Shown here: one piece after another, positions 1 to 53,853 of the stretch
Position numbering within the stretch: the first letter of the stretch is position 1
Layout: every line of letters starts with the position of its first letter
Assembly: GCA_011523395.1 (NCBI GenBank)
Contig: WTGW01000205.1
Span: forward strand, 1 to 53,853
Origin: Acidimicrobiia bacterium
Lineage (GTDB): Bacteria > Actinomycetota > Acidimicrobiia > Spongiisociales > Spongiisociaceae
Direction of reading: 5' to 3'
DNA length: 53,853 nt
Program-made: the position numbers and the translations under genes
The notes under the pieces: model-generated
What the model was told of the DNA's origin: nothing
The model's input: only the letters and a program-made list of their open reading frames with translations
Databases searched by the model: none

Positions 1-65
1 GGGCAGTGGGCAGTGGGCAGTGGGCAGTGGGCAGTGGGCAGTGGGCAGTGGTTAGTGGTTAGTGG
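1..65. repeat. 7-bp tandem repeat (minisatellite)
   Basis: Seven perfect GGGCAGT units occupy 1-49, followed by two diverged GGTTAGT units (50-63). The window starts inside the array, so its full length is unknown. The CAGTGG core is complementary to the CCACTGG runs at 143-179. No coding function is seen. Confidence 0.9.
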
Positions 66-142
66 ATTCTGAAACGCAGGAACGATCGAATAACCAGCAC
101 GCTCAAGGGCCACAAGGCGTTGATCAACCGACCAGGTCGCAA

Positions 143-179
143 ACTGGCCACTGGCAACCGGCCACTGGCCACTGGTTAT
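143..179. repeat. CCACTGG repeats, inverted relative to the 1-63 array
   Basis: Three CCACTGG words lie just beyond (and touching) the stop codon of the M20 peptidase gene. They are the reverse complement of the CCAGTGG phase of the left-hand minisatellite, so transcripts leaving the peptidase gene could fold back over about 150 nt. A terminator-like role is inference; no T tract is present. Confidence 0.5.
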
Positions 180-1444
180 CCGCAGATTTCGGCGATGCAC
201 TGGGCGTAGACCTTGGTGCAATCGACCAGGTTCTCTATCGAGACTATCTCCCCGTACTGGTCGTAGACGTCGTAGACGCCGTCCTTGCGGATTCCGCCGG
301 GACCGTAGGTGAGGGCGGGCACGCCGTACTCGTGGAGGATCGAAGTGTCGGCTGACACGTCGTAGCGGTACGGCTCCACTTTGTGGGAGGGGGTGCCGAA
401 CACGGAGCGATGGGCCCGCTCCACCGTTTGTACCAGGGGCTCGTCATCGCCGATCTCGTACCCGTTGCGGCACAGGAAGAAGGAGAGTTCGGTGGCCAGG
501 GCGGGATCCTTCTCGGCCAGGTCATCCAGGAAACCCCGGACCTGCCGGTGGATGTCCATGATGGTCGCGGTAGGGGGGAAGCGGAAGTCGAGGTACAGGG
601 TGCAACTGCGGGCCGGGTTGACGGCCGGCTGGAAGGGGTTCCCGCCGCGGATCGCCCCGAATCCGATCCTCGTCCCCATGGTGGGGTGAGCGTGGGAAGC
701 GGCGAACTCCGGTTCCCAGGCGCGGAGGGCGTCCAGCACCCGGACCCCCTTCTCGATCGCGTCGTCGCCGTGCTCCTTGGACCAGGTGTGGCGGGAGATG
801 CCCCTGGTGCTGACCTTGGCGAAGATGTAGCTCGAATTGCCGGTCTGGACCCTCAGGCCGGTGGGTTCACCGAGAATGGCCGCGTCCGCGACCACACCGT
901 GCTGGGCGGCGTACAGGGTGCCCCAACCACCGGCCCGGTAGGCCGGTCCGGCGAACTCGTCGGTGGGGGACTTCTCCGTCTCTCCGATCACACCGGCCAG
1001 GATGATGTCGCCCCGTAGCTCGATGCCCGCCTCCTGGACGGCCCGGATGGCCCCGTAGTAGGCCGCGAAGGCCGACTTCATGTTGGAGACCCCGAGGCCG
1101 TATATCCAGCCGCTGTCCTCGACCGTCGCCTTGGGAAGCAGCCCGAACGGCATTCCCGGGTCCTTCCCGGTCATGCCCGTGTCGAAGTGCGCCCCCAACA
1201 GGAGGCTGCGGCCCCGGCCGCTTCCCCTCAGGCGGCCGATCACGTTGTAGCGGTCGGGCTCTACCTCCTGGAGTTCGATGTCCATTCCCTCGATCTCCCG
1301 GAACCGGTGGGCAACGTAGTCGGCGATCGGGCCTTCCTCCCCGGTGGCGCTGGGGATGTCCACGAGGTCGCAGGTCATGCCGACCATCTCGTCCCGGAGT
1401 TCGGGGGTGAAGGAGGGAAGGAGCGTGGCGAGCAGTTCGTTCAT
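176..1444 (-). CDS. M20 family metallopeptidase (ArgE/DapE-like deacylase)
   Basis: The 422-residue protein has the architecture of zinc-dependent M20 amidohydrolases that cleave N-acyl amino acids or small peptides in the cytoplasm. Visible motifs: GAHFDT (His86, Asp88, first metal ligand and catalytic Asp), the GETE segment near 154-157 (catalytic and metal Glu region) and GEPTG around 190. The position usually occupied by the metal-bridging Asp in 'xDMK' is Asn121 (VSNMK), so metal binding may differ or this is a subfamily variant. It starts with ATG and lies 66 nt downstream of the DoxX gene on the same strand. The exact substrate is unknown. Confidence 0.85.
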   Translation of the reverse strand: MNELLATLLPSFTPELRDEMVGMTCDLVDIPSATGEEGPIADYVAHRFREIEGMDIELQEVEPDRYNVIGRLRGSGRGRSLLLGAHFDTGMTGKDPGMPFGLLPKATVEDSGWIYGLGVSNMKSAFAAYYGAIRAVQEAGIELRGDIILAGVIGETEKSPTDEFAGPAYRAGGWGTLYAAQHGVVADAAILGEPTGLRVQTGNSSYIFAKVSTRGISRHTWSKEHGDDAIEKGVRVLDALRAWEPEFAASHAHPTMGTRIGFGAIRGGNPFQPAVNPARSCTLYLDFRFPPTATIMDIHRQVRGFLDDLAEKDPALATELSFFLCRNGYEIGDDEPLVQTVERAHRSVFGTPSHKVEPYRYDVSADTSILHEYGVPALTYGPGGIRKDGVYDVYDQYGEIVSIENLVDCTKVYAQCIAEICG

Positions 1445-1510
1445 GGTCGGGTTCTCCTTCTACCTCGGAATGCTCGGGTTGTGATGTGTTCTCTCCGGTG
1501 GCGCAGGTCT

Positions 1511-1912
1511 TCAGCCGGCCCAGCCGACCAGCGCGTCGACGCTTATCCCGCCCGGACCGTGGATGAGCAGGACCACGCCCACGATGATGAGCGTGAAGGG
1601 CCAATCCCAGCCGTCCACGAAGCCCTGCTTCCACTTGACCATCGGTATGGCCAGGATGAGGATCACGATGAGCGGGATGACCGCCACCCGGGTCAGCAGA
1701 CCGACGACCAGCAGGACCCCGCACAACGTCTCGACATATCCGGCCAGCAGCGCCACCGCGGCCGGATAGGGAACGCCCTTGCTCCGCAGGAGGTTCTCCG
1801 TCCGGCGCGGGCCATGCCCGGTATCGGCGCTCCTGAAGATCTTGGGCCAGCCGTGGGCCACGAAAACGGCGCCCATCGTGGCTCGCAGCAACCCGATCGC
1901 GAGGTCTTCCAC
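1511..1912 (-). CDS. DoxX family membrane protein
   Basis: A 133-residue hydrophobic protein with four predicted membrane segments and the DoxX-type start 'LRATMGAVFVAHGWPK'. DoxX proteins are small integral membrane proteins, some tied to quinone or thiosulfate redox chemistry and some to oxidative stress. No residue here fixes a precise role. It heads a probable two-gene unit with the M20 peptidase and is divergent from the Mo-hydroxylase operon, separated by 97 nt that would hold both promoters. Confidence 0.8.
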   Translation of the reverse strand: MEDLAIGLLRATMGAVFVAHGWPKIFRSADTGHGPRRTENLLRSKGVPYPAAVALLAGYVETLCGVLLVVGLLTRVAVIPLIVILILAIPMVKWKQGFVDGWDWPFTLIIVGVVLLIHGPGGISVDALVGWAG

Positions 1913-2009
1913 CGCTGCTCCTCCCGCTCTCCCGGCACCCGGAGCGCACTGAAGTCCTGCTTGCCATCCCGGCGGCCGGCCCGCGCTCCGGATCGGATAC
2001 TCTAAACAT

Positions 2010-2882
2010 GTGAAGCCCCCGCCGTTCAGCTACGCCGCGCCGGCCACCGTCCGTGAGGCGACTGAACTGTTGGACCGCGCCGGTGGCCGGGCCCGCGTGC
2101 TGGCCGGGGGGCAGAGCCTCATTCCGATGCTCCGCCACCGCCTACTCGCACCGGAGGCGCTGATCGATCTCCGCCGGATCGAAGGGTTGCGGGACATCTG
2201 CATCGACGACGCCCGTAGGCTCAGGCTGGGAGCGATGGTGACGCACCATGCCCTCGAGCGTTGGGCCTCTGACCACGGGCAGGATCTCCTCGTCGATGCC
2301 GCTGCGCACATCGGCCACCGTTCGGTCAGGACGCTCGGCACCGTGATCGGAAGCCTGACCCACGCGGATCCCGCCGCCGAGTGGGCTGCGGTCGCCCTCG
2401 TGCTGGACGGAGCCTGCCAGGTGGCCGGACCCGACGGAGAGCGGGAGGTGGGGGTCGAAGAGTTGTTCACCGGCCTTCACTCGACCAGCCTGGCCGGCTC
2501 CGAGATCATCACCTCGTTGACCCTCTCGCTGCCCCCCTCCCGGACGGGAGCCGCCTTCTCCGAGGTGGCGCCCCGCCCCGGGGACCCGGCGGTGGCAGGA
2601 GCGGCCGCGGCCGTCAGTCTCGACGGCCCCCGCGTGGAGAGCGCCCGGGTGGCTCTGATCGGGCTCGCCGCTACGCCGTGCCGTGCCCCGTCGGTCGAGG
2701 CCGCTCTGAGCGGTAGTGAGGCCTCGGTCGGTATCGAAGCGGCCGCGCAAGCCGTGGAGAACGACATCGCCCCGATCGGGGACATCCACGGTTCCGAGGA
2801 GTACCGGCGCCGGGTGGCGCCGGTGGTGGTGGCCCGCGCCCTGCGATCGGCGCTGGCGAGGGCGGAGGGCGGCCGGCCGTGA
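2010..2882 (+). CDS. Molybdenum hydroxylase, FAD-binding medium subunit (CoxM/CutM type)
   Basis: This 290-residue protein is the electron-transfer flavoprotein subunit of a xanthine dehydrogenase/CO-dehydrogenase family heterotrimer. The FAD-binding motif AGGQSLIPM is at about 32-40 and the second FAD loop (TVIGSLTHADPAAE) at about 112-125, somewhat diverged from the usual TIGGN. The GTG at 2010 is chosen because the overlapping ATG at 2008 meets a stop at once. Its last codons overlap the 2Fe-2S gene (GTGA), so the two are translationally coupled. The substrate is set by the large subunit and is not identifiable here. Confidence 0.9.
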   Translation: MKPPPFSYAAPATVREATELLDRAGGRARVLAGGQSLIPMLRHRLLAPEALIDLRRIEGLRDICIDDARRLRLGAMVTHHALERWASDHGQDLLVDAAAHIGHRSVRTLGTVIGSLTHADPAAEWAAVALVLDGACQVAGPDGEREVGVEELFTGLHSTSLAGSEIITSLTLSLPPSRTGAAFSEVAPRPGDPAVAGAAAAVSLDGPRVESARVALIGLAATPCRAPSVEAALSGSEASVGIEAAAQAVENDIAPIGDIHGSEEYRRRVAPVVVARALRSALARAEGGRP

Positions 2883-3376
2883 CCGAGACCGTCCAGGTGA
2901 CGCTGCTCGTCAACGGCGTCGAGCACGCCTTGGCGGTCGAACCCCGCCTGATCCTCGCCGATGTGTTGAGGGAGCGCCTGGAACTGCACAGCATCCACCT
3001 CGGGTGCGAGGAGGGAGTCTGCGGCGCCTGCACCGTGCTCCTGGACGGGGAGCCGTCCACGTCGTGCCTGATCCTCGCGGTACAGGCAGAGGGTCGTTCC
3101 ATCACCACGCTGGAGGGGCTGGACGGCGATCCGACCATGACCGGCCTCCAGGCCGCCTTCCACGAGAACTTCGCGCTCCAGTGCGGCTTCTGCACCCCCG
3201 GTGTCCTGGTGAACCTGTTCTCGCTGCTGGAGGACCGGGGCCCGTCCGCTCCGCCATCCGAGGCTGAGGTCCGGACCCGCCTCAACGGGAACCTGTGCCG
3301 GTGTACCGGGTACCAGAGCATGGTGGCGGCGGCCATGCAGGCAGCCCGCTCCGGCTCGGGACACGAGGACCCGTGA
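2879..3376 (+). CDS. Molybdenum hydroxylase, 2Fe-2S small subunit (CoxS type)
   Basis: The 165-residue protein carries both iron-sulfur clusters of the family: the plant-type ferredoxin set Cys43, Cys48, Cys51, Cys63 and the C-terminal helical set Cys102, Cys105, Cys140, Cys142 (QCGFCTPG ... NLCRCTGY). It passes electrons from the Mo site to FAD. The GTG start overlaps the CoxM stop and its stop overlaps the CoxL GTG start. All eight ligands are intact and the length is normal. Confidence 0.95.
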   Translation: MTETVQVTLLVNGVEHALAVEPRLILADVLRERLELHSIHLGCEEGVCGACTVLLDGEPSTSCLILAVQAEGRSITTLEGLDGDPTMTGLQAAFHENFALQCGFCTPGVLVNLFSLLEDRGPSAPPSEAEVRTRLNGNLCRCTGYQSMVAAAMQAARSGSGHEDP

Positions 3377-5721
3377 GGACCGGCACCGTCTTCGGCAGGC
3401 CGGTCCTCCGCAGGGAGGACAGCCGGTTCCTCAAGGGCAAGGGCGTCTACGTACCCGATGTCCGGCTCCCCGATACCGCGGAAGCGGTCGTCAAGCGCAG
3501 CCCCCACGCCCATGCCCTGATCGGACACATCGACATCTCGGAGGCAGCCACGGCGCCCGGCGTGGTGGCGGTGATCACCGCCGACGACCTGACCGATACC
3601 GGCGTCTACCGCCCGTACCACAAGTCACCGCCCGCATTCGCCAACCTGCTCCAGCCGCTCGAGAAAGGCCACGACGTGCCGCTCCTGGCCTCCGGACGGG
3701 TGAGGAGGGTCGGTGAGCCGATCGCGCTGGTTGTGGCGGAAGACCGCTACCTGGCCGAGGACGCCGCCCGGCTCATCCGGGTCGACTACGAACCGCTGGA
3801 ACCGGTGCTCGATCCCGAAGCCGGCTTGCGGCCGGAGGCACCGGTCATCCACGACGAGCTGGGAGACAACGTGCAGAGCCGGGTCGGGGTGGTGGTCGGC
3901 GATCCGGAGGGGGCGATGGCCGCCGCCGATCACACCGCCAGGTTCCGGTTCACGATCCGGCGGCAGATCGGGAGCCCCCTGGGACCCAGGGCGGTGCTGG
4001 CCCGTTTCGACCCGGTGGAGGGCCTGACCGTCTGGTCTGCCACCCAGATGCAGCACCTTGCCCGCAAGGTGATCGGGGGGATTCTCGGACTGGCCGAGGA
4101 CCGTATCCGGGTCATCTGCCCGGACATGGGCGGCAGCTTCGGCGGGGGCGTCTATTACGAGGACATCCTGATCCCGTATCTCGCCCGGCGGGTGGGCCGC
4201 CCGGTGCGTTGGGTCGAAGACCGGACGGAGAACCTGGTCAACGCCCGCCACGCCCGCGACCAGATCCATGATGTCGAGGTGGGGTTCGACAGCAGGGGCC
4301 GCCTCCTCGCCCTCCGCGACCGGATCCTCGTAGACATGGGCATCGCCAACTTCTACGGCCTGGTGGTGCCCTACAACACGATCTCCCACCTGAAGAGCCA
4401 GTACCGGATCGATAACTACGAGGCCGCGGCGACCTGCGTGATCACCAACAAGACGCCCAACGCCCCGGCCAGGGGAGCGGGGCGGGTCACGGCCGCCTTC
4501 GTGATCGAGAGAGTTCTGGAGAGGGTCGCCCGCCGGCTCGACCTGGATCCGGCGGACGTGAGGAGGATCAACCTCATTCCCGCTGATGCCATGCCGTTCG
4601 ACACCGGGGTGCCCTACCGTGACGGCAAGCCGTCCGTGTACGACAGCGGCGACTTTCCCGCCCAGCTCGAGATGGCGCTGGAGGCGATCGGCTACCAGGA
4701 GTTCCGCGCCCGCCAGACCCGCCTGCGCGCCGAGGGCCGCCACGTCGGGATCGGCATCGCCGCGCACATGGAGGGGACCGGCTTCGGCCCTCCCGAGAGC
4801 GCCATCGTGAGGGTCGACGGGTCAGGGGCGGTGACGATCCTGAGCGGGTCCAACAACCACGGCCAGAGCCACGAGACCACGCTCGCCCAGGTTTGCGCAG
4901 ATGCCCTGGGTGTGGACATCGAGACGATCTCCCTGCAGGACGGCGACACCGCCCTGATCCGGCAGGGAGGAGGCACGTTCGCCAGCCGCACCGCGGTCAC
5001 CGGGAGCATGGCGGTGGCGGGTGCGGCCCGGAAGCTCCGAAAGAAGGCCATCGAGATGGCCGCCCATCTCCACGGCGTAGAAGTGGATGGGCTGACCGTG
5101 ATCGGCGGGGTCATCCGGGACGGCGCCGGCGCCTGGATCACGACCCTCGCCGAGTTGGCCCGGACGACCGGCGACGGGGAGCGCACCGGTGGCAGAGCGG
5201 GCTTGGAGGCGATGGGCTCCTTCGCGTCGCCGACCGTGACGTGGGCCTCTGGAACCCACGTCGTCACCCTCGAGGTGGACCGCGACACGGGCCAGGTCGA
5301 GCTGGAACGCTACGTGATAGCCCACGATGCGGGAAACATCATCAATCCGGCGGTGGTGGAGGGCCAGATCGTGGGAGGCGTGGTACACGGGATCGGCAAC
5401 GCGCTGTCGGAAGAGGCGGTCTACGACGAAGCCGGCAACCTGCTGACCGGCAGCTTCGTCGACTACCGGCTTCCGCGGGCCATCGACGTTCCGCCCATAG
5501 AGGTTCACCACCAGGAGTTCCCCTCCGGGCTGAACGACCTGGGGATCAAGGGATGCGGCGAGGGAGGAACGGTGGGTGCACCTGCGGCCATCGCCAACGC
5601 GGTCGAGGACGCCCTCCTACCCCTCGACCTGCGCATAACCGAGATGCCCATGCAACCGGAGAAGCTATTGAGATACATCCACCAGGCCGAAGCAGCAGCC
5701 CGGCAAGTCCAGGAGGCGTGA
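3373..5721 (+). CDS. Molybdenum hydroxylase, molybdopterin-binding large subunit (CoxL/XDH type)
   Basis: The catalytic subunit (782 residues from the GTG overlapping the CoxS stop). It binds molybdopterin cytosine dinucleotide and hydroxylates aromatic N-heterocycles, aldehydes or similar carbon centres. Visible: the Mo-pterin loop GGSFGGG near 253, the active-site loop RGAGR (not the AYRCSFR of true aerobic CO dehydrogenase), and the catalytic Glu in GCGEGG near residue 730. The loop reads APARGAGR where form II enzymes usually have AYRGAGR, so the substrate pocket may be altered. A longer in-frame start at 3295 would overlap the CoxS gene heavily and is rejected. No maturation genes are seen nearby. 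Confidence 0.92.
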   Translation: MRTGTVFGRPVLRREDSRFLKGKGVYVPDVRLPDTAEAVVKRSPHAHALIGHIDISEAATAPGVVAVITADDLTDTGVYRPYHKSPPAFANLLQPLEKGHDVPLLASGRVRRVGEPIALVVAEDRYLAEDAARLIRVDYEPLEPVLDPEAGLRPEAPVIHDELGDNVQSRVGVVVGDPEGAMAAADHTARFRFTIRRQIGSPLGPRAVLARFDPVEGLTVWSATQMQHLARKVIGGILGLAEDRIRVICPDMGGSFGGGVYYEDILIPYLARRVGRPVRWVEDRTENLVNARHARDQIHDVEVGFDSRGRLLALRDRILVDMGIANFYGLVVPYNTISHLKSQYRIDNYEAAATCVITNKTPNAPARGAGRVTAAFVIERVLERVARRLDLDPADVRRINLIPADAMPFDTGVPYRDGKPSVYDSGDFPAQLEMALEAIGYQEFRARQTRLRAEGRHVGIGIAAHMEGTGFGPPESAIVRVDGSGAVTILSGSNNHGQSHETTLAQVCADALGVDIETISLQDGDTALIRQGGGTFASRTAVTGSMAVAGAARKLRKKAIEMAAHLHGVEVDGLTVIGGVIRDGAGAWITTLAELARTTGDGERTGGRAGLEAMGSFASPTVTWASGTHVVTLEVDRDTGQVELERYVIAHDAGNIINPAVVEGQIVGGVVHGIGNALSEEAVYDEAGNLLTGSFVDYRLPRAIDVPPIEVHHQEFPSGLNDLGIKGCGEGGTVGAPAAIANAVEDALLPLDLRITEMPMQPEKLLRYIHQAEAAARQVQEA

Positions 5722-5799
5722 CTGCCAAGACTTGCCAGACCCGGCAAGGGCACGTGTAATCCGGGGCGGTCGTACCGAGCAGAGGGGCTTTTCCCTCGA

Positions 5800-5828
5800 T
5801 TCATACCCGGTTATACTCCAAGTATGAA
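5800..5828 (+). promoter_or_regulatory. Promoter/operator of the MazEF-like pair, probably leaderless
   Basis: A perfect 7-bp inverted repeat TTCATAC (5800-5806) / GTATGAA (5822-5828) brackets a TATACT -10 box (5812-5817). The expected start point falls on or next to the antitoxin ATG at 5824, so the mRNA would lack a leader. The repeat overlaps the -10 box and start codon, as expected for an autorepressing antitoxin operator. Confidence 0.6.
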
Positions 5829-6057
5829 GACAGCCGTGTCCATTCCTGACGCAGTGTTCCAGGCAGCCGAGCGGTTGGCGGAACGCCGCCGGTGCTCCCG
5901 ATCACGCCTGTACACCCAAGCCCTGCAGCTGTTGCTCGCCGCTGCCGACGCCGATGAGGTCACAACTCGGCTGGATACCGTGTACGCCCGCGAGCCATCG
6001 GAACTCTCCCCGGCATTGCGAACTGCACAGCATCGGGCCCTCAACGAGTCCTGGTGA
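5824..6057 (+). CDS. Ribbon-helix-helix antitoxin (MazE-like/CopG family)
   Basis: A 77-residue protein with an N-terminal ribbon-helix-helix fold (MKTAVSIPDAVFQAAERLA, then a helix with SRSRLYTQALQLLL). It is the antitoxin and autorepressor partner of the MazF-like gene that overlaps its stop codon (GTGA). The acidic C-terminal tail (DADEV ... REPSELSP) is the likely toxin-neutralising part. The inverted repeat over its start codon is the probable autoregulatory site. Confidence 0.85.
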   Translation: MKTAVSIPDAVFQAAERLAERRRCSRSRLYTQALQLLLAAADADEVTTRLDTVYAREPSELSPALRTAQHRALNESW

Positions 6058-6407
6058 TCCGCCGCGGTGACATCCGCTGGGTCGACTTTCTTCCGCCGGT
6101 AGGTTCCGAGCCGGGCTATCGGCGACCGGTGCTGGTTGTCTCCAGCGATCGCTTCAACCGGAGCGCCATCAACACAGTGCTCGCCATAGCCATCACATCG
6201 AACCTACGTTTGGCCGACGCGCCGGGCAATGTTGACCTACCCGGAGGGATGAGCGGCCTTGATCGGGACTCTGTGATCAACGTCTCCCAGTTCGCGACGG
6301 TGAACAAGGCAGACCTGTCTGAAGCAGTCGGAAGAGTCGATGCCGCAACCATGCGGATGGTCGATGACGGCATGGCGCTGATTCTGGACCTGTCCACCGG
6401 GCACTGA
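6054..6407 (+). CDS. MazF-like endoribonuclease toxin
   Basis: A 117-residue PemK/MazF-family toxin, a sequence-specific ribosome-independent mRNA nuclease. Signatures: the start 'RRGDIRWVDFLPPVGSEPG', the YRRPVLVVSS strand holding the catalytic Arg, and the AITSN segment with the catalytic Thr/Ser. Length is normal and the frame is intact, so it is probably functional. The GTG start at 6054 overlaps the antitoxin stop, the usual coupling in such modules. The cleavage sequence cannot be predicted. Confidence 0.9.
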   Translation: MIRRGDIRWVDFLPPVGSEPGYRRPVLVVSSDRFNRSAINTVLAIAITSNLRLADAPGNVDLPGGMSGLDRDSVINVSQFATVNKADLSEAVGRVDAATMRMVDDGMALILDLSTGH

Positions 6408-6482
6408 GAAGCGCCGGGTTGGCCCGGAGGTCCGGGAGAGAATCGCAGGGCCGACCTGTTGCTTGAAGGAGCCGCGGTTGCC

Positions 6483-6560
6483 TTATGCGGCGATGAGTGG
6501 GCGGAGCAGGATGTTGGTGTCCAGCGGAATGCTTAGGTCGGGTGTAACGCTGTCACACCG
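6483..6560 (-). pseudogene. Remnant of a VapC-like PIN-domain toxin
   Basis: Directly downstream of the Phd-like antitoxin on the same strand, one frame reads IPLDTNILLRPLIAA before a stop. LDTNILLR is the hallmark N-terminus of PIN-domain toxins, with the first catalytic Asp. No start codon precedes it in frame and the remaining ~110 residues of a PIN domain are absent. It is best read as the stump of a degraded or deleted toxin gene. Confidence 0.4.
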
Positions 6561-6585
6561 GATCGGCGGTCCCGTATTCGCTGGG

Positions 6586-6849
6586 TTAAGTGATCATCTC
6601 CCAATGGTCCGGTGGAATTGCCGGGTCGGCATCGATGTCGGTAATGATCCTCAGTTGCCCCGCACATGATCCGGCCAGCGGGGGACGATCCTCGCGGACC
6701 GGACTAACCCTGACCAGAGGCCGGCGGTCTTCCGTCACGACGATCGCGGTTCCGGTCGCCCGGACGTCATCGATCAGGCGCAGGCAATGAGCCTTGAACT
6801 CCGGGGCAGGCACTGATCGTTCAAGCGGAGCGGGACCGGCATCAGTCAT
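6586..6849 (-). CDS. Phd/YefM-like antitoxin
   Basis: An 87-residue protein with the Phd-type N-terminal pattern (SVPAPEFKAHCLRLIDDVRATGTAIVVTEDRRPLVRVSP, residues 12-50): a short strand and helices, then a conserved basic turn before 'PLVRV'. Such antitoxins bind DNA and a VapC or Doc toxin. The toxin position downstream holds only a PIN-domain stump, so this looks like an orphaned antitoxin. It starts with ATG. Confidence 0.7.
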   Translation of the reverse strand: MTDAGPAPLERSVPAPEFKAHCLRLIDDVRATGTAIVVTEDRRPLVRVSPVREDRPPLAGSCAGQLRIITDIDADPAIPPDHWEMIT

Positions 6850-6944
6850 GAGATCAACACAGTCATGTTTATCACTAACAAGTAGCGGGAGTGTCCAGCG
6901 TCGGCTTGCGTTCAGCCGGCTGACCTGAGAGTAGACGTCACCGA

Positions 6945-7919
6945 TCAGCAGGTGGCCGTTTCACACTCAGCACCCACCTCCGACGTCTCCGGGGGCTGAT
7001 CCGCGCAGGGTCTCAAGCCGAAGCCGAACACCCGGCGGTACGGTTCCAGGCTGTAGTACGTAGCGGGCGGACCGTCCGGTGGTCGACCGTTCTCGGTGCG
7101 CAGGCGGCACACCGTCTCCATGCCGGCCGGATCGATGAACGCCGACGGTGACCAACCGGTGCGGGGATCCATGATCGACCGGCGGACCGCGTCGGCCAGG
7201 GTGGGAGTCGTCCCGTATGTCTCGCAGATGTACCGGTTGGCATCCTGGAGGTTCGCTGGGTGGTTGAGCCAGGTGATGGCGGCGCACAGCGCCTTCAGGT
7301 AGGAGTCCGCGGTGTCGGGGTGGGCTGCCAGCCAGGTCCGGAGGGACGCTCCGCAGGAGCCCTGCAGCCCCGGCAGAACGTGGTCACGGTCGCCCAAAAG
7401 GCTGAAACCGGCCTCCAGAGCCATGGCCGACCACGGTAGGGCGAGCATGGTGGCCGCTGTCCGGCCTGCCATCAGTGCCTCGTAACGCAGCTGAGTGCTG
7501 CCGAGCGGTACGAGAGAGACGTCCTCGGCGGCCAATCCTCCCGCCCGCACGATCTTCATCAGGACCGAGACGAACCCCGAGTCGGGCGAGTCCACCGCTA
7601 TCCCGCGCCCGGCCAGGTCCGCTACTCCCGCCAGCTCGGGCGAACCGATCAGCTGCAAGGGTCCGCTGGTGCCACCTATCCACGACACGATGTCCGCTCC
7701 GGTCCGGTCGGTCCACTCGATGAAGTTGTCCGGGGCGGCATGAACCACGTCGTAGCGACCGGCCAGCAAACCCTCCACCAACTCTCTGGAGCCCCGGGTC
7801 AGATGGAGCTCGGGCGCCAGCCCGGCTTCCGCGAGCAGGCCCAGGTGGTCGGCGATGCGTACCGGCAGCGACGACGCCCCGCTGAACAGGCAGACCCGGA
7901 GAGGCACACGCCCGGCCAT
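6945..7919 (-). CDS. NMT1/SsuA-type substrate-binding-fold protein without signal peptide
   Basis: A 324-residue periplasmic-binding-protein-like type II fold (start MAGRVPLRVCLFSGASSLPVRIADHLGLLAE; later 'LVEGLLAGRYDVVHAAPDNFI'). Relatives bind sulfonates, thiamine-type pyrimidines or aromatics for ABC uptake, and some family members are cytosolic enzymes (dihydroxyphthalate decarboxylase-like). No signal sequence or lipobox is visible, so it is likely cytoplasmic, or the true N-terminus is missed. The ATG at 7919 is chosen because the domain begins there; the frame stays open upstream only by crossing the amidase gene. It lies 31 nt after the amidase as the last gene of a nitrilase-amidase unit. 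Confidence 0.75.
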   Translation of the reverse strand: MAGRVPLRVCLFSGASSLPVRIADHLGLLAEAGLAPELHLTRGSRELVEGLLAGRYDVVHAAPDNFIEWTDRTGADIVSWIGGTSGPLQLIGSPELAGVADLAGRGIAVDSPDSGFVSVLMKIVRAGGLAAEDVSLVPLGSTQLRYEALMAGRTAATMLALPWSAMALEAGFSLLGDRDHVLPGLQGSCGASLRTWLAAHPDTADSYLKALCAAITWLNHPANLQDANRYICETYGTTPTLADAVRRSIMDPRTGWSPSAFIDPAGMETVCRLRTENGRPPDGPPATYYSLEPYRRVFGFGLRPCADQPPETSEVGAECETATC

Positions 7920-7950
7920 CACGCTCGGCTTCCGTGTGCCGGACACGCCA

Positions 7951-9411
7951 TCAGATAACCGGGCTCTCACCGACTCCGGGTAGCGGAGGTGGCCGGTAAC
8001 CCCCGGCGGCCGCTTCGTAGGCTGCCGCGACACGGAGCAGCAGGGGCTCGTGCAGCCGGCGCGCCGACAGCTGCAGGCCCACCGGTAGGCCGTCCACGTA
8101 GCGGCCGGACGGGATGGAGACCGCCGGCGCACCGACCATGTTCCAGGGCAGGGTGAGCCGCGTGGTGAGCCTGCTCTGCGCCCCCGGCTGGTCCAGTTCG
8201 ACACACCTTCCCCCACGGATCCCGACCTGCCGGGCGTCGATGGGGAAGGACACGGTGGAGTTGCACGGAGTGAGCACCACGTCCACCGCCTCGAATACTC
8301 GGGCAACCCCGGCGCGGATCTCGTTGCGTACCTGCAAGCCCCGGCGGTGATCGGCGGCGGAGACGAACTCCCCGGCCAGGATCCGGTAGCGGATCTCGGG
8401 TGTGGCGAAGCCGTCCGGACGGGCGAGAGCGTGCGGAAGGAGAAGGGACTGCGACTCGTGCTGGGCGGCCGCCAGCGCCAGGGGAATCTCGTAGAAGGCC
8501 GACAGGTCCACCTCCTCGACCGCCGCTCCCAGGTCCTCGAGGACCCGGGCCGCGTCACGTACGGTCTCCTCCACCTCCGCTAGGGCGTCGTCGAAGAAGT
8601 AGGAACCGGGCAAGCCCACCCTCAGACGACTCGTTCCCCTTGCCAAGCCGTCGCGGTAGGAACCCTCGAAGCCGGAATGGATGGACGTCGGGTCCTTGGG
8701 ATCGTGTCCGGCCATGACGTCGAGCAGGGTTGCGGCATCTCCGACCGTCCTCGTGATCGGGCCGATGGTGTGATGCCAGGAGCTGGTGGGAGGCAACTCC
8801 CCGAACCGGCTAGCCAGTCCGTGGGTGGGCATCAGTCCGACCACACCGCAATACGATGCCGGCGTCCGGATCGAGCCCCACCCGTCGGTGCCGACCGCGG
8901 CCCAGGCCATCCCGGCGCTCACCGCGGCGGCGGAGCCTCCGCTCGAGCCGCCCGGGATGCGGGCCGGGTCCCAGGGGTTGCGTACGGTGCCGAAGTGCAT
9001 GTCCTTGCAGGTACCCCCCATGCCCCACTCGTGCATGTTGTTCTTCCCCACGACGATGGCCCCGGCTCGCCGGAGGCGGGTGACTACCTCCGCGTCGAAG
9101 TCGGTCTTGTGATCCGCCCAGAGAACCGATCCGTTCGTGGTGGGGTGGCCCGCCACCGCAACGTTGTCCTTCACCGCCACCGGGATGCCGTGCAGCGGCC
9201 CGCGATGGTTACCGCCCGCGATCTCGTCCGCGGCGACCCTGGCGCCGGCCAGCGCTTCCTCTTCGAACACGGTGACGTAGGCCCGCAGGACGGGGTCCAG
9301 GGTCCGGATGCGGTCAAGCGTTCCGGAGACCAGATCGACGGGAGAGACCTCCCCGGCCGAGATACGACTTGCGACCTCGCTGATGGAGGCGAGCGCGATG
9401 CTGTAGCTCAA
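7951..9411 (-). CDS. Amidase signature family hydrolase
   Basis: A 486-residue amidase-signature enzyme hydrolysing carboxamides to acid and ammonia with a Ser-cisSer-Lys triad. From the TTG start: Lys81 (AVKDN), cis-Ser157 in GGSSGGS and nucleophile Ser180 in GWGSIRTPAS. The usual Gly before GSIR is Trp178 here. The TTG overlaps the stop of the upstream nitrilase-like gene (TTGA), and the next open start would lie deep inside that gene, so TTG 9411 is preferred. Length is typical. The context suggests it acts on an amide within the same pathway. Confidence 0.88.
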   Translation of the reverse strand: MSYSIALASISEVASRISAGEVSPVDLVSGTLDRIRTLDPVLRAYVTVFEEEALAGARVAADEIAGGNHRGPLHGIPVAVKDNVAVAGHPTTNGSVLWADHKTDFDAEVVTRLRRAGAIVVGKNNMHEWGMGGTCKDMHFGTVRNPWDPARIPGGSSGGSAAAVSAGMAWAAVGTDGWGSIRTPASYCGVVGLMPTHGLASRFGELPPTSSWHHTIGPITRTVGDAATLLDVMAGHDPKDPTSIHSGFEGSYRDGLARGTSRLRVGLPGSYFFDDALAEVEETVRDAARVLEDLGAAVEEVDLSAFYEIPLALAAAQHESQSLLLPHALARPDGFATPEIRYRILAGEFVSAADHRRGLQVRNEIRAGVARVFEAVDVVLTPCNSTVSFPIDARQVGIRGGRCVELDQPGAQSRLTTRLTLPWNMVGAPAVSIPSGRYVDGLPVGLQLSARRLHEPLLLRVAAAYEAAAGGYRPPPLPGVGESPVI

Positions 9412-10622
9412 CGCTCGCCCGCGTAGAGGGCGGTCCGCGGATCGGTGGAGTCCGGGACGCGCTCGGCCAGCTTTCCGGACCGGCGCAGTATCTGCACCAC
9501 GTAGGGAACCAGCTCCTCGGAGTCGTCGGGATCGAGCGCGTCGCCGAACCTCTCCCGGATCAGGAGCCGGGCGCGGGCCGCCAGGTCTTCGTCCGTGGGG
9601 GAGTCTTGCTCGGGGTCCCCTTCGACGCGACCGACAGGTTCCACCGGAAGGGTGCCTTCCTGCCCACCCCAGGAAAGCCGCAGGAGGTCGGGCCGGTCGT
9701 ACTGGCGGTTGACCAGTTGCGCCCAGGTTCCGGCGCCCGGGTCGATGTCGGCGTAGAGGATTCCCTCGCCCTGCTGGGGACCGGCCAGGATCCTGCCACC
9801 CGGCGCGTAGATCATCGAGCCGGGCTCCTCGGTCATCGTCATGAGGTTGGCCCGATGCGCGGCGTCCGGCGCCACCCGCTCCACGGCCTCCGCATCCGAG
9901 GCGGCGGCCGCCGAGAGCACGTGGGCCGTGTTCTGGTAGGCCACGGCCCGCCCGGTTATGGACACCACATTCTGCATCACGCCGGGAGCGTGGAAATGCG
10001 GGGGCCAGAGAGCCACGTGGATCCGGGCGCTCAGAGTGCGCATGGCGTAGGTGAGCAATGGGTTGGAGTTCTCCCCTCCTGCCAGCACGCTCACCGGCCC
10101 CCACGGCGAGTCGAACACGCGGATCGACTCCCCTCCGCCCGGGTGGAAGAAGACCCGCTCACCCACTGCCGGAACCAGCTTCCGGCGCACGCCGAGCATC
10201 GCACCATCCGGGGACAGCACCATCTGGCTATCGAATACCACGCTCACCCCGGGGTCGGGACGCTCGACGAGACCGATCACGACCATCGCTCCGGCGCGGC
10301 GGGCGGCCTCGCACAGCAGATCGCTCTCGGGGCCCGGAACCGTCAGGGCATTCTCCACCATGGCTGTGGCGAGTTCCCTCGAACGGCCGGCGGTGGGGGG
10401 CAGGGCGTGGAACCAGATCGGGTGTCCCGGAAGGAAGCTCTCACCGAATGCGACCAGGCGAGCACCGGCGGCTCCGGCCTCATCGATCAGGCCGCACGCC
10501 TTGCGCACGGACGCGGCCCGATCCAGAAACACCGGGGCCGCCTGCACCACGGCCACCCGGACGGGTCCTTCAGTACCGGCAGGCACGGGCTGATCGTATA
10601 CGATGACCGGACCGATGAACAC
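9408..10622 (-). CDS. Nitrilase-superfamily protein lacking the catalytic cysteine
   Basis: A 404-residue carbon-nitrogen hydrolase fold. The catalytic Glu (GESFLPGHP) and Lys (RRKLVP) regions are present, but the nucleophile motif reads LAGGENSNPL where active relatives have C-W/G-E-N; the Cys is Gly. A ~90-residue C-terminal extension follows the core. It may be a non-hydrolytic binding or regulatory protein or use altered chemistry. The annotated ATG gives a 12-residue lead; GTG at 10586 is in frame, fits the family N-terminus (RVAVVQAAPVF) better and would put the GTATAC palindrome outside the gene. First gene of a unit with the amidase. Confidence 0.8.
   Translation of the reverse strand: MFIGPVIVYDQPVPAGTEGPVRVAVVQAAPVFLDRAASVRKACGLIDEAGAAGARLVAFGESFLPGHPIWFHALPPTAGRSRELATAMVENALTVPGPESDLLCEAARRAGAMVVIGLVERPDPGVSVVFDSQMVLSPDGAMLGVRRKLVPAVGERVFFHPGGGESIRVFDSPWGPVSVLAGGENSNPLLTYAMRTLSARIHVALWPPHFHAPGVMQNVVSITGRAVAYQNTAHVLSAAAASDAEAVERVAPDAAHRANLMTMTEEPGSMIYAPGGRILAGPQQGEGILYADIDPGAGTWAQLVNRQYDRPDLLRLSWGGQEGTLPVEPVGRVEGDPEQDSPTDEDLAARARLLIRERFGDALDPDDSEELVPYVVQILRRSGKLAERVPDSTDPRTALYAGER
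10593..10604. promoter_or_regulatory. GTATAC palindrome between the nitrilase-like and LLM genes
   Basis: ATCGTATACGAT is a perfect 12-bp palindrome in the narrow divergent region. It shares the GTATAC core with sites near 11711, 21282, 23309, 23323 and 36281. FCD-type GntR repressors commonly bind such cores. Operator function is inferred. Confidence 0.5.
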
Positions 10623-10648
10623 CCGGCAGCCTTGAATTCCCGGCAGCG

Positions 10649-11617
10649 ATGAGCCTCTCCTTCGGCCTCCTCGTACCCCACTTCGGCCCGCACTCGACCT
10701 GGGACCGGGTGTTCGCGATCGGGCCGCGCCTCCAGGAACTCGGGTTCTCCAGCGCCTACTTCCGGGACCAACTGGGCTTCACGGGTGGCGTGTCGTTCGA
10801 GAACCCCAGCCACCACTTCGTGGATCCCTTCATCGCCATGAGCGCCGTCGCGGCAACCACCGAACTGACCGTGGGCATGGCGACCCTGACCCCGATTCGC
10901 CCGCCCGTGGTGCTCGCCCAGCTGGTGGGGTCCCTCGCCCACCTCGCTCGTGGCCGGATGGTGCTCGGTGTGGGTCTGGGGGGCCAGCCGAACGCCTTCC
11001 GCCTGGCAGGGCTGTCGGTCGACGACCGCATTGCCCTCTTCGAGGAGATGGTGACTGTCCTACGCGCCACGTCGCATCCCCGCGCCTCCCATCGTGGCGC
11101 CCAGATCAGCTTCGACGACCTGACTCTCGATCCGGCCCCGCCCCGGGATCTGACGCTCCTCTACTGCGGTTCCAGCCTGGCGGCCATCCGTCGAGCGGTC
11201 CGCTTCACTGACGGTTGGTTCCCCGGCCGCTGCCCGCTACAGGTGTTCGACCGCCTGTCGGGAAGGCTCAAGGAGGAGGCCGGCGCGGCCGGCAAGACGA
11301 TGCGGATCGCCATCGTCCCGCTGGTCTCCCTCGACCGGAGCCGGGAGCTCGCATTGGCCAAGGTCAACGTTGAGGGAATCCTCGAGGAGTCCCGCCGGAA
11401 GCCGGCCTGGCGTCCGGACGGACCGTTCGACTCGGCGGCGGACCTGCGGGGAGCGCTGATCGCAGGCACAGCTGATGACGTGATCGAGGAGCTCCACCAG
11501 CTCGAATCCCGCGGGGTGGATGAGGTGGTGCTCGATCTGCGGGAGCGAATGGACGCCTTCGAGGAAGGCATCGAGCAACTGGGGGCCGAGGTCCTCCCAT
11601 CGTTCGCGACACCCTGA
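10649..11617 (+). CDS. LLM class flavin-dependent oxidoreductase
   Basis: A 322-residue luciferase-like TIM barrel that uses reduced FMN or coenzyme F420. The start MSLSFGLLVPHFGPHS is shared with the second LLM protein at 16183. Typical segments follow: 'TELTVGMATLTPIRPPVVLAQ', 'LARGRMVLGVGLGG' and 'FTDGWFPG'. Family members oxygenate or dehydrogenate sulfonates, pyrimidines, polyaminocarboxylates and similar compounds. Cofactor and substrate are not decidable from sequence alone. It opens the plus-strand transport cluster and is divergent from the nitrilase-like gene. Confidence 0.85.
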   Translation: MSLSFGLLVPHFGPHSTWDRVFAIGPRLQELGFSSAYFRDQLGFTGGVSFENPSHHFVDPFIAMSAVAATTELTVGMATLTPIRPPVVLAQLVGSLAHLARGRMVLGVGLGGQPNAFRLAGLSVDDRIALFEEMVTVLRATSHPRASHRGAQISFDDLTLDPAPPRDLTLLYCGSSLAAIRRAVRFTDGWFPGRCPLQVFDRLSGRLKEEAGAAGKTMRIAIVPLVSLDRSRELALAKVNVEGILEESRRKPAWRPDGPFDSAADLRGALIAGTADDVIEELHQLESRGVDEVVLDLRERMDAFEEGIEQLGAEVLPSFATP

Positions 11618-11690
11618 TCGGGAGGACTCTCGAAGCCGCCTGGATCCCTCGTAGAACCGGCTCAGCGGTAATTCTGCGGCCGCCGACCAG

Positions 11691-11720
11691 TTGCGCGGGT
11701 AGGCCACGCTGTATACATTA
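11691..11720 (+). promoter_or_regulatory. Putative promoter with GTATAC site for the lipoprotein/ABC operon
   Basis: TTGCGC (11691-11696) and TACATT (11714-11719) are separated by 17 bp, and GTATAC (11711-11716) overlaps the -10 box. The stretch TGTATACATTATGCGG resembles TGTATACCTTATGCCA upstream of the hydantoinase genes, suggesting common regulation. Confidence 0.45.
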
Positions 11721-11736
11721 TGCGGAAGGCGATTGG

Positions 11737-11760
11737 CTACCTGCCGGATACGGCAGGTAG
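11737..11760 (+). promoter_or_regulatory. Perfect 5'-leader hairpin before the lipoprotein gene
   Basis: CTACCTGCCG-GATA-CGGCAGGTAG forms a perfect 10-bp stem with a 4-nt loop, 58 nt before the ATG and just after the putative promoter. No T tract follows. It may stabilise the mRNA 5' end or bind a regulator. A GGGAGG ribosome site precedes the ATG. Confidence 0.6.
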
Positions 11761-11818
11761 CACCGCGCGACCGGTGGCGGGCTCCTTGCCCACCAGCTAG
11801 CGACGGGAGGAAGTTCAG

Positions 11819-13960
11819 ATGAGACACACGCGGCTATTGGCACTGCTGTTGGGGTTTGCCTTGCTTGTGGCGGCTTGCGGCGCGGATGAGGAACCCGCCG
11901 CCACGACCCAAGCCCCAACCACAACGCAGGCGACCCAGGCCACCGAGGCCCCGGCCGACGACACGCCCACCGAGACGGCTCCGGCCGACGATGCGATGAT
12001 GGATGAGGCCGAGACGATCGCCGACATCCGGTCGCGGATCGAGGGCCAGTCGGTGGTGGTGGGTAGCTCGGGCTTCCCGAATGCTTCGTTGACGGGTGCG
12101 TTCCGGACGATGGACTTCCTGCGGGATGATTTCGGCCTCGATGTGGAGTTCCGCCTGCTGGATTCCGATCCGCTGGTGGCGGCGACCATTGCCGGTGAGG
12201 TTGATGTCGGCCAGCTCTCCCTTGCTGGCATGGCCAATGCCGTTTCGGCCGGTTCGGACTTCCTGGCGTTCGGCGGCGATGACCAGAAGAACTCGTTCAT
12301 CATCGCGGCGAAGGCGCCGGTCAGTTCGATGGAGGAGTTGCGGGGCCAGCCGGTGGCGGCGACTCAGAGCCTGAACCAGATCACGGGCCAGACCCTCCAG
12401 AAGTGTCTGGCGGACGTGGGGATGACCGTGGACGACGTGCAGCTGGTGCGGTTGGCGCATACGGGTGAGGCGACCCAGGCGATCTCGTCGGGTCAGGTTG
12501 TCGGGGGGATCTCGGCTACCTGGCGTCTGACCCAACTCACCCTGAATGAGGGTGTGGGCGCGTACAACATGCTTTGTGCCGGTTGGGAAGCCGCCCCCCA
12601 GATTTCCTCGGTGTGGTATGCCGAGCGGGCCTGGGTGGAGGCCAATCCTGACATGGCGCTGGCGTTCAACATCGCGTCGTTGAAGTCGGCGCGTTGGGCG
12701 CAGGAGGACAAGCAGCGGTGGATCGAGTACGCCATGTCGGTGAACGATCGCCTTACCCCGGAGGCTGCGTCGCTCGACTACGACAGCCTCTTGGGCGAGT
12801 TGGACATGTGGCCGGTCAACGGTTCCCTCGACTACGACCTCTTGCAGACCACGCTGGACACCTCTTTCGAGTTCGAGGCGGTCGACCGTGAGTACACGGT
12901 GGAGGAGCTGGTCACCTTCGAGTTCCAGGACAAGGCACTTGAGATCCTCGGGACTGCCGAGCGCAATCCTGATATCTCCATGGCAGGCGATGCAATGATG
13001 GATGCGGATGCGGTGATCGCCGACATCCGGTCTCGTATCGAGGGCCAGTCGGTGGTGGTGGGTAGCTCGGGCTTCCCGAATGCTTCGTTGACGGGTGCGT
13101 TCCGGACGATGGACTTCCTGCGGGATGATTTCGGCCTCGATGTGGAGTTCCGCCTGCTGGATTCCGATCCGCTGGTGGCGGCGACCATTGCCGGTGAGGT
13201 TGATGTCGGCCAGCTCTCCCTTGCTGGCATGGCCAATGCCGTTTCGGCCGGTTCGGACTTCCTGGCGTTCGGCGGCGATGACCAGAAGAACTCGTTCATC
13301 ATCGCGGCGAAGGCGCCGGTCAGTTCGATGGAGGAGTTGCGGGGCCAGCCGGTGGCGGCGACTCAGAGCCTGAACCAGATCACCGGCCAGACTTTGCAGA
13401 AGTGTCTGGCGGATGTTGGTATGACCGTGGACGACGTGCAGCTGGTGCGGCTGGCGCACACCGGTGAGGCGACCCAGGCCATCACGTCGGGTCAGGTTGT
13501 CGGCGGTATCTCGGCTACCTGGCGTCTGACCCAGTTGACCATCAACGAGGGCGAGGGCGCCTACAACATGCTCTGTGCGGGTTGGGAGTCCAATCCTCAG
13601 ATCTCCTCGGTGTGGTACGCCGAGCGGGCCTGGGTGGAGGCCAATCCTGACATGGCGCTGGCGTTCAACATCGCGTCGTTGAAGTCGGCGCGTTGGGCGC
13701 AGGAGGACAAGCAGCAGTGGATCGAGTACGCCATGTCGGTAAACGAGCGCCTCACCGCAGAGGCTGCCGCCATCGACTACGACGGCCTCATCCATGAGCT
13801 GGACATGTGGCCGGTCAACGGTTCCCTCGACTACGACCTGATGCAGACCACCCTGGACACGTCGCTCGAGTTCGAGGCGGTCGACCGGGCCTATACGGTC
13901 GAGGAGCTGGTCACCTTCGAGTTCCAGGACCAGGCACTGGATATCCTCGGGCGGCGATAG
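11819..13960 (+). CDS. Double-domain ABC substrate-binding lipoprotein (tandem NMT1/SsuA-type)
   Basis: A 713-residue protein: signal peptide with lipobox LVAAC (Cys20), a Thr/Ala/Pro-rich linker (about 21-60), then two near-identical ~320-residue substrate-binding domains offset by exactly 333 residues (999 bp). The second has no signal sequence and is joined through a short linker (GTAERNPDISMAGDAMM). Both keep the 'VGSSGFPNASLTGAF' start and 'GEVDVGQLSLAGMANAV' segments. Ordinary family members have one domain. It should be membrane-anchored on the cell surface and feed the permeases encoded at 14162 and 15007. The ATG is preceded by GGGAGGAA. The ligand is unknown. Confidence 0.88.
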   Translation: MRHTRLLALLLGFALLVAACGADEEPAATTQAPTTTQATQATEAPADDTPTETAPADDAMMDEAETIADIRSRIEGQSVVVGSSGFPNASLTGAFRTMDFLRDDFGLDVEFRLLDSDPLVAATIAGEVDVGQLSLAGMANAVSAGSDFLAFGGDDQKNSFIIAAKAPVSSMEELRGQPVAATQSLNQITGQTLQKCLADVGMTVDDVQLVRLAHTGEATQAISSGQVVGGISATWRLTQLTLNEGVGAYNMLCAGWEAAPQISSVWYAERAWVEANPDMALAFNIASLKSARWAQEDKQRWIEYAMSVNDRLTPEAASLDYDSLLGELDMWPVNGSLDYDLLQTTLDTSFEFEAVDREYTVEELVTFEFQDKALEILGTAERNPDISMAGDAMMDADAVIADIRSRIEGQSVVVGSSGFPNASLTGAFRTMDFLRDDFGLDVEFRLLDSDPLVAATIAGEVDVGQLSLAGMANAVSAGSDFLAFGGDDQKNSFIIAAKAPVSSMEELRGQPVAATQSLNQITGQTLQKCLADVGMTVDDVQLVRLAHTGEATQAITSGQVVGGISATWRLTQLTINEGEGAYNMLCAGWESNPQISSVWYAERAWVEANPDMALAFNIASLKSARWAQEDKQQWIEYAMSVNERLTAEAAAIDYDGLIHELDMWPVNGSLDYDLMQTTLDTSLEFEAVDRAYTVEELVTFEFQDQALDILGRR
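11989..12953 (+). repeat. Intragenic direct repeat, copy 1
   Basis: First copy of a ~965-bp duplication encoding the first binding domain; copy 2 starts 999 bp later. From about 12040 to 12381 the two copies look identical, then scattered substitutions appear, then identity returns around 12602-12715. This mosaic fits recent duplication or gene conversion. Confidence 0.9.
12988..13952 (+). repeat. Intragenic direct repeat, copy 2
   Basis: Second copy of the domain-encoding repeat. Base differences from copy 1 (for example around 13390-13600 and 13740-13800) argue against a simple assembly duplication. Confidence 0.9.
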
Positions 13961-13988
13961 AGCCGGCGACGACACAACGAAATGAACC

Positions 13989-14029
13989 TGCGGGCCTGTC
14001 GCTTTCCTCCTGGACACGGCAGGCCCGCA
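13989..14029 (+). terminator. Intercistronic stem-loop between binding protein and permease genes
   Basis: TGCGGGCCTGTCG (13989-14001) pairs with CGGCAGGCCCGCA (14017-14029), with one G-T wobble and a 15-nt loop. No U tract follows, so it may be a partial terminator or a 3'-stabilising element that raises binding-protein mRNA above permease mRNA. Confidence 0.65.
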
Positions 14030-14161
14030 AGGTGCCCATACGGCTGCGGAGCGTGGGACTAAGGTTCCCGTGAGGGTCCGGCCGGCCTGCAGGCAGCCTG
14101 TTCCCGGTTGCCGGGGATGGCCGGTGCCACTCCGGGGTCATGAGATGGGGAGCGATCGGAA

Positions 14162-15007
14162 ATGGCCGCAGTCGACACGCTGACCCACCGGGAGCAGGGT
14201 CCCGCGATCCTGGCTGCCGGGTGGAGCCGCCCCCTGCTGCGGTTCCTGGCGGTGTTCCAGTCGAATTGGTTGATCCGGATCCTGACTCTGGCCGTCATCC
14301 TCACCGGCTGGGAGGTCTTCGGCAGGCGCACCAGCACTGTCACCTTCGCCTCGGTGACCAGGACCTGGGATGCGCTATGGGAGATGACCGTCAGCGGCGA
14401 CCTGTGGAAGGCGTGGCGGTCCGACCTGGCCATCATGTTCACCGCCCTGGCCATCTCGGCGGTGGCCGGAATCGTCCTGGGCTTTGTCATGGGGCGGTAC
14501 CGCTCGATCGACAACACCGTCGAGCCGGTGTTCGTGGGTGTGTTCATGACCCCCAAGATCGCCCTGCTGCCGATCATCGCCCTCTGGCTGGGCTTCCAGT
14601 TCAACGCCAAGGTGCTGATCGTGATCCTCTTCAGCTTCTTCGAGGTCTTCTTCACCGTTCGTGACGGGATCAAGGTGACGAACGCCGAGTATGTAGACGT
14701 GGCCAGGTCATACTCGATCCCGGAGGGCATGATGCTCACCAAGATCATCGCCCCGGCCACCGCGCCCTACATCATCACGGGGCTCCGTCTCGGCCTCCTG
14801 CACGGGATGGTGGGCGTGGTGCTGGCCGGCTTCTTCCTCGAGGCCAACGGGATAGGGGGGCTGATAGCCAACCAGACCAACGAGTACCGGATGCACACGA
14901 CCTTCGCCGGCATGCTCACCGTCATGGCGGTGGGAGTAGCGATCAACCTCGGCCTGCGGCTGCTCGAGCGTTGGGTGACCCCGTGGAGCACCGTGGAGGC
15001 CACGTGA
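14162..15007 (+). CDS. ABC transporter permease (SsuC/TauC-like)
   Basis: A 281-residue inner-membrane permease with about six membrane segments and a recognisable EAA loop for ATPase contact (EYVDVARSYSIPEGMMLTKIIAPATAPYI, with the conserved Gly and Pro). It belongs with the double-domain lipoprotein upstream and the ATPase gene at 22422. Its stop overlaps the next permease's start by one base (TGATG). Likely imports a small organic anion or N-heterocycle as part of a heterodimeric permease. Confidence 0.88.
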   Translation: MAAVDTLTHREQGPAILAAGWSRPLLRFLAVFQSNWLIRILTLAVILTGWEVFGRRTSTVTFASVTRTWDALWEMTVSGDLWKAWRSDLAIMFTALAISAVAGIVLGFVMGRYRSIDNTVEPVFVGVFMTPKIALLPIIALWLGFQFNAKVLIVILFSFFEVFFTVRDGIKVTNAEYVDVARSYSIPEGMMLTKIIAPATAPYIITGLRLGLLHGMVGVVLAGFFLEANGIGGLIANQTNEYRMHTTFAGMLTVMAVGVAINLGLRLLERWVTPWSTVEAT

Positions 15008-16023
15008 TGGCCGAGACTCCGACGGACGGCGGAGACGGCGCCGTCCAGTCTGGCAGTGAGACCCGCAACCCGTTCCGGATCAGCCGGGTGAGGCTCCTCC
15101 AGTTGACCGGAATCGTGGCTTTTCTCGGGCTGTGGGAGGTGTTCGGCGCCCGCAAGCCCGAGTGGTACTCGCAGCCGAGCCTGACGCTCGCCGAGTTGTG
15201 GAGGCTCCTCGGCGCCGAGCAGGTGCTTCCCTACATCGACGGGAGCTTCCCGGTCCTGCTCATGAAGTCCATGGGGGCTCTGCTGATCGGCATGGTGCTC
15301 TCATTCATCGTGGGGGTGACCCTCGGTTTCCTGATCGGCCGGTACCGGGTGTTCCGGGTGGCGCTCGACCCCTACCTGGCGGCCGTCTACTCGGTACCGC
15401 GGGTGGCCTTCGTCCCGATCATGGTCATCTGGTTCGGTATCTCAGACAACTTCCTGGCGGCCGGGGTCGAGATTCCCTTCTCCAGGTTCGTGATTGCCAG
15501 CGTGGTGGTGGCCTGCTCGGTCTTGATCGCGTTTTCCACCGCGGCGGGGGTGCATGAGTTGATGAAGGAGTACAACGAGATCTCCTATGCCTTCAACCTG
15601 AGGTCGGGCAAGGGCGTGGTCGAGGAATGGGTAGGGGCCATCCTCCTCGTCGTCACCTTCCTGGGTACGGCCGCGGGATGGCTGAGCCTCATACAGGGTC
15701 TGGTACTGCTGTTCGGCACGGTGGGGCTCCTCGTCGCACGCGACCGGCACATGTTCCTGAAGATCCTCCTGCCCGGCGCCGTCCCGTTCCTGGCCACCGG
15801 TCTCCGCATCGCCGTGCAACGCGGGCTGATCGCGGTGATCGTGGCCGAGTTCCTGATCGGGGTGCCCGGACTGGGCTTCGTGATCCGGGACGCCCGCGCC
15901 GCCTACCACACCGACCGGCTGTTCGCCATGGCGCTGCTGCTGATGGTGATCGGGGGGATCATGATCACCATCACCAAGGCGGTCGAGTCCCGGTTGTCCT
16001 CCTGGCGACCCAGAGCATTCTGA
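15007..16023 (+). CDS. ABC transporter permease with an insertion in the EAA loop
   Basis: A 338-residue permease paralogous to its neighbour. The EAA loop begins at 'EISYAFNLRSG' but a 45-residue, largely hydrophobic segment (DNA 15610-15744, with two runs such as ILLVVTFLGTAAG and IQGLVLLFGTVGLLVA) precedes the rest of the loop (MFLKILLPGAVPF). This is absent from the partner permease and would place extra membrane segments in a normally cytoplasmic loop. The start at 15007 is chosen because it couples to the upstream stop; a longer start at 14971 lies inside the previous gene. Confidence 0.85.
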   Translation: MAETPTDGGDGAVQSGSETRNPFRISRVRLLQLTGIVAFLGLWEVFGARKPEWYSQPSLTLAELWRLLGAEQVLPYIDGSFPVLLMKSMGALLIGMVLSFIVGVTLGFLIGRYRVFRVALDPYLAAVYSVPRVAFVPIMVIWFGISDNFLAAGVEIPFSRFVIASVVVACSVLIAFSTAAGVHELMKEYNEISYAFNLRSGKGVVEEWVGAILLVVTFLGTAAGWLSLIQGLVLLFGTVGLLVARDRHMFLKILLPGAVPFLATGLRIAVQRGLIAVIVAEFLIGVPGLGFVIRDARAAYHTDRLFAMALLLMVIGGIMITITKAVESRLSSWRPRAF

Positions 16024-16182
16024 GACCCGAGACCCGGAAGCCGCGGTGCGATCCATCGGACATGGAGACTGCCGGACCGGTCGAGAGCGGCTTGGCGCCC
16101 AGACGCCCATCCCCGCGCCGGCGCCGGAGCTTCTATGAGCCGGAACCTGGACGGCCATCCCCTTAGGAGGCCCCGGACGGGG

Positions 16183-17184
16183 ATGACCTTCGGGGTGTTA
16201 CTGCCCCACTTCGGTCCCCACGCCTCCCGGACCCGCCTCATCGAGGGGATCAAGCTCATAGAGGACCTGGGCTTCGACGCGGTGTGGGCCCGCGATCACC
16301 TCCTGTGGCATCCGCACAGCCACGAGGAGCACACCGACATGACCTTCCTCGAGCCGTTCACCACCCTGGTCGGGCTGGGAACCCTGGTGGAACGGCTGGT
16401 CATAGGGACGGGGGTGATGATCCCGGTGCGCCATCCGATCAGGGTCGCCCAGCAGTACCTCACCCTCTCCTACCTCACCGGCGGGCGCGTCATCGCCGGC
16501 TTCGGGGCCGGTCACGGCGGCGAGTTGAGGGCGGCCGGGATCGACCCGGACCGCAAACACCAGGCGGTCCTGGAGATGATCGAGATCGTGCGCCGGCTGT
16601 GGGTCGAGAACGGCGTTACCTTCGACGGGGAGATCTTCCGGGTCCACCACGCCTCCCTCGAACCGAAGCTCGAGCATCCGCTACCCATCCTCTACGGGGG
16701 TCCTTCCCGGCGGGCAGCCCGGATAGCCGCCCGCCATGCCGACGGTTGGCTGGCCGGGACCGTCCCGCTCACCACCGTCGACGCCCGGCTCTCCTACATG
16801 CGGGAGCTGCTGGGCAGCATCGACCGTCTCTTCCTCTCAGCCACACCCCGCACGATTCTCGACGAGGACCGGGACCGGGCCCGCAGCCGGGTGAGCGTGG
16901 AGCGGATGTCGAGAGACGGTAAGAGGAACTGGGTGACCCCGCCCGGGAGCGCCTTCCGGACGCTCGAGGACATCCGGGGCGTGGTGGTGGTGGGCGACGC
17001 CCGCGATGTGGCGGACGGCGTCCTGGAGTACTACAAGCGGGGGTTCGACCACTTCACGTTCGACGTGCGCAACCAGTTCGATCGCTTCGAGGAGACCCTC
17101 GAGGAGATAAGCGGGTCCGTGCTGCCGATCGTGCGGGAGGAGATCGCCCGGTCGGGTGTGCTGCAAGCAGACAGGAGGAAATGA
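16183..17184 (+). CDS. LLM class flavin-dependent oxidoreductase (second copy)
   Basis: A 333-residue luciferase-like oxidoreductase. From Met at 16183 it begins TFGVLLPHFGPHAS, aligning directly with the start of the LLM protein at 10649. In-frame ATG 16135 would add 16 Arg/Pro-rich residues; AGGAGG at 16165 lies 12 nt before 16183, so the start stays open between the two. Typical elements include 'LVIGTGVMIPVRHPIRVAQQ' and 'GGRVIAGFGAGHGGE'. It overlaps the OsmC-like gene (ATGA), tying it to the transport operon. Cofactor (FMN or F420) and substrate are unknown. Confidence 0.85.
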   Translation: MTFGVLLPHFGPHASRTRLIEGIKLIEDLGFDAVWARDHLLWHPHSHEEHTDMTFLEPFTTLVGLGTLVERLVIGTGVMIPVRHPIRVAQQYLTLSYLTGGRVIAGFGAGHGGELRAAGIDPDRKHQAVLEMIEIVRRLWVENGVTFDGEIFRVHHASLEPKLEHPLPILYGGPSRRAARIAARHADGWLAGTVPLTTVDARLSYMRELLGSIDRLFLSATPRTILDEDRDRARSRVSVERMSRDGKRNWVTPPGSAFRTLEDIRGVVVVGDARDVADGVLEYYKRGFDHFTFDVRNQFDRFEETLEEISGSVLPIVREEIARSGVLQADRRK

Positions 17185-17756
17185 TGGGGATCGTCGATCA
17201 CGACAAGCTGAGGGCCAACTACGAGGGTGTGGTCGAGAAGTTGGGCGGCAACCACGCCGCCGGGCTGGTCCATCCCTACGTGTCGGCCGAGACCATCGAG
17301 AACGTGAGCGTGCGGTCCTCCTTCATCCAGTATGACCGCGAGTTCACCTTCTTCGGGGACGAGGCCTTCGACCGGGGAGGACACGAGCGGGGCCCGAGCC
17401 CCATCCGGTACTTTCTCAGCGGGATCGCCTTCTGCATGCTCGGCTGGTACGCCAAGGGCGCCCCGTTCGCGGGTTGTGAGGTGGAGGGGCTACGAATGAA
17501 CATCACCACCCACCTCGACCTGCGCGGTGAGCATGGCTTCGAGGACAAACCGGTCCACATCCAGTGGCTGGTGTTCGATGTCCACGTGGAGAGCCCGTCG
17601 GCGGCCGACTCCGTGCTGGCCATGATCGACTGGGGTGACGCCCGCTGCCCGCTTGGCGCCTTCTCGCGTAGGGCGGTGCCGGTCTACTCGGTAGTCAACC
17701 ACAACGGAACCGTCATCCGGAACACCGTCCCGCACGGAGTCCAGCAGCCCGACTGA
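17181..17756 (+). CDS. OsmC/Ohr-like protein
   Basis: A 191-residue protein with the OsmC core: GPSPIRYFLSGIAFCM (Cys85) and a second Cys in ARCPLGAF (Cys156), matching the two redox cysteines that OsmC/Ohr proteins use to reduce organic hydroperoxides. Spacing and N-terminus differ from classical Ohr, so it is probably a divergent, pathway-associated member. It has a strong AGGAGG site and overlaps the LLM stop codon. It may detoxify peroxides formed by the flavin oxygenases (inference). Confidence 0.75.
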   Translation: MMGIVDHDKLRANYEGVVEKLGGNHAAGLVHPYVSAETIENVSVRSSFIQYDREFTFFGDEAFDRGGHERGPSPIRYFLSGIAFCMLGWYAKGAPFAGCEVEGLRMNITTHLDLRGEHGFEDKPVHIQWLVFDVHVESPSAADSVLAMIDWGDARCPLGAFSRRAVPVYSVVNHNGTVIRNTVPHGVQQPD

Positions 17757-17820
17757 GGACCGCATCTTGGGGACCGCCCCGGGCCACGATTCGTCGCCTC
17801 ATGGTTGGATGTGTTCAGGG

Positions 17821-19044
17821 TCAACTCCAAATGGCGCTTATCGGGACGGCTCGAACACGCTCGGTGAGCCCGAAGACCGCGGGGCCGGTGTGGAGGAGCA
17901 CGCCGGCCAGGAACCGGTCACCCAGTTGGTCGCGGAGCCAGGCGAGGTGACGGGCGTCTCGGGGTGACGGTGCGCTGCGGGCCTTGATCTCGATTGCGAT
18001 GATCCCACGGACACCCAGGTCGGCGATCAGGTCCACCTCGTGGCGCCCGTCTCGATCTCTGAGGTGATGCAGACGCGGACGATTCGGATCGACGGCGACT
18101 TCGGCCCGCAGTTGGTTGGTCACGAATGTGTCGATGAGGCGGCCCAACAGGTTGCCGTCGCTCATGACCAGACCGGCATCGGCTCCGACTGCTGCTCCCC
18201 ACAGGCCCGTGTCGGCGATGTAGCGCTTCGGCGCTCGTGTCAAGCGCTTCAACCGATTGCTGCTCCATGGGGGGAGTTCCGCGATGGCGCCGAGGTCGGC
18301 GAGAAGCTTGGTATATGCCTGCGCAGTGCGCCGGTCGATCGCGGCTGCCTGGCACAGTGTTGTGTCGGTGGCCACCCCGGCCGAGTTCAGGGCGTAGGCG
18401 CCGAAGAACGCGCTGAGTCGCGTGGCGTCGGGCCCCTTGCCACTGCTCGGCGGGCCAAGGGTGAGTTGCTCCACATAGTCGGCCAGCCATTGGCTACGGA
18501 TCCGGCCTGGTAGTTGCAGGGCCGGTTCGGGAAAGCCGCCGCGCAAGGCCATCTCGGCGTATCCGCGCAGATCGGGCGTATCTGGGGGAACCTTCAAGGC
18601 GTCGCCGGTAAGGACGCGGTCGAGGAAAAGACCGCTTCGGCGGGCGAGTTGCTCGCCGACCGTCAATGGGTGCATCTGCACCCGTATGAGGCGACCCGTA
18701 CCCGGCCACAGCGCCGGATCCACGTCCGAGCGAACCGAACCGGTCAAGATGAACCTTCCGGGGCGTCGTTCGCTGTCGACGGCCCGTTTGACAGCGCCAA
18801 GCACTTCGGGGCACTGCTGCCACTCATCCAGAAGCACCGTCTCAGGGCGGTCTCTCAAGGCAGCGTCGGGATCCGCCCTGAACGGCGCCGCTTCCGGCTC
18901 GTTGTCGAGCCTCACAACACTCGCTGCATGCCGGAGCGCGGTGGTTGTCTTACCGGCCGCCCTCGCCCCCGTGATCATCACCGCGGGCGCCGAAGCAAGT
19001 ATCTCCGCGATCCAAGGGTCCACCAGGCGTGTCATGTACCGCAT
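17821..19044 (-). CDS. AAA-type ATPase with C-terminal DUF4143 domain
   Basis: A 407-residue protein with Walker A GARAAGKTT (26-34), Walker B TVLLDEWQ (about 69-76) and a sensor-like ILTGS, followed by a DUF4143 region ending in an EVDLI ... IEIKA motif that resembles a nuclease fold. The family is widespread and often mobile; its biochemical role is unsettled. It is a single minus-strand gene between the plus-strand transport operon and the alpha/beta hydrolase, with no apparent tie to the catabolic genes. It has two near ATGs (19044 and 19035). Confidence 0.85.
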   Translation of the reverse strand: MRYMTRLVDPWIAEILASAPAVMITGARAAGKTTTALRHAASVVRLDNEPEAAPFRADPDAALRDRPETVLLDEWQQCPEVLGAVKRAVDSERRPGRFILTGSVRSDVDPALWPGTGRLIRVQMHPLTVGEQLARRSGLFLDRVLTGDALKVPPDTPDLRGYAEMALRGGFPEPALQLPGRIRSQWLADYVEQLTLGPPSSGKGPDATRLSAFFGAYALNSAGVATDTTLCQAAAIDRRTAQAYTKLLADLGAIAELPPWSSNRLKRLTRAPKRYIADTGLWGAAVGADAGLVMSDGNLLGRLIDTFVTNQLRAEVAVDPNRPRLHHLRDRDGRHEVDLIADLGVRGIIAIEIKARSAPSPRDARHLAWLRDQLGDRFLAGVLLHTGPAVFGLTERVRAVPISAIWS

Positions 19045-19199
19045 ATCCGCGGCATACTACTACTTCTGCGCATAGGATGATGTCTATTCTGCGCATGTTT
19101 GGATGCTGATCCTGCGCGGCTCTTGATGCCGGTTCTGCCCGTCTTTGGTGAAGTCGGTGTTGACTGCCGGCTTCGTTTGATGGTCACATCCGGTGAGGG

Positions 19200-20207
19200 T
19201 CAGAGGAGCTGTCTTGCCAGGTAGTCGATCACGACGCCGGGATAGAGCGGGTGGAAGGGCCGGCCGAAGTTCTTCATGGTGATCTTCTCCTGCACCCGGG
19301 TGGCGTAGTCCTCGGCGTCCAACTGGAAGGAGTGGTTGGCACCCGGAATCACCCTCAGCTCGACATCCCGGTTCCCGGCGGCCCATAGGGCTCGGACCGT
19401 CTCGAAGGCGTCTTCTATGGGTACGTTCAGGTCCTCGGCGCCGTGCAGCACGAGGGCGGGGGCTGCCAGGTGGCGGAACTGGTCCTCGGGAGGGAGGTCC
19501 AGGTCGTACCGCAGGCTCGATAGGTCGCGGGTTGCGGTCACACCGTCGACCTCCGCTGCCGCCACCGGCTCTCGCTTCTCGATCGCGCTCACGACGGCCC
19601 TCATCATCATCGCATCCTGGTAGGCCTTGGGGGAGTGCTCCTTCACCCACGCCACCTCGGACTCGCCGAGGCGCATGTAGTCACGGACCAGGCTGTAGTT
19701 GTATTCGAGCAACGCCGCGATCGACCGGTAGAGGGCGCCCTGCAACACCGCCGCGTCGGGCTGCCCCACTTCGAGCGCCACCCGGCAGAGCACGTAGGCG
19801 CCTGCGCTGTGGCCCAGCATGGCCGCCCTGCCGTCGCACTCGGGTAGGGACCGGACCCACCGCCACACGGCCCCGGCGTCGGCGACCTCCTCGGCGCGCC
19901 GGACTCCCAGCTCGCCGGTGCTCTCGCCGGCGCCCCTCCGGTCGAAGCGGAAGGAGGCGATGCCCGCCCGCGCCAGACCGCGGGCGAGGATGGCGTACAT
20001 GTGGCGCTTGGGGACGCCGGGCCAGAGCCTCGGATCCACGTCGGCATCCCTGAGATCCGAAAACGTCCCTCCCAGCAGGAGGGTCACCGGCCACGGGCCT
20101 TCGCCGGTCGGCAGGGTCAGGGTCCCGGCCAGGGTGGCGCCTTCGACCTCTACCAAGCGGTCCTCGTCTCGGAAGGATCTGGCCCGGCCAACGCTTCGGG
20201 TGCGCAC
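19200..20207 (-). CDS. Alpha/beta hydrolase (dienelactone hydrolase/peptidase S9-like)
   Basis: A 335-residue alpha/beta hydrolase with nucleophile elbow GHSAG (Ser134), an acid in 'LHGAEDLNVP' and a catalytic His in 'PGANHSF'. The cap resembles acyl-peptide or ester hydrolases. No signal peptide, so it is cytoplasmic. It is divergent from the intact nitrilase gene with ~96 nt between starts. Likely an esterase, lactonase or C-C hydrolase in the same catabolic set; the substrate is not inferable. Confidence 0.82.
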   Translation of the reverse strand: MRTRSVGRARSFRDEDRLVEVEGATLAGTLTLPTGEGPWPVTLLLGGTFSDLRDADVDPRLWPGVPKRHMYAILARGLARAGIASFRFDRRGAGESTGELGVRRAEEVADAGAVWRWVRSLPECDGRAAMLGHSAGAYVLCRVALEVGQPDAAVLQGALYRSIAALLEYNYSLVRDYMRLGESEVAWVKEHSPKAYQDAMMMRAVVSAIEKREPVAAAEVDGVTATRDLSSLRYDLDLPPEDQFRHLAAPALVLHGAEDLNVPIEDAFETVRALWAAGNRDVELRVIPGANHSFQLDAEDYATRVQEKITMKNFGRPFHPLYPGVVIDYLARQLL

Positions 20208-20303
20208 GGAAACCTCCTGGGAGTTCTCTCCGATCGAGCCTGCGGAGCCCCGCCGGTATTAGCCTCTCGGAAATGTCGGTCGCCGATCATAACGATTGCT
20301 GCC

Positions 20304-21266
20304 ATGGCTGAACGCCTAGCGGGATCGAAGTTCGTGGCCGCGGTCGTACAGGCGGCGCCGGTCGGTTTCCATCCGGATGCCACGCTGTCCAAGACGGTCG
20401 ATCTGGTTACCCGGGCGCGGTCGGCGGGCGCGGACCTGGCGGTGTTCCCCGAGGCCTTCTTCTCCGCCTACCCGCGGGGCCTCGACTTCGGGGCAGTGGT
20501 CGGGTCGCGGAGCGAGGCGGGCCGGGATATGTTCCTCCGCTACTGGGAGTCGGCGGTCGACGTGCCCGGTCCCGTCACCCACCGGCTCGCCGAACTGTCA
20601 TCCGACCTGGCGCTGGACCTCGTGATCGGGGTGATCGAGCGCGGCGGGAGCACGCTGTACTGCTCGGTGCTGTTCTTCGCGCCGGAGGAGGGCATGTACG
20701 CCAAGCACCGCAAGGTGATGCCGACCGGTTCCGAACGGCTGATCTGGGGGTTCGGGGACGGGTCGACGCTCCAGGTTCACCGGACCCGGCACGGCAACCT
20801 GGGCGCCGCCATCTGCTGGGAGAACTACATGCCGCTGCTCCGCTACTCCCTCTACCGGCAGAACATCCAGGTGTGGTGTGCTCCGACTGCCGACGCCAGG
20901 GACAGCTGGACCGCCTCCATGCGGCATGTGGCGGTGGAGGGCCGCTGCTACGTGCTCTCGGCCAACCAGTACACGACCCGTGCGGACTATCCCGCCGACT
21001 ACCGGTCCGTTTTCGGCGACGCCCCCGACGGTGTGATCACCCCGGGTGGGAGTTGCATCGTCGACCCGTTCGGTGAGGTCCTCGCCGGGCCCTGTTATGG
21101 GAGCGAGGCGATCCTGACCGCCGAGATCGACCTGGCCGACACGATCAGGGGCAAGTTCGACCTGGATGTGGCCGGTCACTACAGCCGGTCCGACCTCTTC
21201 GCCTTCGAGGTCACGCCGCCGCGCCGTCAGGACGTCACGGGCGGAGCCGGGGACACCTCCGAATAG
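20304..21266 (+). CDS. Nitrilase (carbon-nitrogen hydrolase, catalytically intact)
   Basis: A 320-residue nitrilase-branch enzyme converting nitriles to acids and ammonia (some members also act as cyanide or amide hydrolases). The triad is complete: Glu50 (FPEAFF), Lys137 (HRKVMP) and Cys171 (ICWENYMPLLRY). The ATG at 20304 precedes the first beta strand (FVAAVVQAAPV); a longer open frame from 20001 runs back through the divergent hydrolase gene and is rejected. It contrasts with the Cys-less homologue at 9408. Confidence 0.9.
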   Translation: MAERLAGSKFVAAVVQAAPVGFHPDATLSKTVDLVTRARSAGADLAVFPEAFFSAYPRGLDFGAVVGSRSEAGRDMFLRYWESAVDVPGPVTHRLAELSSDLALDLVIGVIERGGSTLYCSVLFFAPEEGMYAKHRKVMPTGSERLIWGFGDGSTLQVHRTRHGNLGAAICWENYMPLLRYSLYRQNIQVWCAPTADARDSWTASMRHVAVEGRCYVLSANQYTTRADYPADYRSVFGDAPDGVITPGGSCIVDPFGEVLAGPCYGSEAILTAEIDLADTIRGKFDLDVAGHYSRSDLFAFEVTPPRRQDVTGGAGDTSE

Positions 21267-21281
21267 GTGTCCACCCCAACC

Positions 21282-21287
21282 GTATAC
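21282..21287. promoter_or_regulatory. GTATAC site after the nitrilase gene
   Basis: CGTATACG lies between the nitrilase stop and the promoter of the membrane protein gene. It is included only as a further intergenic copy of the GTATAC core; alone it carries little weight. Confidence 0.25.
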
Positions 21288-21334
21288 GCCGGTGAGCGGT
21301 CGGGTCCGACGCGGCGCTCCCTTCTGGAGACAAC

Positions 21335-21379
21335 TTGACACTCGATCCATTCGTGGTATAAACTGATTTGTATTACAAA
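21335..21379 (+). promoter_or_regulatory. Strong promoter with inverted-repeat operator TTTGTATTACAAA
   Basis: TTGACA (21335-21340) and TATAAA (21357-21362) with a 16-bp spacer form a near-consensus sigma-70 promoter. Immediately downstream, TTTGTA-T-TACAAA (21367-21379) is a perfect 6-1-6 inverted repeat over the likely transcription start. It precedes a membrane protein gene and its overlapping winged-helix regulator, so autoregulation is likely. A GGGGAGG ribosome site follows at 21385-21391. Confidence 0.7.
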
Positions 21380-21398
21380 CTAAACGGGGAGGTTCCGG

Positions 21399-22031
21399 GT
21401 GCCAGGCTCAGAGAGTGGAGGGTCCGCCCTCACCCCTCAAGAGAGTTGGGGGTCCATCCACACCACGATGGACAGGGCGAGGAGTTCGATGTACCTCGCC
21501 GGAACTTCACCCATCCTGCTGCTGTGGGGAGGTATCACCGCGGTGGCGTATCTCTTCTCATACTGGCTCCAGACCGGGGGCGCCGATCTGGTGGAGCAGA
21601 GACCGTGGGTGGTGGTGCCGCTATTCGGTGTCCTGATCGTGGCCGGGATAGTCGGGAGCGCCATCATCGGGCACCGGGCGGGGAGCAGGAACGTGTCGAG
21701 GGAGGCCAGCCGGGCGGTCGGCCTCCGGGTCTTCGGCTTCTGGATGGCGGTGGCGGTGGCGGCGTGGTTCATTCCGGCAGCCGCGGGAATGTGGAATGAG
21801 GAGCTCGGCCCTCGAGTCCCCCACGTGGCCATAGGGATAGTGGCCCTGGGTTACATCCTCTACGGCATGATGACCCGGCCGGCGCTGGCAGCCGTCGGCG
21901 CCGGGATAGCCGCCGCCTACTACGTTCCCAGCTTCCTGGCGGGTGACGCCGCCCTGGTGGTCTCGGCGGTGGCGACCCTGGCGGTAGTGGGCGGGGGAGC
22001 GGTGTGGTTGCGCAGGATCGGGATCCGGTGA
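21399..22031 (+). CDS. Multi-pass membrane protein of unknown function
   Basis: A 210-residue protein with a soluble N-terminal ~40 residues and about five or six membrane segments (for example ILLLWGGITAVAYLFSY, VVVPLFGVLIVAGIVG, HVAIGIVALGYILYGMM). Such proteins often pair with HTH_34-type winged-helix regulators, as here, where the regulator's GTG overlaps this stop (GTGA). GTG 21399 follows a good ribosome site. It may sense membrane state or modulate its partner regulator; no enzymatic motif is visible. Confidence 0.8.
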   Translation: MPGSESGGSALTPQESWGSIHTTMDRARSSMYLAGTSPILLLWGGITAVAYLFSYWLQTGGADLVEQRPWVVVPLFGVLIVAGIVGSAIIGHRAGSRNVSREASRAVGLRVFGFWMAVAVAAWFIPAAAGMWNEELGPRVPHVAIGIVALGYILYGMMTRPALAAVGAGIAAAYYVPSFLAGDAALVVSAVATLAVVGGGAVWLRRIGIR

Positions 22032-22378
22032 CCAGCGAGCCCGTCGACCTCGACCAGATCATCCATCAACCCGTCCGTTTGCGGATAATGACGCTGCTCG
22101 TCTCCCAGCCGGTCAACGGTCGGGTGGCCTACACGTTCATCCAGAGCACTCTGGATCTGACCGGTGGGAACCTCACCATCCACCTGCGCAAGCTCCGGGA
22201 CACTGGTTACGTTGCGATCACCAAGGAGTTCCGGAACGAGAAGCCCTCCACATGGGTGAGGGCCACGCCTTCGGGCCGCCGGGCCTTCGCGAGCTATCTG
22301 GTCAACCTCGAGAAGGTGTTGAAGTGGTCCCCGCCCCTCCAGCCGGAGGGACAGCTAGCCGCAAAGGGCGAGGCCTAG
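22028..22378 (+). CDS. Winged-helix transcriptional regulator (HTH_34/MarR-like)
   Basis: A 116-residue DNA-binding protein: 'HQPVRLRIMTLLVSQ', recognition-helix region 'LTGGNLTIHLRKLRDTGYVAI' and a wing with 'VRATPSGRRAF'. This is the compact winged-helix type found beside small membrane proteins. GTG 22028 overlaps the preceding stop and is preferred to an upstream ATG inside the membrane gene. It probably binds TTTGTATTACAAA at its own operon promoter (inference). Confidence 0.85.
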   Translation: MTSEPVDLDQIIHQPVRLRIMTLLVSQPVNGRVAYTFIQSTLDLTGGNLTIHLRKLRDTGYVAITKEFRNEKPSTWVRATPSGRRAFASYLVNLEKVLKWSPPLQPEGQLAAKGEA

Positions 22379-22421
22379 TCGGAAGGGGATGCCGCCGTAT
22401 CCGCTCGCCGGAGCGATCCCG

Positions 22422-23240
22422 TCAAACGGTGGCGGTCTTGTGTGGCAGTAGTTTGTTCCAGATGTCGTGCCGCATGTCGGCGAACAAGGGATCCCGCTTC
22501 AGGTCCCCCTCGGTCCTCGGGTACGGGAAGGGGACGTCGATGACCTCGCTCACGGTGCCCGGGTGCGCCGACATCACCGCTATCCGCCCGGACAGGAAGA
22601 TCGCCTCGTCCACGCTATGGGTGACGAACACCACCGTCTTGCGGGTCTTCTCCCAGATCCCGAGCAGTTCTATCTGCATCAACTCGCGGGTCTGCGCGTC
22701 GAGAGCGCCGAACGGCTCGTCCATGAGCAGTATCTCGGGATCTACCGCCAGGGCGCGAGCGATTCCCACCCGCTGCTGCATACCGCCCGACAGTTCATGG
22801 GGATGGTGGTTGGCGAAGCCCTCCAGTCCCACCATCCTTATGTACTTCCAGGCAATCTCCTCGCGCTCCGCCCTTGACTTCCCGGCAGCCTCCAAGGGGA
22901 GGGTCACGTTCCCCGTCACGGTTCGCCACGGGAAGAGCCCGAACTGCTGGAACACGAAGGCGCGATCCCGGCCCGGCCCGGTTACGGGCTTGCCCGAGAC
23001 TCTGACCTCACCGGAATCGTAAGGGACCAAGCCGTCCAAGACCTTCAGCAGGGTGGTCTTGCCGCATCCGCTCGGACCGATGAGGCTGACGAACTCGCCC
23101 TCGGCCACGGTCAGGCTGGCGTCGCGCAGGGCCTGAACCGTCCCGTGCGTCCGTCCCCGCCGGCTCAGGCGCTTCGGAGGCGTACCGGTCTTTCGATAGA
23201 ACTTGTCGACGTGTGCTATCTCGATCTTCGGTCTAGCCAC
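22422..23240 (-). CDS. ABC transporter ATP-binding protein (SsuB/TauB/NrtD-like)
   Basis: A 272-residue ATPase with Walker [10 protein letters not shown] (55-63), Q-loop [11 protein letters not shown], signature LSGGMQQ (150-156) and Walker B LLMDE (171-175). It has a basic insertion at about 18-33 ([16 protein letters not shown]) before the first strand pair. It is the only ATPase of this class in the window and almost certainly energises the permeases at 14162-16023, although it lies 6.4 kb away on the other strand. GTG start. The double GTATAC palindrome lies 66-91 bp upstream. Confidence 0.9.
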
Positions 23241-23305
23241 CGGCGGTCTCCTACTCGAACCAATGGAGCGAAGGCGGTCGTGCGGTCAGCACACACCCGA
23301 CAGCC

Positions 23306-23331
23306 ACTGTATACAGTGCTCTGTATACAGA
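23306..23331. promoter_or_regulatory. Twin GTATAC palindromes between ABC ATPase and MFS genes
   Basis: Two perfect 12-bp palindromes, ACTGTATACAGT (23306-23317) and TCTGTATACAGA (23320-23331), have centres 14 bp apart, so they present nearly adjacent turns of DNA. They sit between divergent genes and probably form a tandem operator for a dimeric repressor. The GntR/FCD protein at 36367 is the obvious candidate. Confidence 0.7.
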
Positions 23332-23464
23332 CTAGCGGAGGCACCGATAGCGGCCACTGGAAGCCCAGATACCCATCGGCTCTCTCGCTCGGTCGCTGAC
23401 ATGGGACCGGACGCGGGTCCGCTCGAGCTGGATCTGCTTGAGCGGGCCGGAACGGACATGTAGC

Positions 23465-24838
23465 GTGGATACCGTTAGGGGCCGGCTGTCGGCGACTGCC
23501 ATCCTGGCCATGCTCGGGGCGGCCGTGTTCCTCACCGTGGCCAATACGACGGCCTCGGCCGTCTCCCAACCCGCCATCGCCCAGACGTTCGCGGCCGGAC
23601 CGGCGGACGTGGGATGGGTGGTCTTCGGTTACTCGGCGATGTTCGCCATAGCCACCGCCCTGTACGGGCGGCTGGCGGCCCGGTTCGGGCTGGGGAGAAC
23701 CCTCTCGTTCGGGATCCTGCTCCTTGCGTTCGGCTCCCTGGTGGCGGTCGTGGCCCCGACCCTGCAGGTGGTGATCGCGGCGCGGGTGATCCAGGGGGCG
23801 GGTTCGGGGGCTATCCCGACCCTGTCGGTGGCCATCCTCGCCACCAGGTACCCCCCGGAGCGGCGCCAGTTCGCGTACGGGATCATCACCGCGGTGGTGG
23901 GCGTCGCTCAGGCCCTCGGACCGATGATCGGCGGTCTGCTCGTGGACCTCATCAGCTGGCGGGCCGCGGTGGGGGTCGGGATGCTCGCCTTACCCGTCGC
24001 GGCGTTCATCTGGTACGACCTGCCCCAGCGCGGTGACCCCGACCACCGCCTGGACTACGCGGGTGCGGGCTCGGTCCTGCTCCTGATCGGCGGTTTGGTC
24101 TTTGCCGTCAACCGGTTCCCGTTAGACGGCGCCACGCTCCTGACCGGGGGCGCCGTGATAGTCGCCGTTCTGGGCGGCGTGCTCACCGCTTCCAGGTCGA
24201 AGCGCCATCCGGCTCCGTTCATACCAATGTCGGTGCTGTCCGACCGGAAGTTCCTCCCTCTGGCGATCGCCGCCTTCGTGGGAAGCGCCGCCTATCTCGG
24301 TACCATCATCGCCCTGCCATCGGCCCTGTCCCTGGCCCACGAGATAGATGCGGTGGGTATCGGCCTGGTCATCGTCCCCGCCGCGGCGTCGATCTCCCTG
24401 GCGTCCACGACTACCAGGCTTGCCTCACGGAGGCTGGGCTACATGGGCACGACGCTGGTCTCGCTGCTGTTCCTTCTGGCGGGAACCGGGCTGCTGGCCG
24501 CACTGGGAGTCGACCGCGGCCCCGGCTTGGTGGCGATACTGGTGATACCGCTCGGCATCGGGTTCGGACTGTTGACCCCTCCGCTGGTCGATGCGGTGAC
24601 GAAGCGCTTCGACGGTCCATCCCAGTCGATCGCCATCGGGATCTTCTACCTCGGCTTCTTCCTCGGCGGATCATCGGGCGGGGCGGTGACAACCGGGATC
24701 ATCCAGCGTGACCTGTCTGTTCCGCTCCTGGGCTCGGGATTCCCCGTGGGCGAAGCTGGGCTGGCTGCCGTGGCCCTGGCAGGGGTCATCATGACGGCGC
24801 GCATTCTCATCACGAAACCCGACGGGGACGGGGCATGA
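23465..24838 (+). CDS. MFS transporter (DHA2-type drug/metabolite exporter)
   Basis: A ~457-residue major facilitator with roughly 14 membrane segments. It carries a motif A-like loop GRLAARFGLGRTL and the motif C-like PMIGGLLVD. The family exports drugs or metabolites by proton antiport. GTG 23465 is preferred because the first membrane helix follows at once; TTG 23438 would add nine residues. It is divergent from the ABC ATPase gene across the twin palindromes and may export a pathway intermediate (inference). Confidence 0.85.
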   Translation: MDTVRGRLSATAILAMLGAAVFLTVANTTASAVSQPAIAQTFAAGPADVGWVVFGYSAMFAIATALYGRLAARFGLGRTLSFGILLLAFGSLVAVVAPTLQVVIAARVIQGAGSGAIPTLSVAILATRYPPERRQFAYGIITAVVGVAQALGPMIGGLLVDLISWRAAVGVGMLALPVAAFIWYDLPQRGDPDHRLDYAGAGSVLLLIGGLVFAVNRFPLDGATLLTGGAVIVAVLGGVLTASRSKRHPAPFIPMSVLSDRKFLPLAIAAFVGSAAYLGTIIALPSALSLAHEIDAVGIGLVIVPAAASISLASTTTRLASRRLGYMGTTLVSLLFLLAGTGLLAALGVDRGPGLVAILVIPLGIGFGLLTPPLVDAVTKRFDGPSQSIAIGIFYLGFFLGGSSGGAVTTGIIQRDLSVPLLGSGFPVGEAGLAAVALAGVIMTARILITKPDGDGA

Positions 24839-24958
24839 CCGCCTGCCCCGGGAAGTGGCCGGCTCCGAAGCCAGATCTCCGGACGGTATCGTCAAGAATC
24901 GTGAACCGCCGCTACGACCGGACTCAAGGCCGATGATCCAACGCTCGCGGGGAATCTC

Positions 24959-26023
24959 GTGACCCTCCCGAAGACCATGCGAGCCATGGCACTGGCGGAG
25001 CTCGGAGGTCCCCACTGCATCATGGACACCAACCTGCCGGTACCGGAACCGGCGGAGGACGAGGTGCTGATCCGGGTCCGGACGGTGGCCGTGAACCACC
25101 AGGATCTCTTCACCATGTCGGGCAGGGCCCATATGGCGAACCTCTCGTTTCCACATGTCATGGGAATAGATCCATCGGGAGTGGTTGCCGGGTGCGGTTC
25201 TCGGGTCACTTCCCTAGCGGTCGGCCGGCGGGTGGTCGTCAAACCTCCGATCGCTTGCGATGCCTGCGAATTCTGCGCTCGAGGCGAGGACGACTCCTGT
25301 CCCTCCCTCCATAACGTGGGCGTCCACCGGTGGGGCGGACATGCCGAGTACGTGACGGTGCCGGAGCGCAGCGTGTACCCCATCTCATCCGGTCTGACCC
25401 ACGCGAAGGCCACCGCACTGGCCCACTCGTTTCCAGTCGCGGAGCAGATGTTCACCCGGGTAGGACTGACCGGGGACGATGTGGTGGTGGTAGCGGGCGC
25501 ATCCGGCGCCATCGGTTCCGCCGCGGTCCAGCTCGCCAAGCTGGCCGGTGCGTTCGTCATCGGCGCGGCCGGCTCGCCCGATCGGGCGGCGCGGGCGGCC
25601 GCAGCCGGCGCGGACGCCACCGTCGACTACACCGCCGAGCCCGACTTCGCAGGCACAGTGCGCAGCATCGTCCCCGAGGGCGTCACCCTCTTCCTCGACC
25701 CTGCCAGCAACCCGGACGTGTGGAAAGAGGTGCTCAAGACACTCCGGAACCGGGCCCGGGTGGTGGTCTGCGGGTCGCACGCCGGCCCGATGGTCCAAAT
25801 CAACAACAACTGGCTGTTCCGGTCGCGGGTGGCGATTTACGGAAGCGCGGGATCCACGCGGCGGGGGATGCGGCGCTGCCTCGACCTGGCCGGAGCAGGC
25901 CGCATCGATCCGGCCATCGACTCGGTCCGACCCCTCGGCGACATCCGCGAGGCCTACGCCGACCTGGGTTCGAGGCGCAACGTCGGCAAGATCGTCCTGC
26001 GTGTCGCGGACGGAGACTGGTAG
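24959..26023 (+). CDS. Medium-chain dehydrogenase/reductase without the catalytic zinc ligand
   Basis: A 354-residue MDR protein with the Rossmann motif GASGAIGSAA (around 181). The four structural-zinc cysteines are present (Cys100, 103, 106, 114), but the catalytic-zinc Cys is replaced in 'VNHQD' (Asn46-His47) and the usual GHE is GID. This pattern belongs to quinone-reductase or enoyl-reductase-like members, not true alcohol dehydrogenases. Cofactor is NAD(P)H. GTG start. It ends 12 bp from the convergent Mo-hydroxylase gene. Confidence 0.82.
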   Translation: MTLPKTMRAMALAELGGPHCIMDTNLPVPEPAEDEVLIRVRTVAVNHQDLFTMSGRAHMANLSFPHVMGIDPSGVVAGCGSRVTSLAVGRRVVVKPPIACDACEFCARGEDDSCPSLHNVGVHRWGGHAEYVTVPERSVYPISSGLTHAKATALAHSFPVAEQMFTRVGLTGDDVVVVAGASGAIGSAAVQLAKLAGAFVIGAAGSPDRAARAAAAGADATVDYTAEPDFAGTVRSIVPEGVTLFLDPASNPDVWKEVLKTLRNRARVVVCGSHAGPMVQINNNWLFRSRVAIYGSAGSTRRGMRRCLDLAGAGRIDPAIDSVRPLGDIREAYADLGSRRNVGKIVLRVADGDW

Positions 26024-26035
26024 GGGGCGGCTGAC

Positions 26036-28288
26036 CTAGCGGGTTGAGCGGATGGCCTCCCACACCCGGGCCGGGGTCAGGGGGAAGTTCAGGGATGTCG
26101 CCCCTTCGTCGCGCAGGGCGTCGTACACGGCGTTCAGGATCGCAGGCGGTGCCCCGATGCAGCCGGCCTCGCCGGTTCCCTTGACACCGAGAGGATTGCC
26201 GGGGGCCGGAGTGGTGGTCCGCCGCGCGGTCAGCGGGAGGGGCTGGGTGGCCGTGGGCACGAGATAACCGGCCAGGTTGGCGTTGATGGGCTGCCCGTCG
26301 GCGTTGTACACGACCTCCTCCAGGAGCGCCTCCCCGATGCCCTGCATGATCGAGCCGTGTACCTGGCCCTCGACGATCATCGGATTCAGCACGTTGCCGC
26401 AGTCATCGACGGCTACGAGGGACAGCAGGCCCACCTCGCCCGTCTCGCGTTCCACCTCGACGACTGCCACGTAGGTTCCGAAGGGGAAGGTCAGCGTGGC
26501 GCCGGTGTACATCTCCTCGGCCGCCAGCTCGACGCCGGTGGCTCGCGACTCGGCGGCAACCTCGGCGAGCGTGACGGTAGTGCCCGGGGAGCCGACGACT
26601 CCGAAGCCCCCGTCCACCAGGACGAGATCCGCCTCTGATGCCTCGAGCATGCCGGCGGCGACCGCCCGGGCGCGGGCGCGAACCTCGATGGCCGTTCGAA
26701 GGATCGCCGAGCCGCCGAGCTGGGTGGAGCGGCTCGCGAAGCTTCCGACACCGTCTGCCACCTCGCCCGTATCCCCCGCGTAGAACGTCACCTCCTCGGT
26801 GGGCACGGAGAACACGCCGGCTGCTATCTGGGACCAGACCGTACGGTGTCCCTGGCCGGAGGGAGTCGATCCGGTCCTCACGACCACACCGCCGTCCCGG
26901 CTGATCTCGACCCTGCCGTACTCGCCCGATCCGGTCGTGCCCCCGGCGCGCTCGATGAACGAGCCGATACCGACACCGATGGGATCGCCCCCGCCGGCTC
27001 GCCGTTCCGCCTGGAGTTTCCGCCACCGGGCCACATCGGCCGTGTCGATGGCCAGCTCCAGCGCGGCTGCGTAATCACCCGAGTCGTAGACGAAACCGGT
27101 GTGGCTCCTGAAGGGGAAGTCGGCCGGATCGACGAAGTTACGCCTCCGCACCTCCTCGGGAAGCAACCCGGCGGCATGCGCGAACGTATCCACCGCCCGT
27201 TCGACGGCGATGGCCGCCTCGGGCCTGCCGGCGCCACGGTACGGGCCGACCGGTGCCCTGCTGGTGACGACCGCGATTGCGGTGGCCTCGAGATGCTCGA
27301 TGTCGTAAGGACCTTGGATCACGGGCAGGGTGTAGAAGGGAACCCGAGCGCCGGAGCACGGGTAAGCCCCGGAATCGCCCACTATCTCGGCGGCGAGGTA
27401 GCGGATCCGCCCGTCGCGGTCACCGCCGACCCGCATGGTGATGTGCTGGGCTCGGCCATGGGCACCGCACATGAGCTGCTCGGTCCGGCTCTGGAGCCAT
27501 GCGGTCGGCCTACCCAGACGCTGGGCTATGGCCGCCACGACGGGATACTCCGGATAGAACTGGCCCTTGGTTCCGAACGCTCCGCCCACATCCGGGACCC
27601 TCGCCCTGATGCTGGACGGGTCGACGCCCAGCATCCCTCCGAGTTGTCTCGACAGCGCCGCAGGCGCCTGGTGGCCGCACCAGACCTCGAGGCCGGGGCC
27701 CGCCGGACGGGCGAGTATGGCCAGGGGCTCGATGGTCACCGGCGAGATCCTGGGAATGTCCACCTCTGCGGAAGCCTCGATCTCCGCAGCGGGTCGGGGT
27801 CCTTCTGTCATGATCGTGGCGCGGTGGGCGATGTTCGAGCCTGTATCCGGGAACAGCAGCACGTCACCGGCCTGCGCGGAGTCGACGTCCACGGCGGGGA
27901 GTTCCTCGGCCTCGATCCACACCGACCCGGCGGCGTCCACCGCTTGGACAGCCGACTCGGCAACGACCACCGCAACCGGCTCTCCCACGTAACGCACCCG
28001 GTCGCGGGCCAGGGGCGGCTGGCCCATGCCGGCGGCCCCGGGTGCGCCCGGATGGGGCGACGACGGCATATCCGGCAAGCCGAGGTCGTCGGCGCCGAAG
28101 ACGGCCACGACGCCCGGAAGGCCCCGGGCGCCGCCGAGGTCCGGCGGCAACAGCCTGCCGTGGGCGACCGGGCTGCGGACGAACGCACAGTGAAGGGTGC
28201 CGGCTCCCACCATGTCTCCGACAAACCGACCGGCCCCGGTGATCAGCGGAGGGTCCTCCAGCCGAACCGGCGCGTGGCCCAGATCCAT
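26036..28288 (-). CDS. Molybdenum hydroxylase large subunit (form II CoxL-like), second system
   Basis: A 750-residue molybdopterin subunit. Visible: Mo-pterin loop GGAFGTKG, active-site loop PYRGAGRPEA (classic form II) and the catalytic Glu in KGTGEAGCIGAP. It lacks FAD and 2Fe-2S partner genes in this operon; it may borrow those at 2010-3376 or have distant partners. It lies 6 bp downstream of the E1 beta gene as the last of a seven-gene unit. The substrate is probably a carbonyl or heterocycle of the same pathway (inference). Confidence 0.9.
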   Translation of the reverse strand: MDLGHAPVRLEDPPLITGAGRFVGDMVGAGTLHCAFVRSPVAHGRLLPPDLGGARGLPGVVAVFGADDLGLPDMPSSPHPGAPGAAGMGQPPLARDRVRYVGEPVAVVVAESAVQAVDAAGSVWIEAEELPAVDVDSAQAGDVLLFPDTGSNIAHRATIMTEGPRPAAEIEASAEVDIPRISPVTIEPLAILARPAGPGLEVWCGHQAPAALSRQLGGMLGVDPSSIRARVPDVGGAFGTKGQFYPEYPVVAAIAQRLGRPTAWLQSRTEQLMCGAHGRAQHITMRVGGDRDGRIRYLAAEIVGDSGAYPCSGARVPFYTLPVIQGPYDIEHLEATAIAVVTSRAPVGPYRGAGRPEAAIAVERAVDTFAHAAGLLPEEVRRRNFVDPADFPFRSHTGFVYDSGDYAAALELAIDTADVARWRKLQAERRAGGGDPIGVGIGSFIERAGGTTGSGEYGRVEISRDGGVVVRTGSTPSGQGHRTVWSQIAAGVFSVPTEEVTFYAGDTGEVADGVGSFASRSTQLGGSAILRTAIEVRARARAVAAGMLEASEADLVLVDGGFGVVGSPGTTVTLAEVAAESRATGVELAAEEMYTGATLTFPFGTYVAVVEVERETGEVGLLSLVAVDDCGNVLNPMIVEGQVHGSIMQGIGEALLEEVVYNADGQPINANLAGYLVPTATQPLPLTARRTTTPAPGNPLGVKGTGEAGCIGAPPAILNAVYDALRDEGATSLNFPLTPARVWEAIRSTR

Positions 28289-28294
28289 GGTTGC

Positions 28295-29281
28295 CTACCC
28301 GGCAGCGCTGTCCGTTACCGCCCGGACGGCCGCGACGATCTTGTCGGTGGTCGGTTCTACGTACTGCTCGAGCGGCGGGCTGAACGGGATGGGCACGTCG
28401 GCCGTGGTAACCCGGATCGGAGCGGTCTCCAGGTCGCCGAACGCCCGTTCCGTGACCACGGCGGTGATCTCGGCGGCCACGCCGCACCGGCGATGGCACT
28501 CGTCCACCACGACCAGGCGTCCGGTCTTGGCCACGGATTCAAGGATCGTCTCCTCGTCCAGGGGCGACAGCGTGCGCGGATCGACCACCTCCACGTCGAT
28601 CCCCTCGGCGCTCAGGGTCTCTGCCGCCTCCAGCGCACGCAGGACCATCCAGGAGGAGGCGAACACGGTGACGTCCCCGCCCTGCCGCTTGACGTCGGCG
28701 ACCCCGAAGGGGATGGAGAAGTCCTTGTCGTCGGGTACCGGGCCACTGGTGTCGAACAGGCGGACGTGATCCACCCAGGCGGTCGGGTTGTCGGACGCCG
28801 CGGCAGTGTTGACCAGCCCCATCACGTCCCGGGGCGTGGAGGGCGCCATGATCTCGAGCCCCGGCGTGTTCCAGAGCATCGCCTGGGGGCTGTGGGAATG
28901 TTGGGCCGCCCCTCCTCCGCGGATTCCGTGGTTGAAGTGGAAGACCATCGGCACCTTGGTGGCGCCGCCCGACATGTAGTGGATGTTGGCCGCCTCGTTG
29001 ACGATCTGGGGGAAGGCCTGGAACATGAAGCTGGCGGTGGCCATGTCCACGATGGGCCTCAACCCGGCCAGCGCCGCTCCTATGGCCACGCCCACGTACC
29101 CGACCTCGGCGATCGGGGGGTGGTAAACGCGGCCCGCGTAGTCGGCATGCAGGCGGGCCATGATCGCCCGGTGCTTGGTGAGGCCCAGGAAGTAGAGGCC
29201 CATGAGGTGGACCCGCTCGTCGGTCGCCATCTGGTGGCGGAGCGACTCGACCAGCGCCTCGGCGTAAAGCATCTCGCGCAT
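28295..29281 (-). CDS. 2-oxoacid dehydrogenase E1 beta subunit, pair 1
   Basis: A 328-residue transketolase-like beta subunit (start MREMLYAEALVESLRHQM; 'PIAEVGYVGVAIGAALAGLRP'; 'GLEIMAPSTPRDVMGLV'). With its alpha partner it forms the ThDP-dependent heterotetramer that decarboxylates 2-oxoacids or cleaves acetoin. It lies 12 bp after the alpha gene. No E2 or E3 gene is in the window, so the acyl acceptor or electron carrier is unclear. Confidence 0.9.
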   Translation of the reverse strand: MREMLYAEALVESLRHQMATDERVHLMGLYFLGLTKHRAIMARLHADYAGRVYHPPIAEVGYVGVAIGAALAGLRPIVDMATASFMFQAFPQIVNEAANIHYMSGGATKVPMVFHFNHGIRGGGAAQHSHSPQAMLWNTPGLEIMAPSTPRDVMGLVNTAAASDNPTAWVDHVRLFDTSGPVPDDKDFSIPFGVADVKRQGGDVTVFASSWMVLRALEAAETLSAEGIDVEVVDPRTLSPLDEETILESVAKTGRLVVVDECHRRCGVAAEITAVVTERAFGDLETAPIRVTTADVPIPFSPPLEQYVEPTTDKIVAAVRAVTDSAAG

Positions 29282-29293
29282 ATCGATCCTCTC

Positions 29294-30313
29294 CTAGGCG
29301 TAGACGGACTCGAGGGCGCTGGCCACGGGAGGGTAGGGACTGTCGAGGGCGAACCGGACGCCGCGTTCGATCTGGTCCTTGACCTGCTCGTCCATCGCCA
29401 ACGCTTTGCTGGAGGTCAGCACTCCGGCCGAGAGCAGTTCCCGGACGTAGCGGAGCAGCCCGTCCTGCTCGGTGTGCCAGACCGCGTAGTCGGCCGGGAT
29501 GGCCGAGGGGTCCCAGGCGTAGGAGAGATCGGTCGGACCGGTGAGGAGTTGTGGCCAGATCGGCCGGCTCCCCGGCCACCGGACCGTGAGCGCCTCGATG
29601 AAGGTGGGACCACCGCCGGCGCGGGCTCGCCCGACGGCTGTCGCCATCGCATCGTGGACCGCTCCGGTGTCGGTGCCGTCCACCGTGATCGTGGGGACCT
29701 TGAAGGCGGCCGCCAGGTCGGTGAGCGGGGCTGCCGCCATGGTGGAGGACGGGTACTCGTTGGCCTTCTGCCCGAGTGCCTCCAGGCTGTTGTTCTCGCA
29801 CAGGTAGATGACGGGAAGGCTCTCTAGGGCGGCGATGTTGATCGACTCGTGGAAGGTGCCCTCCTCCAGGGCCCCGTCACCGAACAGGCACACGGACACG
29901 CGATCCCTCCCGAGCCGGGAGAAGGCGAACGCGGCCCCGGTCGCGAGGGGTGTGCAGCCCCCGGTGGCCGCCGACGTGGTCGGGAAGCCGTTCTCGACCG
30001 AGGCGATGTGGAGGGTGCCCCCCTTGCCGCGGTTGGTCCCCGTCTCCTTTCCGAGGATCTCGGCGAACATGGCGGCCGGGTCGGTGCCCCTGGCCAGCAG
30101 GTGACCGTGGTTGCGGTGGGTGGTGAAGCCCACGTCTCCCGGCTCGAGCTGCGCCAGGGCCGGCACGCCGGTGGCCTCCTGGCCGATGTAGACGTGGAAG
30201 TGGCCGACGGCGTACTCGCCGGCCAGGTCGATCAGCCCCTCCTCGAAGCGGCGGATGACCAGCATCCGGCGCAGGTAGTCCGTGAGGCGATCGGCCCGTA
30301 GGTCGGGGATCAC
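29294..30313 (-). CDS. 2-oxoacid dehydrogenase E1 alpha subunit, pair 1
   Basis: A 339-residue thiamine diphosphate-binding subunit: motif GDGALEEGTFHESIN ... CENN, the phosphorylation-loop-like 'HRNHGHLLARGTD' and 'NRGKGGTLHI'. GTG 30313 is chosen because it overlaps the previous stop (GTGA) and follows GGGAGGAAG; a longer ATG 18 codons upstream lies inside the neighbouring gene. It is paired with the beta subunit at 28295. It resembles acetoin dehydrogenase or branched-chain E1 proteins; the substrate is unresolved. Confidence 0.9.
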   Translation of the reverse strand: MIPDLRADRLTDYLRRMLVIRRFEEGLIDLAGEYAVGHFHVYIGQEATGVPALAQLEPGDVGFTTHRNHGHLLARGTDPAAMFAEILGKETGTNRGKGGTLHIASVENGFPTTSAATGGCTPLATGAAFAFSRLGRDRVSVCLFGDGALEEGTFHESINIAALESLPVIYLCENNSLEALGQKANEYPSSTMAAAPLTDLAAAFKVPTITVDGTDTGAVHDAMATAVGRARAGGGPTFIEALTVRWPGSRPIWPQLLTGPTDLSYAWDPSAIPADYAVWHTEQDGLLRYVRELLSAGVLTSSKALAMDEQVKDQIERGVRFALDSPYPPVASALESVYA

Positions 30314-31319
30314 GTTCTTCCTCCCTTCTGTCCATCGGTCCGGGGCGGGGCCTCGCCGAGCAGGCATCGCACCGCCCCCACGATGTCTCCGGAACCGGGA
30401 ACGAACGCGTCCTCCAACTCCGGGGCGGCGCCCACCGGGGCGAACGGCGCCCCCACCCGGGCTATCGGAGCCCTGGTGCGGACACCGGGGGCGGCTTGGA
30501 GCCGGGCCACCACCTCGGCGCCCACCCCGCCGGTAGTGACGGCCTCGTGAGCTACCACCGCCCTACCCGTCCGGCGCAATGAGGCCACAGCCGGTTCCAG
30601 ATCGAGTGGAGCCAGCCAGCGGAGGTCGATCACCTCGCACCCGATGCCGTCCGCTGCCAGGGTATCGGCCGCGGCCAGCGCGTGGTGCACCATCCTCGAG
30701 TAGGAGACGATCGTCACATGGTCGCCGCGCCGCCGCACTACGGATCCCGACGCCGGCTCGTTGCCCGTGACCTCGCCCTTCGTCCAGTACAGACCCCGGT
30801 GCTCCATGTACACCACCGGGTTGTCGTCGGCGATCGCGACCTCGATCAGCCTGGCGGCATCACCCGGAAAGGCGGGCGCCACCACCTTGAGGCCCGGCGT
30901 GTGCAGGAACCAGGCTTCGAGGCTCTGGGAGTGGTGGGCGCCGAACCGCCCGCTCACGCCGCCCTGGACCCGTACCGTGAGCGGCACCCGCAGAAGGCCC
31001 CGGTCATGAAGCCCAGCTTGGCGGCGTGGTTGACCAGCTGGTCCATCGCCAGGGTGGCGAAGTCGACGAACATGATCTCGACGACCGGGCGCAGGCCGGT
31101 TGCCGCCGCCCCGGTGGCCATGCCCATCACGGTGGCCTCGCTGATCGGGGTGTCGAGGATGCGGCCCTTCCCGAACTCGTCCGCCAAGCCCTTGGTCGCT
31201 CCGAAGGGACCGCCGTATCCCACGTCCTCACCCAGCACGATGACCGAGGGGTCGGAACGCATGGATGACTGCAACCCCTGCCGCACAGCCTCGATGTACC
31301 GGATCCGGGCTGCCATCAC
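30310..31319 (-). pseudogene. 2-oxoacid dehydrogenase E1 beta subunit, pair 2, frameshifted
   Basis: Two ORFs together encode one E1 beta chain: 31319 to about 31000 (MMAARIRYIEAVRQGLQ ... LGFMTG) and the rest from about 30999 to 30310 (LRVPLTVRVQGGVSGR ...). A C4 run at 30998-31001 is one base short; a fifth C would restore MTGGLLRVPLTVR and a 336-residue protein. The downstream alpha gene remains coupled through GTGA, and the upstream alpha gene overlaps the start. The break is either a real single-base deletion, a homopolymer sequencing error, or (least likely) a recoding site. Confidence 0.85.
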
Positions 31320-32275
31320 ACGTACACGTCGCCGGTTACGCCCGCCGGGTCGGCGGGGGGATCCGCCAGGGCCTGCTCGGCCGTCACGGCAACCCGGGTC
31401 CGGGCCGCGGCCTCGACGTCATCCAGGGACCCCGGCGGAACCCCCGACTCGGCCAGATGCCTGGCGAAGCGGGCGACCGGGTCCTTCCGCTTCCACTCCT
31501 CCCGTTCGGACAACGTCCGGTAGCGGGCCGGGTCTCCTTCGTAATGACCCCGGAGGCGGTGGGTGAGCACCTCCACGAAGGAGGGTCCGCCCCCGCCCCG
31601 GGCGCGGTCCACGGCCTCCGTCACGGCGTCCCTGACCGCCAGGACGTCACCACCGTCCACGGTGACGGCCGGGATCGAGTAGACGGATGCGTAATCGGCC
31701 AGGCGCTCCACCACCGTGTGGGCGGACAGGGGAGAGAACTCGACGTACCCGTTGTTCTCGCACACCAGTACCACCGGCAGGTTCCACAGCGCGGCGATGT
31801 TGAGGCTCTCGTGGAAGGGACCGCTCTGGCCGGCCCCGTCGCCGAAGAAGGCCACCGAGATCCGGTCCTCGTCGCGCGTGACGCTGGTCAGGGCCGCACC
31901 CAGCGCCAGGGGGATGTTCCCGGCCACCACCCCGGTGGCGGTCACGAAGCCGACCTCGGGAGCGGAGATGTGCATCGATCCGCCCTTCCCCTTGCAGTAG
32001 CCCGTGGACCGTCCGGCGATCTCGGCCATCAACCGGCGTAGGTCGGCGCCCTTGGCGATGGCGTGGGCGTGGGAGCGGTGGGTGCCGAAGGCGTAGTCGC
32101 CCCGGCGGAGGGCGGCGCAAGTTCCGACCGCCGATCCCTCCTGTCCGATCCCCAGGTGGATCAGACCGGCCACCTTGCCGGCGGCGTACAGTTCCGACAC
32201 CTTCTCCTCGAACGCCCTGATCAGCCACATCCGCGCCAGGATCTCCAGATCCGTCAACGGGCGGGTTCGGGTCAT
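31316..32275 (-). CDS. 2-oxoacid dehydrogenase E1 alpha subunit, pair 2
   Basis: A 319-residue ThDP-binding alpha subunit with GDGAGQSGPFHESLN ... VCENN and 'YCKGKGGSMHIS'. ATG 32275 is preferred: it begins at the family N-terminus (LTDLEILARMWLIRAFEE) and lies 5 bp after the HyuB stop, while a longer start would cross into HyuB. Its stop overlaps the frameshifted beta gene's ATG. It is clearly diverged from the pair 1 alpha subunit, so the two E1 enzymes probably differ in substrate. Confidence 0.9.
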   Translation of the reverse strand: MTRTRPLTDLEILARMWLIRAFEEKVSELYAAGKVAGLIHLGIGQEGSAVGTCAALRRGDYAFGTHRSHAHAIAKGADLRRLMAEIAGRSTGYCKGKGGSMHISAPEVGFVTATGVVAGNIPLALGAALTSVTRDEDRISVAFFGDGAGQSGPFHESLNIAALWNLPVVLVCENNGYVEFSPLSAHTVVERLADYASVYSIPAVTVDGGDVLAVRDAVTEAVDRARGGGGPSFVEVLTHRLRGHYEGDPARYRTLSEREEWKRKDPVARFARHLAESGVPPGSLDDVEAAARTRVAVTAEQALADPPADPAGVTGDVYV

Positions 32276-32280
32276 GCCGG

Positions 32281-34056
32281 TTAGGTCTCGGTCTCGGTCT
32301 CGGTCTCGCCTGTGGAGCTTCGGAGCATCCGGGTCTGGTCCCGGTCGACGGTCATGGTCTCGGTGTCGATCGCCACTTTGTAGACGTTCCGGGCGTGGCT
32401 GGGGGTCACCCACTCGTTGCGCACGTCCTCGAGCACCTTTTCGGGGTCTCGCTCAGTGGGATCACCCACCCCGCCTCCGCCGCCGCTGACCTTCCCGAGG
32501 ATCTCCCCGCTCTTGATCTGCACCATGCGGTGGGTACGGGCCGGGATGATCTCCTCTCCCCGGCGGACGTACATCCTCGACAGGGGACCGTCCTCGCCCC
32601 CGACCGCTCCCGGCGGCTGGGTCAGGTCGCCGTCCGAACTGCCGGTTGCCACCCCTACGTCCCCGCCGACGTTCTCGACCTCCCAGAGCATGCCCGAGCC
32701 GCCCCTCCAGCGGCCGGCCCCCGACATGTCCGGCACGTAGTGGTAGCGCACCGCCCGCCAAGGGAAGCGGATCTCGATCTCCTCCACGCTGCCGCGCTGG
32801 ATCGAGCCTAGGCCGGACATTCCCATGGCGCCCTCGAACCCGTCGTAGCCCCACACCGCTCCCGAGCCCCCGTCGGCATCGGTGGTGGTCTGCACGTAGC
32901 GCTCGCCGGTGCGGGGATCGACGCCTGCGATGTAGTGGCCCCTCCGGCGGCCCCATCCGGCGATGGCCTTGTCCGGCATGGCCTTCGATAGGGCGCTGAC
33001 CGTCGCCTCCAGCACTTGGGTCCCCACGTTCACCGGGGATCCACCCACCGTCGCCGGATACTGGGCGTTGCAGACGGAGCCCTCCGGGGCGACCACCGTG
33101 ATGGGGCGCATGCTGCCCTCGTTGTGGAACTCCGAGTAGGCGGGATCGAAGTAGAGGAAGCTGCCCGCCACGGCTCGGCTGTAGGTGGACGAGTAGACGC
33201 AGTTCACGAACCCCTTCCGCTGGGCGTCGCTCTCCGAGAAGTCCAGGATCAGCTCGTCGCCCTTGATGGTGGCCGCGCAGCGGACCCACACCAGTTCGTC
33301 GAGAACTGTGCCGTCGTCGTCGGTGGCCGACTCGCCGTAGTAGGTCCCGTCGGGGACCTCCGCGAGCTGGGCGCGCACGTTGGCCTCCATCCGGTCCAGC
33401 ATCTCCTCCACCGCATCCTTGACCGTCGGGACGCCGTACTTGTCGAGCAGGGTGACGATCCGGTTGTCGCACACCTGCAGCGCCGCCATCAGGGCGTAGT
33501 TGTCGATCTTGACCCCGTCGGGCCACCGGACGTTGTTCCAGATGAGCTCCAGCACGTCGGTGCGTTCCCGGCCCCGGTCGTAGATCTTGATGGGTGGGAT
33601 CATCAACCCTTCGGCATGTATGTCGTAGCCGTTGGGGAAGTAGCCACCGGGGAACGATCCTCCCGTATCCATCTGGTGGCCCCGGGTCAGGGCGACGAAC
33701 ACCAACTCGTCCTCGTAGAAGATCGGCCTGAAGAAACCCCAGTCGGGGAGGTGGTTGCAGTAACCCTTGTAGGGGTCGTTGCAGATGATCACATCTCCCG
33801 GATGCAGGTCGTCGCCGAACTTGTCGAGGATGTACTCCACCGAGAACTGCTGCGACAGGAACATGGACGTGGGCCCTTCGGGCACCGCGATGGTGCGGGC
33901 CTGCGCGTCCCAGATACCGGCCGCCATGTCGTGGAGTTGGGCGATCAGGTAGTTCTGGGCGGTGCGGTCGATGACGTAGCGCATCTCGCGGCCCATGCTC
34001 TGGAACGAGTTCCAGATGGTCGAGAGGGTGATCGGGTCGACGGGACCGGGTTTCAT
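32281..34056 (-). CDS. Hydantoinase/oxoprolinase B-type subunit (HyuB family)
   Basis: A 591-residue beta subunit of the ATP-dependent hydantoinase, oxoprolinase and acetophenone/acetone carboxylase family. Recognisable segments: 'LHPGDVIICNDPYKGYCNH' and the glycine-rich 'GKVSGGGGGVGDP' near the C-terminus. It overlaps HyuA (ATGA), so the two form one complex. The last residues are an (Glu-Thr)4 tail from a hexanucleotide repeat. It cleaves or carboxylates a cyclic amide, imide or ketone using ATP; which one is not decidable. Confidence 0.9.
   Translation of the reverse strand: MKPGPVDPITLSTIWNSFQSMGREMRYVIDRTAQNYLIAQLHDMAAGIWDAQARTIAVPEGPTSMFLSQQFSVEYILDKFGDDLHPGDVIICNDPYKGYCNHLPDWGFFRPIFYEDELVFVALTRGHQMDTGGSFPGGYFPNGYDIHAEGLMIPPIKIYDRGRERTDVLELIWNNVRWPDGVKIDNYALMAALQVCDNRIVTLLDKYGVPTVKDAVEEMLDRMEANVRAQLAEVPDGTYYGESATDDDGTVLDELVWVRCAATIKGDELILDFSESDAQRKGFVNCVYSSTYSRAVAGSFLYFDPAYSEFHNEGSMRPITVVAPEGSVCNAQYPATVGGSPVNVGTQVLEATVSALSKAMPDKAIAGWGRRRGHYIAGVDPRTGERYVQTTTDADGGSGAVWGYDGFEGAMGMSGLGSIQRGSVEEIEIRFPWRAVRYHYVPDMSGAGRWRGGSGMLWEVENVGGDVGVATGSSDGDLTQPPGAVGGEDGPLSRMYVRRGEEIIPARTHRMVQIKSGEILGKVSGGGGGVGDPTERDPEKVLEDVRNEWVTPSHARNVYKVAIDTETMTVDRDQTRMLRSSTGETETETET
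32284..32307. repeat. GGTCTC hexanucleotide repeat, four units
   Basis: Four perfect GGTCTC units sit directly before the HyuB stop codon and encode (Glu-Thr)4 on the minus strand. Unit changes would lengthen or shorten the tail by two residues without changing frame. Confidence 0.85.
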
Positions 34057-36224
34057 GTCGTACCTCCCGAGGGTTCCCCGACCGCTCCGTTACGGTTCAG
34101 GTGGTAGCTGCGCTGGGCGTCGACCGTGGCCGTGAACGATCCGGGCACCACCACCGTGGTGGTCGGCTCCTCGATGATCGCCGGACCCACGACATGGTTG
34201 CCGGCCTTCAGCCGGCTGCCGTCGAAGACCGGCGTGGACACCCGCTCGCCCCCGAACCAGCAGTCACGATGCGACTTGAGCGCGGCCGACGGATCGGGAC
34301 CACCCTCCGGGATCCGGTGGAGCTCGAAGGGCGCCTTCGGTACGGTGGCCCGGAGTCGGAAGGTCAGCAACTCGACCCCCTGCCAGGGCATGTTGAACGT
34401 GTACAGGTCGTAGTGCTTGGCGTGGAAGTTGTCGATGGCCTCCTCGACCGCGTCCAGCATCTGCATCCCGCCTGCGTCCCGGAAGACGCTCGCCCGGAAG
34501 GTCGTCTCGGCTGTCTCGGAAAGGTCCTGGCCGGGATCCATCGGCATCTCCACCTCCACCTCGTGGAACTGTCCGATGTAGCGGAGATCGGCGGTGCGGG
34601 CGAAGCTCACATCCTCGGCCCGGTACCCCATCTCCTCGAAGCCGGTGATGGCTTCCTGCTCCATCTCCTCGTAGAGAGCCTGCACCCGGTCGGTGTCGAG
34701 GTCGGCGAACCGGGTTATGTAGGAGCGGGCGTAGTTGCGGCCCACGTCCATGGCGAACATCCCGAACGCCGAGTAGGTCGATGCCACGGACGGCACGATC
34801 ACGTGGGGGAGCCCCAGTATGTCGGCGATGAACGCGGCGTGCGCCGGACCGGCCCCGCCCCCGGCCACCAGGGTCAGGTCCCGGACGTCGATCCCTCGCC
34901 GGGTCGCCACCTCGTTGATCTCGTCCGCGGTGAAGGAACTGACCCCGGTCATGATCGCCTCGGCGGCCTGCTCTACGGTCATACCCAGAGGCTGGGCCAC
35001 CTTGTCGACGATGGCGCGTGCGGCCAGTCCCGGATCGAGCGGGATCTCGCCCCCCAGGAAGAAATCCGGGTCGATGTAGCCGAGCACCAGATCGGCGTCG
35101 GTGACGGTCGGCGCCGTCCCACCCTTCGCGTAACAGGCCGGCCCCGGATCGCCTCCGGCCGAGTTCGGCCCCACCCTGAGCAGGCCCAGCGAATCGACCC
35201 AGGCAATCGACCCGCCGCCCGCTCCGGCCGAGACGATGTCCACCATCTTGATCGCCACCCGCTCGTCCTGTACCCATCCCTCGGTCGTGGTGGGTATCTC
35301 GCCGCCCATCACTACCCCGATGTCGATGGAGGTTCCCCCCATGTCGAAGCTGAGCAGGTTCTTGTGACCGGTCTCGGACCCGAGGTGCACGGCGGCGGCG
35401 GGGGCTGCGGCCGGACCGGATCCGATGAGGTAGACGGCGCGGGGGATGCAGTTCTCGACCGTCTCGACGAGTCCGTCCGAGAGCATCATCATCAGGCTTC
35501 CGGCGAAGCCGTTCTCGGCGAGCCGGTCCTCGAGAGCCAGCAGGTAGCGCTTCACGGCGGGACCGGTGTATGCGGACACGGCCATCGTGGAGAACCGCTC
35601 CCACTCCCTCCACACGGGCAGGATCTGGGAGGAGGTGGTCACGTACACGCCTTCGCCCAGCTCCTCCTCCACGATCTCGGCGGCCCGTCGCTCGTGGGCG
35701 GTGTTGGCGTAGGCATGGAGGAAACCGATAGCGACCGACTCGATGCCCTCGCGGCCGAGTTGGCGGGCCGCTTCCCGTACCTCGTCCTCGTTGAGCGGTT
35801 TGTGGACCTCCCCCGTGTACAGCACCCGTTCCTCCGCTTCGAGCCGCAGCCGGCGCGGTATCAGGGGCTTGTACGGAGGTACGAACACGTTGTACATGGA
35901 GGTCCGCACGTTCTTGTAGCCACGGCGTATCTCCAGCATGTCCCGGAAGTGGCGGGTGGTGATCATTCCGGTTCTGGCGCCGTCCTCGTTGATGAGGGTG
36001 TTGGTGGCAAGGGTCGTTCCGTGGATCAGGAGTGTCACCTTCGCCAGGAAGGCCGGGAGCGCCAGCCCGTTTGCGGTCGCCGCCTTGGCGAGAGCGTCAA
36101 TACACCCGATCGACGGATCGGGCGGGGTGGTGGGTGACTTGAACTGATGCAGGTCACCGGTCTGCTCGTCTAGGACGAGGCAGTCGGTGAACGTACCACC
36201 TACATCGATTGCTATCCGGTACAT
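34053..36224 (-). CDS. Hydantoinase/oxoprolinase A-type subunit (HyuA family)
   Basis: A 723-residue ATP-binding alpha subunit. It begins MYRIAIDVGGTFTDCLV (phosphate-binding Gly loop, residues 7-14) and carries the second ASKHA-type motif 'FDMGGTSIDIGVV', plus 'HGTTLATNTLI', all typical of N-methylhydantoinase and oxoprolinase A chains. It is the first gene of the minus-strand seven-gene operon. A GTATAC site with AT-rich -10-like sequence lies 57-62 bp upstream of the ATG. Length is normal. Confidence 0.92.
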   Translation of the reverse strand: MYRIAIDVGGTFTDCLVLDEQTGDLHQFKSPTTPPDPSIGCIDALAKAATANGLALPAFLAKVTLLIHGTTLATNTLINEDGARTGMITTRHFRDMLEIRRGYKNVRTSMYNVFVPPYKPLIPRRLRLEAEERVLYTGEVHKPLNEDEVREAARQLGREGIESVAIGFLHAYANTAHERRAAEIVEEELGEGVYVTTSSQILPVWREWERFSTMAVSAYTGPAVKRYLLALEDRLAENGFAGSLMMMLSDGLVETVENCIPRAVYLIGSGPAAAPAAAVHLGSETGHKNLLSFDMGGTSIDIGVVMGGEIPTTTEGWVQDERVAIKMVDIVSAGAGGGSIAWVDSLGLLRVGPNSAGGDPGPACYAKGGTAPTVTDADLVLGYIDPDFFLGGEIPLDPGLAARAIVDKVAQPLGMTVEQAAEAIMTGVSSFTADEINEVATRRGIDVRDLTLVAGGGAGPAHAAFIADILGLPHVIVPSVASTYSAFGMFAMDVGRNYARSYITRFADLDTDRVQALYEEMEQEAITGFEEMGYRAEDVSFARTADLRYIGQFHEVEVEMPMDPGQDLSETAETTFRASVFRDAGGMQMLDAVEEAIDNFHAKHYDLYTFNMPWQGVELLTFRLRATVPKAPFELHRIPEGGPDPSAALKSHRDCWFGGERVSTPVFDGSRLKAGNHVVGPAIIEEPTTTVVVPGSFTATVDAQRSYHLNRNGAVGEPSGGTT

Positions 36225-36280
36225 GGCGTCCTTCGCCGGACGCGCGGCTTCACTGGTGTGGTCTGGTCCATGCCCGGATT

Positions 36281-36294
36281 GTATACCTTATGCC
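36281..36294. promoter_or_regulatory. GTATAC operator/promoter of the hydantoinase operon
   Basis: TGTATACCTTATGCCA (plus strand) closely matches TGTATACATTATGCGG at 11710, upstream of the lipoprotein operon. On the minus strand GTATACAAT supplies a TACAAT -10 element. It is a likely target of the adjacent GntR/FCD regulator. Confidence 0.55.
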
Positions 36295-36366
36295 AAGGAC
36301 GGCCTTCCGCCCGGTTACCGACCCCACCTGCGTCGTCAGGGCCAGCCTCGCCCCCGTAGTGCGGCA

Positions 36367-37071
36367 CTACTGGAGGGTCTCCTCTGACATGGTTGCCAGC
36401 AGGTCCTCCCGGGCTTCCTCGAGATGGGCCTTCACTGCTCGGGCGGCCCCGTCGGCGTCCCCGTGCATGATGCAGTGGCGCACCTGGGAGTGGGCGGCGT
36501 GCGCCAGATCTGTGTCCTGTATCAGGTGGTACCGGCCCACGTTGTCCCGGAGCTGCATGATGAGCCGGTGCATCCGGGGCCGCCCTGAGTGGGAGTAGAG
36601 CACGTCGTAGAACCGTCGTCGGGCTTCCCGGCCCGCCGTGTCGTCCCGGTCAGAGCTGTCCATGTGCTTCGACAGCTCCAGCACTGCGGCCTGATCCTGG
36701 TGGCCGGACAGGTTCTGGACTGCGTAGCGGATGCATCGACCTTCGAGCATGATCCTCAGCTCGTATATCTCCGCGATGTCGCGCTTCGACAGGGCGGTCA
36801 CCCAGGCCCCGCGCCGCCCGTCGATCCTTACCAGGGCTTCCTCGCCGAGCCGCCGCAGCGCGTCGCGCAACGGGATACGGCTCACGCCCAGTTGCCGCGC
36901 CAACTCTGCCTGGGCGAGGCGTTCTCCCGGCATCAGCTTGCCGCTGAGAATGGCGTCCCTCAGGGCGGACGTCACCGCGTCCTCGGCGCTGAGCGGTTCA
37001 ACAGCGGGCAGGAACTGCGACCTGGGCACGCCGACCGGCGGGATGACCGTCTGGGAGTCGATGGTGCTCAT
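36367..37071 (-). CDS. GntR family transcriptional regulator, FCD subfamily
   Basis: A 234-residue regulator: winged helix at about 30-92 (LRDAILSGKLMPGERLAQAELARQLG, recognition helix VSRIPLRDALRRL), then a helical FCD ligand-binding domain (KRDIAEIYELRIMLEGRCI ... HSQVRHCIMHGDADGA). FCD regulators usually repress catabolic genes and are released by an organic-acid or similar ligand. ATG 37071 is chosen because the extra N-terminal 32 residues of the longer frame are low-complexity and run into the divergent region. CTGCATACAAT lies 7-20 nt before the ATG, suggesting autoregulation. Confidence 0.9.
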   Translation of the reverse strand: MSTIDSQTVIPPVGVPRSQFLPAVEPLSAEDAVTSALRDAILSGKLMPGERLAQAELARQLGVSRIPLRDALRRLGEEALVRIDGRRGAWVTALSKRDIAEIYELRIMLEGRCIRYAVQNLSGHQDQAAVLELSKHMDSSDRDDTAGREARRRFYDVLYSHSGRPRMHRLIMQLRDNVGRYHLIQDTDLAHAAHSQVRHCIMHGDADGAARAVKAHLEEAREDLLATMSEETLQ

Positions 37072-37078
37072 CGCAGGA

Positions 37079-37090
37079 TATTGTATGCAG
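37079..37090. promoter_or_regulatory. Candidate autoregulatory site of the GntR gene
   Basis: On the minus strand CTGCATACAATATCC sits just before the ATG; it shares ATACAAT with GTATACAATCC upstream of the hydantoinase operon. The core has one change (GCATAC for GTATAC). It would also lie within reach of the divergent amidohydrolase promoter. Confidence 0.4.
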
Positions 37091-37201
37091 GGCCTCCCAT
37101 GTGGCGCCACTCGGCCGGAACCGCCATGCAGTACCCTCGCAGCCCGCAGCACTAGGGTGCCGGACATGGTTGTCCGAGGCTTGCCCCGTAGAGGTCACTT
37201 C

Positions 37202-38572
37202 GTGATCCGGGACACTACGGCGCTGACCATGGATCCAGCCCTGGGAGAACCCACGGGAACGGACGTCGAGGTCGCCGACGGCGTTCTGGTTGCCGTCGGT
37301 CCCCGGTTGCCCGCCGACGGCGCCGAGCCCATCGACGGAAGCGACTGCATAACCATGCCCGGCTTCGTCGATTCGCATTGGCACGTGTGGGGAACGCTGC
37401 TGAGAGGTGTGGTGGGGGACGGCAAGAAGCATGGTTGGTTCGCCACGAAGGGCAGGCTCGGCGGATTCTTCACGTCCGAGGACGTGGCGGCGGGGGTGAT
37501 GCTCGGCATGGCCGAGGGTATCGCCGCCGGCGTGACCACGGTCCACGACTGGTCGCACAACATCATGCGGTACGGCGACGCAGAGGCCAACCTCGATGTT
37601 CACCGGCGGCTGGGCACGAGGGTGCACTTCTCCTACTCCGCCCCGTCGGCGCATCCCTCGATGCCCATGGAGAAGATGCGAGCCATCCTCGAGAGGGGTG
37701 GCGTCCTGCCTGACGAGGTCATGGACTTCGGGAGTATCGGGCGGATCGCCGAGGAGTGGGTACCGCACTCCGATGGTCTCCTGACCCTTGGTGTGGGCGT
37801 GCGGGGACCGGCCCGGTCGACTCCCGAGGTCTACCGCAAGGAGTGGGCGCTGGCGAGGGACCAGGGCCTGACCATCTCGATGCACTGCGCCGGTACGAGG
37901 GCGGAGGTGCAGCGCATCCACCAGGTCCGGATACTGCACGACGAGGGGCTACTGGGTCCCGGCATGCTCCTGGCCCACTGCCTCTACATCTCCCGGACCG
38001 AACGCGAGTACCTGGCCGCCAACCGGATCCCGGTGAGCATGAGCCCCATGTCCTCGTTGAGGTTGGGCATGGGCGCCCCGCCCGTGGGTGGGCACCTCGC
38101 CGCCGGCATCCCGGTGAGCCTGTCGCTCGACACCACGGCCATCTCGGCCTGTGCCGATGTCTTCGCGGCGATGCGGGTAGCGGTGGGGCTGGAGTCGATC
38201 GCCAACCAGGACCCCGAAGCGCTGAGCCCCCGGCGGGTCCTGGAGCTGGCGACGATCGAGGGAGCACGAGCCCTGGGCCTGGACCACCTGGTGGGATCGA
38301 TAACGGTGGGCAAGCGGGCCGACCTGTTGATGGTGAGGACCGACTCCCTCAACATGGCGCCCGTCCACGACCCGGCCGTCGCGATCGTCCATTCCGCCCA
38401 ACCTGCCAACATCGACACGGTCATGATCGACGGACGGATCCTGAAGCGCCACGGACGCCTGACCGCGGTCGACCCGGCCGCGGTGGTGGAGAACGCCGCC
38501 GAGCATCTGAGCGAGCTGTGCCGGCGGGCCGGCTACCACCCCCCGGGCATCGGCCTAGGAGGAGCGCGATGA
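37202..38572 (+). CDS. Amidohydrolase (TrzA/AtzA or cytosine deaminase-like)
   Basis: A 456-residue metal-dependent amidohydrolase with the DSHWHVW motif (His59, His61), further metal/catalytic residues in SMHCAG and AHCLYIS, and a late Asp in SLDTTA. Relatives deaminate or dechlorinate N-heterocycles such as guanine, cytosine or s-triazines. GTG 37202 follows an AGAGGT ribosome site and gives the family start VIRDTTALTMDP; in-frame ATG 37166 would add 12 residues. It is divergent from the GntR gene and overlaps the next gene (ATGA). The substrate is not identified. Confidence 0.87.
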   Translation: MIRDTTALTMDPALGEPTGTDVEVADGVLVAVGPRLPADGAEPIDGSDCITMPGFVDSHWHVWGTLLRGVVGDGKKHGWFATKGRLGGFFTSEDVAAGVMLGMAEGIAAGVTTVHDWSHNIMRYGDAEANLDVHRRLGTRVHFSYSAPSAHPSMPMEKMRAILERGGVLPDEVMDFGSIGRIAEEWVPHSDGLLTLGVGVRGPARSTPEVYRKEWALARDQGLTISMHCAGTRAEVQRIHQVRILHDEGLLGPGMLLAHCLYISRTEREYLAANRIPVSMSPMSSLRLGMGAPPVGGHLAAGIPVSLSLDTTAISACADVFAAMRVAVGLESIANQDPEALSPRRVLELATIEGARALGLDHLVGSITVGKRADLLMVRTDSLNMAPVHDPAVAIVHSAQPANIDTVMIDGRILKRHGRLTAVDPAAVVENAAEHLSELCRRAGYHPPGIGLGGAR

Positions 38573-39423
38573 GGACGACTGTGAGGGTCGGGAACGTCGA
38601 GGTGACCGCCATCCGTGACAAGGCCCACTCCTTCGACCGGGCCTGGCACTACCCGGCCGTTTCCGAAGAGGCCTGGGCGCCGTACCTCGACCTCATCGAG
38701 AACGAGCCGGGCAACGCCATGGTCAACTTCCATTGCTTCGTGGTTCGTGGAGACGGCCGGGCGGTGCTGATCGACACCGGTTGGGGACCCGAGCTCGGTC
38801 CTCCCGGGGCGCCCAAGTCACGGGGGGCGCTGCCGGAGCGGCTCTCGGAGATCGGCTTGGAGCCGGAGGACATCGACGTGGTGGCCTTCACCCACCTGCA
38901 CGCCGACCATGTGGGTTGGAACCTGGTGTACGACGGCGAAGCGATCTCTCCCCGCTTCGGGAACGCCCGCTACCTGGTCTCCGAGCGGGACTGGGCCTTC
39001 TTCAGCTCCCGCGAGGAGAACCACCCGAACATCGCCCGCCAGGCGCTGCCATTGGAGAGAGCGGGGGTGCTCGACACCTTCGCGGACGGCCACAGCCTGA
39101 CCAGGTCGATCACGGCGGTCGCCACGCCCGGGCACACCCCCGGCCACACCAGCTTCGTGGTCCAGTCCGGCGGCGAGCGACTGTTCATACTCGGTGACCT
39201 CATCCACCATCCCGTGGTGGCGACCGAAACGGGTTGGGTCCACCGCTTCGACGCCGATCCCGAGGAGGCGGTCCTGACCCGCCGACGCCAACTCCGTCGG
39301 CTGGAGGAGGACCGCACCCTCGTGGCCGCCGGCCATCTCAACCATCCCACCTTCGGCAGGTTCGAACGCCGAGGCGGGCGTCGGATCTGGAAGCCCGGCG
39401 TAACCGGAGGGAACGGAGGCTGA
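38569..39423 (+). CDS. Metallo-beta-lactamase fold hydrolase
   Basis: A 284-residue MBL-fold protein with the metal motif THLHADHVGWN, a later ligand in ATPGHTPGHTS and Asp in FILGDLIHH. This arrangement matches lactonase and glyoxalase II-like members of the superfamily. A strong GGAGG site precedes the ATG, which overlaps the amidohydrolase stop (ATGA). Likely a lactone, thioester or cyclic-amide hydrolase acting after the amidohydrolase (inference). Confidence 0.88.
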   Translation: MRTTVRVGNVEVTAIRDKAHSFDRAWHYPAVSEEAWAPYLDLIENEPGNAMVNFHCFVVRGDGRAVLIDTGWGPELGPPGAPKSRGALPERLSEIGLEPEDIDVVAFTHLHADHVGWNLVYDGEAISPRFGNARYLVSERDWAFFSSREENHPNIARQALPLERAGVLDTFADGHSLTRSITAVATPGHTPGHTSFVVQSGGERLFILGDLIHHPVVATETGWVHRFDADPEEAVLTRRRQLRRLEEDRTLVAAGHLNHPTFGRFERRGGRRIWKPGVTGGNGG

Positions 39424-39426
39424 GGC

Positions 39427-39891
39427 GTGGACCTGTTCGGCATCCTCCTCTTCCTGCACCTGTTCGGCGCGATGGCCGGGATCGGGCCCACCTTCGTGTT
39501 CGGGAGGATCAGCCGTCAGGGCGCCGGGACCGAGCACTCCCTCTTCGCCACCCGGGTGGTGCGCCTGCTCACGGGCACCACGGCCATCCCGCTCTCCGCG
39601 CTGGTGCTGGTGTCCGGGATCGGGCTCATGGTGGAGCAGGGCTATGGGTTGTTCGACCGGTTGTGGCTCCTGGTGTCGATCATCCTCTTCGCTGCCAGCT
39701 TCACCTATTCGATCACCGTCCAGAACCCCACCCTGGCCCGGGCGATCGCAGCCACGCAGGACGGAGAACCACCCGCCGGGGAGAAGGCAGCCGAGGTCAG
39801 GCGTCTCCGCACCCGGATACGCAGGGGAGGCATCTACCTGCGCGCCACGGCGACCGTGATCCTGGCCCTGATGATCTTCAAACCCTTCTGA
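39427..39891 (+). CDS. Small membrane protein (DUF2269-like)
   Basis: A 154-residue protein with four predicted membrane segments (for example DLFGILLFLHLFGAMAGIGPT and LWLLVSIILFAASFTYSI) and a basic cytoplasmic stretch (RRLRTRIRR). The His in the first helix and overall layout resemble DUF2269 proteins of unknown role. GTG start, 3 nt after the MBL stop, so it is co-transcribed. Confidence 0.75.
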   Translation: MDLFGILLFLHLFGAMAGIGPTFVFGRISRQGAGTEHSLFATRVVRLLTGTTAIPLSALVLVSGIGLMVEQGYGLFDRLWLLVSIILFAASFTYSITVQNPTLARAIAATQDGEPPAGEKAAEVRRLRTRIRRGGIYLRATATVILALMIFKPF

Positions 39892-39933
39892 AGGAGAAAG
39901 TAAGCACACCCATGAGATCGGAGGTCTGACCCG

Positions 39934-40788
39934 ATGGTTGAATCGACCACCCCCCTCGTCTCGGGCGACTGGCTCGAAGCACGCCTCGACGACCCGAACG
40001 TGCGGGTCATCGAGATCCAGTACGAGGCCGACACCAGCGAGTACGACGACGGGCACATCCCGGGCGCCGTCAACTGGTACTGGAAGGATGTGCTCTGGCA
40101 CCCCATCGAGCGCCAGTTCCCCACCCCCCGGCTGATGGCCGAACGGTTCGGAGAGTGGGGGATCTCATCCGATACGACCGTCGTCTTCTACAGCGGGCGC
40201 AACCAGTACGCCATCTTCGCCTACTGGGTGACCGCGGTCATGAACGGCCACCCCGATGCCCGCGTGCTCGACGGGTCGCAGAAGCGCTGGCAGCTCGACG
40301 GGAGGCCGATGACCCTGGAGGTGCCGACGTTCGACCCGGTGCACTACGAGCCTCAGCAGATCGAGCGTGACGACTCGACACGGGTGTTCTGCGGGCAACT
40401 GCTGGCGGACCTCGGGAAACCCGGCCTGGTAGTGCTGGACGGTAGGTACGAAACCGAGTACGTGGGTGATCGGGTCAAGCCCGGCACCGGGTTCGACTAC
40501 GGGGCCGAGCGCCACGGGCGCATCCCGGGCGCCCGGCACCTGATGTTCCGGCGTCTCTTCAACGACGACAACACCCTCCGCACGCCGGCGGAGTTGGAGG
40601 AGGTCTTCCGCTCGGTCGGGGCGGCGCCCGACCAGGCCGACGAGGTGGTCGCCTACTGCCGCCTCAGCCACCGAGCCTCGTTGCTCTGGTTCACCGCCAC
40701 CCGGATTCTCGGCTGGGACCACGTCCGCGTCTACGACGGATCCTGGACCGAGTGGGGCTCGTCAGTGGGCCTACCCGTCGAACGCTAG
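39934..40788 (+). CDS. Tandem rhodanese-domain sulfurtransferase
   Basis: A 284-residue protein with two rhodanese domains, as in thiosulfate and 3-mercaptopyruvate sulfurtransferases. The C-terminal domain has active-site Cys242 in AYCRLSHRAS; the equivalent loop of the N-terminal domain (FYSGRNQYA) lacks Cys and is inactive, as usual. The active loop CRLSHR differs from the CG(S/T)G of mercaptopyruvate enzymes, so the sulfur donor is uncertain. ATG start, last gene of the amidohydrolase operon. Confidence 0.88.
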   Translation: MVESTTPLVSGDWLEARLDDPNVRVIEIQYEADTSEYDDGHIPGAVNWYWKDVLWHPIERQFPTPRLMAERFGEWGISSDTTVVFYSGRNQYAIFAYWVTAVMNGHPDARVLDGSQKRWQLDGRPMTLEVPTFDPVHYEPQQIERDDSTRVFCGQLLADLGKPGLVVLDGRYETEYVGDRVKPGTGFDYGAERHGRIPGARHLMFRRLFNDDNTLRTPAELEEVFRSVGAAPDQADEVVAYCRLSHRASLLWFTATRILGWDHVRVYDGSWTEWGSSVGLPVER

Positions 40789-41121
40789 GCACCCCGCCAG
40801 CCCGAATACCCCCGTCCGGCCTGACCGCGCCCCAGTGGTCAGCCCCAGAGGCCTGAGATGGTCCCCAAAATCTGGAAATAACGCCGGTTGTCTCCAACAG
40901 CTAGAGCGTAAGTAAATGGCGGCCACGTCGAGAGTCTGGCCGCTCACTCGGAGGTCGCACCGCCACAATGCGCGAGTGGTTGACCGTGACGGCACCCGTC
41001 ATCCCACAGCGGACGCTCATTGAGTCTCCCACCCTGCGACCCGAAAACCACTGGATGTCAGCCCCTGACCTCAGGGACACGGTCACGCGCGACGTTCCAT
41101 ATTCCGAGTGCTTGAGTGTGT
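40789..41121. other. Non-coding stretch at the left border of the island
   Basis: No convincing gene. A hairpin GCGGCCA-(11 nt)-TGGCCGC occupies 40919-40943 and could terminate convergent transcription. Composition changes here from the GC-rich catabolic genes to the AT-richer defence genes, so this is the likely left border of a horizontally acquired segment. No attachment-site repeat could be paired by eye. Confidence 0.5.
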
Positions 41122-42201
41122 CTAGGGTAGATCAGGCAGGTCGGTGTCGAAGAGAGTAGGTTGTTCTTTGATTACCGATTCAAAATTGGTTGATTGGTTG
41201 GCAGGTTCAGCTCTATCAAGGCGATCTATAGCATTGTTTTGTGCCTCTACATCGGGAAGGTCGATTTCTATGCGATCTCGCCGCTTGCGTATGATCCCGA
41301 CATGGGACCTAAGCCTGCGTTCTACGATTTTGGCCGCTGCTTCGCTGAATTGCCGCTTATTCTCTTCCTGCCAGCGATTGAACACGCCCAGCGTTGCTCC
41401 GCTGAGTAATTGAGTTCCGGTGAGCAAGAGGGTGTTAGGTACGCGAGATTGGCCAATGTAGCCCATCGCTTGAGTCAAGACCCGAGCTGTCAGTTCTCGG
41501 TAGCCGTCTGCTCGGAGTGTTTCATCTTGACTACCCCCGATGTCGGGGATCCAGGGTACGAAGTAGAGCGGCCGCAGATCGTTATCGTCATCCCGGTCAA
41601 GCACGATCGCCGGAGAACTAAGAGCTTCTGCCGCGGGTTCCGGAAGGGCTTCTGGTCGGGGGCTGGACAGTGCCACGCCCTCATTTTCGATTGAGAGCGC
41701 TATCACTGCGTTGGGTGCTACGGGCACACCTTCCGCCCTTGTTTTGTCAGCGAGTTGATCGAGCGTTGTCACCATGTCGTCCGCATCAGATGAGACGGTT
41801 CCGTATACGACATGACCGCGATGCTCGTTCGGTTCTCCAAGAGAAGGGCCGAGGTCGAAGGCGGCTACCAGCAACTTAAGTGCCTGCCTTCTGTTTGACG
41901 AGGCTGGCGAGAATCCTCTGCTCTTCAACTCAACCAGCGGCTGCACGGGATCACCCGAGTGCTTGAGCCAGAGGTCCGGACGGCAGGCTGACGTATCACT
42001 GGATCCGGTCAGTCTCCTTATAGCGGATAGAGAAAGATCGTCAACAGGCATCAACAACCGGCGTCCTATGGCCAAGAGTGAGTAGCCCGCGTTCCGAAGC
42101 ACGGGTTGAATCCGGCTCTGCTCGGGGAGTTCTTCAAGAGCCCATAGGAGCGTGTTTAACTGGAAGACTTGGTCCGAGACAAGGGTGGACTCACTGGTCA
42201 A
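41122..42201 (-). CDS. Unknown island protein with PD-(D/E)xK-like motif
   Basis: A 359-residue protein I cannot assign to a family. Residues 75-93 read PDLWLKH ... PLVELKSRG: Pro75-Asp76, then Glu91-Leu92-Lys93, the spacing of a PD-(D/E)xK nuclease core. A variable linker with Pro/Ser/Ala (about 185-205) separates it from a C-terminal helical part ending in a basic segment (KIVERRLRSHVGIIRKRRDR). It overlaps the upstream 410-residue gene (ATGA), so the two are made together. Codon use is AT-richer than the metabolic genes. A nuclease role is inference. Confidence 0.7.
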   Translation of the reverse strand: MTSESTLVSDQVFQLNTLLWALEELPEQSRIQPVLRNAGYSLLAIGRRLLMPVDDLSLSAIRRLTGSSDTSACRPDLWLKHSGDPVQPLVELKSRGFSPASSNRRQALKLLVAAFDLGPSLGEPNEHRGHVVYGTVSSDADDMVTTLDQLADKTRAEGVPVAPNAVIALSIENEGVALSSPRPEALPEPAAEALSSPAIVLDRDDDNDLRPLYFVPWIPDIGGSQDETLRADGYRELTARVLTQAMGYIGQSRVPNTLLLTGTQLLSGATLGVFNRWQEENKRQFSEAAAKIVERRLRSHVGIIRKRRDRIEIDLPDVEAQNNAIDRLDRAEPANQSTNFESVIKEQPTLFDTDLPDLP

Positions 42202-43430
42202 GGTGCGGTCATGGATTGGGCTACGGTGTCGCGATACGACTCGCTACCCAGCCAGACATCCACCCTCGGATCTAGATATCGCTGAATGTTGGTCACTAAA
42301 CGATGGATTGTGTTACCACATGTCCCTCGCGGTAGAACCATTAGCAACTGACGGCTGGTGGCCTCCAGGAGAAACGGTTGCCACAGATGGCGGTCTATGC
42401 CAGCCAGATGGACCTTGGTGGGCCCGCGCTCGGTGATATACCCGCCGATTCGAAAACGACTCGTCCGGCGTCGCAACGCTAGATTGACGAAACGTCTGAA
42501 CGTAGGCTCGCTCAGTTGTGCGCTGAAGCGGATGGTGACCGGTGCTCCGGTCAATGAGAATCCGTCTTGGCCGACTTGGGTCGTGTCTACCCAAAGGCGG
42601 GCCTCTGCACGATCCGTCACCCGGCGGTACAGCTTCGCAACCAAGCGGACGGTTGCCCTGTGCTCGAGGAACGAGTCGGTCCAGTTGGTGGCCCGTCCGT
42701 CGTGGTAGAGACGGTGCCCACCCCGTTCTCTACCTGGTATCTGTAATTGAACCAGGGAGTGCAGAGGGTCGTACAGTTTCATGAGAGGCTCTAGCTTCGT
42801 GTTTAGGAGCGCCAACCGTTCTGTCAGGCTTACTCTGGATCGGCGTCGCTCGATCCGACTCAGTGGAGCTTCTTCGTCCTCATCTGGTCGTTCCTTCTCT
42901 TCGTTTAGGCCCTCATCACCAGAGTGGTGATCCGACGGTGCCTCATACCAAGCGTCGTGCTCGAATCCCAGACGAATATACCGATCAGTTGGGGTGTTGC
43001 GTTGCGCATAAGTCCAGAGTTCGAACAGGATGGGCGATGAGAGCCAGAGACGATCCAGCCAAGGGTTGGGGTCGATGGTCTGGCGAACCCATTTGTCGCT
43101 TTCGGCAACCGGCAACGTGGTGTAGAGGACAGGGTGTCGCTCATCGAGCGCCTCGACCAGTCCAACAACCTGGTGACCGTGTCCCGCGTCTTCCACGCGA
43201 TACAGCGTGTCGTCCATCCGGTGGAGATGAACGGCATCCGGAAAGAGACTGTCAAGCTCAGGAATCGCATGGTCGCCGCTTGCGGTCTCGAGCATGTACG
43301 TCTTGATCCGGGTGCGCATTGACCCGTTCCCCTCGCGCTCCTTCCCTTCGGGCATGTTGAAGCCTTCGAGATAGTCAATGTAGCTCTCGCGGGTGTCAAG
43401 CCGGGGAAGGTAGCCGGTGGCGGTCGACAT
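42198..43430 (-). CDS. Unknown island protein, partner of the PD-(D/E)xK-like gene
   Basis: A 410-residue protein with no recognised domain. It has an N-terminal globular part (to about 165), a very acidic linker (EEKERPDEDEEAP, about 177-189), an Arg-rich helix (SRIERRRSRVSLTERL) and a C-terminal part rich in Arg and Trp. ATG 43430 is preferred; the open frame upstream is low-complexity Pro/Arg sequence running into the HNH gene. It is coupled to the next gene by ATGA. No membrane segment, helicase or nuclease motif is seen. Its place in a defence-type cluster suggests an accessory or sensor role (inference). Confidence 0.65.
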   Translation of the reverse strand: MSTATGYLPRLDTRESYIDYLEGFNMPEGKEREGNGSMRTRIKTYMLETASGDHAIPELDSLFPDAVHLHRMDDTLYRVEDAGHGHQVVGLVEALDERHPVLYTTLPVAESDKWVRQTIDPNPWLDRLWLSSPILFELWTYAQRNTPTDRYIRLGFEHDAWYEAPSDHHSGDEGLNEEKERPDEDEEAPLSRIERRRSRVSLTERLALLNTKLEPLMKLYDPLHSLVQLQIPGRERGGHRLYHDGRATNWTDSFLEHRATVRLVAKLYRRVTDRAEARLWVDTTQVGQDGFSLTGAPVTIRFSAQLSEPTFRRFVNLALRRRTSRFRIGGYITERGPTKVHLAGIDRHLWQPFLLEATSRQLLMVLPRGTCGNTIHRLVTNIQRYLDPRVDVWLGSESYRDTVAQSMTAP

Positions 43431-43558
43431 GATCATCCAATCGTACCCCGTCCCTCCATCTGTATGAAGCCCGTCCTGAGCTGCACGGCGCCGTCGCGTT
43501 GCTTCATTGGCGGGTGCTGTACAAGGGCAAGGCCAGTTGGCCACCCCGGCGATGGGCG

Positions 43559-44881
43559 TCACGGGGGGTCGTGGCCGGTTCGGGGTCGGGTTTGGTAGCC
43601 GTTGGTTGTTCGTTGGACTGCGAGGTTGTTGGTTTCGAGCCACTTGTGGTGTCGGCGGCAGACGGCGGCGAGGTTGTCTATGTCGGTTGGGCCGCCGTCG
43701 CGGTGCCATTCTTGGATGTGGTGGAGTTCGCATCGATGCATGGGAGCGCCGCAGGCGAAGCATCCGCGGTCGCGGATGGCTACCGCTAGCCGTTGCGCGG
43801 CGTTGGCGAGGCGCTGGTTGCGGCCCAGCCAGAGGGGCCGGCCCGCCCGGTCGAAGATCATGCCGGCTACTTCGGTGTCGGGGCTGAGGGTGGTGAGGAC
43901 ACTAGGGGGTACGGGTCCTACGCCGATGATCTCGCAGGTGCCGTCGGGGTCGGTTCCGTCCACCACCCCGAGCGGTGCCAACAGGATGAGTTGGGTGGAG
44001 GCCTTGGCCTTGACACCGACGGTTCCCGCCACGGGCTCGCCGGTGTCCGCGTCCCGGTTGGTCAACAATTCGAACACCACATCGGCTACACGCTGCTTCG
44101 GGCTACGAACCTGGTCGGGGTCTCGACCACCGGCGCCGTCCTGGCGTAGCTGAGCCATGTAGTGGTGGTCGATGGCTTGGCGGAGATGTTCGAACTGGGG
44201 ACGGGGCACCTTCGCCATCAGGACTCCGAGCCCGGTCTCTTTCTCCACCCACAGTTTCGCCTCCCTGGCCCGGCGCTGACGCTCTAGGGGATCGACACCC
44301 CTTTCGATCAGCTTCTCGTTCGACCAGCGGCGGGCGTGGCGGTCGAAGCTGTCGGGAAGGAGGCGATCGGCAGCCTCGATCAGACGATCGTCCCCGTTGA
44401 CTGCTTGGGGGCCTACCTTCTCCGCGGCGTTCGCGAGCGCGTTGACATGGTCTACGGTGATCTGTCCTGCGGCGAACCGTTCCCGCACTTTCGGCATCTC
44501 CTGGAGCCGCCGCGCCACTTTGGCCATCTTCTTCGACTCCCGCTGCGGCAGTCGGGCCTCCTGTCGCAGTACCTCGCCGGTGTCAACCCCTGATCCGGTG
44601 CCAGTTTCTATCTGGTGGGCCACATCGCACAGGAGGGAGGAGGCCATCGACCGTATCTTCCCCAACATCTGGGCCGCGCGGGTCGCCTGGTCGCGGGACA
44701 TGGGACCGATCCGAGCTTGGCGCAGTTCGCCCACGGCAGCGCCGATACGCCCTATGGCATCGCCAGAGGTTCGGCGCCCCGGCGTGGGATCGCCGAGATC
44801 GGGCCGTCCTTCTCGGTCTCCGCGCAGCAAGGGCATGTGTTCTTGAACCATGAACATATATGTAACAGGACCCTGTGACAT
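43559..44881 (-). CDS. DUF222 (13E12-type) HNH endonuclease
   Basis: A 440-residue protein typical of Actinobacteria: an N-terminal DUF222 helical region (about 50-300) and a C-terminal HNH nuclease with CFACGAP ... CELHHIQEWHRDGG ... NLAAVCRRHHKWLE, including Cys pairs and the HH catalytic site. Such genes occur in many copies and behave like mobile or selfish elements. It sits between the helicase and the two unknown genes on the same strand, 84 and 128 bp from them, so it may be an insertion into a once contiguous operon. Several close ATGs exist (44881, 44851). Confidence 0.88.
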   Translation of the reverse strand: MSQGPVTYMFMVQEHMPLLRGDREGRPDLGDPTPGRRTSGDAIGRIGAAVGELRQARIGPMSRDQATRAAQMLGKIRSMASSLLCDVAHQIETGTGSGVDTGEVLRQEARLPQRESKKMAKVARRLQEMPKVRERFAAGQITVDHVNALANAAEKVGPQAVNGDDRLIEAADRLLPDSFDRHARRWSNEKLIERGVDPLERQRRAREAKLWVEKETGLGVLMAKVPRPQFEHLRQAIDHHYMAQLRQDGAGGRDPDQVRSPKQRVADVVFELLTNRDADTGEPVAGTVGVKAKASTQLILLAPLGVVDGTDPDGTCEIIGVGPVPPSVLTTLSPDTEVAGMIFDRAGRPLWLGRNQRLANAAQRLAVAIRDRGCFACGAPMHRCELHHIQEWHRDGGPTDIDNLAAVCRRHHKWLETNNLAVQRTTNGYQTRPRTGHDPP

Positions 44882-44964
44882 ATTCCGTTCTACAGGATCG
44901 TCACCAACGAATTATTAACGTTCCTATCGCAGGTCACCACAGCGAGAAGGTTCCCGTGGCCCCC

Positions 44965-47900
44965 TTACTCGGTCGCGGCCGGGAGGACAGCCATCCAGCA
45001 GATGACGCCGACGTCGTCTTCTGTGATCTCCGCCAACGGCTCGGGCGGTGCCACCTCGCGCAGGCCGAACGAACGCACGACCTCAACGATCCGAGCGGCC
45101 GCCGCTGTCAGGGAGATCGCATCGTTGGTGAGGGCGCGACGGACGGCGCCGAGGGCTGATCGGACGGTTCGGCTCCGATCCACCGAGAGGGCCTCGTAGG
45201 CTGTCTCGGCGCCTTCGGGCAACAGCGCGGCCGGGTCACGTAGCACTTCGAGCGCCCAACGCTGGATCGGGCCCACCGGGACCGGATCACCCGCCGACGC
45301 AGCGCGCTCGTTGTGCTCTTCGACGATCGAGGTGACGGCTGCCTGCCAGGTGCGTTCTAGGTCGATGGATGGTTGCTCTACGTTGGGGGCGTTCCCAGGG
45401 TCGATTCGCCGCAGGATCGCGCCCGGGGCATTCTCCACTCCGGCGTCAGTCTCGACATATCGCCAGTACTTGTGGCCGGACTTGGTGCGGCAGGCGAAGA
45501 ACACCCCCGGAGGGCCTGTGGAGGGAATGCCATCCCCTTGGCGGAAGGCCGCGCCGAGTCCCCAAGGAAGCCGTCGCAGTCTCTCCACCTCGCCCTCTTC
45601 GAAGGCCCGCCGCAGCCGTGACCGGATCTGCTCGGGGCTCAGACCCTGTGGTGCGCCGTCGTGGCCGCTCTCGTCGAGGAGTGAGGGGTCACCATCGGTG
45701 AGGCGGCGAGCATAAGCGCGGATCTCTCGTTCTTCCTCGCCTTCGATCACTTGGATCTCCATCCCGAAGGTACGGGCTGCCTTTACTTTGCGGCGGATAG
45801 CGGCCTCGAGCCGCAACATCTCCTCTAGGTCGCCCGGTTCGGGCAGCATCGTGGTCAGATACACCTGCTCGTGGTCGCTCTTCAACCGTATGACACGTCC
45901 GTATCTCTGGACGACCCGCTGCGGATTCCAGGGCATGTCGTAGCTGATGACGGCGGCCGCCTGTTGGAGGTTCTGACCCTCGGACAGCACGTCGTTACTT
46001 AGTAGCAGGTCGACTTCGCCATCTTCGGGTTCGTAGTCAGGCCGAACCACCGTCCTGGGACAGAACCGGGCTAGCAGTTCGGTTCGTTCGTCAGGGTTGG
46101 TTTCCGCGCCGATCACGGTTACACGTTGTCGACCGCCGAGTTGCCGCGGGAGGTGTTCGTCGAGATATCGCACGGTATCGGCGAAGGTCGAGAACACGAT
46201 GACCTTCTGTGAAGGGTTTGCCTCGATCAGGGAACGAAGCAGGCCGAGTTTGGGGTCATGGTCAGGATCGAGCCGGGTGAGCAACGTAACCAACCGTGCC
46301 AGGAGCCGTCTGTCGTGTGACACGTGATCCCGGAATGGAGGCTCGAACGCCTCCACTGGTTCGATCCCCTCTTCCTCGGGGTTCTCCATGAGCCACTGAG
46401 CCAGGCCGGTCTCATCGAGTTCCTGCTGTGCAGCCGCTTTCAAGGCATCGCCGCACAGCACATGACCTTCGTCCCAGGCGGCGAGGAAGGCGTCGTGGGC
46501 TGCCAGCATCCTCCCCAGCGTGAGCAAGCACGCCTGCCAGCATGACTCGAAACGCTTCAGGATTGCCGACTGCAACAGGGCGCTCAGCGTCTCCTCGTGG
46601 ACTACTGCCTCATCCCCGATCCGGAAGGCGCTGGGCCGGTACCGGGCCATGGTCAGGTCGTCGATAGCGACCACGACTTCCAGCACGAGGTCGGGGTGTG
46701 CCTCGTCGAGGTCGTACCGTTCGGTGGTCAGAGTCGGTGTGGGGAACCTCACGGGGGTCCCGTCGGGGAATGCGGCGTCCGGGTAGTGGGTTTCGATGAA
46801 TCTACGGTCGCGGCGGACGCTCACCATGTCGGCCAGGGGGAACAGCACGTCAGGATCGAGGTTCTCAGGGTCCCGTTCGTTGGCACCCGCGGTCACGAAC
46901 AATCGCCGGAGGGATGGGATACCGTCGGCGGTGAAAGCGCGGTCGTGGAGGGCGAAGGTCATAACCAGGTGGTAGAGGTCCCACAAACCGTTGTTGACGG
47001 GAGTAGCGGTCAGCAGCACGAGGTCCTTGCGCTCGCCGCCCAGCAGCCGTGACATGGCTCTCTGCCAGGTGGTGTCGGGGTTACGCAGGGCATGGCCCTC
47101 GTCGACCACCACGAGCCGGTAGACGTCTTTGTTGATCGTCAGCCGTCTGGCACGGTTGATGGTGCCAGGCGGTGTCAGTTGCTCGTCGGTGGCGAGTTCG
47201 TGGTACGTGACCACGCGGGCAGGAAGGAGCGCCCGCTCTATCCGTTCCTGCCAGTGCTGGACCAACTGCCGCGGGGCGACCACCAAGGCATGGGTGCCTC
47301 GCCGACGGGTGTACTCCTCAATGAATGCCAGCCCGATCTCGGTCTTGCCGGTACCGACCCCATCCGCGTAGACCACTCCGTGCCGTCTGCGAACGATCTC
47401 CAATGCGCGGCGGAACCCGTCCCGCTGGAACGGTGCCAGATGGACCGTGGTGAGCGGCGGCACCGGCTCTTCGATCTCCTCGTCGAACAACTCCAGAAGC
47501 GCCCGGAGATAGACCGCCTGGGGGTCGATCATCCCGGGGTCGGGAAACAGCAGATCCCGTAACTCGGTCTTGAAGTCCGTCGCCTCGTCCCACAGGCGAT
47601 CGAACCATTCAACTGCGGTGCGTGCAACCAGCGGCGAGTAGTCGGCCAACCCCAGTTCGAGATTGCTGAACAGTCCTGCCGCGGTCAGGTTGGCGGATGT
47701 GACTAGTGCTGCCCGAGCGTCATTCGAGTCACCGAACATATAGGCCTTACCGTGAAGGAACCGCTCGGTATACCTTCGGACTTGTACCTCGGGCCGGTCG
47801 AGCCAACCATCGAGGTCTACGAGACATCGGGCAGCCCGGCTAGGCGGAAAGCGGGCTAGATCCCGATCCGCCCTCAGGAGCTCCAACGCGCGCTCGAAGT

Positions 47901-48129
47901 AGGGAAGTGGCGGACTGCCTCCTAGTCCGGGAGCTGGTGTCGCGCCCAAGAGCAGACGCACACACCGTTCGTCGGTGACGCAGATCGTCAGGTGGTGGAG
48001 GCCTCCGAGGTTGATGTACCCGGTGGCGATCGAAAGATCGTATTGAGACCCAAGGTCATTGGTCAGGTACGTAAGAGCGGCGCCGTGACCGGTCTCCAGG
48101 TTGTTGACGAGTGAAGGACGACCGGGCAT
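44965..48129 (-). CDS. PLD-like nuclease domain fused to SNF2-family helicase
   Basis: A 1054-residue fusion. An N-terminal phospholipase-D-like domain has HGKAYMFG (His126, Lys128) and TSANLT (about 144-149). A Superfamily 2 SNF2/RapA-type helicase follows: Walker A DGVGTGKTE (256-264), DEGH box (343-346), LLTATPVNN, and C-terminal motifs KVIVFSTFADT and QRYGRVIRL. In DISARM, PLD (DrmC) and SNF2 (DrmD) are separate proteins; here they are one chain. The ATG directly follows the TGA of the recognition-domain ORF (no gap), so the helicase is coupled to the methyltransferase unit. Expected to be an ATP-driven DNA translocase/nuclease in restriction-like defence. Confidence 0.9.
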   Translation of the reverse strand: MPGRPSLVNNLETGHGAALTYLTNDLGSQYDLSIATGYINLGGLHHLTICVTDERCVRLLLGATPAPGLGGSPPLPYFERALELLRADRDLARFPPSRAARCLVDLDGWLDRPEVQVRRYTERFLHGKAYMFGDSNDARAALVTSANLTAAGLFSNLELGLADYSPLVARTAVEWFDRLWDEATDFKTELRDLLFPDPGMIDPQAVYLRALLELFDEEIEEPVPPLTTVHLAPFQRDGFRRALEIVRRRHGVVYADGVGTGKTEIGLAFIEEYTRRRGTHALVVAPRQLVQHWQERIERALLPARVVTYHELATDEQLTPPGTINRARRLTINKDVYRLVVVDEGHALRNPDTTWQRAMSRLLGGERKDLVLLTATPVNNGLWDLYHLVMTFALHDRAFTADGIPSLRRLFVTAGANERDPENLDPDVLFPLADMVSVRRDRRFIETHYPDAAFPDGTPVRFPTPTLTTERYDLDEAHPDLVLEVVVAIDDLTMARYRPSAFRIGDEAVVHEETLSALLQSAILKRFESCWQACLLTLGRMLAAHDAFLAAWDEGHVLCGDALKAAAQQELDETGLAQWLMENPEEEGIEPVEAFEPPFRDHVSHDRRLLARLVTLLTRLDPDHDPKLGLLRSLIEANPSQKVIVFSTFADTVRYLDEHLPRQLGGRQRVTVIGAETNPDERTELLARFCPRTVVRPDYEPEDGEVDLLLSNDVLSEGQNLQQAAAVISYDMPWNPQRVVQRYGRVIRLKSDHEQVYLTTMLPEPGDLEEMLRLEAAIRRKVKAARTFGMEIQVIEGEEEREIRAYARRLTDGDPSLLDESGHDGAPQGLSPEQIRSRLRRAFEEGEVERLRRLPWGLGAAFRQGDGIPSTGPPGVFFACRTKSGHKYWRYVETDAGVENAPGAILRRIDPGNAPNVEQPSIDLERTWQAAVTSIVEEHNERAASAGDPVPVGPIQRWALEVLRDPAALLPEGAETAYEALSVDRSRTVRSALGAVRRALTNDAISLTAAAARIVEVVRSFGLREVAPPEPLAEITEDDVGVICWMAVLPAATE

Positions 48130-48915
48130 TCAGCGCAGCTCTACAAGCCGGGCCAATAAGTCGGTTCGGTACCCCTCGGAGACAGCATCTGTGGTGAAGT
48201 CATCGAACATCACCGCAAGGTCATCAGGAGTCAGATTCCACGCATGTGCCACCAGAGCGTCGATCTCTACCAACAACCGCTGACGCTCACTCGGACCTAG
48301 GGGACCTACTCGCACTCCCGTCGCTTTGGCGAAGTCGGCGAAACGGTCATCCACAGCGGACAGTCGGGCCGCGCAGCGAGCCACTGCTTCGAAGTTCTCA
48401 TCATCGAGCCACGGGACGACCAGCCCTTCGAGAATGAAGAAGTTGACATGGATCTCCACAAACCGCCGCGCCTGCCAGTCAAAGGGAAGGCTGTTCATGA
48501 TGCCTAGGCAGGCAGCCTGAACCATCTCGTCGCCATCGATGAAAGCTAGATACGGTGACGTGTTCGTTAGGAAGACCTCAGGAGGCACGAGGCAGGCAAT
48601 CACCGTTCGAGAATCGTTAGCTCGGCTTACATCTCGGAATGCCACCCGCGCCCTGCCAAGTTCTGTCAGGACCGCACGACGCCGGTCAGCTACCGGCACA
48701 AAGCGTGCTATCTGTGATCTGAGGCCAGGGCGTTTCTTACGAACCTTATTCCAGACCGCGTCGGACTCCGAACACCAGCGAGCCTCCGCGCCGTGGGGAT
48801 CGTATTGGTAGAAGCTCCCGCCCTTCCAGAGTGGCCGGCTATTCACGACGACGTCCGGGCGAGTCCAGAGGTGGCGATCCTGAGTTTCGTCCAGTTCCCT
48901 GACAGGGAAGCCCAA
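48130..48915 (-). CDS. C-terminal target-recognition part of the methyltransferase, split off
   Basis: A 261-residue ORF resembling the C-terminal DNA-recognition region of Eco57I-type methyltransferases ('GFPVRELDETQDRHLWTRPDV', 'VAFRDVSRANDSRTVIA', 'GIMNSLPFDWQARRFVEIHVNFFIL'). It has no methyltransferase motifs of its own. Its only start is TTG 48915, with no strong ribosome site, and its frame stays open upstream through the dinucleotide repeat into the large methyltransferase gene. With one repeat unit fewer the two would be a single protein. It may be made separately at low level or only after slippage. Confidence 0.85.
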   Translation of the reverse strand: MGFPVRELDETQDRHLWTRPDVVVNSRPLWKGGSFYQYDPHGAEARWCSESDAVWNKVRKKRPGLRSQIARFVPVADRRRAVLTELGRARVAFRDVSRANDSRTVIACLVPPEVFLTNTSPYLAFIDGDEMVQAACLGIMNSLPFDWQARRFVEIHVNFFILEGLVVPWLDDENFEAVARCAARLSAVDDRFADFAKATGVRVGPLGPSERQRLLVEIDALVAHAWNLTPDDLAVMFDDFTTDAVSEGYRTDLLARLVELR

Positions 48916-48964
48916 GCCACAGGTGGCGGTCGTTTGTTTCGTGCAAGTCTGTGACGGGGAAGAC
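48862..48964 (-). repeat. Imperfect 51-bp duplication in two frames
   Basis: Copy 1 (48964-48914) and copy 2 (48912-48862) start 52 bp apart and match at about three quarters of positions. Both encode the same motif, GVFPVTDLHETNDRHLW and GFPVRELDETQDRHLW, but in different reading frames. It directly follows the dinucleotide tract. Confidence 0.8.
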
Positions 48965-48968
48965 CCCT

Positions 48969-52112
<3,144 letters not shown>

Positions 52113-52669
52113 TGGTCTGATCCTGATTTGCGTGCGATTACCGCCAACGACTCGGTAGAGGATGGGGACTCCCCTCGTAACGGACCGGGGAAGCTCACCT
52201 GCAATATGGAGCAGAAGTCAGCCCGTGTGAAGGGGGTTGTCCGCCAGCCCGGCCTGCGAGCCGTGGAGAGTCCTGCCATGGATGTCATGCTGCCACGATT
52301 ATGCCTGATCAGGCCGCGGTCGAAGCCGCAGCGCACCAAACGGACGCTGAAGGCCGAGGAATTGGCAGTATCTTGATCGTGTTTCTGGTGCTTGCCATGC
52401 GACAGACTAGAGCCGTCATCGGGCAGGGTGCGACCTTGGAGAACGCGCCAGAGGATTCGCATGGGCTGCTGGACCTCGATTCACCCCCGACAAAGGGCGA
52501 ACCACGAACCTTCGGTAGGACTTGGTTGATCCGCTAGGGGCTCCGCGCGAACAACCGGCGTGAACGGATCGTCGTTCCCGCTAGTAACGAGGTTATATGT
52601 GATGGCATTGACCTCCCCATGAGTCTCACTCGAGTGTGAGACAATCCTCCGGAGGCACTCCCAAGCCCC
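52113..52669. other. Non-coding region upstream of the methyltransferase
   Basis: No gene is supported; only short open frames without motifs or ribosome sites occur. The region must hold the promoter of the defence operon, but I cannot name -35/-10 boxes with confidence. A hairpin lies at its right end (52623-52642). Confidence 0.5.
52623..52642. terminator. Hairpin downstream of the DUF5677-like gene
   Basis: GTCTCAC-TCGAGT-GTGAGAC forms a perfect 7-bp stem with a 6-nt loop, 27 bp beyond the stop of the gene at 52670. No T tract follows on the minus strand, so it is at best a weak terminator. Confidence 0.5.
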
Positions 52670-53434
52670 CTATGTCGTGACTTCGGCCACCGCTAATGGC
52701 GATAGCAGCCCCACTATCTCCGCTGTAATCGTGGATCGGATATTTTCCCAATCATGTGATTTACGACAAGAGCCTGTGATGACCACGTCCGCTATCCTCC
52801 GAAGGATGTCAAGTGCTAACCAGAGACGCATTGCACGATGAACCGGATGATTCGGGCCGCCTAACATCACATGTCCGGTTTTGGTGTCAAACCCGTGTAC
52901 GGTTGTAGCGAGTGTTGTTAGTGACATATGTACCGCCGACGATTCCCACCGAAAAAAGTCGTACACATCCGAAGCACCGATTTCTGACAGCATATCTTTG
53001 GTACTAGGTGGCTTGCTTAACTCGGAGACTTCCTCCTCGTACTTGTCAATGCCTACTAAGACAATTACTTCCCTTTGCTGATCTTCAGAGAGGTGCTCCT
53101 TCACTATACTAGACTTCTCAAGGCACAACGCACGGTAATCGCGTTCACTTTCTGTCTCTGGATGCATCATCCACGCTGCCTTAGCGTATATCTCACAGAG
53201 ACCGCGCAAAAGTTGCCCTGCTTGTTCAGCGTAGACCGGAGCAGGATTGTCGATAAGGATGCAGATGGCCTGGACCTGCCTTATTGTGTGGACAAGTAAT
53301 AGACCTAAGTACTTTATGTGAGGGCTATGAGGGTCTGTCTCAGGGTTTCTGCGTAGTCTTTTGAGCTCGTCGGTCAGATTGACAAGAAGCTCTGCCGACC
53401 TATGGATTGGGAAGCTGTTGTTCACAGCATCCAT
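52670..53434 (-). CDS. DUF5677-like helical protein
   Basis: A 254-residue, mostly helical protein. 'LLRGLCEIYAKAAWMM' and 'SSAVHMSLTTLATTVHG' recall the DUF5677 family, found in defence and mobile regions and of unknown function. It is clearly lower in GC than all other genes here, a sign of transfer. ATG 53434 is preferred; the longer open frame runs back through the GcvT gene. It starts 5 bp after the stop of the GcvT-domain gene, so an insertion directly behind that gene is likely. Confidence 0.6.
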   Translation of the reverse strand: MDAVNNSFPIHRSAELLVNLTDELKRLRRNPETDPHSPHIKYLGLLLVHTIRQVQAICILIDNPAPVYAEQAGQLLRGLCEIYAKAAWMMHPETESERDYRALCLEKSSIVKEHLSEDQQREVIVLVGIDKYEEEVSELSKPPSTKDMLSEIGASDVYDFFRWESSAVHMSLTTLATTVHGFDTKTGHVMLGGPNHPVHRAMRLWLALDILRRIADVVITGSCRKSHDWENIRSTITAEIVGLLSPLAVAEVTT

Positions 53435-53439
53435 CCGAT

Positions 53440-53853
53440 CTAGCTCCGGGTCTTGGCAGTGTAGTAGGGGCGGAGTTGCGCGGTGGCGGGGATGCGGGCT
53501 CCGGCCAGCTCGATGTCCCATGTTCCCGACTCGATCCACTCCTGGGTCACGCCCTCGTCGCGTAGTACGTAGCCCATGGCCAGGCAAGCGCCGAAGGTGT
53601 GTCCGTACATGCCGGAGGTGGTGCGGCCCACCAGGACACCGTCGCGGTGGATCGGCTCGTCGTGGTACGCGATGGCCTCAGGGTCCTCCAGCTTGAACTG
53701 GACGAGCCGCTTTGGCAACGGGGTGGCGGCCCGTTGGGCGAGGAGGGCTTGACGCCCGAGGAATCCGCCTTCCTTGTCCCATGCCACCGCGAAGCCGAGC
53801 CCGGCCTCCAGCGGGGTGTCCTCGTCGGTGATGTCGTGGCCCCAGTGCCGGTA
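53440..53853 (-). CDS. GcvT-domain protein, C-terminal part (dimethylglycine/sarcosine dehydrogenase-like)
   Basis: A partial gene running off the window edge; 137 codons are visible. Reading from the edge: YRHWGHDITDEDTPLEAGL, then FAVAWDKEGGFLGRQALL, 'IHRDGVLVGRTTSGMYGHTFG' and 'ATAQLRPYY'. This is the aminomethyltransferase C-terminal barrel of glycine cleavage T proteins and of FAD-dependent dimethylglycine or sarcosine oxidases; the pattern fits the latter better. The N-terminal FAD domain would lie outside the window. It would demethylate N-methyl compounds, passing C1 units to tetrahydrofolate. Confidence 0.88.
   Translation of the reverse strand, partial: YRHWGHDITDEDTPLEAGLGFAVAWDKEGGFLGRQALLAQRAATPLPKRLVQFKLEDPEAIAYHDEPIHRDGVLVGRTTSGMYGHTFGACLAMGYVLRDEGVTQEWIESGTWDIELAGARIPATAQLRPYYTAKTRS

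Follow-up and report, generated by a model that had tools for sequence, protein, structure and literature searches.

A lipoprotein with two tandem substrate-binding domains on one lipid anchor, shaped by duplication and probable gene conversion, in Acidimicrobiia

Binding proteins of the SsuA/TauA/NMT1 (THI5-like) class, which belong to sulfonate, taurine and pyrimidine importers, typically carry a single domain per polypeptide, but one lipoprotein gene in the Acidimicrobiia DNA analysed here (the window, a whole stretch of 53,853 nucleotides) encodes two. This locus poses the question of whether the doubling is real and, if so, how it arose and what two binding domains on one lipid anchor may do for their importer.

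Architecture and family of the tandem lipoprotein

The gene is an uninterrupted ORF at 11819-13960 on the forward strand, as are all of its parts given below, and it encodes a protein of 713 amino acids. An earlier note on this DNA had described it as a lipoprotein with two tandem substrate-binding domains from a 999-bp internal duplication; this was borne out by the ORF itself, by two stretches matching the Pfam family NMT1 and by domain copies that form a direct repeat offset by 999 bp. Over 975 bp (gene positions 166-1140), these copies, A and B, share 91.7% identity. The N-terminus, MRHTRLLALLLGFALLVAAC|GADEE, carries a single signal peptide and a single lipobox (VAAC) at 11819-11878; the LVAAC motif occupies residues 16-20, ending in Cys20, and is kept in the orthologs of three other genomes described below (G001, G006 and G013). 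No second signal peptide or lipobox lies ahead of domain B in the 713-residue translation, and one export signal thus serves two domains, as had been claimed. Between the lipid-modified cysteine and domain A (12017-12952; about residues 67-378) lies a low-complexity spacer of Thr, Ala, Pro, Glu and Asp (11879-12016), the composition of which differs among species. A 21-residue linker, TAERNPDISMAGDAMMDADAV (12953-13015), separates domain A from domain B (13016-13957; about residues 400-713), so that the domains measure about 312-314 residues apiece, linkers extra. The linker start, TAERNPDISMA (window 12953-12987), has no counterpart in the single-domain ortholog of G013, and the second part of the linker resembles the N-terminal lead of that ortholog. 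At the DNA level, the linker start weakly matches an internal EANPDMALA stretch (73% over 26 bases), which is probably due to chance.

Tracts that are identical between the copies measure 347 bp, 97 bp and 40 bp. The longest one lies at 12038-12384 in copy A and at 13037-13383 in copy B, while the 97-bp tract lies at 12620-12716 and 13619-13715. The earlier description of about 340 identical bp, with other parts differing, was therefore accurate.

As for the family of the domains, the NMT1 profile (PF09084) scored 76.5 bits against a gathering threshold of 20.5, with its best stretch at residues 106-297. TIGR01728 (NCBIfam SsuA_fam) scored 87 bits, which is below its cut-off of 163.5 and does not make the protein a member of SsuA; TIGR01729 (TauA) was not among the families reported for the 713-aa protein, and had no match in its genome (G000) at an E-value of 1e-25. 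Among solved structures, SsuA (3uif; E 1.8e-5) is the only one clearly related by sequence. The above-cut-off profile match, the lipobox export signal and the linkage to permease and ATPase genes are those of an NMT1/SsuA-type binding protein, and the NMT1 match, the TauC/SsuC-like permeases and the TauB/NtrD-like ATPase are shared with the sulfonate, taurine and pyrimidine importers. Judged by these matches, the 713-aa protein is a divergent member of the SsuA/TauA/NMT1 binding proteins. AlphaFold2 gave a mean pLDDT of 42.1 for domain A (6-row alignment) and of 38.6 for the full mature protein (4 rows), which is too poor for pocket placement.

The tandem recurs in related species

Among 15 genomes of the family that were searched, two further species of the same genus (G001 and G006) carry the same 713-residue gene, with 97% identity and the same linker, and no close relative was found in the remaining seven genomes of the genus. 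To judge from their isolate names, these strains are presumably sponge symbionts. At the same locus, G013, a member of a sister genus, encodes an ortholog with only one domain, which shares 88% identity with A and 93% with B. The gene order is common to all four genomes (G000, G001, G006 and G013): amidase, nitrilase-like protein, LLM oxidoreductase, binding protein, two permeases, LLM oxidoreductase and OsmC. Rhizohabitans arisaemae has a single-domain protein of 39% identity, beside which no counterparts of the neighbouring genes were found. Scans of 396 genomes of the phylum and 296 genomes of the class returned no further close relatives outside the genus, and there was no match in the plasmid collection.

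The earlier note had also considered that a single-domain gene might have been turned into a tandem by misassembly. These genomes exist as drafts in many contigs, assemblers can merge small differences between copies, so that exact identity is perhaps overstated, and in the second tandem family described below the contigs of G675 and G681 end inside the gene, which is a sign of repeat trouble. However, the copies in G000 differ by 8%, the linker consists of unique sequence, three species share both this linker and the copy-specific tails, and the tandem of the second family is intact in G713, a six-contig genome. Because two further species carry the same gene and linker, an artefact, the probability of which we put close to nil, is effectively excluded by these comparisons, and the tandem is taken to be real.

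One duplication followed by gene conversion

For trees and distances, each domain was treated as two parts, a core spanning gene nt 253-879 and a tail spanning gene nt 900-1137 (window 12718-12955 in copy A and 13717-13954 in copy B). The results showed that the core copies are identical (0% difference) within G001 and within G006, and that cores diverge between species by 3-9%; the first half taken alone gave 7-9% and the second 3-10%. The core tree joins the two G001 copies to each other, and likewise the two G006 copies. In G000, the first half of the core is homogenised (0.3% A/B difference) but the second half is not (10.3%). The stretch homogenised within species is about 630 bp per copy. 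At third codon positions of G000, the longest A/B-identical run spans 115 codons, whereas 20,000 shuffles reach at most 76. The tails are not homogenised: between species, they differ by about 5% for A-A and 5-7% for B-B, compared with 13-16% for A-B within species, and the tree of the last 80 codons separates the A lineage from the B lineage with 100/100 support. The tail of the single-domain protein of G013 is 16-18% away from B and 22-23% away from A, and thus the A tail has changed more.

The grouping of the core by species and of the tail by copy strongly supports one duplication older than the three species, followed by repeated intragenic gene conversion acting on the core only, with the 347-bp identity as a putative conversion tract. 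The earlier proposal of duplication plus gene conversion is thereby strengthened, and the overall pattern is independent of any exact identity that short-read assemblers may have created by merging small repeat differences. Similarly, in the concerted evolution of prokaryotic paralogs, within-species copies are more alike than orthologs (PMC6053082); those paralogs are separate genes, whereas here the copies are domains of one gene.

Selection and equivalence of the two domains

Between species, dN/dS of the core is 0.01-0.06. In the tail it is 0.17-0.30 between A and B and 0.03-0.10 within each copy; these ratios indicate purifying selection on both domains. Of 326 positions, 26 are not shared by A and B; 6 of these lie in the lead (55-66), none in 67-222 and the rest in 223-380, and most belong to the lead/linker and the C-terminal region. 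The G013 and Rhizohabitans proteins have the same residue in 125 columns; A deviates from it in 7 of them and B in 4. Because both domains are under purifying selection and the A/B differences spare residues 67-222, two working sites for one ligand would fit better than two ligands, with pocket equality judged by sequence position only. Of the two functional readings offered by the earlier note, raised local capture is thus favoured by these residues and by the low core dN/dS, and the binding of two ligands fits less well.

The divergence of the tails nevertheless leaves room for some division of labour, in which the domains would differ in ligand, affinity or docking preference, like SBD1 and SBD2 of GlnPQ, and the non-homogenised C-terminal part would carry the difference. 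Such a division would agree with the separate A and B tail clades, with the higher dN/dS between than within copies, and with replacements in the second half of the domain, such as AA versus SN at 258-259 and V versus E at 246. However, in G001 and G006 the two copies do not differ at residues 246 and 258-259, and the identity of residues 67-222, together with the repeated homogenisation of the copies in each lineage, opposes specialisation; we consider this reading unlikely. Alternatively, domain A may mainly be a spacer that raises domain B off the membrane through the envelope, its own binding being secondary. Such a role would suit a free lipoprotein whose single anchor is followed by a long spacer rich in Thr and Ala, and it would agree with the greater distance of the A tail from the single-domain ortholog, but purifying selection on A is as strong as on B, and A retains 118 of the 125 family-conserved residues, so that a mere role in reach appears very unlikely.

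The importer and its neighbourhood

Two permease genes lie directly downstream of the binding-protein gene on the forward strand and were recognised by profile matches: permease 1 (14162-15007; BPD_transp_1, TauC/SaoP-like) and permease 2 (14971-16023; BPD_transp_1 in two stretches). The probable partner ATPase (22422-23240), which is TauB/NtrD-like and the best NtrCD-type ATPase match in the genome, is found in the same cluster but on the reverse strand. This protein is TauB-like at 252 bits, below the cut-off of 357; its gene sits opposite an ORF without Pfam match, and a counterpart of 93% identity lies close to the locus in G013. From the neighbouring genes, the ligand may be an organic compound of nitrogen or sulfur: they encode an amidase, two nitrilase-family proteins, two LLM oxidoreductases, a molybdenum hydroxylase and an OsmC-like protein.

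Several other features of this neighbourhood were observed. Permease 2 contains, at residues ~211-262, a hydrophobic insert that is probably a helical hairpin (EYNEISYAFNLRSGKG - insert - MFLKILLPGAVPF). It falls in the loop that in BPD_transp_1 proteins carries the ATPase-contacting EAA motif, and is conserved in G001, G006 and G013; permease 1 has no such insert. In the nitrilase-family protein at 9408-10622 (reverse strand), the expected catalytic CWEN reads GGEN in all four genomes, whereas its paralogue at 20001-21266 keeps CWEN; the former is possibly a conserved non-catalytic nitrilase homologue. A second NMT1-like protein, at 6945-7926 (reverse strand) beside the amidase, is without evident signal peptide or lipobox; its identity to the G013 counterpart is ~46%, measured over a region in which overlapping sequence may be included, compared with 81-84% for its neighbours.

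A second, independent tandem in TauA-like lipoproteins

When 148 genomes of the class were searched with the SsuA model, a single frame with two matches was found, in G318. It encodes a lipoprotein (L058) of 679 aa with a single lipobox. Two stretches of this protein match TIGR01729 (267.8 bits), giving two TauA-like domains that have an 846-bp identical tract in common. Beside it lie an aminotransferase-like ORF, an ATPase fused to a membrane region, a permease and a phosphotransacetylase-like ORF, a neighbourhood that is consistent with taurine use; here, the aminotransferase and phosphotransacetylase calls and the taurine-pathway reading come from inspection of the translations. Among 51 genomes of this other Acidimicrobiia family, the full tandem occurs in five species (G318, G713, G672, G679 and G669), and others carry single-domain or fragmentary versions, including single-domain orthologs in G676 and G711; the match in G683 is split over two frames. 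Within species, the copies differ by 0-3% in four of the five, and by 10% in G679, the pair of which is not freshly homogenised because this value equals the difference among genus-mates. The two genera concerned are ~15-20% apart.

Like the 713-aa protein, this family (L058 and L065-L069) has one lipobox, two near-identical domains, in this case 319-321 residues apart and homogenised in four of five species, and single-domain orthologs in relatives. In contrast, its domain sequence is unrelated, and it is located between aminotransferase and TauB/TauC-like genes. The search for other double-domain binding lipoproteins that the earlier note had proposed has thus yielded both the orthologs in G001 and G006 and a separate family. 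Since the tandem recurs in an unrelated TauA-like lipoprotein, the free-standing tandem architecture, which is rare in the genomes compared, is judged to have arisen at least twice.

In the phylum, taurine-type matches at an E-value of 1e-25 occurred in 12 of 346 genomes, and two in one frame only in G318. Of the NMT1 matches listed as strongest over 296 genomes of the class, no two lay in one frame; the 713-aa protein scores below those listed. Long frames in G524, G307, G426, G023 and G477 were also considered as further tandems and rejected, as each holds one binding domain running into unrelated sequence.

Discussion

Taken as a whole, the locus is best explained, with a probability of roughly 60%, by an in-gene duplication that gave two domains for the same ligand, docking alternately on one importer. 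A free, lipid-anchored NMT1/SsuA-type binding protein of an ABC importer would have been duplicated head to tail within its own gene, resulting in the order lipid anchor, spacer, domain A, 21-residue linker and domain B. Both domains would share one small organic ligand, which in view of the neighbours might be a sulfonate, an amide or an N-heterocycle, and would take turns docking on the permease pair (14162-16023), probably powered by the ATPase at 22422-23240. The benefit may be that each lipid anchor and each transporter is served by more binding sites, an advantage that has been suggested for tandem domains of the GlnPQ type, while gene conversion would hold the two sites equivalent.

Homogenisation may, however, come from tandem-repeat recombination alone, without selection for dosage. 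The duplication would then be nearly neutral, a tandem without advantage whose homogenisation is a by-product of inter-repeat recombination. Conversion between close direct repeats is expected even without selection, and single-domain orthologs persist in relatives (G013, and G676 and G711 for the taurine type). On the other hand, such similar repeats should easily collapse by deletion, yet they are kept in three species of one type and five of the other, and two types of binding protein within the class acquired the tandem independently. We therefore regard near neutrality as quite unlikely, and prefer two same-ligand domains that serve one importer.

In GlnPQ of Lactococcus lactis, two different binding domains are fused to the permease, so that four sites compete for docking close to the translocator (PMC8025302). 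The 713-aa protein shares with GlnPQ the two tandem binding domains in one polypeptide for one importer, and the larger number of sites near the translocator. It differs in that it is a separate lipoprotein, its ORF ending at 13960 and the permeases being separate ORFs. Moreover, the GlnPQ domains differ in ligand specificity and affinity, whereas here the domains are 92% identical and homogenised, and the positions of their differences suggest equal sites. A term-based search of the open-access literature, weak evidence of absence as it is, found no published description of free-standing tandem binding lipoproteins. Overall, this protein is an unusual but understandable variant of the known tandem-binding-domain arrangement.

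These findings have two implications. First, conversion inside one bacterial gene can halt at a boundary, leaving a core that evolves by species beside a tail that evolves by copy. Second, free-standing tandem binding lipoproteins may, as a tentative view that we hold at less than even odds, be a recurrent and selected adaptation of Acidimicrobiia, in which conversion keeps the sites equal and a single importer receives two loaded domains from one anchor. Studies of what additional binding domains do for an importer have mostly used permease-fused domains. Here, two unrelated lipoproteins have undergone the same change, and their single-domain orthologs are natural controls, which makes the effect of doubling directly testable.
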